Shown here: positions 1-64,000 of the stretch, piece by piece
How positions within the stretch are numbered: the first letter of the stretch is position 1
Layout of the letters: every line of letters begins with the position of its first letter
NCBI RefSeq assembly: GCF_001553545.1
Contig: NZ_CP014227.1
Span: forward strand, 434,001-498,000
DNA from: Capnocytophaga haemolytica
GTDB taxonomy: Bacteria > Bacteroidota > Bacteroidia > Flavobacteriales > Flavobacteriaceae
Length of the DNA: 64,000 nucleotides
Reading direction: 5' to 3'
Position numbers and translations under genes: made by a program
The notes under the pieces: model-generated
What the model was told of the DNA's origin: nothing
Databases searched by the model: none
Seen by the model: the letters and a program-made list of their open reading frames with translations, nothing else

Positions 1-2
1 AG

Positions 3-581
3 CTAAATTTACACCGTGGGAAGTTGGTTTTGGACACCGCCCACACAAATTATTCCTACGGAAGTCTGCAACGGATTCTCCTCAGAGGATTACAGCAGAT
101 CGGCACCGACAGAGTGCGAATGATGGACAATATTTTGGTGCTCGGGCTGGCGGGGGGCAGCGTTGTGCGAAGCCTTACTGAAGAGATCCGTTGTAGGGGG
201 AAAATCACCGGTGTGGATATCGATCCGGAAATGATACTGCTCAGCAAGCGCGTATTTCACTTAGATGAAATCGAAAACTTGCAAATAATATGTGCCGATG
301 CCTATCGCTTTGCCAAGGAAGACAAATCGCGCTACGAGCTCATCATCGTAGATGTTTTTCAGGACGATAAAATACCGCCGTTCGTCCTCCGCAGAAGTTT
401 TTCAAACATTCTCCTGCAACGCCTTACCCGAAAGGGTTGCATACTCTTCAACACTATCTGTATTTCACAAGAGGACAGGCTGAGGAATGAAAAATTTATC
501 GAACAAAGCCGCCTCTTGTGCCACGTAAAGACGATGGACGATGTCAATGGAACAAATCAGTTAATATTTTTATATAAATGA
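3..581 (+). CDS. Spermidine synthase-like SAM-dependent methyltransferase, 5' truncated by window edge
   Basis: The reading frame is already open at base 3 and has no convincing start inside the window (the first possible one is a TTG at 24), so the N-terminus lies upstream. The visible part has a Rossmann methyltransferase core: a glycine-rich SAM loop (LGLAGGSVVRSL), an acidic strand end (GVDIDPEM) and a later acidic strand (YELIIVDVF). The segment LVLDTAHTNYSYGSLQ just inside the edge resembles the strand that precedes the SAM loop in spermidine synthase-like proteins. A true polyamine synthase usually carries a clear catalytic Asp motif (often D-x-x-D) after the second strand; here it reads VDVFQDDK, so the substrate is uncertain. 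The stop overlaps the next start by four bases (ATGA), which implies coupled translation. Confidence 0.7.
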   Translation, partial: LNLHRGKLVLDTAHTNYSYGSLQRILLRGLQQIGTDRVRMMDNILVLGLAGGSVVRSLTEEIRCRGKITGVDIDPEMILLSKRVFHLDEIENLQIICADAYRFAKEDKSRYELIIVDVFQDDKIPPFVLRRSFSNILLQRLTRKGCILFNTICISQEDRLRNEKFIEQSRLLCHVKTMDDVNGTNQLIFLYK

Positions 582-1084
582 AAAAATTTTTATTCATCAC
601 AGTTATTTTGGTAAGTGCTTTGCAATGCAGCAAGGCGCAGGACAACAAGGAGGATAATCCTCAGCAAAAACAGCAAACAACTACCTTAAAGGGTAATGAT
701 CTGTTATTAAAGTTAGTGAATGAGCAGCGCGCTAAGGGGTGTAATTGTGGGAGTACGAGATTCCGACCTGCTCCAGCGCTTGTATGGAGTAATCAATTAG
801 AAAAGATAGCACAGAAGCACAGTGAATATATGTACGAGAAACAAGAGCTTACACACGGCGATGGAATGGATGCCCCAGGTAGAAGATTGAGAGAGGGAGG
901 GTATAAGTATACTACTTGGGCAGAGAATGTAGCAGCAGGGCAAAAGAATGAGCGTGAGGTGATAAAGTCTTGGTTGAGCAGTCCTCCACATTGTGCGAAT
1001 ATTATGAACCCCAATCTTCAGGAGATGGGCATAGGGCGCAAAGGTAACTATTGGACGCAACTCTTTGCCACTCCTAAGCAATGA
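578..1084 (+). CDS. CAP (SCP/PR-1-like) domain secreted protein
   Basis: This 168-residue protein has an N-terminal signal sequence ending near ALQCSKAQ; it could be cut by signal peptidase I after SKA, or be a lipoprotein on the Cys, though the box is atypical. From about residue 45 to the end it is a CAP domain: a first helix with Leu-x-x-x-Asn (LLKLVNEQR), the His in KHSEYM, the THGDG region, AENVAAG with its Glu, and the closing SPPHCANIMNP with its His. These His/Glu positions are the usual CAP cavity residues. Bacterial CAP proteins are secreted and mostly of unknown role. It is coupled to both neighbours through ATGA-type overlaps, so it forms a tight run with the methyltransferase-like and TatD-like genes. 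Confidence 0.85.
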   Translation: MKKFLFITVILVSALQCSKAQDNKEDNPQQKQQTTTLKGNDLLLKLVNEQRAKGCNCGSTRFRPAPALVWSNQLEKIAQKHSEYMYEKQELTHGDGMDAPGRRLREGGYKYTTWAENVAAGQKNEREVIKSWLSSPPHCANIMNPNLQEMGIGRKGNYWTQLFATPKQ

Positions 1085-1659
1085 TGTATTTAGATGTTCA
1101 TTCGCATAGGCAGCATTCTGACGCTTGTACGTTGGTCATTCGTAATCAATACCCACTTTCTTGTGAGGTTGAAGAGCCTTTCTCGGTAGGGATACACCCT
1201 TGGTATTGTGAGGATTGGCAAGAGCAGTTGCGTGCATTGCACTTTGTAGCACGGCATCCCAATTGTTTTGCTATTGGAGAATGTGGTTTGGACAAGATGT
1301 GTGACACTGATTTTGCATTACAGATGCAGATTTTTAAGGAGCAAATTGCACTTTCCGAGTGCTTGGAGCTACCTTTGATTATCCATTGTGTGAGGGCTTA
1401 TAGTGAGATCGTGAGTGTGAAGAAACAAATACAACCTAAGCAGCTGTGGGTGCTACACGGCTTTCATAAGAATGAGGCAGTGGCAAGGTTATTGACCCAG
1501 AATGGCATAGTGCTTTCTTTTGGTAAGGCTTTACTTTGCAGTGAAAAAGTGCAGAAAGTATTTACTTCACTTGAGGAAGGTTCTTATTTCTTTGAGACTG
1601 ATGATGCGGCTTTCTCAGTAAAAGAAATCTATGCGAAAGCCAAGTCGTTGTTGACTTAA
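1081..1659 (+). CDS. TatD-family metal-dependent hydrolase (short form)
   Basis: A 192-residue cytoplasmic TIM-barrel hydrolase. The TatD metal ligands are visible: an N-terminal HxH (DVHSHRQH), the Glu in IGECGLD, the His in PLIIHCV, a second His in LWVLHGF, and the late Asp in FFETDDA. Members of the family are 3'-5' DNA exonucleases or related phosphoesterases. At 192 residues it is clearly shorter than canonical TatD (about 260); short forms like this are common in Bacteroidota. The start at 1081 overlaps the preceding stop; an ATG at 1084 is an equally possible start. No terminator is obvious after it before the convergent SemiSWEET gene. Confidence 0.85.
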   Translation: MMYLDVHSHRQHSDACTLVIRNQYPLSCEVEEPFSVGIHPWYCEDWQEQLRALHFVARHPNCFAIGECGLDKMCDTDFALQMQIFKEQIALSECLELPLIIHCVRAYSEIVSVKKQIQPKQLWVLHGFHKNEAVARLLTQNGIVLSFGKALLCSEKVQKVFTSLEEGSYFFETDDAAFSVKEIYAKAKSLLT

Positions 1660-1743
1660 AGGATAAGGGAACATATACAAAAGAAGACCATCCAAAGATT
1701 AGTCTATGGGTAGTTTTCTTTTTTAGTTTTTAGGGGTTGATCG

Positions 1744-2028
1744 CTACACTAATGCTGAAATGACAGTGGCAACCCCAAAGATAATCCCTGGCATATTAGC
1801 AAAAGCGATAGGCAGGTCGCGGGGTGTTTTAAAGAGCCCGTAGCAAGTCCAGACGGTGCAATTGACACTTGCGGCTAAGGGTTGTAGAAACCTATCGTGC
1901 TCAGGAGAGGCTAAATTACCTTGAATTGTGTCAATATAAAATACGTACATTGCCACTGATAAGGCGGTACCGATCCACCCTAAGATGGTGATAAACTTGT
2001 CTGAGTTTTTTACTTCATTATTACTCAT
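1744..2028 (-). CDS. SemiSWEET-family sugar transporter
   Basis: A 94-residue membrane protein with three hydrophobic helices, the half-repeat size of a bacterial SemiSWEET, which works as a homodimer to let sugars move down their gradient. Typical family features are ILGWIGTALSVAMYVFYI in helix 1, the FLQPLAASVNCTVWTCYGLFK stretch (Asn-Cys and Trp near the sugar pocket) in helix 2, and PIAFANMPGIIFGVAT in helix 3. The proline of the usual PQ motif after helix 1 is replaced here (YIDTIQ instead of YIPQIQ), which may affect gating. It stands alone but lies directly beside, and divergent from, the alpha-glucan locus. Its own promoter is at 2060-2090. Confidence 0.9.
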   Translation of the reverse strand: MSNNEVKNSDKFITILGWIGTALSVAMYVFYIDTIQGNLASPEHDRFLQPLAASVNCTVWTCYGLFKTPRDLPIAFANMPGIIFGVATVISALV

Positions 2029-2059
2029 AGTGTTTGTTTTTTAATTATTAAATTCGGTG

Positions 2060-2090
2060 CAAAAGTAAAATTTCACACGAGAAGGGCAAA
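2060..2090 (-). promoter_or_regulatory. Bacteroidota-type promoter for the SemiSWEET gene
   Basis: On the minus strand a TTTG (2090-2087) is followed after 19 bp by TACTTTTG (2067-2060), matching the -33 TTTG / -7 TAnnTTTG consensus of the primary sigma factor in Bacteroidota. It lies about 30 bp before the start codon. Confidence 0.65.
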
Positions 2091-2172
2091 TAAAATTACT
2101 TAAAAAAAACTATTTTCACCCAAAAGCTACCTCATATACAGTTATTTACTTCTTAAAAAAGTAAGATAAAAA

Positions 2173-2204
2173 TTTGTCAGTTATAAAAATAAGTGCTAAC
2201 TTTG
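2173..2204 (+). promoter_or_regulatory. Bacteroidota-type promoter for the first GH97 gene
   Basis: TTTG at 2173-2176, a 20-bp spacer, then TAACTTTG at 2197-2204, close to the consensus. The start codon at 2238 follows after about 30 bp. Confidence 0.7.
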
Positions 2205-2216
2205 CCCTAAATTTAG

Positions 2217-4325
<2,109 letters not shown>

Positions 4326-4555
4326 AAGAGTTATGATGTGAAAATGTGTATTTTTGCAGCCAAATAAGATTTTTGGACAGTAGAATTCAATGAATGTTAA
4401 AAAAGAAAAATTAGTTAGGAGAATAAAGAACCATAAAGAAAATTTTTCTAAAAACCAACTATGATTTATATAGTTTTATATAAGTATTTTTTTGTTTATG
4501 AGGGGGGTATTTAGGAAAATTTTATGTAACGAAAATATAAAAAATGTTAAAATTA

Positions 4556-4587
4556 TTTGGAGGTGTAATTTAATTGTTCTAATTTTG
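4556..4587 (+). promoter_or_regulatory. Bacteroidota-type promoter before the roadblock-like gene
   Basis: TTTG at 4556-4559, a 20-bp spacer, then TAATTTTG at 4580-4587. Transcription would start near 4595, about 80 bp before the ATG at 4675. The rest of the 350-bp gap from 4326 is AT-rich and I see nothing else in it. Confidence 0.65.
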
Positions 4588-4724
4588 CGCCCTGAAATAA
4601 ATTAGGATTTTAAAGAAATGGGTACTATAACTACTATATAACTCATTTTAATTGTAAAACTAAGAATATAATTTATGACAGGTACAGAATTACAACAAAT
4701 GCTTGATGTGCACATTGTCAAGAG

Positions 4725-5096
4725 ATGAAAGCTGGTATGCCAGGGTTCCTTTTCTACGGGATATTGAGTTGCACCGATGGCACGACACTTTCAAAAGCGT
4801 CTGCTAGCGATGACGTGGCAAAGTTCATAGAGGAAGAATCCGCTTCACACTTGACTATTGTGAATCAAGTGAAGAAGGTTTTAGGTTCCTCTAATAAAGT
4901 TGTGGGCTCTTTGGAGTTAGACTTTATTTTAGTTGAAACAGATAAAATAACCTTTATGTTTATGATATCTGCTTTAGGAAAATTCTTCTCTATTACAGCA
5001 TTAGATAGAGAAAAGTCAAATTTAGCTATTTCGAGGACATTACTTTATAAGTGTAAGGCTGAGTTTGGTACAATGTTAGATGATTTCTTTGATTAG
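4725..5096 (+). CDS. Small roadblock/LC7-like protein, probably 5'-frameshifted
   Basis: The intact frame gives 123 residues. Its pattern (GFLFYGILSCTDGTTLSKAS, a helix, ELDFILVETDKITFMFMIS, ALDREKSNLAISRTLLYK) looks like the alpha-beta-beta-alpha-beta-beta-beta-alpha order of roadblock/LC7 proteins, which pair with small GTPases in other bacteria; no GTPase gene is nearby. The assignment is by eye only. The protein appears to be missing its first helix: an ATG at 4675, well placed behind the promoter, encodes MTGTELQQMLDVHIVKR and then stops at 4726-4728, overlapping the ATG at 4725. Adding one base near 4719-4724 would join the two into about 140 residues. So this is either a frameshifted gene or a short leader coupled to it. 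A good terminator follows. Confidence 0.6.
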   Translation: MKAGMPGFLFYGILSCTDGTTLSKASASDDVAKFIEEESASHLTIVNQVKKVLGSSNKVVGSLELDFILVETDKITFMFMISALGKFFSITALDREKSNLAISRTLLYKCKAEFGTMLDDFFD

Positions 5097-5151
5097 AGTT
5101 TCTAAACGGAGAGTTCATTTTTATAGTTTTTAATATTTAGAATTTTAAAAA

Positions 5152-5187
5152 GCTTTATATAGGAAAATCTTATATAAGGCTTTTTTG
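5152..5187 (+). terminator. Rho-independent terminator after the roadblock-like gene
   Basis: GCTTTATATA (5152-5161) pairs with TTATATAAGGC (5170-5180) around a short loop, followed by a run of six T. Confidence 0.75.
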
Positions 5188-5259
5188 TTTATAATCAGTG
5201 AGTTCGTAAAGAATCGTTTATTTAAAGTAAAAAAAATTATAAAAAAAAGTTAAAAAATA

Positions 5260-5291
5260 TTTGCATAGTTAAAATTATCGCCGTACCTTTG
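5260..5291 (+). promoter_or_regulatory. Bacteroidota-type promoter of the alpha-glucan operon
   Basis: TTTG at 5260-5263, a 20-bp spacer, then TACCTTTG at 5284-5291. It lies 33 bp before the second GH97 start and is the only clear promoter before GH97-SusC-SusD-SusE, so it probably drives all four. Confidence 0.7.
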
Positions 5292-5321
5292 ACGCCCGAT
5301 TTTGAAGATTAAAAAAAGTAG

Positions 5322-7500
<2,179 letters not shown>

Positions 7501-7534
7501 GCAAAGGATTTAATATTTAAACACGTATAGATAT

Positions 7535-10480
7535 ATGAAAAGGAAAGGAATGTATTATCTATGGTTTGCAGTGTTATTTTTCTGTGTGAGCCTTGGCTAT
7601 GCACAGCAGATCACTGTAAAAGGGACTGTCAAAGATAGTGCAGGTGAGCCCTTGATGGGGGCAAGTGTGGTAGTGAAAGGCACTAACCACGGTACTGCCA
7701 CTGACTTTGATGGTAAATTTGAATTGAAGGTAGACAAAGGGGCGGTGCTGGTCATCTCCTCAGTAGGCTTCAAGACCGCTAATGTGCCTGCCAAGGCGGG
7801 TGCAATGAACGTCGTGTTGCAGAATGATATGCAGCAATTGGACGATGTGGTAGTCATCGGTTATGGGGTGGCTAAGAAGAAAGGCGTTACAGGTTCGGTG
7901 AACTTGGTAACTGACAAGGACTTTAACAAGGGGCAGAACCTCTCAGCTGACCAGCTCTTGCAAGGTAAGGTAGCAGGGGTACAGATCTCCTCTGCGAGTG
8001 GTGCACCAGGTGGTGGGCAGAATATCCGTGTGCGTGGTACAGGTTCACTCACACTGAACTCTAACCCCTTGGTGGTAGTAGATGGTGTACCGATGAATGA
8101 TGGCGCTATTGGAGGTTCACGTAGCATTCTCAACTCTATCAACCCTGAGGATATTGAAAGTATGACGGTACTCAAAGATGCGTCATCAACGGCTATCTAT
8201 GGTTCACGTGCTGCTAATGGGGTGATTATGATCACTACCAAGAAAGGTAAGATGGGACAAGAAACCAAAGTAACCTTAAACACGAGTATTGCCTTGAATG
8301 AGGTGTCTAAGTATGTGGATTTGCTCTCAGCTGATGACTTTCGTACTTTGGTAAACAATACAGGTACCGATACACAGAAGGCACTTTTGGGAACTGCTAA
8401 TACTGATTGGCAGAAAGAAATCTATCAATTAGCCCCTACCACTAATACTACATTGGGCATTAGTGGTAACTTGAAGTCCGTACCTTATCGTCTTTCTGTT
8501 GGGCATAATTATGCTGATGGTATTTTAAAGACTGATAAATTCCAGCGTGGTACTGCTAAGTTGTCATTGACCCCAGCGTTCTTTAACAAGTCATTACGAG
8601 CAGAGTTCAACATTTCAGGCTCATATATCAAGAACCGCTTTGCAGATCCTGGGGCTATTGGGGCAGCAATTGAGTACGACCCAACGCAACCTGTCTTCAA
8701 CGGCAGTCAGTATGGTGGCTATCATACTTGGCTTGACAAAGGTACTAAGAACAATAATGCACCAACTAACCCTATGGCATTATTAAAATTAAAAGAAGAT
8801 ACTTCAACTGTAAAACGAGTGATATCTAACTTGAAATTGGATTATACATTGCCGTTCTTTAAGGATATCACAGCGACCATCAATGCTGGTGTTGATTATA
8901 CCAAAAGTGATGGATCTAAAATAACAGATCCTCGAATGCCTAATACATCAGCGGACTTTAATGGTGTGGATGAATCATATAGCAATGAAGCTATCAATAG
9001 TTTATTTGATGCGTATGCTAACTATATGAAAGAAATAGGCAAGAGTAATCTATCACTGATGTTAGGGCATTCTTACCAGAAATTTGAATTTACCAATGAC
9101 TCTAATAAAAATGAATATTTTAAGAATGGTAAGGCGACTATAAACACACCTGTGTTAGACAAAAGCCGCAATGTATTAATCTCATTTTTTGGTAGGGCAA
9201 ACTACAGTTTTGATGATCGCTATATGCTTACCGCTACCTTACGTGCAGATGCTTCATCCAAGCTCAACCCAGATGACCGTTGGGGCTATTTTCCATCGGT
9301 AGCTTTAGCGTGGAATGCTAAGAATGAAACCTTCTTAAAAGAGAGTGAAAGCGTTAATGAATTAAAGCTCCGCTTAGGTTATGGTGAAGTAGGGAACGTA
9401 AATGGCTTGGGTGATTACTTATTCTTAACCCGTTATATAGGAAGCTTGAATGACGGAGCTTATTATCAATTTGGCAACCAGTTTATTTCAACTGCACGCC
9501 CTGAAGGATTGAATAGACATCTCAAGTGGGAAGTGGGTAACACCGTAAATATTGGTCTTGATTATGGGTTCTTTAAGAACCGTCTCTCTGGTAGTATTGA
9601 TGTATACCGCAAACTCACTAAGGACTTGATAGCTGAGAGCAGTGTAGCACCTTTCACTAACTACAGCAGCCGTATCGCAAGCAATATTGGTGATATGGAA
9701 AACAAAGGGATTGAGTTCTTAGTAAATATTGTGCCTGTGCGCAATGATAATGTAAATTGGACACTGACCTATAACATTGCCTATAACAAGAATGAAATTA
9801 CGAAGTTGACCAACATTCAAAATGTAGGTGGAATTCAAGGAGGTACAGGTAATACTGTACAACGCCACCAAGAGGGCTATGCCCCTTACACATTCTACTT
9901 GTACCAACAAGTATATGGATCCGATGGAAAGCCTATTGAAGGGGCTTATGTAGACCGCAACGGTGATGGCAAGATTGATGAGAGCGACCGCTATATGGGT
10001 AAATCACCTTATGCTGATGTAACGATGGGGCTTACTACCAATCTCAACTATAAAAATTGGGATTTGAACATCGCTACCCGTGCAAGCCTTGGCAACTACG
10101 TATATGACAACGTATCCTCAGCTAATGCTTCGCTTGACCGTGTATACAGCGATAATATTCTACGTAACACCCCACGTACTTACTACGATACAATGCTTGC
10201 AGCACGTACTACCCAAACAATGCTCAGTGATATGTATTTGCACGATGCTTCCTTCTTCAAGATTGATAATATCACTTTAGGATATACCTTCCCTAAAGAA
10301 GATAAGATCAGCGTACGCCTTTACGGTACAATGCAGAATGTACTTACCCTTACTAAATACAAAGGATTAGACCCAGAAGTATTATCTGTGGATACTAATA
10401 ACAGAGCAACCTCAGGCATCGATAACAACGTATATCCACGACCAAGAACCTATCTATTAGGTGTTAATGTAAATTTTTAA
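7535..10480 (+). CDS. susC: SusC-family TonB-dependent outer membrane receptor
   Basis: A 981-residue outer membrane channel that imports oligosaccharides with energy from TonB. A signal peptide (to about LGYAQQ) is followed by a carboxypeptidase-like regulatory domain (ITVKGTVKD...GTATDFDGKFEL, about 25-100), a TonB-box-like stretch before the plug (DDVVVIGYGVAKKKGVTGSV), the plug with LKDASSTAIYGSRAANGVI, and a long 22-strand barrel ending in an aromatic-terminated last strand (LLGVNVNF). It is followed after four bases by SusD, its lid protein. The GH97, SusE and GH13 neighbours point to starch or maltodextrin as ligand. The symbol is the family name, not proof of orthology. Confidence 0.95.
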   Translation: MKRKGMYYLWFAVLFFCVSLGYAQQITVKGTVKDSAGEPLMGASVVVKGTNHGTATDFDGKFELKVDKGAVLVISSVGFKTANVPAKAGAMNVVLQNDMQQLDDVVVIGYGVAKKKGVTGSVNLVTDKDFNKGQNLSADQLLQGKVAGVQISSASGAPGGGQNIRVRGTGSLTLNSNPLVVVDGVPMNDGAIGGSRSILNSINPEDIESMTVLKDASSTAIYGSRAANGVIMITTKKGKMGQETKVTLNTSIALNEVSKYVDLLSADDFRTLVNNTGTDTQKALLGTANTDWQKEIYQLAPTTNTTLGISGNLKSVPYRLSVGHNYADGILKTDKFQRGTAKLSLTPAFFNKSLRAEFNISGSYIKNRFADPGAIGAAIEYDPTQPVFNGSQYGGYHTWLDKGTKNNNAPTNPMALLKLKEDTSTVKRVISNLKLDYTLPFFKDITATINAGVDYTKSDGSKITDPRMPNTSADFNGVDESYSNEAINSLFDAYANYMKEIGKSNLSLMLGHSYQKFEFTNDSNKNEYFKNGKATINTPVLDKSRNVLISFFGRANYSFDDRYMLTATLRADASSKLNPDDRWGYFPSVALAWNAKNETFLKESESVNELKLRLGYGEVGNVNGLGDYLFLTRYIGSLNDGAYYQFGNQFISTARPEGLNRHLKWEVGNTVNIGLDYGFFKNRLSGSIDVYRKLTKDLIAESSVAPFTNYSSRIASNIGDMENKGIEFLVNIVPVRNDNVNWTLTYNIAYNKNEITKLTNIQNVGGIQGGTGNTVQRHQEGYAPYTFYLYQQVYGSDGKPIEGAYVDRNGDGKIDESDRYMGKSPYADVTMGLTTNLNYKNWDLNIATRASLGNYVYDNVSSANASLDRVYSDNILRNTPRTYYDTMLAARTTQTMLSDMYLHDASFFKIDNITLGYTFPKEDKISVRLYGTMQNVLTLTKYKGLDPEVLSVDTNNRATSGIDNNVYPRPRTYLLGVNVNF

Positions 10481-10484
10481 GAGT

Positions 10485-12044
10485 ATGAAGAAATATATCA
10501 TAACAGGGATTGCCTTAGCTTTTTCGCTAACAAGCTGTCTCAAAGACTTAGATCAAGACCCGTCCATTGACCCAGATAGCATCAACGAGAGTTCTGTACA
10601 GAATAATCTTGATTATGCAAAGCAAACCTTAGCCAAAGTGTATGCTTCTCTGGCGCTCACAGGGCAAAAAGGTCCTTCTGATTCACCCGATATTCAAGGG
10701 CTTGATGAAGGTACTACACAGTTCAGCCGCTTACTGTTCTATCACCAAGAGTTGCCTACTGATGAAGCCGTAGTAGCGTGGTCAGACCCAGGTGTACCTG
10801 ATTTCCACAATATGAATTGGACTTCAAGCAATGGGATTACCGAAGCAATGTACTATCGATTGGCACAAACTGTATCATTTGCAAATGCATTCATTGTAAA
10901 TAACCAGAACAGTTCATTTGAAGAAATGAAGAAATATGGTGTAGCTGAAGCACGCTTTGTACGTGCTTATGCTTACTATTATCTAATGGATTTGTTTGGA
11001 GATACAGCCATCACAACAGATGTCAAGGAAAAACTCACAGAGAAAGAGAAAGCTACTCGCAAACAGGTGTTCGAATTTATTGAAAAAGAACTCAAGGAAA
11101 TCGAAGCAGACTTGAAAGAACCTCGTACCAATGAGTATGGTAGGGTAGACAAAGCTGCTGCTTGGGCTTTGCTTTCACGCTTATACCTCAATGCAAAAGT
11201 GTACACAGGCACAGAACGCTATGCTGATTGTCTTACTTACGCAGAGAAAGCAATTAACTCTGGCTATAGCTTAGCCCCTAAATACAGCCAGTTATTCTTA
11301 GCCGATAACGACACCAACGGCGCTGAGAAAGAAAATATCTTTACCATTAACTTCGATGGCTTACGCTCTCAAACTTGGGCAGGAACTACCTTCCTCATCC
11401 ACGCTGCAATTGGTGGTTCAATGAAAAAAGAAGACTTTGGTGTAAATGGTGGTTGGGCAGGTATTCGTGCTACTGCTGGTTTGGTAGATAAGTTTGCAGG
11501 CTCTGGCACACCTCCAACATCTTGGACTGATAAACGCGCTATGTTCTACACCGATGGACAAGAGTACGAGATCAACGATATTACTAAGTTCGTACAAGGC
11601 TATGCTATCACTAAGTTCAAGAACGTAACCTCAGCAGGCAAAGCAGGTAAAGACCCAAGCGGTAACTATGCAGACACAGACTTAGCACTCATTCGCTTGG
11701 CAGAAGTATATCTCAATGCTGCTGAAGCTGCTCTTGCTACAGGCGATAGTGCCAAAGCCTTACAATACGTCAATTTACTGCGCACTCGCGCTGGTGCACC
11801 TACGCTGACAAGTATTACTATGGACAACATACTTGACGAACGCGCGCGCGAACTCTATTGGGAAGGCTTCCGCCGTACTGACCTGATCCGTCACGGGAAG
11901 TTTACTACTGCCTCTTATCTCTGGCCTTTCAAAGGCGGTGTGAAAGACGGTAGAGCGGTAGAGGATTTCCGCAACCTATACCCTATCCCTCAAAACATCG
12001 TTTTGAACTCAGAAGGGGTCATCAAACAAAATAAAGGATATTAA
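10485..12044 (+). CDS. susD: SusD-family surface glycan-binding lipoprotein
   Basis: A 519-residue lipoprotein. The signal sequence ends in SLTSC and the following SusD N-terminal region (LKDLDQDPSIDPDS) is typical. TPR-like helices include the hallmark RFVRAYAYYYLMDLFGD (about 155-172) and the C-terminal LIRLAEVYLNAAEAAL and ERARELYWEGFRRTDLIRHGKF motifs of RagB/SusD proteins. SusD caps the SusC channel and captures glycan outside the cell. It is spaced four bases from SusC and 13 bases from SusE, so it is part of the same operon. Confidence 0.95.
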   Translation: MKKYIITGIALAFSLTSCLKDLDQDPSIDPDSINESSVQNNLDYAKQTLAKVYASLALTGQKGPSDSPDIQGLDEGTTQFSRLLFYHQELPTDEAVVAWSDPGVPDFHNMNWTSSNGITEAMYYRLAQTVSFANAFIVNNQNSSFEEMKKYGVAEARFVRAYAYYYLMDLFGDTAITTDVKEKLTEKEKATRKQVFEFIEKELKEIEADLKEPRTNEYGRVDKAAAWALLSRLYLNAKVYTGTERYADCLTYAEKAINSGYSLAPKYSQLFLADNDTNGAEKENIFTINFDGLRSQTWAGTTFLIHAAIGGSMKKEDFGVNGGWAGIRATAGLVDKFAGSGTPPTSWTDKRAMFYTDGQEYEINDITKFVQGYAITKFKNVTSAGKAGKDPSGNYADTDLALIRLAEVYLNAAEAALATGDSAKALQYVNLLRTRAGAPTLTSITMDNILDERARELYWEGFRRTDLIRHGKFTTASYLWPFKGGVKDGRAVEDFRNLYPIPQNIVLNSEGVIKQNKGY

Positions 12045-12057
12045 AAACGATTGAAAG

Positions 12058-13110
12058 ATGAGAAAGATAGCAATAATAGCACTGTTAGCGCTTACAGCAA
12101 TAACAAGCTGTGAAAAAGAAGATAAAGCTACACTTGACGATAGTACCACTACAATAAGTACAACACTGTCAATTAATAGCTTAGTACTCACCAAAGATAA
12201 TGCAAGTGGAGAAGCACTTACAGTGTCTTGGAAAACTTCAGAGTTTAATATACCTGTACCCGTACAGAGTTACACAGTTGAATTTTCATATAATGATCAG
12301 AAAGCTGTAGTAGCAGCCACCAAATCACCTTTAACTCTTACAGGAGAGGAACTCAATAATATCTTAGCAAAACTAAAATTTGATGCAGGTGTAGCTACAG
12401 ATATTAAAGTAAAAGTTTTAGCTAAACTTGGCGCTAGCAAAGAGATTGCTTCAGCTGAGAAAAAACTTACCGCTACCCGCTATGAGGATGTTATTCAACC
12501 TTCTGAATGGGGAGTTGTAGGGACTATCAATGGCTGGGGTAATACTCCAGATATACCTTTTTGGGATACTGATGACAACCTAAAGGTGGCTTATGTTACT
12601 TTAAAGAAATCTGATGAGTTCAAAATACGTAAAGGAGCCAGCTGGGATAAAGGCGGTAACCTTGGAGGTCAAACAAACCCTGAGAAAGTAATCCTTGGTC
12701 AAGAAAAGGAACTGCTAAATGCAGGCAATAGTGGAAATCTAAAAGTTCCTGAAGATGGCACTTACAGAATTATCCTTGATGATAAAAAGCCAAGCATCAT
12801 TGTTGAAAAATACTCTTGGGGGCTTATTGGTAATGCAGCTAAAGGATTTGGAGATAAAGATGACATTGCAATGACCTACAATGGTGCTTATGACCGTTGG
12901 GAAATTGACAGTGTAGTTCTTACAGGAGGAGGCGATAATCGTATTAAATTTCGCTTGAACAACAGTTGGAGCACCAATTTTGGTAAGGGAGATACTGATG
13001 GAGTATTAAAATCGGGCGGAGGCGATATTCCTATTAGTAAGAGCGGTACTTACAAAGTCATTATGAAGTTTAAAGGCAACACAGGCTCTTATGAGTTTAT
13101 AGCTAAATAA
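12058..13110 (+). CDS. SusE-like outer membrane glycan-binding lipoprotein
   Basis: A 350-residue lipoprotein (LTAITSC lipobox, then acidic residues EKEDK, which can act as a surface export signal in Bacteroidota). The N-terminal Ig-like SusE domain runs to about 140 (LSINSLVLTKDNASGEALTVSWKTS). Two tandem modules follow, each starting with a WG(V/L)(V/I)G motif (WGVVGTINGWGN and WGLIGNAAKGFG); they resemble the repeated starch-binding modules of SusE/SusF. Position after SusCD and before an alpha-amylase fits starch binding. A terminator follows at 13131. Confidence 0.88.
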   Translation: MRKIAIIALLALTAITSCEKEDKATLDDSTTTISTTLSINSLVLTKDNASGEALTVSWKTSEFNIPVPVQSYTVEFSYNDQKAVVAATKSPLTLTGEELNNILAKLKFDAGVATDIKVKVLAKLGASKEIASAEKKLTATRYEDVIQPSEWGVVGTINGWGNTPDIPFWDTDDNLKVAYVTLKKSDEFKIRKGASWDKGGNLGGQTNPEKVILGQEKELLNAGNSGNLKVPEDGTYRIILDDKKPSIIVEKYSWGLIGNAAKGFGDKDDIAMTYNGAYDRWEIDSVVLTGGGDNRIKFRLNNSWSTNFGKGDTDGVLKSGGGDIPISKSGTYKVIMKFKGNTGSYEFIAK

Positions 13111-13130
13111 CTAATAATTTAATAAAAACC

Positions 13131-13164
13131 AATACCCTCTGTTTGTTCAGGGGGTATTTTATTA
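13131..13164 (+). terminator. Terminator between SusE and the alpha-amylase
   Basis: AATACCCTC pairs with GGGGGTATT over a 10-base loop, followed by TTTATT. It is only about 15 bp before the amylase start and I see no separate promoter there, so it may be a partial terminator that lowers amylase expression relative to SusCDE. Confidence 0.6.
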
Positions 13165-13177
13165 ATATGAAAAGAGA

Positions 13178-14614
13178 ATGAGAAAGATATATTTATTAGG
13201 TACAATTTTATTAGCCTTATGGGCTTGTGATAAGCAAGATTCAAATATAGAGAAGAAGCCTCAGATTAATACAGAAGAAGAACTTCCAAATACATCAGAT
13301 ACAGAACCTATCAATCTCACTGAGATGGATAATGGCAACCGTGCGATGATGCAAGCCTTCTATTGGGATGTAGAGCCACGAGGCGGTTGGTGGGATAAAG
13401 TATCCGAAAAGGTCGCTGATTGGAAGGCAAATGGTATCGACCGCATATGGCTGCCTCCTGCCTGTAAAGGCGCCTCAGGTGGCTACTCTATGGGGTATGA
13501 CCCTTCTGACTATTTTGACCTTGGCGAGTATGAGCAGCACGGTACTACCGAAACACGCTTCGGCTCAAAGGACGAACTTGTAAGCCTTATCACCAAAGCC
13601 CACCAAGTAGGGCTGGAGGTAGTGGCAGACATTGTCATAGGGCATAACGACGGTGGTGGCAAGGAGTGGAACCCTTATCGAAACAAGGAGACCTACACCT
13701 TATTTGATAAAACTCACGGTTGCGCCTCTGGTAAGTTTACGCGCAATTACAATGATTTTCACCCCAACTTAGATGAAGACCACGATGAGGGAGCAGACTT
13801 CTACCCTGAGCAAGACTTATGTCACAAGAAGGATTACGTACAAGGCTGGCTGTGGAAACAGGATAACTCGGTAGCAAAGTACTACAAGAACACTATCAAA
13901 ATAGATGGTTGGCGGTTTGATTACGTGAAGAGCTTTGGTGCTTGGGTAGTCAAGGACTGGCTGGCAGCGGTTGGTGGGTTTGCCGTGGGCGAACTCTGGG
14001 ATGGCAATGCAGACGTGCTGAAAAGCTGGACAGACAACAGCGGTGCCTCAGCCTTTGACTTTGCCTGCTTCTATACACTTGAGCAAGCTCTTGACGGCAA
14101 TAACCTGAAAGGACTCAAAAATCCTAGGATGCTTCGCACGCTCAACCCAAATAAAGCAGTAACCTTTGCTGCCAATCACGATACGGAGAAGGATTCTAAT
14201 CAAGGTAATCGCATTGATACTGAAAATAAACTCTTAGCATACGCTTATATTCTTACCCATAGCGGTTACCCTACTATTTTCTATTCCGATTACGAGAAAT
14301 CAGAATGGAAAGCCAAGCTACAACAGCTATTACTCATACATCGCAGTTTAGCAGCAGGAGAAGAAAGGTTTTATTATGCTTCACCGACTGAGTTTATTGA
14401 TTTTCGTTTGGGAGACACTAAAAGTCCTGGTATGATACTTTACCTGAATAATGCTAAAAAATCTTCAACCCAAACGGTTGATACACCTTGGAAAGATAGG
14501 GTAATTATTGATTATACTAACCACGTAATCAAGCGCTATAAAACCAATGCGGCAGGCAAGGTAACCATTACCGTGCCCGCTAAGAGCTACACAGTGTGGT
14601 CTATTGGTAAGTAA
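13178..14614 (+). CDS. GH13 alpha-amylase lipoprotein (SusG-like role)
   Basis: A 478-residue lipoprotein with lipobox Cys at 17 (ALWAC). The GH13 regions are in order: DIVIGHN (151-157), GWRFDYVK with nucleophile D248, VGELW with acid/base E272, and ANHD with D335. All three catalytic acids are present. The catalytic barrel starts near 55 and a short beta domain C ends the protein (TITVPAKSYTVWSIGK). It hydrolyses internal alpha-1,4 bonds of starch. The lipid anchor and the position next to SusCDE suggest a cell-surface role like that of SusG, but the protein is shorter than SusG and shows no inserted CBM58 domain. It ends at a bidirectional terminator. Confidence 0.92.
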   Translation: MRKIYLLGTILLALWACDKQDSNIEKKPQINTEEELPNTSDTEPINLTEMDNGNRAMMQAFYWDVEPRGGWWDKVSEKVADWKANGIDRIWLPPACKGASGGYSMGYDPSDYFDLGEYEQHGTTETRFGSKDELVSLITKAHQVGLEVVADIVIGHNDGGGKEWNPYRNKETYTLFDKTHGCASGKFTRNYNDFHPNLDEDHDEGADFYPEQDLCHKKDYVQGWLWKQDNSVAKYYKNTIKIDGWRFDYVKSFGAWVVKDWLAAVGGFAVGELWDGNADVLKSWTDNSGASAFDFACFYTLEQALDGNNLKGLKNPRMLRTLNPNKAVTFAANHDTEKDSNQGNRIDTENKLLAYAYILTHSGYPTIFYSDYEKSEWKAKLQQLLLIHRSLAAGEERFYYASPTEFIDFRLGDTKSPGMILYLNNAKKSSTQTVDTPWKDRVIIDYTNHVIKRYKTNAAGKVTITVPAKSYTVWSIGK

Positions 14615-14635
14615 TACAATAGTGATGACGACTAT

Positions 14636-14674
14636 AAAAAATCCTTAGTAAGTATCTCTCACTAAGGATTTTTT
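14636..14674. terminator. Bidirectional terminator between amylase and DUF488 genes
   Basis: AAAAAATCCTTAGT and ACTAAGGATTTTTT form a perfect 14-bp stem with an 11-base loop, A-rich on one side and T-rich on the other, between convergent genes. Confidence 0.9.
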
Positions 14675-14678
14675 AGCT

Positions 14679-15035
14679 TTAACGCCCTAACCGTTGTTCT
14701 ATAAAAGCCTTCAAGATGGGTAGTTCGCTACGTGCTACCTCTTTCACAGCCGTCAGTAGGGTAATGTGAGGCTGTTCTGAGATATTGTTAAGGAAGTCCT
14801 CAACAGCAGGGTTGGCATTCAGCTCCTTGAGATAAGCAGCCTTGAAGAGCTCGAAATCTTGGTGCTGATGATATTCCTTGCGTAGTTCAGTGCTGGGAGC
14901 AACGTCCTTAGCCCATAGGTCGAGGGCGAAGGTTTCTTTCTTAATACCTCGAGGCCATAGGCGGTCGGCAAGGATGCGGTAGCCGTCGGTAGGTTGTGCT
15001 GCTTCGTAGGCGCGTTTGAGTGTTATGGTCATCAT
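14679..15035 (-). CDS. DUF488 family protein (YeaO-like)
   Basis: A 118-residue soluble protein with the family hallmark YRILADRLWPRGIKKE near the N-terminus and the LWAKDVAPS and TLLTAVKE segments further on. DUF488/YeaO proteins have no settled function. Two adjacent ATGs open the reading frame; either could be used. Upstream, a minus-strand TACCTTTG at 15066-15059 fits a -7 box, though I see no good -33 box. The gene is divergent from the PBP1A gene. Confidence 0.85.
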   Translation of the reverse strand: MMTITLKRAYEAAQPTDGYRILADRLWPRGIKKETFALDLWAKDVAPSTELRKEYHQHQDFELFKAAYLKELNANPAVEDFLNNISEQPHITLLTAVKEVARSELPILKAFIEQRLGR

Positions 15036-15086
15036 CTCTGGAATGGTTTTATTTTCCGCAAAGGTACAAAAAAAATGTTTTAATTA

Positions 15087-15117
15087 TTTGTCAGAAGCTG
15101 AAAAGTACTTATCTTTG
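15087..15117 (+). promoter_or_regulatory. Bacteroidota-type promoter for the PBP1A gene
   Basis: TTTG at 15087-15090, a 19-bp spacer, then TATCTTTG at 15110-15117, 29 bp before the GTG start. The distance supports the GTG at 15147 as the real start. Confidence 0.7.
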
Positions 15118-15146
15118 TACTTTGAAACACAATAACAAGACGTATC

Positions 15147-17930
15147 GTGAAGTCATTTTTTGAAAACATAACGTTCAAGGAGCTCGTGCACAAAGTGGTT
15201 TTTGGCATAGCACACTTCTTTTCACGACTCCTAAGTTGGCTCATCAAGGCAGGTGAATATCTTTATAAGTGGCTGCGTGTGGGGCTGAAATACTTAGCAC
15301 AAGGCGTGTTGCTGGTGGTGCTTATCGTGCCGTTCTTCGTGTACGACCTCTACCAACGTTTCTCACAACGCGACAAGTCCGCAAGCCTTTCATCTAAGAT
15401 GCCCGAGGGCTTCTGGGGCAAGGTGCTGAAAGTGCTTTACACCCCTGTGGAGTTCCTCATCTGGGCGGGTAAGGGGCTTTGGCAATGGCTGCGAAGCAAG
15501 ACGTACAAGTTCTACCTTAAATGGATAGGCATACCAATAGGTGTAGGGGTGGCGGCAGTGGCGGTGCTCTTTGCGCTGGTTTACTTTGGCTGCTTTGGCG
15601 AGTTGCCAACTGAGGAAGACCTTCAGGATTTGCGACAGTCAGAGTCCAGCTTGGTATACGACTATGAGGGGCAGATACTCGGCAAGTTCTATATCTTAGA
15701 CCGTACCCGTATTGAGTACGACGACTTCCCCCCTTATCTGATCAAGGCACTTGTATCCACAGAGGATGAGCGGTTCTTCCAGCACGGTGGTGTGGATGTG
15801 CGAAGCCTCTTCCGTGTGTTCTTCAAAACCCTGCTGCTTCAGGACGACTCCTCAGGAGGCGGTAGCACCATCACGATGCAGTTGGCAAAGAATATCTTCG
15901 GGCGTGGCAAGCGCTATGGCAAGCTCTCGATGCCTATCCACAAGATTAGGGAGATGATCATCGCCAAGCGTTTCGAGAAGGCATATACCAAGGAAGAGAT
16001 TATCACACTCTACCTCAACACGGTGCCTTTTAGTGATAACACGTACGGCATAGAGAGTGCGGCACAGCATTTCTTCGATAAGTCGGCAAGTGAGCTTACC
16101 CTCAACGAGGCTGCGACCCTTATCGGCTCACTCAAAGCGACCAGTAGTTACAACCCGCGTACGGCTCCTGAGCGCAGCCGCGAGCGCCGTGATGTGGTGC
16201 TCAACCAGATGAAGAAGAACAATGTGCTTACCGAAGCGGACTATAAGCTCCACAAGAAGGATACCGTGAAGGTAGTGCGTACCGCAGGTGAGGTGGAAAA
16301 CTTAGCCCCTTATATGTTGGAGCAGATCCGCTTACAGTTGCCAACACTTCTCAAGGATGTGAAGAAGAAGGACGGTTCGTCCTACAACATCTATCGTGAT
16401 GGTCTGCGCATCTACACCACTGTTGATAAGACGATGCAGAAGTACGCAGAGAACGCTGTAAAGCAGCACTTACCCATCTTGCAGAAAGAATTTGAACAAC
16501 TCTACGGCAACAAAGCACCTTGGAACTTGGATAGCGATTGGTTTAAGCAAGAAGTGAAGAAGCTACCCCTTTACAAAGAGTTAGAGGATAAGGGGCTAAG
16601 CGAGGCGCAGATATGGGCAAAGCTCAGTGAGAAGCGTCCGATGGATCTGTCGTTCTACCAGCGCGACAGTGTGATGAAGCACAGCACCCTCGACAGTATC
16701 TCGCAGATGATCCGAATGCTCAACACGGGCTTCCTAACCGTCGATCCGCAAACGGGAGGCATTAGGAGCTATGTTGGTGGGGCTAACTTCCAATATTTCA
16801 AGTACGACCACGTGCTCCAAAGCCGCCGACAAGTAGGTTCGGTGTTTAAGCCGATCGTCTATGCTACGGCTCTTGAACAGGGCTTGCCCGCTTGTTCACA
16901 CTTCTCACCCCGTACGCTCACCTATCCAGATAAGGGCGGCTGGTGGACACCTGGCAACGCCTCACGCACAGAGGAGGATCCTTATGTGTACTACTCTGTG
17001 GCGAAAGCCTTACGCGAGTCGCTCAACACGGTGGCAGTGCAGGTGCTCTTCTATGCAGGCTTGCAAAATGTGATCAAGAAAGCCCAGATGATGGGTATTA
17101 CCTCGCCATTGCCAAGGGTGCCCTCTATTGCCTTGGGCTCTGCCGATCTCTCAGTGATAGAGATGGCACGTGCTTACACTACCTTTGCCAATAAAGGAGT
17201 GCCCGTGAAGCCTTATTTTATTGAGAAGATCACCAACAAGCGAGGGGAAGTGATATGGGAGTACAAGCATCCACCTAAGGCAGCACAGGCTCTAAACGAG
17301 ACCACCACACAGACGATGCTTCAATACCTACGTGGCACCGTAAACCAAGGAACCGCAGCGCGTATGCGAGGCACCTACGGGCTTACCAACGACCTTGCGG
17401 GGAAAACAGGAACCACTCAGGATAATAAGGACGGATGGTTCGCAGGGATGTTGCCCAACTTAGTGATGGTAACTTGGGTAGGCAACGACCAGCAGATAGG
17501 CTTCCGCTCTACACGTGTGGGGCAAGGTGCCAACTCAGCCCTACCGATAGCGGCTATCTTTGTGCAACAGCTCAATAAGAACCCTAAGTACAAGGAGCTT
17601 ACCAAGGCATACTTCCAAGTAAGCAATGACATACAAACCACCCTTAGAGAGTGTGAGCCTGTGGTACGCGACGACTTCTTCGACCGCCTGCTCAGCTCAA
17701 CGCCAAAGGACACCATCAGGTCGGGCGAGTTGCCTTATCGCATCTACGAATCAAGTGGAAGAAAGCTCCACAATGTAGATGAAGAAGAGGAGATATCCAT
17801 TGAGGACGTTACCAACCCTACCCCAGCCTCCAGCGAGGCTAAGCCCGCCTCCAACCCTGAGGGGCAGGAAGACCAAGGGAAGAAGAAAGGCTTCCTCAAC
17901 CGTATATTCAACAATAATAACAACCATTAG
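15147..17930 (+). CDS. Bifunctional penicillin-binding protein 1A (transglycosylase/transpeptidase)
   Basis: A 927-residue class A PBP that polymerises and cross-links peptidoglycan. The GT51 domain (about 165-350) shows EDERFFQHGG with the catalytic Glu and GGSTITMQLAKN. The transpeptidase domain has S-x-x-K near 566 (GSVFKPIVY), SxN (SLNTVAVQV) and KTGT near 753. The N-terminus is unusual: before the membrane anchor at about 130-150 (GIPIGVGVAAVAVLFALVYFG) there is a roughly 125-residue stretch with further hydrophobic segments (HKVVFGIAHFFSRLLSWL and VLLVVLIVPFFVYDLY). The C-terminus is a low-complexity acidic and basic tail. The start is GTG. The next gene follows after 11 bases. Confidence 0.93.
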   Translation: MKSFFENITFKELVHKVVFGIAHFFSRLLSWLIKAGEYLYKWLRVGLKYLAQGVLLVVLIVPFFVYDLYQRFSQRDKSASLSSKMPEGFWGKVLKVLYTPVEFLIWAGKGLWQWLRSKTYKFYLKWIGIPIGVGVAAVAVLFALVYFGCFGELPTEEDLQDLRQSESSLVYDYEGQILGKFYILDRTRIEYDDFPPYLIKALVSTEDERFFQHGGVDVRSLFRVFFKTLLLQDDSSGGGSTITMQLAKNIFGRGKRYGKLSMPIHKIREMIIAKRFEKAYTKEEIITLYLNTVPFSDNTYGIESAAQHFFDKSASELTLNEAATLIGSLKATSSYNPRTAPERSRERRDVVLNQMKKNNVLTEADYKLHKKDTVKVVRTAGEVENLAPYMLEQIRLQLPTLLKDVKKKDGSSYNIYRDGLRIYTTVDKTMQKYAENAVKQHLPILQKEFEQLYGNKAPWNLDSDWFKQEVKKLPLYKELEDKGLSEAQIWAKLSEKRPMDLSFYQRDSVMKHSTLDSISQMIRMLNTGFLTVDPQTGGIRSYVGGANFQYFKYDHVLQSRRQVGSVFKPIVYATALEQGLPACSHFSPRTLTYPDKGGWWTPGNASRTEEDPYVYYSVAKALRESLNTVAVQVLFYAGLQNVIKKAQMMGITSPLPRVPSIALGSADLSVIEMARAYTTFANKGVPVKPYFIEKITNKRGEVIWEYKHPPKAAQALNETTTQTMLQYLRGTVNQGTAARMRGTYGLTNDLAGKTGTTQDNKDGWFAGMLPNLVMVTWVGNDQQIGFRSTRVGQGANSALPIAAIFVQQLNKNPKYKELTKAYFQVSNDIQTTLRECEPVVRDDFFDRLLSSTPKDTIRSGELPYRIYESSGRKLHNVDEEEEISIEDVTNPTPASSEAKPASNPEGQEDQGKKKGFLNRIFNNNNNH

Positions 17931-17941
17931 AGACAGAACCA

Positions 17942-18997
17942 ATGAAAAGGATTATTACACTTGCACTAACCTTAGTGTTAGTATCGTGTGCAGAGGCACA
18001 GGATAAGAAGTTTCAGGTGAGAACCGTAGCGTTCTATAACGTAGAGAACCTGTTTGATACCATTAACGACCCAGTGAAGTTCGACGACGATCGCACCCCT
18101 AACGGAGCAGATCGTTGGACGAGTAAGGTGTATACCGACCACGTCAATAAGATTGCTAAGGTGATCTCCGAGATAGGCAGTGATGTAACACATCAGGCTC
18201 CTGACATTGTCGGCTTGGGTGAGATTGAGAATGAAAATGTGGTGCGCGACCTTATCAATACCGATTACCTCAAGAAGTATAACTATGGGATTATTCATTA
18301 CGAGTCGCCCGATATGCGCGGAGTGGACGTGGCATTGATCTACAAGATGGGAATTTTTAAACCTTCCTCATCAGTTGCTGTACCATATCCAGCAGATGTA
18401 AAAACAGATAAAGGCAAGCGTTTCCGTACCCGCGACCAGCTCTTAGTAACTGGCGAGCTAGATGGTGAAACGATACACTTCATCGTCAATCACTGGCCTT
18501 CAAGGCTTGGTGGTGAGAAGAATAGCCGTCCGTTTAGGAAGATAGCAGCTGAGCTGAACAAGCAGATATTTGACTCATTGCAACACATTGACCCTAATGC
18601 CAAGGTGATCTCTATGGGCGACTTTAATGACGACCCCACCAGTCCTGCCATCAAGGACGTTCTGAAGACCAAAGAGAAGAAAGAAGACGTGCAGCAGGGA
18701 GGGCTTTTCAACCCGATGATACGTATGTACAACCGCGGCGAGGGCACATTGGCTTATCAGGATGGCTGGAACCTCTTCGACCAGTTCTTCATCACCTACG
18801 ATTTGCTCAAGGACGACAAGTCCACCTACCGCTATTGGAAGGCAGGCATCTTCAACAAGCCTTACTTAGCCAACCCCAAAGGGAAGTACAAAGGCTATCC
18901 CTTCCGCAGTATGTCCAACGGCAACTACACTTGGGGCTACTCCGACCACTTCCCTGTATACCTTTACTTGGTAAGAGAGATCAGAGGCAAGAAATAA
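17942..18997 (+). CDS. Endonuclease/exonuclease/phosphatase (EEP) family secreted hydrolase
   Basis: A 351-residue protein with a signal peptide (LTLVLVSCAEAQ, possibly a lipoprotein on the Cys). EEP-fold residues appear in order: YNVENLFDT with Asn, GLGEIEN with the metal-binding Glu, the VNHWPSRLGG His, MGDFNDDP with Asp/Asn, and the closing YSDHFPVYL with Asp-His. This is the DNase I-like fold; substrates may be nucleic acid or phosphoesters and cannot be told apart here. It is downstream of PBP1A by 11 bases and probably cotranscribed. A hairpin repeat follows the stop. Confidence 0.88.
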   Translation: MKRIITLALTLVLVSCAEAQDKKFQVRTVAFYNVENLFDTINDPVKFDDDRTPNGADRWTSKVYTDHVNKIAKVISEIGSDVTHQAPDIVGLGEIENENVVRDLINTDYLKKYNYGIIHYESPDMRGVDVALIYKMGIFKPSSSVAVPYPADVKTDKGKRFRTRDQLLVTGELDGETIHFIVNHWPSRLGGEKNSRPFRKIAAELNKQIFDSLQHIDPNAKVISMGDFNDDPTSPAIKDVLKTKEKKEDVQQGGLFNPMIRMYNRGEGTLAYQDGWNLFDQFFITYDLLKDDKSTYRYWKAGIFNKPYLANPKGKYKGYPFRSMSNGNYTWGYSDHFPVYLYLVREIRGKK

Positions 18998-19009
18998 GAG
19001 ATGAGAAAC

Positions 19010-19070
19010 AAGAAGTGAGAAGTAAGCAATCAGAGAGTACTCGTTACTCGTTGCTTGCTTCTTACTGCTA
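19010..19070 (+). repeat. Second GAAGTGAG-type hairpin element
   Basis: AAGAAGTGAGAAGTAAGCAA on the left pairs with TTGCTTGCTTCTTACTGCT on the right with few mismatches. It is related to the element at 7418-7500 and lies in the same setting, between two genes on the same strand. Confidence 0.55.
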
Positions 19071-19079
19071 TAAATAATT

Positions 19080-20234
19080 ATGACAAATTACTTTTCCTCA
19101 GACTTTACCCTTGGTATCCTTGGTGGGGGGCAGCTTGGTAAGATGCTACTGGCTGAAACACGCAAGTGGGATATCACCACTAAGGTTCTCGACCCTTCAC
19201 CCGAGGCACCTGCGCGCTTGGCGTGCAATGAGTTTGTTGTAGGCAGTCTTACGGATTATGATACAGTCTACAACTTTGGTAAGGGCGTAGATGTGCTTAC
19301 CATTGAGATAGAGCACGTGAATGTACAGGCTTTAGAGGCTTTGGAGGCTGAGGGGGTACGGGTGTACCCCTCGCCGAAAACACTCTCAATAGTGCAAGAC
19401 AAGGTAGACCAGAAGTTATTTTATGGAGAGAAGGGCATACCGACATCTCCATTTAGTGTTTTTGAGTCGCCAAGGGTGTTGCAAGAGGAAGCATTAGAGT
19501 ATGAGCTTAATTATCCTCTTGTGTGGAAATCGGCACGTTTTGGCTATGATGGCAATGGAGTGAAGGTGCTTCGCAATGATAATGATTTAGAAGGACTGCC
19601 AGAAGGACTATGTGTAGTAGAAGATTTTGTGCCTTTTGAAAAGGAGCTGGCGGTGATTGTAGCCCGTAGCTCCACAGGTGAGATAGCTGCCTACCCCGTA
19701 GTAGAAATGGAGTTCCACCCTGAGGCTAACCAAGTGGAGTATGTGCTCTGCCCTGCGCGTATCTCAGACGACATTGCCGAGAAAGCCCAAGCACTTGCCT
19801 TGCGCACTGCGGAGTGCTTTGAGGTAGTGGGGCTGCTGGCTGTGGAGTTTTTCCTAACCAAGGAAGGGGAGGTACTAGTCAATGAAGTGGCACCACGCCC
19901 GCACAACTCAGGTCATTACAGCATTGAAGCCTCGTATACCAATCAGTTTGAGCAGCACCTACGCGCTATCTTAGGGTTACCGTTGGGCAGTACAGAGAGC
20001 AAAGCCGCCGCCGTGATGGTAAACTTGGTGGGGGCTGAGGGCTACACAGGCGAGGTCGTCTATAAAAACATAGAACAGATAATGGCACTGCCAGGGGTTA
20101 CGCCCCACATCTATGGCAAACGCGAGACCCGCCCCTTCCGAAAGATGGGACACGTAACCATCGTAAATGAGGATATTAACCAAGCACGAAGGATCGCAGA
20201 GGAGGTGAAGAGGACCATACAAGTAATTGCATAA
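19080..20234 (+). CDS. purK: N5-carboxyaminoimidazole ribonucleotide synthase
   Basis: A 384-residue cytoplasmic ATP-grasp enzyme that carboxylates AIR to N5-CAIR in purine synthesis, using ATP and bicarbonate. The PurK N-terminus LGILGGGQLGKMLLAE, the ATP-grasp segment VWKSARFGYDGNGVKV, and the metal-binding end of the domain, VNEVAPRPHNSGHYSIEA, are all present. The length is normal. No purE is next to it in this window; in many Flavobacteriia purE follows purK, but here a bidirectional terminator and a convergent gene come next. Confidence 0.95.
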   Translation: MTNYFSSDFTLGILGGGQLGKMLLAETRKWDITTKVLDPSPEAPARLACNEFVVGSLTDYDTVYNFGKGVDVLTIEIEHVNVQALEALEAEGVRVYPSPKTLSIVQDKVDQKLFYGEKGIPTSPFSVFESPRVLQEEALEYELNYPLVWKSARFGYDGNGVKVLRNDNDLEGLPEGLCVVEDFVPFEKELAVIVARSSTGEIAAYPVVEMEFHPEANQVEYVLCPARISDDIAEKAQALALRTAECFEVVGLLAVEFFLTKEGEVLVNEVAPRPHNSGHYSIEASYTNQFEQHLRAILGLPLGSTESKAAAVMVNLVGAEGYTGEVVYKNIEQIMALPGVTPHIYGKRETRPFRKMGHVTIVNEDINQARRIAEEVKRTIQVIA

Positions 20235-20241
20235 ATAAAAT

Positions 20242-20268
20242 AAAAGCACCTGAAAGAGGTGCTTTTTT
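20242..20268. terminator. Bidirectional terminator between purK and the RluD-type gene
   Basis: AAAAGCACCT and AGGTGCTTTT form a 10-bp stem around a five-base loop, with T-runs on both outward sides. Confidence 0.9.
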
Positions 20269-20272
20269 ATGG

Positions 20273-21346
20273 TTAGTCTTGTAGATCGTCATTAGCAGTA
20301 TTGTTGCTATAACGGCGCCATTTCTCAATGCAAGCGGTCATATCATCGGGTAGGGGAGAGTCAAAGCGCATAAACACCCCAGTGACAGGATGCGTAAAGC
20401 CCAGCGTTTTGGCGTGTAATGCCTGTCGGGGTAGTACTGCAAAGCAATTCTCAACAAACTGTTTGTACTTAGCAAAGGTAGTGCCCTTGAGGATCTTATC
20501 TCCTCCATAGCGTTCATCGTTGAAAAGGGGGTGCCCAATATGCTTGAGGTGTACACGTATTTGGTGTGTACGACCCGTTTCTAAGCGACAAGCGATCAGC
20601 GTTACATAGCCAAAGCGCTCTAATACTTTATAATGGGTGACGGCTTCTTTGCCGTGGCTACCATCAGGGAATACGTCCATCAGGAGGCGGTCTTTCAGAT
20701 GGCGCCCTATATGGCCTGTGATGGTGCCTTCATCATCTGTCACATTGCCCCACACCAAAGCGATATACTGTCGTTCAGTGGTTTTGTTGAAGAATTGAGT
20801 AGTGAGCGAAAGCATTGCTTCCTCAGTTTTAGCAATAACCAATAAACCACTGGTATCCTTATCAATACGGTGTACTAACCCTGGGCGGTTGGAGCTGTTA
20901 TTAGGGAGATTTCTTTCCCCGCCTCCTTCTGTAGCCTGATTCTTTTCGAAGTGATATACTAAGCCATTGATCAATGTGCCGCTGTAATTGCCGTGACCTG
21001 GGTGCACAACCATTCCTGCGGGTTTATTCACCACCATCACTGCTTCATCTTCATATACAATGTTAAGGGGAATATCCTCTGCCACTAATAGATCTTCGTG
21101 AGGGGGATGTGCAAAGAGCACTTTGACCTCATCGCCTGCTTTTACGCGGTAGTTTTGTTTTACTGGGGAGCCATTTACATAGATATTGCCACTCTTAGCA
21201 GCTTGTTGTACCTTGTTGCGGGTGGCATTTTCTACGAAGTTCATCAAGAACTTATCCACGCGCAAAGGCTCTTGACCTTTGCCTGCTGTAAAAGCGTAGT
21301 GTTCGTATAAGTGGTCAGAAGTTTCTAAATCGTTATCTTCAATCAT
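20273..21346 (-). CDS. RluA/RluD-family 23S rRNA pseudouridine synthase
   Basis: A 357-residue enzyme that isomerises uridine to pseudouridine in RNA. An S4 RNA-binding domain at about 30-90 (LRVDKFLMNFVENATRNKVQQAAK...VNG) is followed by the catalytic domain with HRIDKDTSGLLVIAKT near 157, which holds the catalytic Asp, and by the GRTHQIRVHLKHIGHPLFNDERYGG motif. RluD is the best guess because of the S4 domain and length. It lies downstream of the PASTA-protein gene, 49 bp away, a pairing often seen in Flavobacteriia. Confidence 0.92.
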   Translation of the reverse strand: MIEDNDLETSDHLYEHYAFTAGKGQEPLRVDKFLMNFVENATRNKVQQAAKSGNIYVNGSPVKQNYRVKAGDEVKVLFAHPPHEDLLVAEDIPLNIVYEDEAVMVVNKPAGMVVHPGHGNYSGTLINGLVYHFEKNQATEGGGERNLPNNSSNRPGLVHRIDKDTSGLLVIAKTEEAMLSLTTQFFNKTTERQYIALVWGNVTDDEGTITGHIGRHLKDRLLMDVFPDGSHGKEAVTHYKVLERFGYVTLIACRLETGRTHQIRVHLKHIGHPLFNDERYGGDKILKGTTFAKYKQFVENCFAVLPRQALHAKTLGFTHPVTGVFMRFDSPLPDDMTACIEKWRRYSNNTANDDLQD

Positions 21347-21395
21347 TATGATAGCTTTTAGGGGTTAGCTTTTAGCTTATATCACTATAAGTTCG

Positions 21396-22004
21396 CTATT
21401 CCATTAAGTCTTCCACAGGGATGACACCTTGCTCTTGGACACTATCTCTTGAATGTTCGAAGCCATTACCACATACCAAGTCAATACGTGAAGTCTTTAC
21501 GAGCTTATCGCCAGGTTGTACGGGTTTGCCATTGTACTGCATCTCAAGCACCATATCCTTACCAATATTATCTACATAAGTAACCCTGCCGACCGTTAGC
21601 CCTACTGATTCGAGGGTAGCAATAGCGTTACGGCGCGTTACTTGTATTACCTTAGGGACAGTCACTTTATGATAGCCAGAAGGGTTGATAGTAAGGTAAA
21701 TCTTGCGATTTTTCTTTACGCGCTCATTAGCTTCAGGACTTTGACTGATTACTGAAAAAGCAGGAAATTTAGGGTCGTATTCAGTGGAGTCAAGTACCTC
21801 AAAACGTAAGTTCTGTTCATCAAGGATGATCTGTACTTCGGTGAGGGTTTTGCGTGTAAGATCGGGTACTACAATGAACTTTCCGTGTGCTGTATATACC
21901 TGTAATAGCTTCAGCGCCAGCCATATTAATACTATTGTGGCTACTATAGCTAAAGCGATATGCTTCCCAAAGCGTCTGAAGAATGTTTTTAGTTTTTCTT
22001 TCAT
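21396..22004 (-). CDS. Membrane-anchored PASTA-domain protein
   Basis: A 202-residue protein with a short cytoplasmic N-terminus, one transmembrane helix at about 15-34 (IALAIVATIVLIWLALKLL) and an external part holding PASTA domains (FIVVPDLTRKTLTEVQIIL..., VTVPKVIQVTRRNAIATLES...). PASTA domains are usually linked to muropeptide or beta-lactam recognition in PBPs and Ser/Thr kinases; here there is no kinase or PBP domain. It has a good promoter and probably shares a transcript with the pseudouridine synthase. Confidence 0.88.
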   Translation of the reverse strand: MKEKLKTFFRRFGKHIALAIVATIVLIWLALKLLQVYTAHGKFIVVPDLTRKTLTEVQIILDEQNLRFEVLDSTEYDPKFPAFSVISQSPEANERVKKNRKIYLTINPSGYHKVTVPKVIQVTRRNAIATLESVGLTVGRVTYVDNIGKDMVLEMQYNGKPVQPGDKLVKTSRIDLVCGNGFEHSRDSVQEQGVIPVEDLME

Positions 22005-22047
22005 AGTCCTAAATGTTTTAAAGCTGTATTCTCTTCTTTATTCTTTG

Positions 22048-22078
22048 CAAAAGTACAACTATTTTGTGAGACTACAAA
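22048..22078 (-). promoter_or_regulatory. Bacteroidota-type promoter for the PASTA/RluD operon
   Basis: On the minus strand TTTG (22078-22075), a 19-bp spacer and TACTTTTG (22055-22048), 43 bp before the PASTA start. Confidence 0.65.
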
Positions 22079-22087
22079 TAAAGTTGT

Positions 22088-22435
22088 TTACTTTTTATCA
22101 CCTTCCATTAAGCCAAAGGCGATAGCTTGTGAGAGGGATAGACAGAGGCTAAACATCATTGCACCCCAAAATCCGTGTACGATAAAGCTTTCGACGATCT
22201 CACCAGCTAAGAGGATTATCACGGCATTGATCACTAATAGGAAAAGCCCAAAAGTGAAGATGGTGATAGGGATAGAGATGAATTGCAGGATAGGCTTTAC
22301 TATTGCGTTGAGAATAGAAAGCACGAAGGCTACAAGTAGTGCAGAGCCGTAATTCCCGATGTGAGCCCCTACATTAAGTGTTCCTAAAAGAAACACAATA
22401 GCAGCCGTAACAAGTAGATAAATGATATATCGCAT
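22088..22435 (-). CDS. Four-TM membrane protein of the phage holin superfamily IV (PF04020-like)
   Basis: A 115-residue integral membrane protein with four hydrophobic helices (IIYLLVTAAIVFLLG, GSALLVAFVLSILNAIV, TIFTFGLFLLVINAVIILLAG, GFWGAMMFSLCLSLSQAIAFG). The LNAIVKPILQFISIPITIFTFGLFLLVINA stretch is the family signature. Despite the family name these are ordinary chromosomal membrane proteins in Bacteroidota; nothing phage-like surrounds it. It follows the alpha/beta hydrolase by 18 bp and is probably in the same operon. Confidence 0.85.
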   Translation of the reverse strand: MRYIIYLLVTAAIVFLLGTLNVGAHIGNYGSALLVAFVLSILNAIVKPILQFISIPITIFTFGLFLLVINAVIILLAGEIVESFIVHGFWGAMMFSLCLSLSQAIAFGLMEGDKK

Positions 22436-22453
22436 AATATGATGAATTTAATT

Positions 22454-23230
22454 TTAAGAGACGTTGTTTAGAAAATGGATTGTTTTCTCAAAATACTCCT
22501 TTGGATTTTGAGCGTGTAGCCAGTGGGCAGCTTTGCTGATAGTGTCTATTTTAGCGTGTGGAAAATGGGTGTGAATTAGCACCTCATCCTCAGGCATCAC
22601 ATATTCAGAGTACTCCCCTTTAAGAAAGAGAGTCGCTCCTTCATAGACATTACTGCGTGGCAACTCGGCACCTATTTCGCTTTCATTTTCAATTAAAGCA
22701 GAGAGGTTGAGGCGTAGCCCAAGACGGTCGCGGGTTTCCCAGTAAAGGTTTTTTAGTAAGAACTGTCGGATACCTACATCACTCACATAGTGAGCGAGGG
22801 CAGCCTCTGCTTCACTACGCGATTTGAGCTTATCAAAGTCAAGTGAGGCTAAACCTTGTAGGAAAGCTTCGTGATGCTGTGGGTAATACTTCGGGGCGAT
22901 ATCGGCCACAATGAGCGAATGAGTCATTGTGGGGTGCTCAGTAGCAAAGAGCATTGCTGTTTTACCGCCCATAGAGTGCCCCATAAGGTCAAATGATGCG
23001 ATCTGATGTGCTTGGGCATAGGCTATCAGGTCGGACACCATTAATGGATAGCTGAACTCAGGGGAGTGAAAACTGTGCCCGTGGTTGCGCTGATCGATCA
23101 GGTGCACTTGGAAGCCTTGTTGGGCGTATTGCAGCCCGAGGGTTTTCCAATTATCCGACATCCCGAGGAAGCCGTGAAGGATGAACAATGGGCGACCTTC
23201 GCCAATGATTTGTGAATGTAAGATCTCCAT
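22454..23230 (-). CDS. Alpha/beta hydrolase (YbfF-like esterase)
   Basis: A 258-residue cytoplasmic alpha/beta-fold hydrolase, probably an acyl esterase. The oxyanion-hole motif HGFLGMSDNW, the nucleophile elbow GHSMGGKTAM near residue 97 and the late catalytic His in KAAHWLHAQNP are visible. I use the ATG at 23230, nine bases after the DUF2059 stop; a GTG at 23239 would overlap the upstream stop codon and is less likely. It is the middle gene of a three-gene run with DUF2059 and the holin-like protein. Confidence 0.9.
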   Translation of the reverse strand: MEILHSQIIGEGRPLFILHGFLGMSDNWKTLGLQYAQQGFQVHLIDQRNHGHSFHSPEFSYPLMVSDLIAYAQAHQIASFDLMGHSMGGKTAMLFATEHPTMTHSLIVADIAPKYYPQHHEAFLQGLASLDFDKLKSRSEAEAALAHYVSDVGIRQFLLKNLYWETRDRLGLRLNLSALIENESEIGAELPRSNVYEGATLFLKGEYSEYVMPEDEVLIHTHFPHAKIDTISKAAHWLHAQNPKEYFEKTIHFLNNVS

Positions 23231-23239
23231 TGGTAACAC

Positions 23240-23671
23240 TTACTTCTTATCTTTGTCAAAATACTCGTTAGCCCCTTGCTGTTGTAGCTGCTTACCCATA
23301 TACTTTTGGATGATAGGCATTAAGAGTTTTTGCCCTACTGCCATACCCTTTTGGGTAAATACAGGCGATTTCTCAGCGAGCTTTTTCCCAACAGGCGACT
23401 GGTAGAATTTTAGTAATTCTTTAATTTCCTGCGCCGTAAACTCAGAGCTATAAATCTTGGCAAACTCATTGATAAGCTCAATGCGCACTCCTTTAATATC
23501 TTTTTCAAAAGCAGGAATGTCAGCCTCTGACACATAGCCTTTCATAGGCTCGCTCATCGTGTCGAGTGAAGGACCTACGAGGATTTCTACTAATTTTTTA
23601 GACTCCGCGCTCTGTGCCATAGCAGTTGCAGAGAGCATCAAAAACAGACTGATAATGAATAAATTTCTCAT
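23240..23671 (-). CDS. DUF2059 secreted protein
   Basis: A 143-residue protein with a signal peptide ending AMAQ (about residue 19). The KIYSSEFTAQEIKELLKFYQSPVGKKLAEKSP stretch is the DUF2059 hallmark: an all-helical domain common in secreted proteobacterial and Bacteroidota proteins of unknown role. The C-terminus is Gln/Lys rich. It heads the run with the hydrolase and holin-like genes. A minus-strand TACCTTTG lies at 23698-23691. It is divergent from trmB. Confidence 0.85.
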   Translation of the reverse strand: MRNLFIISLFLMLSATAMAQSAESKKLVEILVGPSLDTMSEPMKGYVSEADIPAFEKDIKGVRIELINEFAKIYSSEFTAQEIKELLKFYQSPVGKKLAEKSPVFTQKGMAVGQKLLMPIIQKYMGKQLQQQGANEYFDKDKK

Positions 23672-23779
23672 AATAAAGTATTTTAGGCGACAAAGGTACG
23701 AATATTTTTTGGGATAGTGTTCATCGCACTTAAAAATATTGCTGTATCTTTGCGCCCGATTGATTGAAAAACAGATTTA

Positions 23780-24457
23780 ATGGGAAGCAAAAACAAACTC
23801 AAGCGCTTTAAAGAAAACCTAACCTTTGCCAATGTCATTCAACCTTCGAGGGAGGAACTCCTCACGGACGCATTTACTTATAAAGGACGTTGGAATGAAC
23901 TTTATTTTAAGAACAACCACCCGATAGTCTTGGAATTAGGTTGTGGCAAAGGTGAGTACTCAGTAGGGCTGGCTCAGAAAAACCCCAATAAAAACTTCAT
24001 AGGTATAGACATCAAAGGCGCACGCTTTTGGCGTGGTGCTAAGACGGCTATCGACGAAGGGATTGCTAATGTAGCCTTCCTACGCACTCAGATTGAACTC
24101 ATTGAGCATTGCTTTACTACAGGTGAGGTCAGTGAAATATGGATTACCTTCCCCGACCCACAGATCAAATACAAGCGCACTAAGCATCGCCTGACAAACG
24201 AGGCTTTCCTTAACAGATACCACAACATTCTCAGTACCGAGGGTTATGTACACCTAAAGACGGACAGTGAGTTTATGCACGGCTATACGCTCGGGCTCCT
24301 TCACGGTTTGGGCTACGAGGTGCTCTATGCCAACCACAACATATACAACAGTGATGGGGTACCCGAGGATGTTACTGCCATTAAAACCTTTTACGAGCAG
24401 TTCTACTTAGCACAAGGCAAGCCCATTACTTATATTCGGTTTAGAGTACACAGGTAG
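23780..24457 (+). CDS. trmB: tRNA (guanine-N7-)-methyltransferase
   Basis: A 225-residue SAM enzyme that makes m7G at tRNA position 46. The SAM loop LELGCGKGEYSVGLA, the acidic FIGIDIKGARFWRG and the TrmB signature WITFPDPQIKYKRTKHRLTN are all present, and the length is typical. A TATCTTTG -7 box lies at 23745-23752 with no clear -33 box. The last 28 bases overlap the 3' end of the convergent ABC transporter gene. Confidence 0.96.
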   Translation: MGSKNKLKRFKENLTFANVIQPSREELLTDAFTYKGRWNELYFKNNHPIVLELGCGKGEYSVGLAQKNPNKNFIGIDIKGARFWRGAKTAIDEGIANVAFLRTQIELIEHCFTTGEVSEIWITFPDPQIKYKRTKHRLTNEAFLNRYHNILSTEGYVHLKTDSEFMHGYTLGLLHGLGYEVLYANHNIYNSDGVPEDVTAIKTFYEQFYLAQGKPITYIRFRVHR

Positions 24458-25350
24458 CAAATTGCCCCTTCGGGTAGAGCTTTCTCGTGATTCACGTACA
24501 CTTTACCCTCTGCTGAAACACCTTCAATAAGGTAGTGAGCCCCTTGGAAGTAAGAGTGTTCCACGGTCACTTGCCAATCGGATTGAGGTGTGATAGCGAT
24601 TTGGTGCGGGCGAAGCAGTTTTCCGTTGTGCAGGCTTACTTCACCGAAAAGTGAGGCAGTGTAGCGGTCAGTATCTTGAGTGTATACCTTCATCATCGTA
24701 TCGTAATGTAGCATACTTCCATCGCGCATAATGAATACTTTATCAGCAAATGATAGAACCTCTTTGCCATCGTGAGTAGCTACCATACAACTAATATTCT
24801 TTTCTTTCAAATAGGCAAATAGAGTGCGTTGCAAGTCGTTTCTTCGGAAGCTATCCACCTGACTAAAAGGTTCATCAAGCAGTAGCAATTCGGGTTCTTG
24901 CGCCAAAGCCATCGCCAAAGCTACACGCTGTTTTTCGCCCCCACTCAGCACCAAAGCCTTCTGTGAGGCAAAGCGCTCCATCCCTACTAAGGCGAGCAAT
25001 TCGGCCACACGTGCTCGTTTCCACTCTAAGTCTATATTCGAGAGGTAACGACCTACATTCTCTGCTACGGTGTGATACGGACCCAAATCGAAATCTTGAG
25101 CAAGATACTTCATCGCCCCATAGCCAGGCACGAGCTGGAAGGAAGGTCCGAAAACCCTCTTATCGTTAAAATGAATAGTACCCTCAGGCAGGTCGAACAA
25201 ACCGTAGATAGCTTTTAGCAGCGTACTTTTGCCGCAGCCACTTTCGCCCATAATGAAGACGTGTTCGCCTGTTTGCACTTCCAAGGACAGGTCTTTTAAC
25301 AAGGGTTTATCACTTTGATAAGCGAAGGAAATATGATTGATACGAAGCAT
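24430..25350 (-). CDS. ABC transporter ATP-binding protein without a visible permease
   Basis: A 306-residue ATPase with Walker A GESGCGKSTLL (about 35-45), Q-loop YLAQDF, signature LSGGEKQRVALA, Walker B LLLLDEP and switch His in ATHDGKE. The ABC domain ends near 215; the last 90 residues (SLFGEVSLHNGKLLRPHQIAIT...) look like a TOBE-like regulatory domain of the kind found in importer ATPases. There is no permease or binding-protein gene beside it, so its transporter partner must be elsewhere, if it has one. Its 3' end overlaps trmB by 28 bases. Confidence 0.85.
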   Translation of the reverse strand: MLRINHISFAYQSDKPLLKDLSLEVQTGEHVFIMGESGCGKSTLLKAIYGLFDLPEGTIHFNDKRVFGPSFQLVPGYGAMKYLAQDFDLGPYHTVAENVGRYLSNIDLEWKRARVAELLALVGMERFASQKALVLSGGEKQRVALAMALAQEPELLLLDEPFSQVDSFRRNDLQRTLFAYLKEKNISCMVATHDGKEVLSFADKVFIMRDGSMLHYDTMMKVYTQDTDRYTASLFGEVSLHNGKLLRPHQIAITPQSDWQVTVEHSYFQGAHYLIEGVSAEGKVYVNHEKALPEGAICYLCTLNRI

Positions 25351-25531
25351 TCTTGTAATGGTTATTTAAATTCAGCGGGCAAAGATAGCAAATGTTTTTA
25401 TGATGAGGTTTGTTGGCTTTGAAAAAATAGCTCAATCGCACGAAAACACGCGGATATAACTATGCAAAACGTGTAAAAAGGCTGTTTTTTGCGCAATCGT
25501 AATTCGTTGATTATTCGATGGTTTTTCGCTA

Positions 25532-25609
25532 AACCTAATACTAACCTAATACTAACCTAATACTGTTCTTTGAGATGAACGGCAGGTGAACGGCAAGTGA
25601 ACGGTAGGT
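25532..25609. repeat. Two adjacent arrays of three 11-bp direct repeats
   Basis: AACCTAATACT is repeated three times without change (25532-25564). After 12 bases, GAACGGCAGGT is repeated three times with single changes (25577-25609). Both have an exact 11-bp period. They lie in the 378-bp gap between the divergent ABC ATPase and GH20 genes; in the remainder I see a minus-strand TATCTTTG (25387-25380) for the ATPase and TAACTTTG (25693-25700) for GH20, and nothing else. Confidence 0.85.
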
Positions 25610-25728
25610 GAACCCGAGATCAGCGGTTAATAGTGCTGCCATTTGAGGTGCTTTTTTATTGTACAAAAGTAGTATCATTCAAAAGTATTTCGTAACTTTG
25701 TCGCCTGAAATTTTAACCAAACTATTTT

Positions 25729-28035
25729 ATGAAAAGGATCATTTACACAATTGCTTTGTTAGCGATGGGGTGCTCAGCCCCTAAGGAGTATCACTTTACC
25801 GAGAACGATATTACGCTTATCCCCAAGCCTGTGCAGCTCGAGTTGCAACAGGGAGCATTTGTATTTGACAAAAATACGACCTTCGTAGTGCCTGACTCGT
25901 TGCAAGGGGTGGTGCAGCTCCTCACCGATAAGCTACAGACGGCAGCGGGCTTAACACTAAAAGTGCAGTCTCAGGCAGCTGAGAAAGGTAGTGTACGCTT
26001 TGAGGTAGATAAGCAGATCGCCCGTGAAGGCTACTCCCTGACCTCTAACAAGGAGGGAGTACACATCAAGGCAAGCACTAAGAGCGGGTTTATCTATGCG
26101 GTGGAAACCCTGAGGCAGCTCTTGCCTAAGGAAATCGAAAGTACTAAAAGAGTGCAAGCCGATTGGGTGATCCCAGCAGTGCATATCAAGGATGCGCCTG
26201 AGTACGCTTGGCGTGGACTGATGCTCGATGAGGCGCGCCACTTCTTCGGTAAGGCGTATGTACTCAAAACCTTAGACCGTATGGCAATGCTCAAACTCAA
26301 CGTCTTTCAATGGCACTTGATCGACAATGAGGGTTGGCGCATTGAAATCAAGAAGTACCCTAAGCTCACTGAGGTAGGAGCGTGGCGTGTGAATCAGGAG
26401 GATAAGCATTGGGAGGAACGCACCCCCAACGCCCCTGATGCTGTAAAGGCGGATCACAGCAATGCCTACGGGGGCTATTACACCCAAGAAGATATTAAGG
26501 AAATTGTGGCATACGCAGCGGCACGGGGTATCACTATCGTGCCTGAGGTGGAGATGCCTGCCCACTCGATGAGCAGCATTGCGGCTTACCCTGAGCTCTC
26601 TTGCCATAAACGCCCTATCGCTGTGCCTTCGGGTTCTGTGTGGCCTAATGTAGATAACTATTGTGCAGGACAGGAAGAGACCTTTACTTTCTTGGAAGAT
26701 GTGATGCGCGAGGTGATGGCTTTATTTCCCAGCAAATACATACACGTAGGCGGCGATGAGGCTGACCGCTCGGAGTGGGAGAAATGCCCTAAGTGTCAGG
26801 CGCGTATGAAGACAGAAGGGCTGAAGAATACAGCGGAACTACAAACCTATTTCATCAAGCGGATGCAGCAGTTCCTAAGGGCAAACGGGCGCACCTTAGT
26901 GGGCTGGGATGAGATCTTAGAAGGCGGAATGCCCAGCGATGTGGTGGTGATGAATTGGCGTGGTATTCGCAATGCACAGAAGGCAGTAGCACAAGGCAAC
27001 CCTATGGTGCTCACCAGTGATACGTATATCAACCGCTATCAGGGTTTGCCTCAGTACGAACCCGAAGCCAATGGTGGGCACGTAACCCTGAGCAAGGTCT
27101 ATCATTACAATCTCGAAAGGGAGAAGCTCACTGAGGAACAACACAAACACATTCTGGGCTCGCAGGCGAACCTATGGGCGGAGTTTATCGCCACCCCTGA
27201 ACATTCGGAGTATATGCTCTTTCCGCGTCTTTTTGCCTTTGCAGAAGTGGTGTGGACGCCCAGCGAGCAAAAGGATTGGAAGGACTTTGTAAGGCGCGTA
27301 AAAGCACAGATGCAGCGACTCGACGTGATGGGGGTAAAGTACGCCATCTCAATGTATCAGGTGGTGCCTACCCTTGAGGAGAAGGACGGCAAGGTGCTGC
27401 TCACGCTCAGTTCGGAATTGCCTGATGCGGACATTCGTTATGCCTTCGATGGCACTCCGATTGAGCAAGGGCAGAGATACACAGCTCCGATAGCAATGAG
27501 TGGCAATACGATATGCAAGGCAGCGGTGTTTGTAGATGGCAAGCCCAATGTGGTGAGTAAGGACACGATTGTCTTCCATAAGGCGGCAGGCAAACCTGTG
27601 CAGTGCGAACCCGAAGCGGATAAGAAATACCAAGGTAAGGGTCCGCATACGCTTACCAATGTGGTGCGTGGCACTAAGAATTTCCAAGATGGGCAGTGGC
27701 TCGGCTGGCTGTTTAAAGATGCGACTATCACTATCGATATGCAGACGCCTAGTGAGGTAAGCAAGGTGATTGTAGGCGCGATGCGCAAGCACAACGATGC
27801 TATTTTCTTGCCTACTCACATCAGCGTAGCGGTATCTACGGACGGGAAGACATTTACCACCGTAGCCGACCAAGAGTTCCCTTACCAGCAGAAGGGAGTC
27901 TCGCGACTTGCTAATTTCTCATTGGAATTTACTCCTGTACAAACGCGTTATATAAAGGTAACAGTCAAGAACTTAGGTAAGAATCCTAATGGTGGCGATG
28001 CGTGGTTGTTTTTAGATGAGATTTTGGTGTTTTAA
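25729..28035 (+). CDS. GH20 beta-N-acetylhexosaminidase lipoprotein
   Basis: A 768-residue lipoprotein (LLAMGC lipobox) that removes terminal GlcNAc or GalNAc, for example from host glycans or peptidoglycan fragments. The order is an N-terminal GH20b domain (about 28-155), the catalytic barrel with AWRGLMLDEARHFF, and the catalytic pair in YIHVGGDEADRSEWEKCP (Asp-Glu, substrate-assisted mechanism). After the barrel come a small beta-sandwich (about 545-620) and a C-terminal discoidin/F5-8-type module (TITIDMQTPSEVSKVIVGAMR...TRYIKVTVKNLG). TAACTTTG at 25693-25700 is a likely -7 box. It is a single gene followed by an M20 peptidase with its own promoter. Confidence 0.94.
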   Translation: MKRIIYTIALLAMGCSAPKEYHFTENDITLIPKPVQLELQQGAFVFDKNTTFVVPDSLQGVVQLLTDKLQTAAGLTLKVQSQAAEKGSVRFEVDKQIAREGYSLTSNKEGVHIKASTKSGFIYAVETLRQLLPKEIESTKRVQADWVIPAVHIKDAPEYAWRGLMLDEARHFFGKAYVLKTLDRMAMLKLNVFQWHLIDNEGWRIEIKKYPKLTEVGAWRVNQEDKHWEERTPNAPDAVKADHSNAYGGYYTQEDIKEIVAYAAARGITIVPEVEMPAHSMSSIAAYPELSCHKRPIAVPSGSVWPNVDNYCAGQEETFTFLEDVMREVMALFPSKYIHVGGDEADRSEWEKCPKCQARMKTEGLKNTAELQTYFIKRMQQFLRANGRTLVGWDEILEGGMPSDVVVMNWRGIRNAQKAVAQGNPMVLTSDTYINRYQGLPQYEPEANGGHVTLSKVYHYNLEREKLTEEQHKHILGSQANLWAEFIATPEHSEYMLFPRLFAFAEVVWTPSEQKDWKDFVRRVKAQMQRLDVMGVKYAISMYQVVPTLEEKDGKVLLTLSSELPDADIRYAFDGTPIEQGQRYTAPIAMSGNTICKAAVFVDGKPNVVSKDTIVFHKAAGKPVQCEPEADKKYQGKGPHTLTNVVRGTKNFQDGQWLGWLFKDATITIDMQTPSEVSKVIVGAMRKHNDAIFLPTHISVAVSTDGKTFTTVADQEFPYQQKGVSRLANFSLEFTPVQTRYIKVTVKNLGKNPNGGDAWLFLDEILVF

Positions 28036-28053
28036 ATATTTTTTGTAACTTTG
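28023..28053 (+). promoter_or_regulatory. Bacteroidota-type promoter for the M20 dipeptidase
   Basis: TTTG at 28023-28026 (inside the last GH20 codons), a 19-bp spacer, then TAACTTTG at 28046-28053, 24 bp before the start. Confidence 0.65.
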
Positions 28054-28076
28054 TAGCTTATTAAATAACATATTAT

Positions 28077-29468
28077 ATGGATAGTATTAAGACGTATATC
28101 GAGGCGCATAAAGACCGCTTTATCGCCGAACTGATTGACTTACTCAAAATGCCGAGTGTGAGTGCCGACCCTGCCTTCTCGCAGGATATCCTCCACACCG
28201 CTGAAGCCGTAAAAGCCGCCCTCGCAGCCGCTGGTTGCGATAAGGTAGAGATTTGCGAAACACCAGGCAACCCCATTGTCTATGGCGAGAAGATCATCGA
28301 CCCCAAGCTGCCTACCGTGTTGGTGTACGGGCACTACGATGTGCAACCTGCCGATCCACTCGAGCTGTGGGAGTCCGACCCCTTCGACCCTGTGATCAAG
28401 AAGACAGAAGAGCATCCACAAGGGGCCATCTATGCACGCGGCTCTTGCGACGACAAGGGGCAGATGTATATGCACGTAAAGGCATTGGAGTATATGGTGA
28501 AGGAGGGCAAACTGCCTTGCAACGTCAAGTTTATGATTGAGGGCGAGGAAGAAGTAGGCTCCGAAAGCCTCAAGTGGTTCGTGAAGAACAACCACGCCAA
28601 GCTGAAGAACGATGTGATCCTCATCTCCGACACGGGTATGCTTGCCAACGACACACCGAGCATCACCACAGGTTTGCGCGGACTTAGCTATGTGGAAGTG
28701 GAGGTAACAGGTGCCAACCGCGACCTGCACTCTGGGCTTTACGGTGGCGCAGTGGCGAACCCTATCAACGTGCTGGCAAAGATGATCGCCTCAATGCACG
28801 ATGAGCACAAACACATCACCATTCCACACTTCTACGACAAGGTGGAGGAGCTTAGTCGTGAGGAGCGCGATGAAATGGCAAAAGCACCATTCTCATTAGA
28901 GGCTTACAAAAAGGCGTTGGACATTGATGATGTATATGGTGAGGACGGCTACACCACTACCGAGCGCGCGTCTATACGTCCGACCTTAGACGTAAACGGT
29001 ATCTGGGGCGGCTACACAGGCGAAGGGGCTAAGACAGTAATCCCAAGCAAGGCATTTGCTAAGATCTCAATGCGCTTAGTGCCCAATCAAGACCCCGAGG
29101 AAATCACCAAGCTCTTCCAAGACTACTTTGAGAGCATCGCCCCAGAAGGCGTACGTGTAAAGGTGAAACCACACCACGGCGGGCAGGGCTATGTTACCCC
29201 AATAGACACTGTAGCCTATCAGGCAGCCTCTAAGGCCTGCGAACAGACTTTTGGCAAGGCTCCGATACCCGTGCGCTCAGGGGGTAGTATCCCTATTGTA
29301 GCACTCTTTGAAGAGGAGTTAGGCAGCAAGTCCATCCTCTTAGGCTTTGGTTTGGATAGCGATGCCATCCACTCACCTAATGAGCACTACGGGGTATTCA
29401 ACTACCTCAAAGGGATAGAAACCATTCCGTGGTTCTACCACTATTACGCAGAAAGCGTAAAAAAGTAG
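28077..29468 (+). CDS. M20-family metallo-dipeptidase
   Basis: A 463-residue cytoplasmic dizinc peptidase. Metal and catalytic motifs in order: LVYGHYDVQPADP (His and Asp), GSCDDKGQMYMH (bridging Asp), IEGEEEVGS (general base Glu and metal Glu), SDTGML (Asp) and the late HSPNEHYG His. The dimerisation domain lies between about 215 and 330. The family includes carnosinase-like and nonspecific dipeptidases, so cleavage of small peptides is expected. It has no signal peptide. It ends at a strong terminator. Confidence 0.93.
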   Translation: MDSIKTYIEAHKDRFIAELIDLLKMPSVSADPAFSQDILHTAEAVKAALAAAGCDKVEICETPGNPIVYGEKIIDPKLPTVLVYGHYDVQPADPLELWESDPFDPVIKKTEEHPQGAIYARGSCDDKGQMYMHVKALEYMVKEGKLPCNVKFMIEGEEEVGSESLKWFVKNNHAKLKNDVILISDTGMLANDTPSITTGLRGLSYVEVEVTGANRDLHSGLYGGAVANPINVLAKMIASMHDEHKHITIPHFYDKVEELSREERDEMAKAPFSLEAYKKALDIDDVYGEDGYTTTERASIRPTLDVNGIWGGYTGEGAKTVIPSKAFAKISMRLVPNQDPEEITKLFQDYFESIAPEGVRVKVKPHHGGQGYVTPIDTVAYQAASKACEQTFGKAPIPVRSGGSIPIVALFEEELGSKSILLGFGLDSDAIHSPNEHYGVFNYLKGIETIPWFYHYYAESVKK

Positions 29469-29490
29469 TTGTTACAATACATTGAAAATA

Positions 29491-29533
29491 AACATCTTGC
29501 AAAAAAAGTTTCATTTGCAAGGTGTTTTTTTTG
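29491..29533 (+). terminator. Terminator after the M20 dipeptidase
   Basis: AACATCTTGCA pairs with TGCAAGGTGTT across an A/T-rich loop, followed by eight T. Confidence 0.85.
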
Positions 29534-29542
29534 CTAAAAAAC

Positions 29543-29572
29543 TTGTCAGTAAATAAATTAGTTGTACCTTTG
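29543..29572 (+). promoter_or_regulatory. Promoter of tRNA-Asn
   Basis: TTG at 29543-29545, a 19-bp spacer, then TACCTTTG at 29565-29572, 25 bp before the mature tRNA. Confidence 0.75.
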
Positions 29573-29596
29573 CACCCGAATTAAACAATAGGACAT

Positions 29597-29670
29597 TCCT
29601 CCTTAGCTCAGTTGGTTAGAGCATCTGACTGTTAATCAGAGGGTCACTGGTTCAAGTCCAGTAGGGGGAG
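29597..29670 (+). tRNA. tRNA-Asn (GTT anticodon)
   Basis: A 74-base cloverleaf. The acceptor arms TCCTCCT and AGGGGGA pair with one G-U. The D-arm is GCTCAGTTGGTTAGAGC, the anticodon stem is TCTGA/TCAGA with loop CTGTTAA (anticodon GTT), and the T-arm is ACTGG-TTCAAGT-CCAGT. The discriminator base is G. CCA is not encoded. Confidence 0.98.
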
Positions 29671-29682
29671 CAAAAGATAATC

Positions 29683-29713
29683 AGGGCTTTACAGAGATGT
29701 GAAGCCTTTTTTG
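29683..29713 (+). terminator. Terminator after tRNA-Asn
   Basis: AGGGCTT and AAGCCTT form the stem, followed by a run of T. Confidence 0.75.
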
Positions 29714-29819
29714 TTTTTTATAGGTCAAATTTATAGCAAAAGGGATGTTTTGTGAGAGGGTTTAACTCACTTTAATACAGTGCAAAAGAATAGGAGGGGT
29801 AAAAAAACTTATAAAAAGA

Positions 29820-29851
29820 TTTGGCGGTTTAGAAATATAGTATTACTTTTG
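29820..29851 (+). promoter_or_regulatory. Bacteroidota-type promoter for the beta-barrel protein
   Basis: TTTG at 29820-29823, a 20-bp spacer, then TACTTTTG at 29844-29851, 32 bp before the start. Confidence 0.7.
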
Positions 29852-29883
29852 CGTTATAATTAATCATTAAAATTATATTTTAT

Positions 29884-30456
29884 ATGAAAAAATTTTTATT
29901 TATTGTAGCAGTGGCACTGACAAGTGTGGGCTACGCACAGACAGACAAAGGTGATTGGATGGTAGGTACCGATTTCGGGCTTTCATACGAGACATCAAAG
30001 GTAACAACAAAGGTAGGTAATGAGACAAGTCAAACTACCAATACTTTCAAGGTAGCGCCTAAGTTGGACTACTTTGTGATTAATAACCTGTCAATAGGTT
30101 TAGGTTTGGAGTATAAAAATACAAAAGTTAAAGATGGTGATACAACCAATACGTTTGCAGTAGTGCCTCAAGTGCACTATTTCTTCCCATTAGACACTAA
30201 CTTTAAACCTTTCCTTGGTGCAAGAGTAGGTTATGGATACTCATCAACAGAAGTAGCAGGTGGTAATAATAAGACTAAGGCGGATGGTCTGGTAGTAGGT
30301 GGTAGAGCAGGGGTTGCTTACTTTGTAAACAACGGAGCTGCAGTTACAGGCTATTTAGATTATGACCATCAAAATTTTAAAAATAAGGATAATAAAGATA
30401 TTACTTTTAAAAAAGGCACTTTTGGTGTAGGTATTGGAGTAGCGATTTTCTTCTAA
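29884..30456 (+). CDS. Small outer membrane beta-barrel protein
   Basis: A 190-residue protein with a signal peptide ending GYAQ (about residue 19). The rest alternates polar and hydrophobic residues in short strands (YFVINNLSIGLGLEYKNTK, KPFLGARVGYGYSS, GLVVGGRAGVAYFVNNGAAVTGYLDYDHQNF) and ends in an aromatic residue (GIGVAIFF), the pattern of an 8-stranded OmpA/OmpW/OmpX-like barrel. No enzymatic motif is visible. It is a single gene between its own promoter and terminator. Confidence 0.85.
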   Translation: MKKFLFIVAVALTSVGYAQTDKGDWMVGTDFGLSYETSKVTTKVGNETSQTTNTFKVAPKLDYFVINNLSIGLGLEYKNTKVKDGDTTNTFAVVPQVHYFFPLDTNFKPFLGARVGYGYSSTEVAGGNNKTKADGLVVGGRAGVAYFVNNGAAVTGYLDYDHQNFKNKDNKDITFKKGTFGVGIGVAIFF

Positions 30457-30479
30457 GAAAAATTTAGATTATTATATAT

Positions 30480-30524
30480 AGGTGTTTTAGATTTTCGTAA
30501 GATGATTTAAAACACCTATTTATT
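30480..30524 (+). terminator. Terminator after the beta-barrel gene
   Basis: AGGTGTTTTA and TAAAACACCT form a perfect 10-bp stem with an 18-base loop, followed by ATTTATTATTT. Confidence 0.8.
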
Positions 30525-30545
30525 ATTTATGTAGTGATAATAGAA

Positions 30546-32678
30546 ATGAATATGTATAACAGATTATTACCACTAGGGGGGCTGTTGCTGCTGGCGGCGT
30601 GCAAACTGCAACCTACAACCCAGAACACAGAGATGAAATATCCAGAGACTAAGAGGGTAGAGGCTTCCGATACGTTTTTCGGTGTGGAAGTAAAAGACCC
30701 CTACCGTTGGTTGGAAGATGACCGCAGCGCAGAGACTGCGGCGTGGGTAAAGGCTGAGAACGCTTTTACCAATGCGTATCTCGAAAAAATTCCTTACCGC
30801 GAAGCGATCAAGAAACGTTTAGAGCAGGTGTGGAATTACGAGAAACTCGGAGCTCCCTTTGTGGAAGGGGCTTACACCTATTATTATAAGAATAACGGTT
30901 TGCAGAACCAAAGTGTGCTCTACCGCCGTGGGAAAGATGGCAAAGAGGAGGTGTTCTTAGACCCCAACACAATGTCTGCCGATGGCACTACCTCGCTGGG
31001 CAGTGTGAGTTTCTCCGAAGATGGTTCCTTAGTGGCTTACCTTATTTCTGAGGGCGGTAGCGATTGGCGCAAGCTTATCGTGCTGGATGCAGCGAGCAAA
31101 AAGCAAGTAGGGCAGACCTTAGTAGACGTGAAGTTCAGCAGTGCTGCGTGGAAGGGCAATGAAGGGTTCTTCTATTCGAGCTATGACAAGCCCAAAGGCA
31201 GTGAGCTCTCGGCTAAGACCGATCAGCATAAACTCTATTACCACAAGATGGGTACCGCCCAGAAGGACGACCAGCTCATCTATGGAGCAGATACAGACCC
31301 TAAATATAGGTATGTCGGTGGCTATCTGTCAGAGGACTCGCATTACTTATTTGTATCGCTGACGAATGCTACTTCGGGTAATAAGCTGATAATGAAAGAC
31401 CTCACTAAGGAAAATGCGTCTTTTGTGGTGGTAGCCGATAAGGAAGGTACCGATACACAGTTTATCACTAACAAGGGTTCGCGGTTGTATTTTCTTACGA
31501 ATATAGAGGCACCCAATATGCGCTTGGTGAGTGCAGAGGCTGCTAAGCCTTCACAGGCTGAGTGGCGCGATGTGATCCCTGAGACGCAGAACGTGCTGAG
31601 TGTATCGACCGTAGGCGATAAGATATTTGCACATTATATAGTAGATGCGCTTACCAATATAAAGGAGTATGACTACGAGGGTCGTTTGGTAAAAGAGGTG
31701 CAACTACCAGGGGTAGGCACCGCAGGCGGCTTTGGTGGGAAGCAAAAGGACAAGGAGACTTACTTTGCCTTTACCAATTACAATACGCCAACGAAGACCT
31801 ATAAGTACGACTTGGCAAGTAGCAGCTATACGCTCTATTGGGAGCCTAAGATTGATTTTGATGCCAACGCCTACGAGTCGAAGCAAGTGTTCTACACCTC
31901 TAAGGACGGTACGCGTGTGCCGATGATGATCACCTATAAGAAAGGTACGAAGCTCAACGGCAAGAATCCTACTATATTATATGGGTATGGAGGATTCAAC
32001 ATTAGCGTATCACCTTATTTTAGTGTCTCGAATGTTACGTGGTTTGAGAATGGCGGTGTATATGCAGTGGCAAACCTCAGAGGCGGCGGTGAATATGGCA
32101 AGAAGTGGCACGATGCAGGCACTAAGATGCAAAAGCAGAATGTGTTTGAGGACTTTATTGCAGCAGCGGAGTATTTGATAAAAGAGGGCTACACCTCTAA
32201 GGACTACTTGGCGATACAAGGGGCATCGAATGGTGGGCTCTTAGTAGGTGCAACGATGACCCAACGTCCCGACCTCTTTAAGGTAGCGTTGCCAGCGGTA
32301 GGCGTGATGGATATGCTGAGGTATCACAAGTTTACTGCGGGCGCAGGTTGGGCGTATGACTATGGCACTGCTGATGACAGCAAAGAGATGTTTGAGTACC
32401 TGAAAAGTTACTCACCTTTACACAATGTAAAGAAAGGGGTACAGTATCCAGCGACGCTCATCACCACAGGCGACCACGATGATAGGGTGGTACCAGCACA
32501 TAGTTTTAAGTTTGCGGCGGAGTTACAGGCAAATCAGGCAGGAACTAACCCGATACTCATCAGAATAGAGACAAATGCGGGGCACGGAGCGGGTACACCT
32601 ATTAATAAACAGATAGCGCAGGCAGCCGATATTCAGAGCTTCACGCTATGGAATATGGGGGTAAAATCAATAGAATAA
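30546..32678 (+). CDS. Prolyl oligopeptidase (S9A) lipoprotein
   Basis: About 710 residues. A lipoprotein signal (LLLLAAC) is followed by the S9A family start YPETKRVEASDTFFGVEVKDPYRWLEDD, a seven-bladed propeller (about 75-430) and the alpha/beta hydrolase domain with GASNGGLLVGA (catalytic Ser), DHDDRVVP (Asp) and NAGHGAG (His). It cuts short peptides after proline, here probably in the periplasm or outer membrane. I start at the ATG at 30546 (another ATG is at 30552); a GTG at 30534 would put charged residues before the lipoprotein signal. No clear promoter precedes it. Confidence 0.92.
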   Translation: MNMYNRLLPLGGLLLLAACKLQPTTQNTEMKYPETKRVEASDTFFGVEVKDPYRWLEDDRSAETAAWVKAENAFTNAYLEKIPYREAIKKRLEQVWNYEKLGAPFVEGAYTYYYKNNGLQNQSVLYRRGKDGKEEVFLDPNTMSADGTTSLGSVSFSEDGSLVAYLISEGGSDWRKLIVLDAASKKQVGQTLVDVKFSSAAWKGNEGFFYSSYDKPKGSELSAKTDQHKLYYHKMGTAQKDDQLIYGADTDPKYRYVGGYLSEDSHYLFVSLTNATSGNKLIMKDLTKENASFVVVADKEGTDTQFITNKGSRLYFLTNIEAPNMRLVSAEAAKPSQAEWRDVIPETQNVLSVSTVGDKIFAHYIVDALTNIKEYDYEGRLVKEVQLPGVGTAGGFGGKQKDKETYFAFTNYNTPTKTYKYDLASSSYTLYWEPKIDFDANAYESKQVFYTSKDGTRVPMMITYKKGTKLNGKNPTILYGYGGFNISVSPYFSVSNVTWFENGGVYAVANLRGGGEYGKKWHDAGTKMQKQNVFEDFIAAAEYLIKEGYTSKDYLAIQGASNGGLLVGATMTQRPDLFKVALPAVGVMDMLRYHKFTAGAGWAYDYGTADDSKEMFEYLKSYSPLHNVKKGVQYPATLITTGDHDDRVVPAHSFKFAAELQANQAGTNPILIRIETNAGHGAGTPINKQIAQAADIQSFTLWNMGVKSIE

Positions 32679-32895
32679 TCAGCGTAAATGTGTATTTTAA
32701 TAAATATAAAATAACAAAAGTGTGTATTATAAAATATATATGCAATATTTGAATATATCAATTAAATATCTTTTAAAAATGAGTTTTTAGAGCTCTGGTT
32801 TTTAGGGATTTTTTAGAGATAAAGGGGTGTAATCCTAAACAAATGTAAAAATAGTGTTAAATTTTATACTCACAAGAGAATTTAAGTGAATAAAT

Positions 32896-32927
32896 TTTGC
32901 ACGGTTCAAATAATAGTCGTACGTTTG
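32896..32927 (+). promoter_or_regulatory. Bacteroidota-type promoter of gldKLMN
   Basis: TTTG at 32896-32899, a 20-bp spacer, then TACGTTTG at 32920-32927, 28 bp before gldK. The 276-bp gap upstream is AT-rich with no other visible feature. Confidence 0.72.
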
Positions 32928-32954
32928 CACCCTAATTAAATGTGAATTTAAACA

Positions 32955-34330
32955 ATGTTTATGGCAAGAAGAATATTTGTAGTGCTACTGGTACTTTGTG
33001 TACTAACTGCGTGTAAGCGCGGAAGTGGTGATGGCAAAGGAGAGCTTGTAGGCGTTAAGGGTAAGGCTTGGAAACAGCCGCGTCCTTACGGTATGACGCT
33101 GATTCCGAGTGGTTCATTCATTATGGGTAGTTCCGATGATGATAAGACTGCGAGTTTTAATGCTACGGTGAAAACTGTGAGCGTTGGTTCATTTTATATG
33201 GACGAGACCGAAATTACGAATAGCGAGTATCGTCAGTTTGTGAATTGGGTACGTGATTCAATTATCCGTACACAATTGGCAGATATGGCTGAGCAGACAG
33301 GGCAACCCCTGGTAGTGGAGGAGTAGGCGAATATGCTTACTTGGACTCTAACAGTGAGAAGCTCAATGCATATCAGCAATATCTGCAAAATACTTACGGA
33401 GATGAGAAAGCGCGTAAGCTCAATAAAAAGGTCGCCTTGATTTGGGACGTCAATAAATTCCCAGATGAGTACTATTCAGAGGTGATGGATAAGCTCTATT
33501 TACCTGAAGAAGAGGCTTATAACGGGAAGCGTATTATGGACGTGGACAAATTCGTATTCAAGTATCAATGGTTGGATATGGAGAAAGCAGCACGAGCAAA
33601 AGGTAACCGAAAAGACTTCATTAAGGAAGAGTTAGTGAAGGTGTATCCAGACACTACTGTTTGGATCCGTGACTTTAATTACTCTTACAATGAGCCTATG
33701 CACAATGATTATTTTTGGCACGAGGCTTATGGAGACTATCCAGTAGTAGGGGTAAGTTGGATTCAAGCAAAGGCTTTCTGTGAATGGAGAACCTTGAACA
33801 AGAACTCTTACCAAAAATCAAAAGGAGATTATACTGTAAACTCTTTCCGACTTCCTATTGAATCAGAATGGGAATACGCAGCACGTGGAGGTCTTCAAGG
33901 AGCTACTTATCCTTGGGGAGGTCCGTATACTACGGATGATAGAGCTTGTTTCTTAGCAAACTTTAAACCGATGCGTGGTGACTATGCTTCAGATAATGCT
34001 TTATACACAGTAGAAGCTAAATCGTACGAACCCAATGGATACAACCTCTATAATATGGCAGGTAACGTATCGGAATGGACAAACACTTCGTATGATCCGA
34101 ACTCTTATGAATATATGTCAACATTGAACCCTAACGTACTTGACGATAGTAACAAGCGTAAAGTGATCCGTGGAGGTTCGTGGAAAGACGTTGCTTTTAT
34201 GTTGCAAGTAAATACCCGTGATTACGAATATCAAGATTCAGCACGTAGTTATATCGGTTTCCGTACCGTACAAGATTTTATGGGTATTAGTGACAAGCAA
34301 AAGAGTAAATCACCAAGAGGTTACAGATAA
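32955..34330 (+). pseudogene. gldK: gldK, gliding/T9SS lipoprotein, frameshifted in this sequence
   Basis: GldK is an outer membrane lipoprotein that forms a periplasmic ring with GldN in the type IX secretion system. Two frames together give a normal-length protein of about 458 residues. The first (32955-33326) has the lipobox LTAC and the FGE/sulfatase-modifying-like fold start GMTLIPSGSFIMGSSDDD and DETEITNSEYRQF. The second (downstream of about 33311) continues with GSGGVGEYAYLDS, DYPVVGVSWIQAKAFCEWR, RLPIESEWEYAARGG and the closing RGGSWKD...IGFRTVQD. The break lies at a C4 tract at 33306-33309; one more C would restore QPPGSGGVGEY. gldLMN downstream are intact. The lesion is either a real mutation or a sequencing deletion. 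Confidence 0.9.
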
Positions 34331-34392
34331 TAGAATTTTATAATCAAGAAATAATTAATTAAAAACATTTAACAAATAAAAAAAGAAGTCTT

Positions 34393-35064
34393 ATGGCAAC
34401 AGCTAGTAAATCAAGAAAACAGTTTTTTAACTTAGTTTATGGTCTAGGTGCATCAGTAGTAATTTTAGGGGCACTTTTCAAATTAACCCATATGGAATTG
34501 GGACCATTAAACGGTAGTATATTATTGACAATAGGTATGGTGACTGAAGCTATCATCTTTGCGATTTCAGCCTTTGAACCAGTTGATGAAGAATACGATT
34601 GGTCATTAGTATATCCTGAATTAGCAGGAGGAGCAGCCTCACGTCGTCAAAACAACTTATTGTTACAAAACCAACAAGAAGACAAGATCCTCAGAGAGTC
34701 GTTGTCAGAAAAGTTGGATGGTATTTTAGCAGAGGCGCGTATTGATGCTAACTTAATGCGTTCATTGGGCAAATCAATTGAAAACTTTGCTGGTGCAAGT
34801 AGAGAAATTGCTCCTGTGGCAAATGCGATGGTTGCAGCTCACAAATACGGTGAAGAGCTTTCAACAGCAGCCTCTAACTTAGAGTCGCTAAATAGCTTAT
34901 ATAAATTACAATTAGAAAGAACAGAAAGACAAGTATCTGCACAAGCAGGTGTTGTTGATAACTTAGATTCACTAAACCAACAAATGCTTTCGTTCAAAGA
35001 CAATTTAAGATCTTTAAACACTATCTATGGAGGAATGTTATCTGCGATGGGCGGTGCGAGATAA
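34393..35064 (+). CDS. gldL: Gliding motility / T9SS motor protein GldL
   Basis: A 223-residue inner membrane protein. Two transmembrane helices near the N-terminus (FFNLVYGLGASVVILGALFKLTH and GSILLTIGMVTEAIIFAISAF) are followed by EPVDEEYDWSLVYPEL and a long cytoplasmic helical tail rich in Asn, Ser and Leu. With GldM it forms the proton-driven rotary motor of the type IX system; the Glu in the second helix (VTEAIIF) is the expected proton-path residue. The length fits the family. It sits in the canonical gldKLMN order, 62 bp after gldK. Confidence 0.96.
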   Translation: MATASKSRKQFFNLVYGLGASVVILGALFKLTHMELGPLNGSILLTIGMVTEAIIFAISAFEPVDEEYDWSLVYPELAGGAASRRQNNLLLQNQQEDKILRESLSEKLDGILAEARIDANLMRSLGKSIENFAGASREIAPVANAMVAAHKYGEELSTAASNLESLNSLYKLQLERTERQVSAQAGVVDNLDSLNQQMLSFKDNLRSLNTIYGGMLSAMGGAR

Positions 35065-35102
35065 GAATTAATTGAGTAATTAACTTATTAAAAATTTAGC
35101 TT

Positions 35103-36686
35103 ATGGCAGGTGGTAAATTAAGTCCAAGACAGAAGATGATCAACCTTATGTATTTGGTGTTCATTGCAATGATGGCATTAAATATGGGCAAGGAAGTATT
35201 GAATGCATTTGGGTTGGTAAATCAAAAGTTTGAATCGTCAAACAAGAGAGCAACAGAAGTTAATGACGCAGCGCTTCAAGCGTTGGCGATGAAGGCTTCT
35301 GAGAGTCCAGATAAGTTTGCTGAGATTTATGATAAATCAAAGCAAATTAAGGAACTATCAAATAATTTTTATTCCTTCATACAAGGGATTAAGGATGATG
35401 TAGAGGATCAGACAGGTCAGAAGGGTGTTCCAGCAGATAAAAAAGATTATGAGGCAATGGATAAGTCTGACTATACAGATGATCTTTTTTTCAAAGGGAA
35501 TGGTGGATATAATACAAAAGGGCAGGAGTTTATTGATCAGATCAATAACTATAGAGAAGGGATATTGAAGATTTTAGGTGATGCTCCTCAATACAAGCAA
35601 TTGGCAGAAAGAGTAAAGGTAAACTTTACGACAGAGCCAGTGAGAAATAAAGATGGCATCAAAGTAAAATGGTTACAATATAACTTTGAAGGTTTCCCTT
35701 ACGTAGCTACATTGGCAAAACTTTCAATGATGCAGTCTGATATCCGCTCTACTGAGCAAGGGTTTTTTGATGACGCTTTAAAAGAAAGTTATAAAACAAC
35801 AGCTTCAATGACTAACTATACTACTTTGCTTGAACAAAGTAAAGGAGCATATTATCAAGGAGAAAAGTTTGATGGGGCTATTGTACTGGGTCGTAAAGAT
35901 GCAACTACACGTCCTAATGAAGTAGATTTATCTTTAGACGGCAGAAAGTTGGGAGCTAGTGATTTTACTATTGAAGATGGTCGTGTGAAATTGAATATTT
36001 CAGCAGGCAATACAGGTGACCACAAAATCACTGGTAACCTTTATTTTGACGAAGATGGTAAGCGTATTGCTGTGCCTGTAGCTCAGTCATTCTCAACTAT
36101 TCCAAAACCAAACTCGGCAGTAATATCAGCTGATAAGATGAATGTAGTGTATCGTGGTGTTGCTAACCCTATCACTATTTCAATGCCAGGGGTTCCTGAT
36201 AATAAAATATCAGCTTCAGCTGCAGGTTTGTCTAAAGCTTCAGGTGCAGGTGCTTGGGTAATGCGTCCAGGGGCTGGTAGAGAGGTTACTATTCACGTAA
36301 CAGGTGAACTTGGTGGGCAGAAATTTAGCTCTTCTAAGATGTTCCGTATTAAGAGTATCCCTCGTCCTGTAACAAGTATGGGTGGACAAATAGGTACAGC
36401 TAAATTGCCTAAGGCGAATGTAGCAGTATTACCAGTTTCAGCTGTATTAGAAGACTTTGATTTCGACTTGAAATTACAAGTAAACGAATTTAAAGTATTC
36501 GTTCCAGGTCAGCCAAGTATTGTAGTTCGTGGCTCTAATAAGTTCAATGAGCAAGCTAGAGCAGCTGTACTACGTGCGAGAAGAGGTGATAAGATTCAAA
36601 TATTTGACGTAAAGGCAAGTATCGTAGGTAATTCAACATTGAAATTACCACCACTTACACCTATCGTTATTGAAATAACAAACTAA
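35103..36686 (+). CDS. gldM: Gliding motility / T9SS motor protein GldM
   Basis: A 527-residue protein with the family start GGKLSPRQKMINLMYLVFIAMMALNMGKEVLNAFG, a single N-terminal transmembrane helix. A large periplasmic part follows, with a helical first domain (to about 225) and beta-rich domains (for example KPNSAVISADKMNVVYRGVANPITISMPGVP and the C-terminal FKVFVPGQPSIVVRGS). It is the shaft of the GldLM motor and reaches to the GldKN ring. The length is typical. gldN begins 11 bases later. Confidence 0.96.
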   Translation: MAGGKLSPRQKMINLMYLVFIAMMALNMGKEVLNAFGLVNQKFESSNKRATEVNDAALQALAMKASESPDKFAEIYDKSKQIKELSNNFYSFIQGIKDDVEDQTGQKGVPADKKDYEAMDKSDYTDDLFFKGNGGYNTKGQEFIDQINNYREGILKILGDAPQYKQLAERVKVNFTTEPVRNKDGIKVKWLQYNFEGFPYVATLAKLSMMQSDIRSTEQGFFDDALKESYKTTASMTNYTTLLEQSKGAYYQGEKFDGAIVLGRKDATTRPNEVDLSLDGRKLGASDFTIEDGRVKLNISAGNTGDHKITGNLYFDEDGKRIAVPVAQSFSTIPKPNSAVISADKMNVVYRGVANPITISMPGVPDNKISASAAGLSKASGAGAWVMRPGAGREVTIHVTGELGGQKFSSSKMFRIKSIPRPVTSMGGQIGTAKLPKANVAVLPVSAVLEDFDFDLKLQVNEFKVFVPGQPSIVVRGSNKFNEQARAAVLRARRGDKIQIFDVKASIVGNSTLKLPPLTPIVIEITN

Positions 36687-36697
36687 GAATAAGTATT

Positions 36698-37600
36698 ATG
36701 CTAAACTTAAAGAATGTAATTATATTACTGCTTTTTGTACTTGCTGGTCAAGTTTCATTTGCACAGATAAATATTTTAAATGCAAAATCAGCAAATGAAA
36801 TAGGTGTTAAGACAGAAGCACAGATAGAAGCAGATAATGATAAACCTCTACCTTATGGATATGTAGATGATAGAGATATCCTTTGGTCAGTAGAAGTATG
36901 GGAGGTAATTGATTTGAACGAAAGGGCTAACTTTCCTTTGCTTTTCCCTACTGATACGTTAGAGATTGATGCTTATCGCCGTTCATTATATGATGTTCTG
37001 TTAAAAAACATCAAGAATGGTAAGATAAAAGATGTGTATCTTGATTCTTACTTCACTCAGACTAAAACTGTTGAAGATATTGAAGCTTCTATGTCAAAAG
37101 TAGATACTTTGGATATTGGATATGAGCAATTGAATTCTGGTGAAGCTCTTTCTCCTGAATATATTACTAGAAGAAACTTAGAGTCAGCAGATATAGCACA
37201 ATATCACATTAGAGGTATTTGGTATTTTGACAAACGACAAGGAGAATTGAAGTATCGTTTGTTGGCATTGGCACCAGTAGCACCAGATGTTAACTTTATT
37301 GACTCTGATGATTCAACAATGTCAGCTTTAGTTCCTTTGTTCTGGGTGTTCTATCCGCAAGTGCGCGACATTCTTCACGAGGCTAAAACCTTTAACAGAA
37401 AGAATGATGCTCGACCAATGTCATTTGACCACCTTTTAAATGCCCGAATGTTTAGTTCGGTAATTTATAAGGAAGCTAATGTATATGGAGATAGAAAGAT
37501 CAAAGAGTATCTACCAGATAATGCACTCTTCCAGTTGTTAGAATCTGATAAGATCAAACAAAAGATCCGTGATAGAGAGCAAGATATGTGGGCGAACTAA
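36698..37600 (+). CDS. gldN: Gliding motility / T9SS protein GldN
   Basis: A 300-residue periplasmic protein with a signal peptide ending VSFAQ (about residue 22). Family segments are visible: PYGYVDDRDILWSVEVWEVIDLNERANFPLLFP, YHIRGIWYFDKRQGELKYRLLALAPVAPDV and LVPLFWVFYPQVRDILHEAKTFN. GldN joins GldK in the outer-membrane-associated ring. It is the last gene of the cluster and is followed by a long stem terminator. Confidence 0.96.
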   Translation: MLNLKNVIILLLFVLAGQVSFAQINILNAKSANEIGVKTEAQIEADNDKPLPYGYVDDRDILWSVEVWEVIDLNERANFPLLFPTDTLEIDAYRRSLYDVLLKNIKNGKIKDVYLDSYFTQTKTVEDIEASMSKVDTLDIGYEQLNSGEALSPEYITRRNLESADIAQYHIRGIWYFDKRQGELKYRLLALAPVAPDVNFIDSDDSTMSALVPLFWVFYPQVRDILHEAKTFNRKNDARPMSFDHLLNARMFSSVIYKEANVYGDRKIKEYLPDNALFQLLESDKIKQKIRDREQDMWAN

Positions 37601-37627
37601 TTTTTAAATTCACAGAAATATTTTTGA

Positions 37628-37690
37628 ACTGTCCCAAAAGAACCTTCTTTTAATAAGATTGAAATGAGGTTCTTTTGGGGCAGTTTTTTT
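37628..37690 (+). terminator. Long-stem terminator after gldN
   Basis: ACTGTCCCAAAAGAACCT pairs with AGGTTCTTTTGGGGCAGT (one G-U), with a loop of about 21 bases and a T-run of eight. Confidence 0.92.
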
Positions 37691-37700
37691 TATTTTAAAA

Positions 37701-37732
37701 TTTGCACACTATAGATAATAGTTGTAATTTTG
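37701..37732 (+). promoter_or_regulatory. Promoter of the SusR-like regulator gene
   Basis: TTTG at 37701-37704, a 20-bp spacer, then TAATTTTG at 37725-37732. Transcription would start near 37740, so the coding start must be downstream: the ATG at 37760, not the TTG at 37730. Confidence 0.7.
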
Positions 37733-37759
37733 CTCCAATTTCACAGCCACTTCTTTTAT

Positions 37760-39421
37760 ATGATAAATAGACACTTACTTATTACGTATTTATTACTATT
37801 ATTTCTATATATACCTGCGCAATCACAGGAAGGGAAATTTCTTGTAGAACTAAAAGAACTCCTCAAAGAAAAAGACAAATATACCACTGAGAAGCAACAT
37901 CATATTGATGAAATCAGGCGGATGCTCCTTGTACCCGATATGACCCCTGAGCAACACTATGCGGTGAATAAGCAGCTCAGTGATGCCTATAAGACGTACC
38001 TCTCCGACTCGGCTGTACACTACGTAAAGAAGAACCTTGCCATTGCTGAGCAGTTAGGACGTGCCGACTGGTGCAATGATGCACGTTTTGAACTTACCTC
38101 GCTGTACACGGTTGAGGGTAATTACTTGGACGCCTTTGCAGAACTGCAAGCAATGGATGAGGCGAGCTTATCTCCTCAGGAGCTTATCCGTTATTATGAT
38201 GCTTACCAACTGCTCTACCACAACTATGCATTTAACAATCCGAATGCGGCAGTGTATATTGCCAAAAGCAAAGCATACCACGATAAGTTATTACCACTAT
38301 TAGACAAAAATAGCACCCACTATCTGCTGCTCTATGCCGATAGACTTGCAGATGAAGGGCACTTTGCGAAGGCAGCTGACCTACTGCTGCATAAGCTACA
38401 AGAGCTTCATACCGATGAGCACGAAAAGGCAGTACTGGCCTACGTACTCGGCACTATCTACAAGAAGGCGGGCAACACGGATAAAGAGATCGAATACTTT
38501 GCTATCTCAGCCTCTTGCGACATCAAGAATGCCATTAAAGAGAACGCCTCAATGCGGCAGTTGGCAAGTGCCCTTTACGCCACAGGCAATGTGGAAGATG
38601 CTTATCTATGCATACGCTCCTCAATGGAAGACGCCATCTTTTGCAATGCTAACCTGCGCTCTGATGAGGTGTTGCAGATATTCCCCATTATCGAAGGGGC
38701 TTATCAAGAGCGTGTACAGCAGCATAACACCGACCTCAGGTGGGCATTGGCAGCAGTAGGCTTAGTAACTCTATGCTTAGCCTTAGCGGTCTTTTTTGTA
38801 TATAGGCAGATGAAGCGCATTGCTAAGATACGCCGTGAGCTTGCTCATAAGAATCGCGATTTGGAAGAACTTAACGGGCATCTGCAAGCAGTGGTGAGCG
38901 AGCTCAACAGCACCAATACTGCCCTCTCTGAGGTAAACGCTGAGCTCTCAGAGACTAACAATGTGAAGGAGGCTTACATAGCACAATTCTTCAACCTGTG
39001 TTCAATGTATATTGATAAGTTAGAAAAGTTTCAACACGCGCTTTACAAAAAGGCAAAGGATAAAAACAACGACGAGCTGCTGAAGATGTTGCGCTCTAAT
39101 GAGATGATTGATGCAGAACTCAAGCAGCTATACCGCCTCTTTGATGAGGTATTCTTGCATCTCTATCCTAACTTTGTGGAGGCGTTTAATGCGCTCTTAC
39201 TTCCGGAGGCGCGTTTCACTGTAAAGCCTAACGAGATGAACCCTGAGTTGCGCATCTTTGCACTCATACGCTTAGGCTTTACCGATAGTGCCAAGATAGC
39301 TTCCTTCTTGCACTACTCAATGAACACCATCTATAACTACCGTACCCGCGTGCGCAACAAGGCACTTGTGCCTCGTGAGGAGTTTGAAGCAAGGGTGATG
39401 AGGATTGGTAGAAACTTATAA
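37760..39421 (+). CDS. SusR-like membrane-spanning transcriptional regulator (DUF6377-type)
   Basis: A 553-residue protein. Start at the ATG at 37760, because an earlier TTG lies inside the promoter. Signal sequence (LLITYLLLLFLYIPAQSQ), a periplasmic helical/TPR-like sensor part (to about 325), one transmembrane helix (LAAVGLVTLCLALAVFFVY, about 333-351), a cytoplasmic coiled coil (ELAHKNRDLEELNGHLQ..., about 360-400) and a C-terminal domain with a LuxR-like helix-turn-helix (TDSAKIASFLHYSMNTIYNYRTRVRNKA). SusR-type regulators sense oligosaccharide in the periplasm and bind DNA from the membrane to activate susC promoters. It lies directly upstream of a SusC operon in the same direction, with a 430-bp gap that carries repeat motifs. 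Confidence 0.85.
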   Translation: MINRHLLITYLLLLFLYIPAQSQEGKFLVELKELLKEKDKYTTEKQHHIDEIRRMLLVPDMTPEQHYAVNKQLSDAYKTYLSDSAVHYVKKNLAIAEQLGRADWCNDARFELTSLYTVEGNYLDAFAELQAMDEASLSPQELIRYYDAYQLLYHNYAFNNPNAAVYIAKSKAYHDKLLPLLDKNSTHYLLLYADRLADEGHFAKAADLLLHKLQELHTDEHEKAVLAYVLGTIYKKAGNTDKEIEYFAISASCDIKNAIKENASMRQLASALYATGNVEDAYLCIRSSMEDAIFCNANLRSDEVLQIFPIIEGAYQERVQQHNTDLRWALAAVGLVTLCLALAVFFVYRQMKRIAKIRRELAHKNRDLEELNGHLQAVVSELNSTNTALSEVNAELSETNNVKEAYIAQFFNLCSMYIDKLEKFQHALYKKAKDKNNDELLKMLRSNEMIDAELKQLYRLFDEVFLHLYPNFVEAFNALLLPEARFTVKPNEMNPELRIFALIRLGFTDSAKIASFLHYSMNTIYNYRTRVRNKALVPREEFEARVMRIGRNL

Positions 39422-39490
39422 AATCAGTAATTCTTTCTAATTTTACTTCATAAGTAGATTTTTGTTATACTTATGCAGTATCTCTCTCTT

Positions 39491-39524
39491 TTCGTATTTC
39501 TTTCGTGAGGGATTCGTATTTCTT
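39491..39524. promoter_or_regulatory. Candidate regulator operator: 22-bp-spaced direct repeat
   Basis: TTCGTATTTCTT occurs at 39491-39502 and again, identical, at 39513-39524, an exact 22-bp period (two helical turns). It lies between the SusR-like regulator gene and susC. The function is inferred from position and phasing. Confidence 0.5.
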
Positions 39525-39601
39525 ATGTAAGATATGTCTTAGATATTTTTTCTTATAGGAAACGATACGTTATTTTATTATATTTATGACTTTAAAACAG
39601 A

Positions 39602-39653
39602 TCGTTTTAGTTTCATTTCAACCAACTACAGATATGTAAACGAAATAAAACGA
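39602..39653. promoter_or_regulatory. Inverted repeat upstream of the second susC
   Basis: TCGTTTTA (39602-39609) and TAAAACGA (39646-39653) are perfect inverted halves 36 bp apart, with GTTTC and GAAAT also mirrored inside. It could be an operator or part of the long leader; no test is possible here. The rest of the gap is AT-rich. Confidence 0.35.
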
Positions 39654-39773
39654 CTTGCATTTAATTTATATTTTTTAGGATGTTATTTTTGTTATGAATT
39701 TGAATAACAAATAATTATAAATTATATAATTTATATTTATATTGTGTGATGTTAAAGGAATGTAAAGGTATGG

Positions 39774-39781
39774 TAATTTTG
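39774..39781 (+). promoter_or_regulatory. -7 box before the second susC, no -33 box
   Basis: TAATTTTG matches the -7 consensus, but the sequence 19-20 bp upstream (around GATGTTAA) is not TTTG. A missing -33 box fits an activator-dependent promoter. Confidence 0.45.
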
Positions 39782-39851
39782 TCGGCAGAAAAAGCAACTC
39801 AGTGGAGCGGCTTTTCATCAGTTTACCATTTTTATTTTAAGTCATAGTATT

Positions 39852-42800
39852 ATGAAAGGAAAACGAAAATTATTATTAAAAGGAGTAGCGAGGGTGGTCT
39901 TGCTACTTGTCTTAGCCTTATCCAGCAATCTCCTTTCTGCGCAGAACCTAAGGAAAATCACAGGTACTGTTACAGATGAGAAGAAGCAACCCGTAATGGG
40001 CGCATCGGTGGTGGTGAAAGGCTCTACCAAAGGTACCAGCACTGACTTCGATGGGAAGTTTAGTTTGGATGTGCCACAGAATGCTGTGCTTACGGTCTCC
40101 TTTATTGGGTATCATACCCAGCAGGTGAATGTGGGTAATCAGAGCCACATAGCGATTGTGCTCAAGGAAGAGTCGCAGCAGCTTGATGAGGTGGTGGTAG
40201 TAGGGTATGGGGTCGTACGTAAGAAAGACCTTACAGGTGCTGTAGCAACAGTAGGCACCAAAGCCCTCAAGGAAAAACCGCTGGCAAGTGCAGGGGAAGC
40301 CTTGCAAGGACGTGCTGCTGGGGTGCAAGTTACCTCTGCAGGGAAGCCAGGCGACAACGTATCGTTCCGCATTCGTGGGATTAGCACTATCAATAACAGC
40401 GAGCCATTACTTGTTATTGATGGGGTACCTACCGACTTAGGTATCAATGCACTCAATGCTAATGACATCGAAAGTGTAGATGTACTTAAGGATGCCTCAG
40501 CTACCGCTATTTATGGATCACGTGGGGCGAATGGGGTAGTGCTTATCACCACTAAAAAGGGAGCTAAGGGTGAGGGTAAACTCTCCTTCAGTACCAACGT
40601 AGGGGTACAAGTAGCCACCTCAGTGCCTAAGCTGCTCAACGCCTCTGAGTTTGCTTCATTGCACAACGAGATGATTGCCAATTATAATAAAGGCAATTAT
40701 GGCAATACCTTAATGCAACGTGCTGACTTTGCTGACCCTACTGCGCTTACTCAAACTACCAATTGGCTCGACCTTTTGTTGCGTACGGCTTATATGCGCA
40801 ATTATTCGCTATCGTATTCAGGAGGGAATGAGAAGAGTAATTACTACGTATCAGGTAGTGTTTTTGACCAAGATGGGATTGTAATCAATACCTCTTACAA
40901 ACGCTACACAGCGCAGTTTAATAGCGAATCGCGCGTGCACCCTTGGGTGAAGTTTGGTAATAACCTTACCCTAAGCCACGACGTGAAGCACTCAGGGCAG
41001 TATGAAATACGTTCGGCAATGGCAGCCCAGCCTACACAACCAATCTACAACGATGATGGCTCCTATTCAGGGCCTGATTCTCCAGCCTCTCAGTATGGAG
41101 ACTTCCGCAACCCGCTGGGGATCGCTAAGCTGATCAATAGTGATACACGAGGATATAACTTCTTAGGGAATATCTTCGCTGAAATCACCCCCGTGAAGCA
41201 CTTAGTGTTTAAGACCATTGGTGGTATTGATTTCAAGACTTGGCAATATGAGCGTTTCGCACCTAAATATGCTTGGAAGCCTATTCCACAACCGCTTTCA
41301 GAGCGCAGTGAAAACTCCAATAAGAGTATTACTTATCTCTGGGATAACACTCTTACTTATACCAATACCTTTGCTAAGAAACACTTTGTAAATGCAATGG
41401 TAGGTACCAGTGCGCAGAATAATGTCTACAATAATATAGGCGGTAGCGTACAGGACTTCCTCAGTGATAAGAACAACCAGCTGAGCAATGGCTTACAGAA
41501 TCCTACTATTAGTGGTACAATGAATGATTGGTCTATTTTCTCACTTATCGGTAGGCTCAACTATACGTATGATGATAAGTATCTACTTACAGCTACCATA
41601 CGCCGTGATGGCTCTTCACGCTTCTCTGAAGAAAATCGTTGGGGTACTTTTCCTTCTTTCTCCTTGGCGTGGAGAATTTCTAAAGAACCTTTCTTCAAGG
41701 AAAACAAATGGATTAATGATGCGAAAATTCGTGTGGGCTATGGGCTAACAGGTAATCAAGAAGGTATTGATAATTACGCTTACTTTACCCGTTTGCGCAC
41801 AGGACAATATGTCTTTAACAATAAAGTAGTGCCTACGCTCTATCCACACGTGATGCCTAACCCTAATGTGAAATGGGAGACCGTAGAGCAATACAACGCT
41901 GGGATAGACCTTACCCTCATCGATAAGCGTTTGAATCTTATCTTTGATGCTTATCTAAAAAATACCCGTGATATGCTTGTGCCTATGTCAGTGCCCCTCA
42001 CCACAGGCTATTCTGATACGGATGTGCCCAGTGTAAATGCAGGACAGGTAGAGAATAAAGGTTTGGAGCTTACACTCGCCTCACAGAACGTAAAAGGGGA
42101 GTTTGAATGGAACACGGATTTTAATATCTCTTTCAATAAGAATGAGATCGTAAAAATGAACGATGGCACACCACTCTTCACAGGGCCTGAGTACCGACTT
42201 ACCAAGCCACAAATCAATGCTGAAGGGCACCCGGTAAATAGCTTCTATGGCTATGTTACCAATGGAATTTTCCAGAACCAAGCAGAGGTAGATAACTATG
42301 CGACCCAAGTGCCTGGCGGTACATCGCCTGGCGATATCAAGTTCAAGGATTTAAACAACGATGGGGTTATCAATGCTGATGACCGTACCTACATCGGCAA
42401 CCCATTCCCTGAGTGGACATTCTCAATGAACAATACCTTTGCGTATAAGAACTTTGATTTGCAGATATTCTTACAAGGGGTCTATGGCAATGATATCCTC
42501 AATGCCAACCGTGTATGGCAAGAAGGGATGTCAGTGCCACAGAACCAAACTAAGCGAGTGCTCAACCGTTGGATAGGTGAAGGCACCAGCAATACAGTGC
42601 CACGTGCCGTATACTCTGACCCTAACGACAACGTGCGCAATTCCAACCGATTTATAGAAGACGGCTCTTACTTGCGTATCAAGAACGTAACCTTGGGCTA
42701 TACGCTGCCAAAGGATGTTACGGAACGTATATTCTTTAGCACTGTGCGTCTATATGCTTCGTGCCAGAACCTCTTTACCTTTACTAACTACTCAGGTTTT

Positions 42801-42887
42801 GATCCCGAAGTAGGAACTTCAGGTGTGGACTTAGGCACCTATCCTGTAACCCGCACAATGAGTTTTGGTCTTAACTTACAGTTTTAA
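39852..42887 (+). CDS. SusC-family TonB-dependent receptor (dextran locus)
   Basis: A 1011-residue outer membrane channel. A signal peptide (LVLALSSNLLSAQ) is followed by the carboxypeptidase-like domain (ITGTVTDEKKQPVMGASVVVKGSTKGTSTDFDGKF), the TonB-box-like region (QLDEVVVVGYGVVRKKDLTGAV), the plug (RIRGISTINNSEPLLVIDGVP, LKDASATAIYGSRGANGV) and a barrel ending MSFGLNLQF. It is intact. With a GH66 dextranase downstream, alpha-1,6-glucan oligosaccharides are the likely cargo. The true SusD start follows 19 bases after its stop. Confidence 0.94.
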   Translation: MKGKRKLLLKGVARVVLLLVLALSSNLLSAQNLRKITGTVTDEKKQPVMGASVVVKGSTKGTSTDFDGKFSLDVPQNAVLTVSFIGYHTQQVNVGNQSHIAIVLKEESQQLDEVVVVGYGVVRKKDLTGAVATVGTKALKEKPLASAGEALQGRAAGVQVTSAGKPGDNVSFRIRGISTINNSEPLLVIDGVPTDLGINALNANDIESVDVLKDASATAIYGSRGANGVVLITTKKGAKGEGKLSFSTNVGVQVATSVPKLLNASEFASLHNEMIANYNKGNYGNTLMQRADFADPTALTQTTNWLDLLLRTAYMRNYSLSYSGGNEKSNYYVSGSVFDQDGIVINTSYKRYTAQFNSESRVHPWVKFGNNLTLSHDVKHSGQYEIRSAMAAQPTQPIYNDDGSYSGPDSPASQYGDFRNPLGIAKLINSDTRGYNFLGNIFAEITPVKHLVFKTIGGIDFKTWQYERFAPKYAWKPIPQPLSERSENSNKSITYLWDNTLTYTNTFAKKHFVNAMVGTSAQNNVYNNIGGSVQDFLSDKNNQLSNGLQNPTISGTMNDWSIFSLIGRLNYTYDDKYLLTATIRRDGSSRFSEENRWGTFPSFSLAWRISKEPFFKENKWINDAKIRVGYGLTGNQEGIDNYAYFTRLRTGQYVFNNKVVPTLYPHVMPNPNVKWETVEQYNAGIDLTLIDKRLNLIFDAYLKNTRDMLVPMSVPLTTGYSDTDVPSVNAGQVENKGLELTLASQNVKGEFEWNTDFNISFNKNEIVKMNDGTPLFTGPEYRLTKPQINAEGHPVNSFYGYVTNGIFQNQAEVDNYATQVPGGTSPGDIKFKDLNNDGVINADDRTYIGNPFPEWTFSMNNTFAYKNFDLQIFLQGVYGNDILNANRVWQEGMSVPQNQTKRVLNRWIGEGTSNTVPRAVYSDPNDNVRNSNRFIEDGSYLRIKNVTLGYTLPKDVTERIFFSTVRLYASCQNLFTFTNYSGFDPEVGTSGVDLGTYPVTRTMSFGLNLQF

Positions 42888-42906
42888 CTTGAAAACAAGA
42901 ACTATA

Positions 42907-44394
42907 ATGAAAAAGATATATTACATAGGAGCCTTTGTACTCCTTACCCTTACAGGCTGCTCTAAGTTCCTTGACAAAGAGCCCTATCAGGATCCCAGCA
43001 CACAGATCCTCTCCGATGAGGAAAGTGCTGTAGCCTTGGTCAATTCAGCCTATAAGCCCCTCTCACGCCCCAACCTTTACAACCTGCGTATGTGGGCATT
43101 GGATATTGTGGCGGGCAATAGTGAAGTAGGGGCTGGCGGTGGTACCGATGGTATTGAGACTATTCAGCTTGCTAACTTTGTCTCTACTGCTGATAATGCT
43201 GGTGTGCTGGATATATGGCGCGGACCTAACCCAGGCATTCTCTACTGCAATACTGCTATTGAGCAATTGCCTAAGATGAAAATCAATGAGCAATTGAAGA
43301 ACCGCTGCCTTGGTGAGGCACGCTTTCTTAGAGCACATTACTACTTTATTTTGGTACAACTCTTTGGTGATTTGCCTATTAAGCTCACCCCTACCAAACA
43401 GGGGGATAACCTCTATCCTTCTCGCGACCCTAAAGAACGTGTATACAACGAAGTGATTATCCCAGACCTACAAGCAGCGTATGAACTATTGCCACCACGT
43501 GAGCAGTATACCGATGAGAATAAGGGGCGTGTATCTAAAGGTTCTGCTGCAGGTATGCTTGCTAAAGTATACCTTACTTTAGGACAATATGATAAGGCGC
43601 TTGATATGTGCCAAAAGGTAGATGCCCTTGGGTATGCTCTTAACCCTAACTATAGTGATAACTTCGCTAAGCAGACTGCTAAGGAAAAGAACACTGTGGA
43701 GTCGCTCTTTGAGGTACAGTACTTAGGGTTCTCAAAAGAAGACTTTTGGGGGAATGAGAACCAAGCTTCTTGGATGAGTACCTTTATGGGGCCTCGCAAC
43801 TCAGGCTGGGTAGGAGGCTCTTATGGTTGGAACCAACCTACACAAGAGTTCGTTGACCAGTATGAAGCAGGCGACAAGCGCAAGGATGCCACCATTCTTT
43901 ATGAAGGAGGTCCTGACTTCTACGGCAATACCTATAAAGCCAATATGTCCAATACAGGCTATAATGTACGTAAGTTCTTAGTGCCAGTCTCTATTTCTGC
44001 GGACTATAATACCAATGCTGCCAACTTCGTAGTGCTCCGCTATGCTGATGTATTGCTAATGGAAGCTGAAGCTCTCAATGAGTTAGGGCGTACCTCTGAA
44101 GCAGTAGAACCCCTCTATAAAGTGCGTGCACGCGCAGGGCTTACCGATAAGTCTGCACTCCAAAGCCTTAGTACAGAAGAGATGCGTGAGAAGATACGCC
44201 ACGAACGCCGTATGGAGCTCGCCTTTGAGGGGCACCGTTGGTTCGACCTTATCCGCTGGGACAACGGCGACTACGCGCTTAACTTCTTCCACGCTATCGG
44301 AAAGGTAAACGCAGCGCGCAAACACCTGCTATTCCCTATCCCTCAAAAGGATAGAGATGCAAACCATAACTTAGCACAAAACCCAGGGTATTAA
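42907..44394 (+). CDS. SusD-family lipoprotein (dextran locus)
   Basis: A 495-residue lipoprotein starting at the ATG at 42907; an upstream TTG at 42865 overlaps SusC and would bury the signal. Lipobox LTLTGC, then SKFLDKEPYQDPS. SusD/RagB hallmarks: CLGEARFLRAHYYFILVQLFGDLPI, VLRYADVLLMEAEALNELG and IRHERRMELAFEGHRWFDLIRW. It caps the SusC at 39852. The next gene starts 22 bases later, so it is in the same operon. Confidence 0.94.
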   Translation: MKKIYYIGAFVLLTLTGCSKFLDKEPYQDPSTQILSDEESAVALVNSAYKPLSRPNLYNLRMWALDIVAGNSEVGAGGGTDGIETIQLANFVSTADNAGVLDIWRGPNPGILYCNTAIEQLPKMKINEQLKNRCLGEARFLRAHYYFILVQLFGDLPIKLTPTKQGDNLYPSRDPKERVYNEVIIPDLQAAYELLPPREQYTDENKGRVSKGSAAGMLAKVYLTLGQYDKALDMCQKVDALGYALNPNYSDNFAKQTAKEKNTVESLFEVQYLGFSKEDFWGNENQASWMSTFMGPRNSGWVGGSYGWNQPTQEFVDQYEAGDKRKDATILYEGGPDFYGNTYKANMSNTGYNVRKFLVPVSISADYNTNAANFVVLRYADVLLMEAEALNELGRTSEAVEPLYKVRARAGLTDKSALQSLSTEEMREKIRHERRMELAFEGHRWFDLIRWDNGDYALNFFHAIGKVNAARKHLLFPIPQKDRDANHNLAQNPGY

Positions 44395-44416
44395 CCCTTA
44401 TTAAATAACCAAAGAA

Positions 44417-45850
44417 ATGAAAATATACCATTTATTCACACTCCTCCTTTCGGCACTATGCCTTACGCAGTGCCAACTAAAGGACGATATGGAGCTCAAT
44501 AAAGGCAGTAAAACTTTTGAGATAACACTGCCCAGCAGCAACATAGAGCTCAATGCCGCCAATCCTGATGGCGAAGCCCTTAAAATCACTTGGACAGCCG
44601 CTTCTAATAACGGCACCAATGCAGGTATTTCCTATACTTTCCAGATGGATAAGCAAGGAAATAACTTCGCTGGAGGTATTAAAGACAGCTTAGGACGTGG
44701 CGTTTACGAGAAGATCTTCAAGAACGAAGAACTCAACAACCTCCTTACAGGTACATTTAGTGCTACCGCTGGCAGTGAGGTCGATTTAGAAGTGCGTGTA
44801 GTTGCCAAAGTACTTGGCTTGAAGTACGTAGAGCAAATCTCACTTGTGAAGCACATCAAGGTTATCACCCATACACCTATCAGCTCTAAGCTATACCTCA
44901 TTGGTGATGCCACTCCCAATGGTTGGGCTAATGACAAAGCTACTGAGATGAAAGCCATCTCAGGAAAGGCAAAGAACTTCACTTGGACAGGTGCCCTAAA
45001 GAAAGGGGAATTCAAGTTTATCACTACCCTCAATCAGTGGAAACCCGCTTACTGCAAAGGCGATACCGATACTTCGCTGCGCTATGTAGAGGGAGATGAT
45101 AGCTACGATGAGAAGTTTAAAATTACTGAGTCTGGGCGTTATACTGTCAATGTAGACCTCATCGCTAAGACTATTAAAATCGTTAAAGGGGCAGGTCCTG
45201 AATACACTGAGTTGTTCTTTGTAGGAGAAGAAAATAGTTGGGGCTTTACCTCAATGACTGTTGATCCTATTGACCCATTCACATTCCATTACAATGCGGT
45301 GTTTACCAAAGGAGGTGAGTTCAAGATAGGTACTGTTAAAGGAAACTATGATGCCGACTTCTTCCGCCCTAAGAAAAACGGACAAGGGGTAGGTACCAAC
45401 TTAGATGTTGTGAAATCAGCAGGCGACCCTGACGATAAATGGAATATAAAGCCAGGAGCTTACAAGATTACCCTTGATATTAAGAGTATGAAGATCAGCA
45501 TAGAGGCTTTCACCCCTACCAAGGTATACCTCATTGGTAATGCAACACCTGCAGGATGGAGCCCCGCAGATGCTGTGGAGATGAGTGCTACTACCGATCC
45601 TTATACCACTACTTGGGAAGGCACCCTAAAAACAGGTGAACTTAAGTTCCTGACTGACCCTTCCAAAGAATGGGACAGCGACTTCTTCCTTGCTTCTGAA
45701 GAAAACAAAACTCCTACAGGCTCAGAAGAGTTAATGCACTTCAGCAAGAAGGGTTCTAACCCTGACAATAAGTGGAAGATCAGCGAAGAGGGCACTTATA
45801 AGATTACCCTCAACCAACTCACACAAAAGATAATTATCAAAAAGCAATAA
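44417..45850 (+). CDS. SusE/SusF-like glycan-binding lipoprotein
   Basis: A 477-residue probable lipoprotein (CLTQC). An N-terminal SusE-type Ig domain (to about 150) is followed by three repeated modules. Two open with the near-identical motif (L/V)YLIG(D/N)ATP(N/A)GW (about residues 156 and 371) and the middle one with LFFVGEENSWGFTS (about 270). Each module ends with a YTV/YKIT-type strand before I-K-I. This is the layout of SusE/SusF proteins with tandem glucan-binding modules on the cell surface. It has one more module than the SusE at 12058. A GC-rich hairpin follows the stop. Confidence 0.88.
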   Translation: MKIYHLFTLLLSALCLTQCQLKDDMELNKGSKTFEITLPSSNIELNAANPDGEALKITWTAASNNGTNAGISYTFQMDKQGNNFAGGIKDSLGRGVYEKIFKNEELNNLLTGTFSATAGSEVDLEVRVVAKVLGLKYVEQISLVKHIKVITHTPISSKLYLIGDATPNGWANDKATEMKAISGKAKNFTWTGALKKGEFKFITTLNQWKPAYCKGDTDTSLRYVEGDDSYDEKFKITESGRYTVNVDLIAKTIKIVKGAGPEYTELFFVGEENSWGFTSMTVDPIDPFTFHYNAVFTKGGEFKIGTVKGNYDADFFRPKKNGQGVGTNLDVVKSAGDPDDKWNIKPGAYKITLDIKSMKISIEAFTPTKVYLIGNATPAGWSPADAVEMSATTDPYTTTWEGTLKTGELKFLTDPSKEWDSDFFLASEENKTPTGSEELMHFSKKGSNPDNKWKISEEGTYKITLNQLTQKIIIKKQ

Positions 45851-45870
45851 AGTTTTAAATGTTAAATCCA

Positions 45871-45908
45871 AGCACCCGACTCCCCCTCTAAGGGGGTAGG
45901 GAGGTGCT
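45871..45908. repeat. GC-rich intergenic hairpin between SusE/F and GH66
   Basis: AGCACC (45871-45876) pairs with GGTGCT (45903-45908), and CTCCCCCT pairs inside with AGGGGG and the TAGGGAG stretch. No T-run follows, so it is less likely a simple terminator; it may be an mRNA-stability or attenuation element, or a dispersed repeat. Confidence 0.6.
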
Positions 45909-45923
45909 AAACCACACAAGCAA

Positions 45924-47663
45924 ATGAAAAGTTTATATACATTATTACTCGGCATTTCGCTCAGCACTATCGCTTGCGAAAAGCCCTACGACACCGAGCG
46001 TAACCCTATCGTCTATGGCGATACCTACCTCAAAATAGATATCAACACCGATAAAGCAGTCTACGAACCTAATGCTACAGTGCATTTCACACTAGGCAAA
46101 ATGCCTCAAGGAGCCTATAAAGTACGTTACTCCTACCTTGGCGAAACTATCAAAGAAGAGCCTCTGACTGGCACCTCGTGGACGTGGAAAGTGCCTTCTG
46201 ATAACTACCGTGGTTACCTCGTGGAAGTCTACAAAAATGAGGAAGGAAGAGAAGATACTTACGGTAGTATTGCCGTAGATGTCTCCACCGACTGGACAGC
46301 CTTCCCTCGCTATGGCTTCCTTTCCTCTTATGATGAAATGAGTGAGGCAGAAATCAACAGCAATATAGACTTCCTAAGCCGCTGCCATATCAATGGTCTG
46401 CAATTCTACGACTGGATGTATCAACACCACCGTCCGCTCGCAAGTACTCCTGTCTGGGACGACCTCTTCAAACGTAAAACATACCTCAAAACAGTGAAGG
46501 GCTACATTACTGCTGCTCATAACAAAGGTATCAAAGCGATGTTCTATAACTTGGCTTTCGGCGTACTCGGTGAGAATGCCGCAGCCGATGGTGTCCAAGA
46601 TAACTGGTATCTCTATAAAGATAAAGACCACAAGGAACGCGATAAACACGCCCTCGACAAAAACTATGCCACAGGCGATATCTACCTTGTAAACCCTGCC
46701 AATACCGCTTGGCAGAGCTATATAGCAGGTCGCAACAACGACGTCTATGCTGCCCTTGATTTCGATGGCTACCATATCGACCAACTCGGTGGGCGCGGCA
46801 ATGTCTATGATTATGATGGGAAAGCAGTAGACCTTCCTCAGACATACGCTCCTTTCATCAACGCAATGAAGTCCGCAAGATCTGACAAACGCCTCGTGAT
46901 GAATGCCGTAGGTCAATACGGACAAAAGGAAATCACTACTACCAAAGTAGATTTTCTCTATACCGAAGTATGGGATGCCCACAAAACTTACGAACAGTTA
47001 GTATCTGTGATTAAAGAAAATGACCAGCTCTCCAACAATAATAAACGCACTGTGCTTGCTGCCTATATGAATTATGATAGAGCTAAGAGTATAGGATATG
47101 TCAATGAACCTGGTATTCTTCTTGCTGATGCCGTGATTTTCTCTAATGGAGGTGCCCACTTAGAGCTCGGTGAACACTACCTCACAAGAGAGTATTTCCC
47201 TGATAAAAACTTAGTGCTGTGTGGCACACTTAAAAAGCACCTTATCACTTACTACGACTTTCTTGTAGGCTATCAAAACCTCCTGCGAGGTGGAGCAACC
47301 CTTACCTCTAAGAATATTACAGCCGTAGAAGGAGCTACCCTCGCAGCAGGCCTAAACGCAGCAGGCAAGGTAAATTACACCGTTCGCGAGTTAGGTGATA
47401 AAGAGATATGGCACTTAGTGAACTTCACAGGTGTAAGCAATATGGAGTGGCGCGACACCAATGCCACTCAAGTGGCTCCTGATGAGCTTAAAACTATAAA
47501 ACTTACAGCAAGCACTACCAAACCTGTAAAAAAAGTCTGGTTCGCGAGTCCTGATATCTATGGTGGCGCACCTCGTAAGATTGAGTTCACCCAAGAAAAC
47601 AATCAAATCACCCTTACACTCCCATACCTCAAATATTGGGATATGGTCGTAATCGAGTACTAA
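45924..47663 (+). CDS. GH66 dextranase lipoprotein
   Basis: A 579-residue lipoprotein (STIAC lipobox, Cys 18). An N-terminal beta-sandwich (about 30-120) precedes a TIM barrel with GH66 landmarks: FPRYGFLSSY, CHINGLQFYDWMYQHHRPL, the nucleophile Asp D286 in DFDGYHIDQLGG and acid/base Glu E348 in FLYTEVWD. A C-terminal beta domain follows. GH66 enzymes are endo-dextranases or cycloisomaltooligosaccharide glucanotransferases; I see no CBM35 insertion of the transferase type, so dextranase is preferred. It would cut alpha-1,6-glucan at the cell surface to isomalto-oligosaccharides for the SusCD pair. Dextran is a major streptococcal plaque polymer, which would fit an oral host. Confidence 0.9.
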   Translation: MKSLYTLLLGISLSTIACEKPYDTERNPIVYGDTYLKIDINTDKAVYEPNATVHFTLGKMPQGAYKVRYSYLGETIKEEPLTGTSWTWKVPSDNYRGYLVEVYKNEEGREDTYGSIAVDVSTDWTAFPRYGFLSSYDEMSEAEINSNIDFLSRCHINGLQFYDWMYQHHRPLASTPVWDDLFKRKTYLKTVKGYITAAHNKGIKAMFYNLAFGVLGENAAADGVQDNWYLYKDKDHKERDKHALDKNYATGDIYLVNPANTAWQSYIAGRNNDVYAALDFDGYHIDQLGGRGNVYDYDGKAVDLPQTYAPFINAMKSARSDKRLVMNAVGQYGQKEITTTKVDFLYTEVWDAHKTYEQLVSVIKENDQLSNNNKRTVLAAYMNYDRAKSIGYVNEPGILLADAVIFSNGGAHLELGEHYLTREYFPDKNLVLCGTLKKHLITYYDFLVGYQNLLRGGATLTSKNITAVEGATLAAGLNAAGKVNYTVRELGDKEIWHLVNFTGVSNMEWRDTNATQVAPDELKTIKLTASTTKPVKKVWFASPDIYGGAPRKIEFTQENNQITLTLPYLKYWDMVVIEY

Positions 47664-47665
47664 GC

Positions 47666-47709
47666 CATACGAATCTCATACGAATCCACAACGGACACAG
47701 TACGGACAC
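47666..47709. repeat. Two pairs of 11-bp direct repeats
   Basis: CATACGAATCT then CATACGAATCC (47666-47687), directly followed by ACAACGGACAC and AGTACGGACAC (47688-47709). All four units are exactly 11 bp. They start two bases after the GH66 stop, in the gap before the third GH97. Confidence 0.75.
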
Positions 47710-47760
47710 ACATAAGACCTTAGTAAGAAGATAAGACTAAGAATAACGGAATATATATGG

Positions 47761-47803
47761 ATATAGTATGGAGGTTCCTCCTTTAAAGGGGGGAACCCTA
47801 TAT
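47761..47803. repeat. GC-rich hairpin upstream of the third GH97
   Basis: GGTTCCTCCTTT (47773-47784) pairs with AAAGGGGGGAACC (47785-47797), enclosed by ATATAG and CTATAT. No T-run follows. I see no promoter consensus between GH66 and GH97, so GH97 is probably cotranscribed through this element. Confidence 0.6.
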
Positions 47804-47808
47804 TGTAA

Positions 47809-50004
<2,196 letters not shown>

Positions 50005-50034
50005 GTAAAGCAATGTTTAATTTGGCAACACACC

Positions 50035-50075
50035 TATGGGGATCTCTACCAAGAGATCCCCATAATATTTATAAA
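50035..50075. terminator. Bidirectional terminator between GH97 and the efflux gene
   Basis: TATGGGGATCTCT and AGAGATCCCCATA form a perfect 13-bp stem with a four-base loop; AT-rich sequence follows on the plus side. The flanking genes are convergent. Confidence 0.8.
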
Positions 50076-50085
50076 AGCACCGCAG

Positions 50086-51297
50086 CTATGCCTCCAAAGC
50101 AGGCTTCTTGCGGAGCTGTGTCTGCACTAATAATAGGTAAGATATCACCCCAACAGCGATACAAGTAAATATGGTATAGGTCATTGGGCGCTCACTCTCA
50201 ATAGGGAAGAGGGCGAGGATTGCCCCCACCACTGAGCCAATGCCGAAGCGGAGCATACCTGTGAGCGAGTTGGCGGTGCCTGCCACTTCGGGATAGAGTT
50301 CCAAGATGGCAGCGTTAGCGTTGCTTGACACCACCGAAACCAAGCCGACGAACATCGCAATACCTAAGGCAGTAACCCACAATCCCAAGTGAAAGTAGCC
50401 ACTGATGAGCAGCAGGATTCCTGCCAAGAGCTGTATGCTAAGCCCTATCCGCAGCGATCGCTCGGTGCCGATCCTCGTTACGAATTTGCCGTTGAGTGAG
50501 GTGGCTGTCATCATTACGATGACGTTCAGCACGAAAAAGTACCCGAAGTTCTTAGGCGCCACACCAAAGATTTTGGTGTAAACCAGCGATCCTGAGCTTA
50601 AAAAGCAGAACATCCCCGCATACGAAAGTGAGTTGCAAAAGATGTAACCTAGCACAAGTTTGTTGCTGAGGATGCTGCGATAAGTACGCAAAATATGCGG
50701 TAGGTTGAGCTTTTGCCTGTGCGCTACTGGGAGGGTTTCAGGGATGTGCCTCATCACTAGCACGGCAGCCAAGATGCCAAATGCCGAGAGGATGTAGAAG
50801 ATCCCACGCCAGTGCCACCACTCTGCGATGTATCCGCCGACGATGGGGGCAATGAGCGGCGCGATCATCGTTACAATCATTATCATCGACATCTTGCGTG
50901 CAAACTCATTTTTGGTAAAGAGATCTCGCAGGAGGGCACCCCCCACTACCGATGGAGAGGCGCCAAACAAACCCTGAAAGAACCGCAGGATATGGAAATG
51001 CTCAATGCGGGTTACTTGCGTAATTAGCAGTGAGATGAGCGCAGATATCACTACCCCTATGATAATCACACGTTTGCGTCCGTAGCTATCAGACAAGGGT
51101 CCCCAGATGAGCTGCCCAAAGGCGAACCCGAGTGTGAAGAGCGCCAAGGTGCTTTGTACCCTCTCTTCCGATACATTCAGCTCTTGGGCGATGGTGGGGA
51201 ACGAGGATAAATACATATCAATAGCAAAGGGAGTGAGCATTGATAGCATTCCTAAGATGATGATAAACAGTGCGTTTGCTTTGGGTTCTGACGTCAT
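50086..51297 (-). CDS. Bcr/CflA-family MFS drug efflux transporter
   Basis: A 403-residue inner membrane protein with 12 hydrophobic helices. I start at the ATG at 51297 (MTSEPKANALF), because the longer frame from 51363 would run through the promoter box. Family features are LTPFAIDMYLSSFPTIAQELN in helix 1 (with the conserved Asp-Met-Tyr), the loop motif GPLSDSYGRKRVI and RFFQGLFGASPSVVGGALLRDLF. Proteins of this family are proton-driven exporters of drugs and small metabolites. It is separate from the dextran operon, being convergent and beyond a terminator. Confidence 0.92.
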   Translation of the reverse strand: MTSEPKANALFIIILGMLSMLTPFAIDMYLSSFPTIAQELNVSEERVQSTLALFTLGFAFGQLIWGPLSDSYGRKRVIIIGVVISALISLLITQVTRIEHFHILRFFQGLFGASPSVVGGALLRDLFTKNEFARKMSMIMIVTMIAPLIAPIVGGYIAEWWHWRGIFYILSAFGILAAVLVMRHIPETLPVAHRQKLNLPHILRTYRSILSNKLVLGYIFCNSLSYAGMFCFLSSGSLVYTKIFGVAPKNFGYFFVLNVIVMMTATSLNGKFVTRIGTERSLRIGLSIQLLAGILLLISGYFHLGLWVTALGIAMFVGLVSVVSSNANAAILELYPEVAGTANSLTGMLRFGIGSVVGAILALFPIESERPMTYTIFTCIAVGVISYLLLVQTQLRKKPALEA

Positions 51298-51348
51298 TTT
51301 TGTGTAATTATCGCCTGTGATGGCTTTGTTTTTAATTAAAAGAGGCTG

Positions 51349-51378
51349 CAAAGGTACGAACATTTCTGCAAATACAAC
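51349..51378 (-). promoter_or_regulatory. Promoter of the Bcr/CflA gene
   Basis: On the minus strand GTTG (51378-51375), an 18-bp spacer, then TACCTTTG (51356-51349). Confidence 0.5.
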
Positions 51379-51403
51379 ACATAAAATTCATTTTTTCTAC
51401 TTT

Positions 51404-51426
51404 ACACCTATATATATTATAGGTGT
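51404..51426. repeat. Perfect inverted repeat upstream of the efflux promoter
   Basis: ACACCTATA and TATAGGTGT are perfect 9-bp inverted halves around TATAT. It is 26 bp upstream of the putative -33 box of the efflux gene, so it may be a regulator site. The right half and flank (TATAATAGGTGT-like) recur at 51430-51448. Confidence 0.5.
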
Positions 51427-51507
51427 AATTTCTATATATAATAGGTGTCATTTTAGGGCAAATCACCCTAAGTTTTAGGAGTAAAATCACGAGGTTTCTT
51501 TCGTTTT

Positions 51508-51740
51508 CACGTGTGAGTGGTTTCGCAGCGAAAGCAGGGTGTTTTTCAGGTCACACGTGCCCTAAAAGCAGGGAAAACGTGCTTTTTTCGGTAGTATAAC
51601 GTACTGATACTCAAAGCAAAGCAGAGGTCAAAAAAAACCACGTGTGGTTTCGGTCAAAACCACACGTGGTTTTGGTGAAAAGCACACGTGGTTTTGATCA
51701 AAATCACACGTGGTTTTCAGTCAAACCACACGTGGTTTTT
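51508..51740. repeat. Array of CACGTG motifs, five of them spaced at about 22 bp
   Basis: Seven CACGTG hexamers fall within 230 bp: 51508, 51554, 51639, 51663, 51685, 51707 and 51729. The last four are part of a 22-bp repeat (51653-51740) with the invariant part CACACGTGGTTTT, and the one at 51639 belongs to a mirrored core CCACGTGTGG exactly 22 bp before the next core CCACACGTGG. The array lies between the 3' end of the metalloprotease gene and the region upstream of the efflux gene. The open frame across it is a by-product of the repeats. Confidence 0.85.
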
Positions 51741-51761
51741 ATCCGAGGCACAGCAGGGATG

Positions 51762-51796
51762 AAAAAAGACCCCTCGAGGTTTCGTTTATCGAGGGG
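51762..51796 (-). terminator. Terminator after the zinc metalloprotease gene
   Basis: On the minus strand CCCCTCGA and TCGAGGGG form an 8-bp stem with an 11-base loop, followed by TCTTTTTTC. Confidence 0.85.
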
Positions 51797-51829
51797 TGAT
51801 GTTTCGATAAGTTACGCGTTTTCGAAAGA

Positions 51830-54328
51830 CTATTTCTTCGGGTCTTTTATCTCTTTTATCTCTTTGAGAAGGGTTTGATAGTGCAGATGGTTGAGGCTTC
51901 CCAACGGCTCTTTTTGCATCAACTTCCCAATGGTTTCTTCTATATATAATAGGTGTTGCAGTGCATAGAGCGGTACATCTTGGTGCTGCACCAGTTTGTC
52001 TTTCCTGCCATCCTTGGGTGCTGTGGGGTTGATGCTCTTCCCCAATTCCTCGACGTATAAGCCTTGCAGGTCGCGGCGGTAGGCTGCTTTCTGCGGATCG
52101 CTGCCCAGAGGTTTCCACACGGCAGCGGCGAGATCTTTTAAGTATTGCTCTACGGGGTAGGCGTTCTTCGTGAGAAGTGCGTCGTTTGCGAGTCGAGAAA
52201 GGGTGCGATCCCTGAGTGTCATCTCGATGGCACTGGTTTGGAAATCGTTAATCTCTCTGTGCGGATCGGTGCCTGTCTTGCTTATAATCACCTCAGGATA
52301 AAGCCATAACGGTGGCTCGAATAGCTCTCTGTCGAGGTAATCGATGGCTTCTTTCAGTTTTTCTTTCGGCACGGCTTGGTATACTTCTGGCGAGTTGATC
52401 ACCCCTGAGTAGCGACCACCGAAGTGCTTTAAAACGTGGTTTAGGTAGCGACGATACTGCCCTACGGCTGATTTGTGGCTATCTTTGAGGTATTCGTACT
52501 TGTCATTTGGCTGCTTTGTCCACTCGGGGAGGTTCGCCACCACGTATCGGAGATTCTTCAGCCCGTAGGTGTTTGCCTTCATCACATCGTTGCTGAGGTC
52601 TTCGGTCTGGCTACGAGGATCGTCGTTAGTGCCTTCCCCTCCGAACCACAGACGTGTATCTTTCTTCAATCGGTCGCTAATCTGCTCAGCGAGTGCCTCT
52701 TGCTCTTGCTGCGCATCACGGTACTTATTGCCATACCAGCGGTATCCCCACTCGATAGCCCACTTGTCATACACGCCGATGCGTGGGTAGATTCCTTTCG
52801 GCGAGACGTGATCCTCGGGCTGAGCTACGTAGTTGAATCGGGCGTAATCCATAATGGAAACGGTGTGACCGTTGGCTTCCACCCAAGCTTTGTCGCGGAG
52901 CTTTTCAACGGGAGTAGCGTAGCTGGCGCCCATATTGTGGCGTAGTCCGAGGGCGTGCCCCACTTCGTGTGAGGATACGAAACGCACGAGTTCACCCATA
53001 AGTGCCTCGTCGAATTGCATCTTTCGTGCGCGCTTATCGATGGCTCCCGCCTGTACCATATACCATTGTTGGACGAGCTTCATCACGTTGTGATACCAGC
53101 CTACGTGGCTTTCGATGATTTCCCCGCTGCGAGGGTCGCTGATGCGTGGCCCGTAAGCATTCGAGGTTTCGGAGGCGAGGTAGCGTATGACGGAGTAACG
53201 CGCGTCCTCCATACTCATAGAAGGGTCGTTAGGCCACGGCTTGGCAGTGATGGCATCTTTGAAGCCCGCTTGCTCGAAAGCAGCGTTCCAGTCGTTTACT
53301 CCTTGTATGAGGTACGGCTGCCATTGCTTGGGGGTTGCGGGGTCGATGTAGAAAACTATTTGTTTCTTCGGGCGAACCAAAGCACCGCTGAGGTATTTCT
53401 TCACGTCCTCTTTGCGCGGCTCTAAGCGGAAACGCTGGATGAACGCCTGTGTTTCGGTGCGTTGTTGGGCGTCGGAGAAGTGGATATAACTCTTGGTAAA
53501 GTAGCCTACGCGCGGATCGAAGATGCGTTTCTGCATTGGCACTTTGGGCAAAACAACGATGGAAACGTTCAGCTCCACGCTTACGGCGCCTGCCAGGGTA
53601 GCGGCAAAAGTACCGCCCGAAGAGGTGGGATAGGTTTTAGTGGTAAGCACCTCTACGTTGATAGGATAGGTGTGGATGTCGTCCAGCGCGCTACGGTCGT
53701 CGGCAGCGGCGGTGAGCTTTTTATCCGACTTAAAGTTGGAAGTGAAGCTGGTGATGCTATTGTCCTTCTTAAAGAAGTCGGTGATATCGATCAGCTGTGC
53801 TTTGGTTTGGGGGTTTCGCCCGATAACGTTGAAGGCAGCAACCACGGGGTTTGCCTTCGAGTTTTGCACGGCAGCGAAGATATTGCTGGTAGAGTCGGCT
53901 TCTTGCTTGTTGATGAATGCACGCAAGTAAAGCGTCTTATCGGTCTTTTGCTCGAAATAGATGGTCTGCTCGTTGACGCTTTCCCCAGCGTACTTACCCA
54001 AGCCTTGAGGTGCCGACTTGAGACGTGTGATGCAAAGGAAGTAGCGCCCTATGAGCGAGTCAGGTATCTCAAAATACCAACGCTCGTCGGCTTTGCGCAC
54101 AGTGAAGAGCCCCTTTCGCTCGAGGGTAGCTTTCTTAATGAGCTTAGCATAGTCTTCGGCGCGCTTTTGTTCAGGCGTCTTTTCGACGGGCTTTGCTTTG
54201 AGGGTATCCTTAGCAATGGTATCTTTTGTGGCAGTCTTCTGCGCTAAAGCACTCATTGTAAAGCACAAAAAGGTAAAAAGCAGCGCATATTTCCGCAGAT
54301 TGGTAATGTGATAAAGTTTGTTTTTCAT
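51830..54328 (-). CDS. Large secreted zinc-dependent metalloprotease (DUF5117/DUF4953-type)
   Basis: An 832-residue protein with a signal peptide (LLFTFLCFTMSALAQ). After a low-complexity Lys/Thr segment comes a DUF5118/DUF5117-like N-terminal part (RKADERWYFEIPDSLIGRYFLCITRLKSAP..., about 65-330). The metzincin-like site HEVGHALGLRHN lies near residue 451 (three zinc ligands, catalytic Glu), with a downstream Met-turn-like VSIMDYARFNY. This domain set is typical of Bacteroidota zinc metalloproteases of unknown substrate. A 19-base string near the 3' end (51938-51956) also occurs in the neighbouring intergenic region. A minus-strand TACTTTTG (54381-54374) is a possible -7 box. Confidence 0.9.
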   Translation of the reverse strand: MKNKLYHITNLRKYALLFTFLCFTMSALAQKTATKDTIAKDTLKAKPVEKTPEQKRAEDYAKLIKKATLERKGLFTVRKADERWYFEIPDSLIGRYFLCITRLKSAPQGLGKYAGESVNEQTIYFEQKTDKTLYLRAFINKQEADSTSNIFAAVQNSKANPVVAAFNVIGRNPQTKAQLIDITDFFKKDNSITSFTSNFKSDKKLTAAADDRSALDDIHTYPINVEVLTTKTYPTSSGGTFAATLAGAVSVELNVSIVVLPKVPMQKRIFDPRVGYFTKSYIHFSDAQQRTETQAFIQRFRLEPRKEDVKKYLSGALVRPKKQIVFYIDPATPKQWQPYLIQGVNDWNAAFEQAGFKDAITAKPWPNDPSMSMEDARYSVIRYLASETSNAYGPRISDPRSGEIIESHVGWYHNVMKLVQQWYMVQAGAIDKRARKMQFDEALMGELVRFVSSHEVGHALGLRHNMGASYATPVEKLRDKAWVEANGHTVSIMDYARFNYVAQPEDHVSPKGIYPRIGVYDKWAIEWGYRWYGNKYRDAQQEQEALAEQISDRLKKDTRLWFGGEGTNDDPRSQTEDLSNDVMKANTYGLKNLRYVVANLPEWTKQPNDKYEYLKDSHKSAVGQYRRYLNHVLKHFGGRYSGVINSPEVYQAVPKEKLKEAIDYLDRELFEPPLWLYPEVIISKTGTDPHREINDFQTSAIEMTLRDRTLSRLANDALLTKNAYPVEQYLKDLAAAVWKPLGSDPQKAAYRRDLQGLYVEELGKSINPTAPKDGRKDKLVQHQDVPLYALQHLLYIEETIGKLMQKEPLGSLNHLHYQTLLKEIKEIKDPKK

Positions 54329-54383
54329 TGATATATGTAGCTATGATATGTGAGGTTTGCTGTAAAATTTCGGCAAAAGTACA

Positions 54384-54445
54384 AAAAAATAAAGACAGCT
54401 GTACATTCTTCTTTGCAATAAAGTTGTAAGAATGTACAGCTGCCT
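54384..54445 (-). terminator. Terminator after the DUF4302 gene
   Basis: CAGCTGTACATTCTT (54396-54410) and AAGAATGTACAGCTG (54428-54442) form a perfect 15-bp stem; on the minus strand it is followed by TCTTTATTTTTTTG. Confidence 0.88.
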
Positions 54446-54484
54446 TTTGTCAGTTCATAGTGATATTTTCAGTGGCGAGAGGTT

Positions 54485-56281
54485 TTATTTTGTAACGATG
54501 AACCATACCTCGCTGTCTTTCACACTGGTGTATTTGAGTGTTCCGTCGCCATTATCGAGGGTCTCGTAAGGGGCATTTTCAACGAACATATCCACCAAAG
54601 GAGCTAATTCCTTGTTAGAACTCCAATTGTAGTTGTTGTAGTTGTAGTTATCGACAAAGTTAAGTTGTTTCTCACTGCACTGAGTAGTGATGAAATCCAA
54701 GATGCACACCACATTGAAAGACCCCGTGAGATTGGCTACACCCCCCGCTGTTTGATGTATAGTAAAGGTGAAGCCTGTTCTATTTCTATTCTTATTGCCA
54801 ATCCTAACACTGTTTTTTCCGAGTACAACCTTAGTGTCCAATGTTCTTGTTACTTCGGTGTTGTTGGTTGTTTTCTTATAGGTTTTTACATCGGTAAAGG
54901 CTTTAAGCATTCTCGTGCTGACCTTGCCATCGACGAATTCTATGGTACCTTTTTGGCTGGTAAAGTCGTAAACCAATGGGTAAGTCCACTGATATACATA
55001 GCTTCTAAAGCGCACACTTGGGTCCTTAACACTTCTGAGCTCATATTGATAAGCGCTATCAACATCTATTACTTCATACGGTGAATTCTGTGTGATATAC
55101 TCAATCACAGGGTCTAACAAGTCGTAGTAATTCCACTGCATACCCTTTTCTACCATCACGATGTTCACCTGATTAGGCTTTCCTCCTACAGGTAAGAAGT
55201 CAAGGATATAATTGGCCTCTGAGCTTGCGTTTTCATACCAAGCTGTAAAATTAATGCCTTGTCTATCGCGCCATTCACTTGAGAGAAAATCCTTATCTTG
55301 GAGATAACCTAACTTAAACTCAGGTGAGACAGTGAAGCTTCCTTTGTTTTCTAAAGCCTTAAGACTACTGTAAAAAAGATTGCGCAACTTCTCGTTTGAG
55401 CTACATTTATAGTCCATTGGGGAGAAAGTCAGCACTTTCCTATAGTTTGAAAAATCATAAGGAAGGGTGTATACCAATCCTGTTTTAATGCTACCATCAG
55501 GAGTGCTTAGCTCTGTGTAATCATCAGAGACGTTGAACTCCTCAAAAGTTTTCCCTGCAATGGTGATAGGTTCGTAGAGCTTGAAACCTTTTTCAGTGTA
55601 TATGAAGGCTTTTTTTACGCTTGTATCTCCATCGCGCATTAGCAGTTGGTGATTGCTCGGATGTATTTCAATTTGCACTTCTTTTCCTCCAATAGTAACA
55701 GGATTCACCCCTACCGTTTTGAATTTCTTCACCCGCTGTTGTATAGCTGTCAGATACGCATCCGTATCTCCTTCGAATCGGCTCAGTGTCATTATGTTGT
55801 TGGAGTGCGTTCCTTTTAGTGTGAAAACACCATCTTTATAGGAAAGTATTTCCATCTGATTATCTCCTCCCTTTCCTTCAGGGAATATATAAGAGGGCTC
55901 CACAAAATGTTGTAACACTTTATTGTAGGTATCAAAGGAAAGTATCGCCTGTTGGTTACTGGTGATTGAATAGAGCGATTTGTCTTCTGTAATCTTGTTG
56001 GCCTCTAATTGTAGCTCAGAAACAGCTGTAACCCTGAGCGTATCAAACTTTACGATGACGTTATAGCCTCCGTATTGCTGATTTTTACCTGCATACAGCG
56101 TCAGTAGCCATCCATTCGCAGCAGAGCGCAACTCTCTCCCATAAGCACTGAGTGTTGGGCTGGTACGCTCTATATAGCTGCTATCTTTTCCATACAAAGG
56201 ATCTTCCTCTCGCTTACAGCCAGCAAGTAGCAATAGTCCCGTATTTATATATAATATTGTTCTTAGTATCTTACTTTTCAT
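54485..56281 (-). CDS. DUF4302-type lipoprotein
   Basis: A 598-residue lipoprotein; I start at the ATG at 56281 (MKSKILRTILYINTGLLLLAGC), because the longer frame from 56347 adds a charged tail before the signal. The DUF4302-like start is SAYGRELRSAANGWLLTLYAGKNQQYGGYNVIVKFDT, after which the protein is mostly beta strands without catalytic motifs that I recognise. Such proteins are encoded after SusC/SusD and a zinc metallohydrolase in Bacteroidota and may bind substrate on the surface. This gene is open even though the SusC and SusD genes upstream are broken. It follows the metallohydrolase by 76 bp. Confidence 0.75.
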   Translation of the reverse strand: MKSKILRTILYINTGLLLLAGCKREEDPLYGKDSSYIERTSPTLSAYGRELRSAANGWLLTLYAGKNQQYGGYNVIVKFDTLRVTAVSELQLEANKITEDKSLYSITSNQQAILSFDTYNKVLQHFVEPSYIFPEGKGGDNQMEILSYKDGVFTLKGTHSNNIMTLSRFEGDTDAYLTAIQQRVKKFKTVGVNPVTIGGKEVQIEIHPSNHQLLMRDGDTSVKKAFIYTEKGFKLYEPITIAGKTFEEFNVSDDYTELSTPDGSIKTGLVYTLPYDFSNYRKVLTFSPMDYKCSSNEKLRNLFYSSLKALENKGSFTVSPEFKLGYLQDKDFLSSEWRDRQGINFTAWYENASSEANYILDFLPVGGKPNQVNIVMVEKGMQWNYYDLLDPVIEYITQNSPYEVIDVDSAYQYELRSVKDPSVRFRSYVYQWTYPLVYDFTSQKGTIEFVDGKVSTRMLKAFTDVKTYKKTTNNTEVTRTLDTKVVLGKNSVRIGNKNRNRTGFTFTIHQTAGGVANLTGSFNVVCILDFITTQCSEKQLNFVDNYNYNNYNWSSNKELAPLVDMFVENAPYETLDNGDGTLKYTSVKDSEVWFIVTK

Positions 56282-56357
56282 ATTTTGAAAAATCTTTAGT
56301 TTGTAATAAATCGTGACGACGATCGATCTCTCTGCGAAGTGCATCAAGGTCTATCTT

Positions 56358-57314
56358 CTATTCATTTTTCAGATATTTGCGCACGATGTCCAGTTTCTTT
56401 AAGAGTACATCCTTCCCTGTAAGGTTACTCCCTGTAGGAGAACCTTTAGCAGCAGTAGCCAACTCTTCTTCCCAGATATAGCCTTTAGCCTCTATCTCTG
56501 TCTTCCATTTTGAGTATACAGTGTCATCTAAGCCATCTCCATCAGTGTCCTTAGTGGCATCGGTAGTCTCACATCCACATTGGTCTTTTTGATAATAAAT
56601 GATATAACGAGCTAAAAGCTCAACGAAATCTTCGTGAAAATTATCACTTGAATAAGCACTGATAAAGCCTGATTTCAAATAATCATTCCCTCGCCATACT
56701 TTATTCCACAGACCTCCTTTATAGTCTGATACCAAGTACTTCTGGTATTCTGGGTCGAAGAGTTTCGTTTGCTCTAAGATATGTGATGACTCGTGATAGA
56801 GCAATCTAAGGATGGATTCATCAATGTCTTCTTTGATCACCTGTGGATTAGTAGAGTTTGGGTCTACATAGTTTAGCCCGAGCATCTCTATCTTCACTCC
56901 ACCCGTAGAGAGCCCTCGCAGAGCTGTTCCTGCTCCGGGCTTATAAGCATTGGAGCCGACTAACACAAGCATCTTAGGTGTGTAGTTCTGCATAAAATTC
57001 TTAGGAGCGTTGAGAGAATAAGGCTCATAATACATATAGTGTATTAAATTGGCTATTTCGAGAGCCTTTTTCTCACTCATTGGGGTTACGTATTGGAGCT
57101 TATTACGACTAAAAGCACTCTCATCATAGCGATATACTATTTTTACGTTGTATGGGGTGGTAAACTTATTAAATAGATACCTATCCAACTCCGACTCTGC
57201 TTGTTGATCTTTAGGAGGTTCGAGCTCTATGATTTTTTTACCTTCGTTAAGCTTTTCTTTCTGGCAACTTACAAGAGAGAGAAGCGCAATAAATATTAAT
57301 CCTATCTTTTTCAT
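56358..57314 (-). CDS. Substrate import-associated zinc metallohydrolase lipoprotein
   Basis: A 318-residue lipoprotein (LSLVSC lipobox). The zinc site is HESSHILEQTK near residue 171 (HExxH), preceded by ILRLLYHE and followed by a possible third ligand, Glu in NFHEDFVELLARYI. This matches the Bacteroidota family of SusC/SusD-linked HExxH lipoproteins. The substrate is unknown; a proteolytic or amidohydrolytic role on the imported ligand is likely. The gene starts three bases after the SusD stop and looks intact. Confidence 0.82.
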   Translation of the reverse strand: MKKIGLIFIALLSLVSCQKEKLNEGKKIIELEPPKDQQAESELDRYLFNKFTTPYNVKIVYRYDESAFSRNKLQYVTPMSEKKALEIANLIHYMYYEPYSLNAPKNFMQNYTPKMLVLVGSNAYKPGAGTALRGLSTGGVKIEMLGLNYVDPNSTNPQVIKEDIDESILRLLYHESSHILEQTKLFDPEYQKYLVSDYKGGLWNKVWRGNDYLKSGFISAYSSDNFHEDFVELLARYIIYYQKDQCGCETTDATKDTDGDGLDDTVYSKWKTEIEAKGYIWEEELATAAKGSPTGSNLTGKDVLLKKLDIVRKYLKNE

Positions 57315-57317
57315 ATC

Positions 57318-58871
57318 TTATCTTGGGTTATCTTTCATACCTGCCGCAACCACATCTGCTGGGATGGGGAAGGTACGTCTATTATCATCTTTGGTAAGTA
57401 CGGCTACGATCTTTGAAGAGCCGTCTAAGTGCAACTCGTGGCGATAGATCTCTATACCATAGCGGCGAATGTCATACCATCGCAACCCTTCATTGAGCGT
57501 CAAAAGACGGCGACATTGCAGCAGACAGTGCAATAAGCACTCTTGTGTTTCATCTGCAATAGTAAAAGAAGGTGACAGTCGTTTCTTTTGATTTGCACGG
57601 CTTACAAGCGTGTTAGTGTCATAGCTCGAGTAAGGCAAACGTTTGTAAGTATTAACAACTCTTGCTTCATCTAATTGATCTCCTTGTTCTAAATAGTTGC
57701 CAAGGAATAGGTTCATATCCTTCAATCCTTCGGTGTTCTTACCTTGTAAGATTTTTGCCCCAGCACGAACTAAGAGCGTTTCTTCTGTATTGAAAAGCAC
57801 TAATTGTGTTTTATTTGGATAGACAGGGTATTTGGTATAAACATAGCGGTCTTTTTCTGCATCTGCCTTGTAAAACACTTTGTCCTTGTATTCGTTTACC
57901 CAAGGGTTACCTTCGCTGAGGAAGGTTTCTCACTGTGCCAAAGGTCTGCCGTGAGTGAATCGGAAAGGTGAGTTTTGCTCTAATACTGCATAACCGTTGG
58001 TCTCCACTGCGATAAGCATCAAGTTAGCTTCTACATCATCACGTGTATACTCTTTTGCGTGAGGATCGTCTGCACTGATAGCAGAGAAAGCTTTGTAATT
58101 GCGCAGTGTAGGATTATCTCCAATTGCGTTTGTTGCGTGCTCTTCTGCTTTAGCAAAATCTTGATGATAGAGATAGAAGCGAGCTGCAAAGGCATTTGCT
58201 GCTTTCTTATTAAAGTGGAATTTAGGCACCTTGTAAGAATTGTCGTCAATCAAAGGAAGCCCCTGTTGCAAATCTTCAGCAATCTTTTTGTACACCTCTG
58301 CGACTGTGTTACGAGGTAGTTCAGCTTTAAATTCCTCAAGAGGTATTTCTACGTAAGGCACACCTAAATCCGTGCTACTCGTTTGAGGGTTATAAGGCTT
58401 CCCAAAGAGATTTACCAGCACAAAGTGTGCATAAGCCCGCGACACAAGGGCTTCCCCTAAAGAGGCTTTTAGCTGATCTTGTGTTGCTTTATCCTTTGCC
58501 GTCTTCTGTGATTCCTTTATTGCATTTATTGCTATATTGCAGGTGTATATTACTGAGTAATGATCGTTCCACAACTCACGTAGCCCATCTTTAGTGCCAT
58601 ACTCGTGTAGCTCTTTCTTCCAATAGACAAGTTCTTCAGTAAAGAGATTTCCTCTGCGGTGGTTGATCATATCATCGACATTATCGGAGGATAATTCAGC
58701 AATCACAGCAGGAGTGGTACTCGGATAGGCGTTCACCAGTAGTTTTGCTACCTTATCTGGCGAATCAAGCTCCACTCTACTATCTGGATTCTTATCTAAG
58801 AACTTTTCACAACTTCCCAGTATTAGGAGTATAGTGGCTATGGTAATATATCTTAGTATTTTCATCATCAT
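57318..58871 (-). pseudogene. SusD-family lipoprotein with an in-frame stop
   Basis: The N-terminal part (58871-57933) has a lipobox (LILGSC) and SusD motifs EKFLDKNPDSRVELDSPD and EALVSRAYAHFVLVNLFGKPYNP. It ends in RPLAQ followed by TGA at 57930-57932. Reading on in the same frame gives ETFLSEGNPWVNEYKDK and then the normal SusD C-terminus (FNTEETLLVRAGAKILQG, LTLNEGLRWYDIRRYGIE, RTFPIPADVV). So the gene is full length but cut by a single nonsense codon; a change from TGG (Trp) or CGA (Arg) would explain it. Together the parts are about 517 residues, normal for SusD. Confidence 0.88.
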
Positions 58872-58878
58872 TTTATTT

Positions 58879-61800
58879 TTAAAGTCCTACGCGCAGGCTA
58901 AAGGTGATTTGTTTCTGAGTTGGGATATATGAACTTCCGAGAGCGAGCCGTTCCGGATCCGCTCCATTAAGCTTTTTATCCGCGTAAATCAAGAATAAAT
59001 TAGTAGCTTGCAACTTTAATCCTAAGCGTTTTAGTTTCATCTGCTTGACTGTTTGATTATCAAAGTCATAAGAGAGTGAGATTTCTTTAAGTCTAATAAA
59101 ATCACCTCTTCCTATACGTACATCTGAATAGTTATAGGCATTATAAGCCTGTCCCAAGTTCACGTTGTAGAAATTTTGGTATTCAGATGCCACAGCAGGG
59201 ATGTTTGTGCGATGCTCATCACCAGGCACCATCTAGCGATCTCTAAACTCTTTAGGGAAGGATAATGACTCATTGGTATACTTTGCTTTGAAAGCGGTGG
59301 GTAGTCGCACCACATTTCCAAAGGCATAAGTAAACAGCACATTCAGTGAAAGACCTTTGTATTTGAATAGGTTGCCAAAGCTACCTTGATCAGTAGGCTT
59401 AGTGGTGCCTGAGTATTTTAAGAAGTCTAAGCCTTTACGCAAGTCCATACGAATTCCGTCAATAGTTGTAGAGCCGTCAGCATTCTCAAAAGTAGGTAAG
59501 CCATCACCTGTCAGCCCTCTAAAAGGAATAGAGAAAATTGCTTCCACAGGATAGCCTTGCTTGGAGAACCCACTGCCTGAGACCATTTCAGAGACACTTG
59601 CATCTACGTATAGCTTAGTGATTTTATTCTCATTCTTGTTGTAGATGAAAGTTGTTGTCCACTCAAAGTCCTTTGTTTTGATGTTTTTAGTCTGCAAGGT
59701 CAATTCTGCACCCCAAGCCTTCATTTCTGCTACATTTCCCTTGCGGATGATGACCCCATTAAGTCCTTGTGTTGGGCTATTTCCTACCAAGTTGTAGTTG
59801 TTGCGATGATACCATTCAGCGGTAAGGTTAATGCGGTTTTTTAAGAAGCCCATTTGGGTGCCTATGTTGATCTCTTTGTTTTTCTCGTAAGTAAGGTTAT
59901 GGTTGGCAAGTTCGCTTATCTTCAAGACAAGCTCACGTGTGCGCTCATTACTACGCCAAGGCAGATCGCCTATGAGTTTATTGAGTGAATTGGTAACAGA
60001 AGGGAATTGAGGTGTAACCCCAAAAGAGGCTTTTGCAGACATACTTGAGAGTATGTTTTGTTTCTTAAAGAAAGGTTCTTGAGCGATATTCCAAGCTAAG
60101 GATATGTTCCAAGTGGGCATCCAGCGGATGTAATCTGATTTGCCAAATCTGTTGGTGCCATCATATCGCAAAATACCGCTGAGTGTATACTTACCTGCAA
60201 ATTCATAAGAGGCATTTCCCAAAAAAGCCTACGTTGCGCGAGGTAGTACGCTCAATTGTATAATAGCTCTGTGATTTCTCTTGCAACTGCTTAAAAGCTT
60301 CATAAGAGAAATAGCCCATATCTCCCAAGCCATAAATCACCCCATAATCAATAGTTGAATTGTTGTTGCGATAGGTATCGTCAGCCTCTGCTCCAGCCAG
60401 TATATTTACTGTGTGTAGCTTATCAAAAGTGTTGTGATAATTAAGTGTTGCACGGAAATCCTTGCGGTTCAGCGTCCTATTTACATTGGTGAGGAAGCCC
60501 CCTTCGGGCAGTACAGTACGCCTCTCATCATAAGGGTCATAGGGGTCCTCATAGAGGAATTCATTGTGGTTTATAATCCCTTTGGAACTCATTTCGCGAT
60601 AAGCACGTGCGTAGTTAGAGTTCTCTGTTTTTGTCTTGATGATGGAGGTTCCTTGGTAGCGTATAGCTCCCAAAGCAGTAGCTTCTAATTTAGGAGTGAT
60701 CTTCCACGATAGTTTAGCACGCAGCCTTATGTCAGCTACATTCATATCTGAGTAGTTGTTCTCAAACTCATCAAAGATATTCATCAGCGTATAACGATAA
60801 GGATAGTGTGCCTTAGGGTCGAGCATACGTGAAGCATTCATCGCATACGAATAAGGATTTAAGTCCATTGATGATTTTACTTTGTCAGTAAGTGGATCAA
60901 TGTCTCCAGGGGTATGTTTTTCGCGGTATTCGCCATTTACATTTACGTTCAGCGTCCAGTTCTTGTGTAACTTGTAATTTGCATTGAGGTTACCACTGTA
61001 TCAATCTTGCTTGCTGTATTTCATCCAACCTGGGTCAGAGAGTACGGATACAGAGGCGTAGTATGAAGTCTTGTCAGTACCTGTGGAAAGACTTACAGAA
61101 TGCTGCTGCATTATAGAAGACTGGAAAAGCCTATTGAACCAATTGGTATTGCGCAGTGAAGCACGCCTTAGGTACTCTCCCTTCGCCTCAGGAGTGTTCT
61201 TCAACAGGAAGCTGCCATCAGGGGCTGCAGAATTGATTTGGTCGTACATACGCCACATCTCACCTGCTTTATCACTCCCTACCAATTGCTCATAGCTAAA
61301 CCACCCTCGGCGCATCATTTCCATATAGAGATCCATCTGCTCCTGCGAGTTCATAATATTAAAATCGCTGTACATTGGTATCAGCCTATAGGTAGATTCA
61401 TTTGTGTAAGAGATACTGCTACTTCCTTTGCTACCCTTGCGTGTAGTGACTTCGATCACCCCTGAGATGGCTCTTGGACCGTAGATAGCAGTTGCTGAGG
61501 CATCCTTTAGCACCCTAAATCCCGAGATGTCATCAGCACTAAGCCCCCTAATGCCGAGGCAAGTAAGGTTTTAGCATCTGAGGAAGAAAGTGCTCCAGGG
61601 TCTAATGGCACATCGTCGTCTAAGATGACGCCATCTACCACCCATAAGGGTTTAGCAGTCCCCGTGATAGAGGTTGCCCCTCGCATATTGGTGCTTGCTA
61701 CGCCTTCTCCTTTGGGCTTCTGAGCTTCTGCCTCGCTGAGCAATACTACGTTCAGGGTTATTCCTTTTACTGTTTGCTCCTGAGATTGCATCCCTGTTAG

Positions 61801-62004
61801 GGAAAAGACAAGGATATCCCCTTCCTTTGCAGCGATGGAAAAGTGTCCATCTAAATCAGTCTGAGTTTTCTCCGCAGTATTTTTAATATGTATTGTAACG
61901 CCCGCTAATGCCTTCCCTTGGGTATCTTTTACAGTCCCACTAATGGTTGGTTGCTGAGCGTGAGCCAAGTGGCTGAGCCCCAAGAAGAGGACCATAAGCC
62001 ACAT
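58879..62004 (-). pseudogene. SusC-family TonB-dependent receptor with four lesions
   Basis: The whole length (about 1040 residues) is recognisable: signal peptide (LGLSHLAHAQQ), carboxypeptidase-like domain (ISGTVKDTQGKALAGVTIHIKNT), plug (LKDASATAIYGPRAISGV) and barrel ending QITFSLRVGL. It is broken four times: a -1 frameshift at a G5 tract (minus strand, 61544-61548), where GGLSADDISGFRVLKD would follow if one G were added; an in-frame TGA at 61001-61003 (KQD*YSGN); a +1 frameshift in the TTTTTTGGGAAA tract around 60214-60226; and an in-frame TAG at 59233-59235, where a conserved Trp is expected (DR*MVPGDEH). Its promoter still looks good. Confidence 0.88.
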
Positions 62005-62044
62005 CTGTAATCTCCACCTTATATTTCTTTCGGTTATTTTTCGG

Positions 62045-62076
62045 CAAAGCTACGAAATTTTATAATACGAAGCAAA
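62045..62076 (-). promoter_or_regulatory. Intact-looking promoter of the broken SusC locus
   Basis: On the minus strand TTTG (62076-62073), a 20-bp spacer, then TAGCTTTG (62052-62045), 40 bp before the pseudogene start. Confidence 0.65.
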
Positions 62077-62186
62077 GAATTACTAAAAATATTTCTACAT
62101 TGTCTGTTATTTATACAACTTCTAAATAGGTGTAACGGTAAGGCCTTTCTTTCAGAGTGATTTTAACTGAGGCATTTAGAGCTACA

Positions 62187-62951
62187 CTATATCGGAGGTT
62201 TAGCGTAAACGCGGTAGCGTGTCCAGAATTCTTCCAACTCTTTGCAGTGACCAAACCAAAATTTCAGAGCCTCTTGATTAACGCCGTCTTTACCCAACCA
62301 GAAATCAACAGGGTAGCTAAAAGCTGCACTATAGGCTTTTTTAGGAGCTGTAGTTAAGTCGGTGTATTGATGTAAGAAGCCTTTGTGTTGCTTGGTTTCC
62401 AAGATGCTGCAATAGCCTAAAGTATCTATGATATAATGCAGTTTGTAAACGGGAGTGTTTTTCAGCCCTATTTGTTGTATCTGGCTGAAGACATCGCGTT
62501 TTACGTTTTCCATTTGACCAGCACTGAGGAGGATGTTGATAATATGTGAGAATATCCTAAAATCGTCTTTGGTAGGCTTTCTGTCCTTTAAGGCATTTGT
62601 TTTCAGCAGGAAAGTGTACATCTTTAGCAGGTCGTCAGGCCAGATGCCACCCTCGTGCTCGAAGCAGTATTCGAGGTATTCAGGGGTGCCGATGAATGAT
62701 TTTTCGTGGTTGGTACAGATCTTGCAATAGCCTGGTAAAAACTCATCTTTCCCGCGAGGAATAAACTTGTGTTTGGGGAAAGTTTGCATTACAGCGAGGA
62801 CTGCCAAACCACCACGCCAACTGAGCTCGCCAGTGCTCAGACTTGCGAGGAAAAGGTTAGCATACTTCTGTTTATCAGCCTTTTCATAGGCTTTGAAGAT
62901 GCGCTTGATAAGCTCATCGTGTGTAAAATCTTCTTTTCGTATGACACTCAT
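62187..62951 (-). CDS. Uncharacterised 254-residue cytoplasmic protein
   Basis: I do not recognise the family. The protein is mainly helical, without signal peptide or membrane segment. Visible points are a charged helical N-terminus (RKEDFTHDELIKRIFKAYEKADKQKYANLFLASLSTGELSWRGG), a CxxC in PGYCKICTNHEK near residue 75 with a nearby Cys/His in EYLEYCFEHEGG, and Trp-rich ends (VDFWLGKDG, ALKFWFGHCKELEEFWTRY). The CxxC with further Cys/His could bind a metal, but this is only a guess. It stands alone; a minus-strand TACCTTTG (62987-62980) is a likely -7 box. Confidence 0.8.
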   Translation of the reverse strand: MSVIRKEDFTHDELIKRIFKAYEKADKQKYANLFLASLSTGELSWRGGLAVLAVMQTFPKHKFIPRGKDEFLPGYCKICTNHEKSFIGTPEYLEYCFEHEGGIWPDDLLKMYTFLLKTNALKDRKPTKDDFRIFSHIINILLSAGQMENVKRDVFSQIQQIGLKNTPVYKLHYIIDTLGYCSILETKQHKGFLHQYTDLTTAPKKAYSAAFSYPVDFWLGKDGVNQEALKFWFGHCKELEEFWTRYRVYAKPPI

Positions 62952-63028
62952 AATGTTCTGTTTTAAGAAATTGATGGCACAAAGGTACGTATTTTTTTCG
63001 AGAGAAAAAAACGCTTTTGTTTTTTCGT

Positions 63029-64000
63029 TTAATTTATGACCATTTTGGCGGCGATGACGTCCTTATCGGCTTGGACGATTACGATGTAGTCGCCAGCGGA
63101 GAGGGTAAGGGAGTTGGTGAGGATCTTGAAGTGCTCTTCGGCGGGGAAGTCTTTGTTGAAGAGCTCTTGTCCTAAGATGTTGAATATACGAACGTTGATA
63201 GGACTTTTCTCGGTCATCTCGACTTTGATGTAGGGGGCAGTGCCTCTGCCTGCTGGGTTGGGCACTACCAGCACACTGATGCGCTTGTGAAAATCGTCGC
63301 TGTTTCCGATACCGATCCGATCTTTCTCCGTCCAGAATTTTTTGTAGACGCGCTTGGTGCAACCGCCGAGTGTGCCTTGAAGCCCGATGGTGTAAACGCC
63401 CTCCTTGGGAAAACGGATCTCAGCTTCACGATTTTGCTGTGAAATCATTTCAACTCCCTCAGGTAGAAGCCATTGCTCGGAGTCAATGCGTTTTGAGATG
63501 TCGATGAGTTTGAGGGTGTAATCGTAATAAGAGGTGGTGGCAGCGAGGAAATCCATCTCGAAAGTCTCGTTTTTCTGCTTTACGGTGAACTGCTTGGCGA
63601 TCTGACAACTCCCTTTGTAAGTGGCTTTTAGGGTGTAAACCCCTGCGAGGGTTGCACTGAAAGTATTGCCAGTGGCGACTTCCTTACCCGTGCTATCAAC
63701 CCAAAGGCAATGAGAGAAATCGGTGTCGCTGACGGTGTATAGGTAGTGGTCGCTTTGGCAAAGGGTTATCTCATCGGGGAAGCTAAACGGGATTTCGGCG
63801 GCGGGCTTTACCTCTATGAGTTCGGTGACGGTGGGGCAGTCGCTCTCATCGCTGAGGACGACCTTATAAGTACCTGCGGTTAAGCCTGTCAACTGCTTTT
63901 TATCGGCGCTAAGGTGCTCAATGATAGGTTTTCCAGTGCTGTCGAACCACTGTATGGAGATGGTGCCTTTGCCGCCAGCAATTTTTAGGGAGATACTCCC
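63029..64000 (-). CDS. C-terminal part of a large secreted SprB-repeat-like protein with T9SS sorting tail
   Basis: The frame is open to the window edge; 323 residues are visible. The first part, GSISLKIAGGKGTISIQWFDS...LTGLTAGTYKVVLSDESDCPTV, has the pattern of a SprB repeat, found in Flavobacteriia surface proteins and gliding adhesins. Then come beta modules (SFPDEITLCQSDHYLYTVSD..., GVYTLKATYKGSCQ) and, at the end, VVPNPAGRGTAPYIKVEM...NVRIFNILGQELFNKDF...LSAGDYIVIVQADKDVIAAKMVI, the shape of a type A T9SS C-terminal domain. It would be exported by the GldKLMN machine and anchored or released at the surface. Size and ligand cannot be judged, because the rest lies outside. Confidence 0.85.
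   Translation of the reverse strand, partial: GSISLKIAGGKGTISIQWFDSTGKPIIEHLSADKKQLTGLTAGTYKVVLSDESDCPTVTELIEVKPAAEIPFSFPDEITLCQSDHYLYTVSDTDFSHCLWVDSTGKEVATGNTFSATLAGVYTLKATYKGSCQIAKQFTVKQKNETFEMDFLAATTSYYDYTLKLIDISKRIDSEQWLLPEGVEMISQQNREAEIRFPKEGVYTIGLQGTLGGCTKRVYKKFWTEKDRIGIGNSDDFHKRISVLVVPNPAGRGTAPYIKVEMTEKSPINVRIFNILGQELFNKDFPAEEHFKILTNSLTLSAGDYIVIVQADKDVIAAKMVIN

What the first reader, a model, noticed from the sequence alone, without database searches (positions are those of the whole stretch)
33300..33330. gldK is frameshifted at a C tract while gldLMN are intact
The two gldK reading frames join perfectly if one C is added to the C4 at 33306-33309 (giving QPPGSGGVGEY). GldK is needed for type IX secretion and gliding in studied Flavobacteriia, so a real lesion would leave this strain unable to glide or export T9SS cargo, including the protein at 63029. 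It could also be a slipped-strand phase switch or a sequencing deletion.
Basis: partly seen in the sequence, partly recalled or inferred. Interest (0 to 1): 0.72.

Follow-up and report, generated by a model that had tools for sequence, protein, structure and literature searches.

The report
Broken gldK copy, probably assembly error
In this Capnocytophaga-like genome the gene for a core part of the gliding and secretion motor is split by a one-base frame change; this looks more like a base-count error at a short C run in the assembly than biology, although a real, recent loss of gliding cannot be excluded without the reads.

Summary
Observation confirmed. gldK lies in two overlapping frames (32955-33326 and 33293-34330) that together match the GldK profile end to end; gldL, gldM and gldN are whole. 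All 19 congeners held and all 80 named loci fetched have one open gldK frame, so the split is private to this record. Both halves remain conserved, and SprA, GldJ, PorV and the T9SS cargo frames found are open. The break is either very recent or not in the cell.

In a 1.2 Mb sample of this genome, five genes with one break each were confirmed: gldK, two sigma-54 activators, a permease and a small protein. Each loses one base net, and each zone where the change must lie holds exactly one G/C run of 4-7 bases. MutS and MutL are intact. I favour residual one-base deletions at G/C runs in the assembly (0.58) over a real recent null allele (0.36). The overall frame-change rate is not significantly above two relatives, so this rests on the signature, which was noticed before it was tested. 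Phase switch and programmed frameshift are poorly supported. Raw reads or re-sequencing would settle it.

The parts
32955..33326 (+). upstream gldK piece: signal peptide with a lipobox-like LTAC (motif recalled) and the start of the FGE-like domain, 123 aa
   Evidence: TIGR03525 positions 2-102; PF03781 positions 4-57
33293..34330 (+). downstream gldK frame, stop to stop, 345 aa; no export signal of its own by eye
   Evidence: TIGR03525 positions 102-408; PF03781 positions 62-254; frame
33293..33326 (+). overlap of the two frames: the only stretch in which a single frame change can lie
33306..33309 (+). run of four C, the only G/C run of four or more in the overlap
34393..35064 (+). gldL, whole
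   Evidence: TIGR03513, 180.7 bits, cut-off 68.3
35103..36686 (+). gldM, whole
   Evidence: TIGR03517, 438.9 bits, cut-off 180
36698..37600 (+). gldN, whole
   Evidence: TIGR03523, 267.8 bits, cut-off 85.9

Best explanation
The living cell most likely has one whole gldK, and the split is a residual one-base deletion at or beside the short C run in this assembly. The record holds a small class of such breaks: conserved genes, one break each, one base lost net, with a G/C run of 4-7 bases in the stretch where the break must lie. Shown: the split, its absence in all relatives examined, the conserved halves, the open frames of the other T9SS parts tested, and the shared signature of five broken genes. 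Inferred: that the signature comes from base calling or consensus building and not from the cell.
For: 0 of 19 congeners and 0 of 80 named loci are split. Both halves keep about 92-93% protein identity to G009 and low dN/dS (0.07-0.09 upstream in six comparisons; 0.02-0.03 downstream in the three of six that are not saturated). SprA, GldJ, PorV and cargo frames of up to 5344 codons are open. Five confirmed single-break genes in the 1.2 Mb sample all lose one base net, and each zone holds exactly one G/C run (4, 6, 5, 4, 7 bases); chance of a run in all five zones about 0.002 (my arithmetic, made after the pattern was seen). Two of the five are sigma-54 activators that break at the same place of the same domain, AAA_lid_14 positions 42|44 and 44|43. 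A/T runs of six or more are six times as common in long frames (672 against 109), but no confirmed break has an A/T run alone. mutS1 and mutL are whole. Long-read-only assemblies most commonly err in homopolymer length (PMC8812927, abstract).
Against: How this genome was sequenced is unknown and no reads were seen. A run of four is short for a homopolymer error. The frame-change rate is not significantly above the two control genomes (3 in 278 kb against 2 in 471 kb, p 0.37). Of the 16 frame-change pairs without a nearby ATG in this genome 5 stay undecided, of the 16 control pairs 8. Frames as long as 5344 codons are whole. The genome has what looks like true decay elsewhere, a SusC/SusD locus with in-frame stops. 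The G/C-run pattern was noticed before it was tested.
Confidence: 0.58

Rival explanations
1. A real, recent one-base deletion: the sequenced isolate is a gldK null. The upstream product is a truncated lipoprotein and the downstream piece has no export signal, so no GldK ring forms and the cell neither glides nor exports T9SS cargo. Such mutants can be selected in culture, for example by phage.
For: In F. [quoted passage not shown] The split is private to this record, and conserved halves fit a very young mutation. The genome carries other real-looking lesions.
Against: It does not account for the same one-base loss beside G/C runs in four other conserved genes, two of them sigma-54 activators at matching places. 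No mismatch-repair defect explains them. No sign of decay in the rest of the T9SS tested.
Confidence: 0.36
2. A phase switch: slippage in the C run turns gldK on and off in part of the population.
For: A run lies in the overlap of the two frames.
Against: The run is four bases, shorter than known contingency tracts (recalled). None of 19 congeners has five C there and the residues vary.
Confidence: 0.03
3. A programmed frameshift: the ribosome changes frame in the overlap and makes whole GldK.
For: The frames overlap and are complementary.
Against: 19 of 19 congeners and 80 of 80 named loci have one frame. No X-XXY-YYZ slippery heptamer (rule recalled) at the run by eye. The stretch 33300-33420 folds no better than shuffled sequence (z -0.44).
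Confidence: 0.02

Closest known systems
GldK/PorK, T9SS ring lipoprotein (TIGR03525)
   Same: Both pieces match the family, in order, next to gldL, gldM and gldN
   Different: Not one open frame in this record, unlike 19 of 19 congeners
Phage-selected gld and spr mutants of Flavobacterium columnare (PMC9233685, passages)
   Same: One-base frame changes in T9SS and gliding genes, some in homopolymers
   Different: There a fish pathogen under known phage selection with tested resistance and colony form; here phenotype and history are unknown
Residual homopolymer-length errors of long-read assemblies (PMC8812927, abstract)
   Same: One base lost, a G/C run in each break zone, conserved genes hit
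   Different: Sequencing method of this record unknown; one of the runs concerned is only four C

Membership tests
GldK/PorK (TIGR03525) | Match to the profile over its length | tested here: met
   Positions 2-102 and 102-408 of 408 in two pieces; only the second is over the cut-off on its own
GldK/PorK (TIGR03525) | Place in a gldK-gldL-gldM-gldN cluster | tested here: met
GldK/PorK (TIGR03525) | One open reading frame | tested here: not met
   Two frames in this record; one frame in 19 of 19 congeners
GldK/PorK (TIGR03525) | Function in gliding and T9SS export | not testable with these tools
   needs the strain
Homopolymer deletion error of an assembly | Several breaks of one kind at runs in conserved genes | tested here: met
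   Five of five confirmed single-break genes: one base lost net, one G/C run in the zone; pattern noticed before it was tested
Homopolymer deletion error of an assembly | Break rate above that of relatives | tested here: inconclusive
   3 in 278 kb against 2 in 471 kb, p 0.37
Homopolymer deletion error of an assembly | Reads disagree with the consensus | not testable with these tools
   no reads held
Phase-variable contingency tract | Run kept in relatives | tested here: not met
   0 of 19 congeners have five or more C there; residues vary
Programmed frameshift | Split kept among relatives | tested here: not met
   0 of 19 congeners, 0 of 80 named loci split
Programmed frameshift | Stimulating RNA structure | tested here: not met
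   z -0.44 for 33300-33420

The most novel reading that the evidence does not exclude
The G/C runs are real, reversible one-base switches in this species that turn off gliding and T9SS (gldK) together with two sigma-54 activators and a permease in part of the population: a dispersed set of contingency loci that sheds surface traits, for instance under phage attack.
Probability: 0.03. Interest if true: 0.65.

Novelty: not a real feature. Interest (0 to 1): 0.15.

Why it matters
If it is an assembly error, annotation would wrongly make this reference genome T9SS-deficient and non-gliding, and would lose two sigma-54 regulators as well. If it is real, the sequenced isolate is a non-gliding, secretion-defective variant and a poor reference for motility and biofilm work.

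Tried and rejected
Mutator strain: mutS1 and mutL are whole and over their cut-offs. Decay of the whole T9SS: not seen in the parts tested, GldL, GldM, GldN, SprA, GldJ, PorV and cargo (two TIGR04183 matches, seven TIGR04131 matches of which six are over the cut-off, none with stops inside); SprE, SprT and the other Gld proteins were not tested. Recombination at the break: the two halves differ in third-position divergence, but so do the same halves between congeners. Shortened long G/C runs: 4 runs of eight or more in 1.2 Mb against 9 in 1.2 Mb of G009 and 1 in 0.4 Mb of G013, too few to use. RNA structure: nothing. Methylation-motif error at the CCTGG beside the run: an idea only, not tested. 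Species name: not settled; nearest named are C. periodontitidis and C. sputigena (92% protein identity over the downstream piece); G009 has the contig length I recall for the C. ochracea type strain.

Rows set aside: of the five G000 candidates, two (near 946,580 and 766,800) were dropped, the first because its upstream piece looks non-coding, the second as low-complexity; neither passes the stricter thresholds. In one search one of two G013 rows (net -7, about 61% identity) was left out of the rate; six G009 rows are one place. Stops inside matches were not used, since many queries are mechanical ORFs that need not be genes. Of the 16 pairs without a nearby ATG in G000: gldK and three more are confirmed (641,078 and 966,770 by one Pfam domain running over both pieces; 971,086 by its G009 homologue), two lie in the SusC-like locus, five have different families on the two sides (534,920; 542,232; 1,173,496; 1,408,922; 1,481,126), five stay undecided (1,008,163; 1,318,306; 1,321,090; 1,396,916; 1,459,411). 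The break near 395,810 came from homology, then from one domain over both pieces. Of the 16 control pairs in G009 and G013, all scanned, none shows one family over both pieces; eight have different families, three a family on one side only, five none, so eight are undecided. Pairs with a nearby ATG (124 in G000, 133 in G009, 53 in G013) were not examined, so counts are lower bounds.

Full report
What was checked. The C4 run is at 33306-33309. gldK is present as two pieces: 32955-33326 (123 aa) and a frame open from 33293 to 34330. The first matches the GldK profile TIGR03525 at positions 2-102, the second at 102-408 with 448.7 bits against a cut-off of 350; gldL, gldM and gldN follow, whole and over their cut-offs. 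Pfam shows one FGE-sulfatase domain running over both pieces (positions 4-57 and 62-254). The two frames share only 34 bases, 33293-33326, where a single frame change must lie.

Relatives. The window lies in a single-contig genome of 2,688,484 bases; the nearest named records are Capnocytophaga periodontitidis and C. sputigena (92% protein identity over the downstream piece). All 19 congeners held have one gldK frame without inner stops (again). Of 80 named loci 77 have one open frame over both pieces; in the other three the alignment only ran past the normal end of the gene. In the DNA alignment of the 19 congeners the residues at the junction vary and none has five or more C there. So neither a kept tract nor a kept split exists, and the lost base cannot be pinned to the run rather than to its edge.

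State of the gene and the system. Protein identity to G009 is 92.3% before and 93.0% after the break. dN/dS against six congeners is 0.07-0.09 for the upstream piece; for the downstream piece it is 0.02-0.03 in three comparisons and saturated in the other three. Third positions differ more downstream than upstream, but this is also so between congeners in four of five pairs. SprA (2392 codons), GldJ (580), PorV (376) and the frames that carry T9SS sorting domains (two TIGR04183, seven TIGR04131, six of the seven over the cut-off; up to 5344 codons) are open. Nothing points to a long-standing loss of the system.

Cell or record? I compared 1.2 Mb of this genome with 1.2 Mb of G009 and 0.4 Mb of G013. 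260 mechanical ORFs of G009, covering 277,826 bases of this genome, gave three frame changes: gldK, a sigma-54 activator near 395,810 and a small protein near 971,100; G013 (80 ORFs, 76,779 bases) showed the first two again. In the other direction there was one place in G009 (near 1,462,343, reached by six queries; 290 ORFs tested from G000, none seen by 206 from G013) and, in G013, two rows from G009 (207 ORFs; net +1 and net -7) and none from G000 (86 ORFs). Leaving out the net -7 row, 3 in 278 kb against 2 in 471 kb is not a significant difference (p 0.37). A scan by codon usage, without a reference, gave 16 frame-change pairs without a nearby ATG in this genome's 1.2 Mb, 8 in G009's 1.2 Mb and 8 in G013's 0.4 Mb, so per base G013 has the most. 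Pfam then showed one domain running over both pieces for gldK, a tryptophan/tyrosine permease near 641,078 and a sigma-54 response regulator near 966,770, three of 16, and for none of the 16 control pairs, eight of which stay undecided.

The common signature. For the five confirmed single-break genes the net shift is the same, one base lost, and the zone in which it must lie (34 to 130 bases) holds exactly one G or C run of four or more: 4, 6, 5, 4 and 7 bases; one zone, that of the small protein, also holds a T6. With 5514 such runs in 1.2 Mb the chance that all five zones hold one is about 0.002 (my arithmetic; the pattern was noticed before it was tested). Two of the five are sigma-54 activators broken at the same place of the same domain, AAA_lid_14, at profile positions 42|44 and 44|43. 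In frames of 300 codons or more, A/T runs of six or more are six times as common as G/C runs of that length (672 against 109), yet no confirmed break has an A/T run alone. mutS1 and mutL are whole, so a mismatch-repair defect is not the reason. The one clear change in G013 is a gain beside an A run and the one in G009 lies by a T run, as expected of ordinary mutation. I read the G/C-only, loss-only pattern as residual homopolymer deletions in the consensus; homopolymer length is the commonest residual error of long-read-only assemblies (PMC8812927, abstract). How this genome was sequenced I do not know.

What speaks for a real lesion. The run in gldK is short; very long frames are whole; and there is likely true decay elsewhere in the window, a SusC/SusD-like locus on the minus strand at 57318-62049. 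There, pieces 61007-61540 and 59248-60216 fall into one frame of 1054-1076 codons in the four closest congeners, while here the locus has two frame changes and in-frame stops at 61001-61003, 59233-59235 and, in the SusD-like gene, 57930-57932 (that the pieces after the last two stops belong to the same genes is inferred from the frame alone). In F. columnare exposed to phage most isolates had gld or spr mutations, several of them one-base frame changes (PMC9233685, passages). A mutation of that kind, fixed in culture shortly before sequencing, would look the same.

If it is real, the mechanism is plain: the upstream product keeps the signal peptide but only the first part of the fold, the downstream piece has no export signal, and the GldK/GldN ring is not built (inferred). 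That GldK is a core ring part, and that T9SS serves gliding and biofilm formation in C. ochracea, is from PMC11705866 and PMC8444969 (passages); the primary papers (Kita 2016, Shrivastava 2013) are not held and are known to me from reference lists and recall.

Literature. Searches for Capnocytophaga + gldK (19 papers), Capnocytophaga + gliding + frameshift (2) and gldK + frameshift (2) list, by title, abstract start and the passages read in three of them (PMC11705866, PMC9233685, PMC5524665), no report of a split gldK in a Capnocytophaga genome. The announcement of twelve complete Capnocytophaga genomes, cited in a review (PMC13413776, passages), is not held, so I could not learn whether this record is one of them.

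Verdict. Observation confirmed; most likely a one-base error of the record (0.58), otherwise a real recent null allele (0.36); phase switch (0.03) and programmed frameshift (0.02) are poorly supported. Low interest until reads are seen.

Noticed in passing
57318-62049, minus strand: A SusC-like and SusD-like (PF14322) pair broken by two frame changes and three in-frame stops; the four closest congeners have one SusC-like frame of 1054-1076 codons.
   Followed up: partly
63029-64000, minus strand: The protein at 63029 is the C-terminal end of a frame of about 1150 codons that runs past the window's end; it carries a T9SS type A sorting domain.
   Followed up: partly
L199:6496-7850 (G000 near 966,770) and L130:15133-16376 (G000 near 395,810): Two sigma-54 activators, each split at the same place of AAA_lid_14 beside a run of seven or six G.
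   Followed up: partly
L143:195-1351 (G000 near 641,078): A tryptophan/tyrosine permease in two frames, PF03222 positions 13-102 and 103-392, with a G4 run in the overlap.
   Followed up: partly
37730-39421, plus strand: Directly after gldN lies a SusR-family glycan utilization regulator (NF058541, 592 bits, cut-off 480).
   Followed up: no
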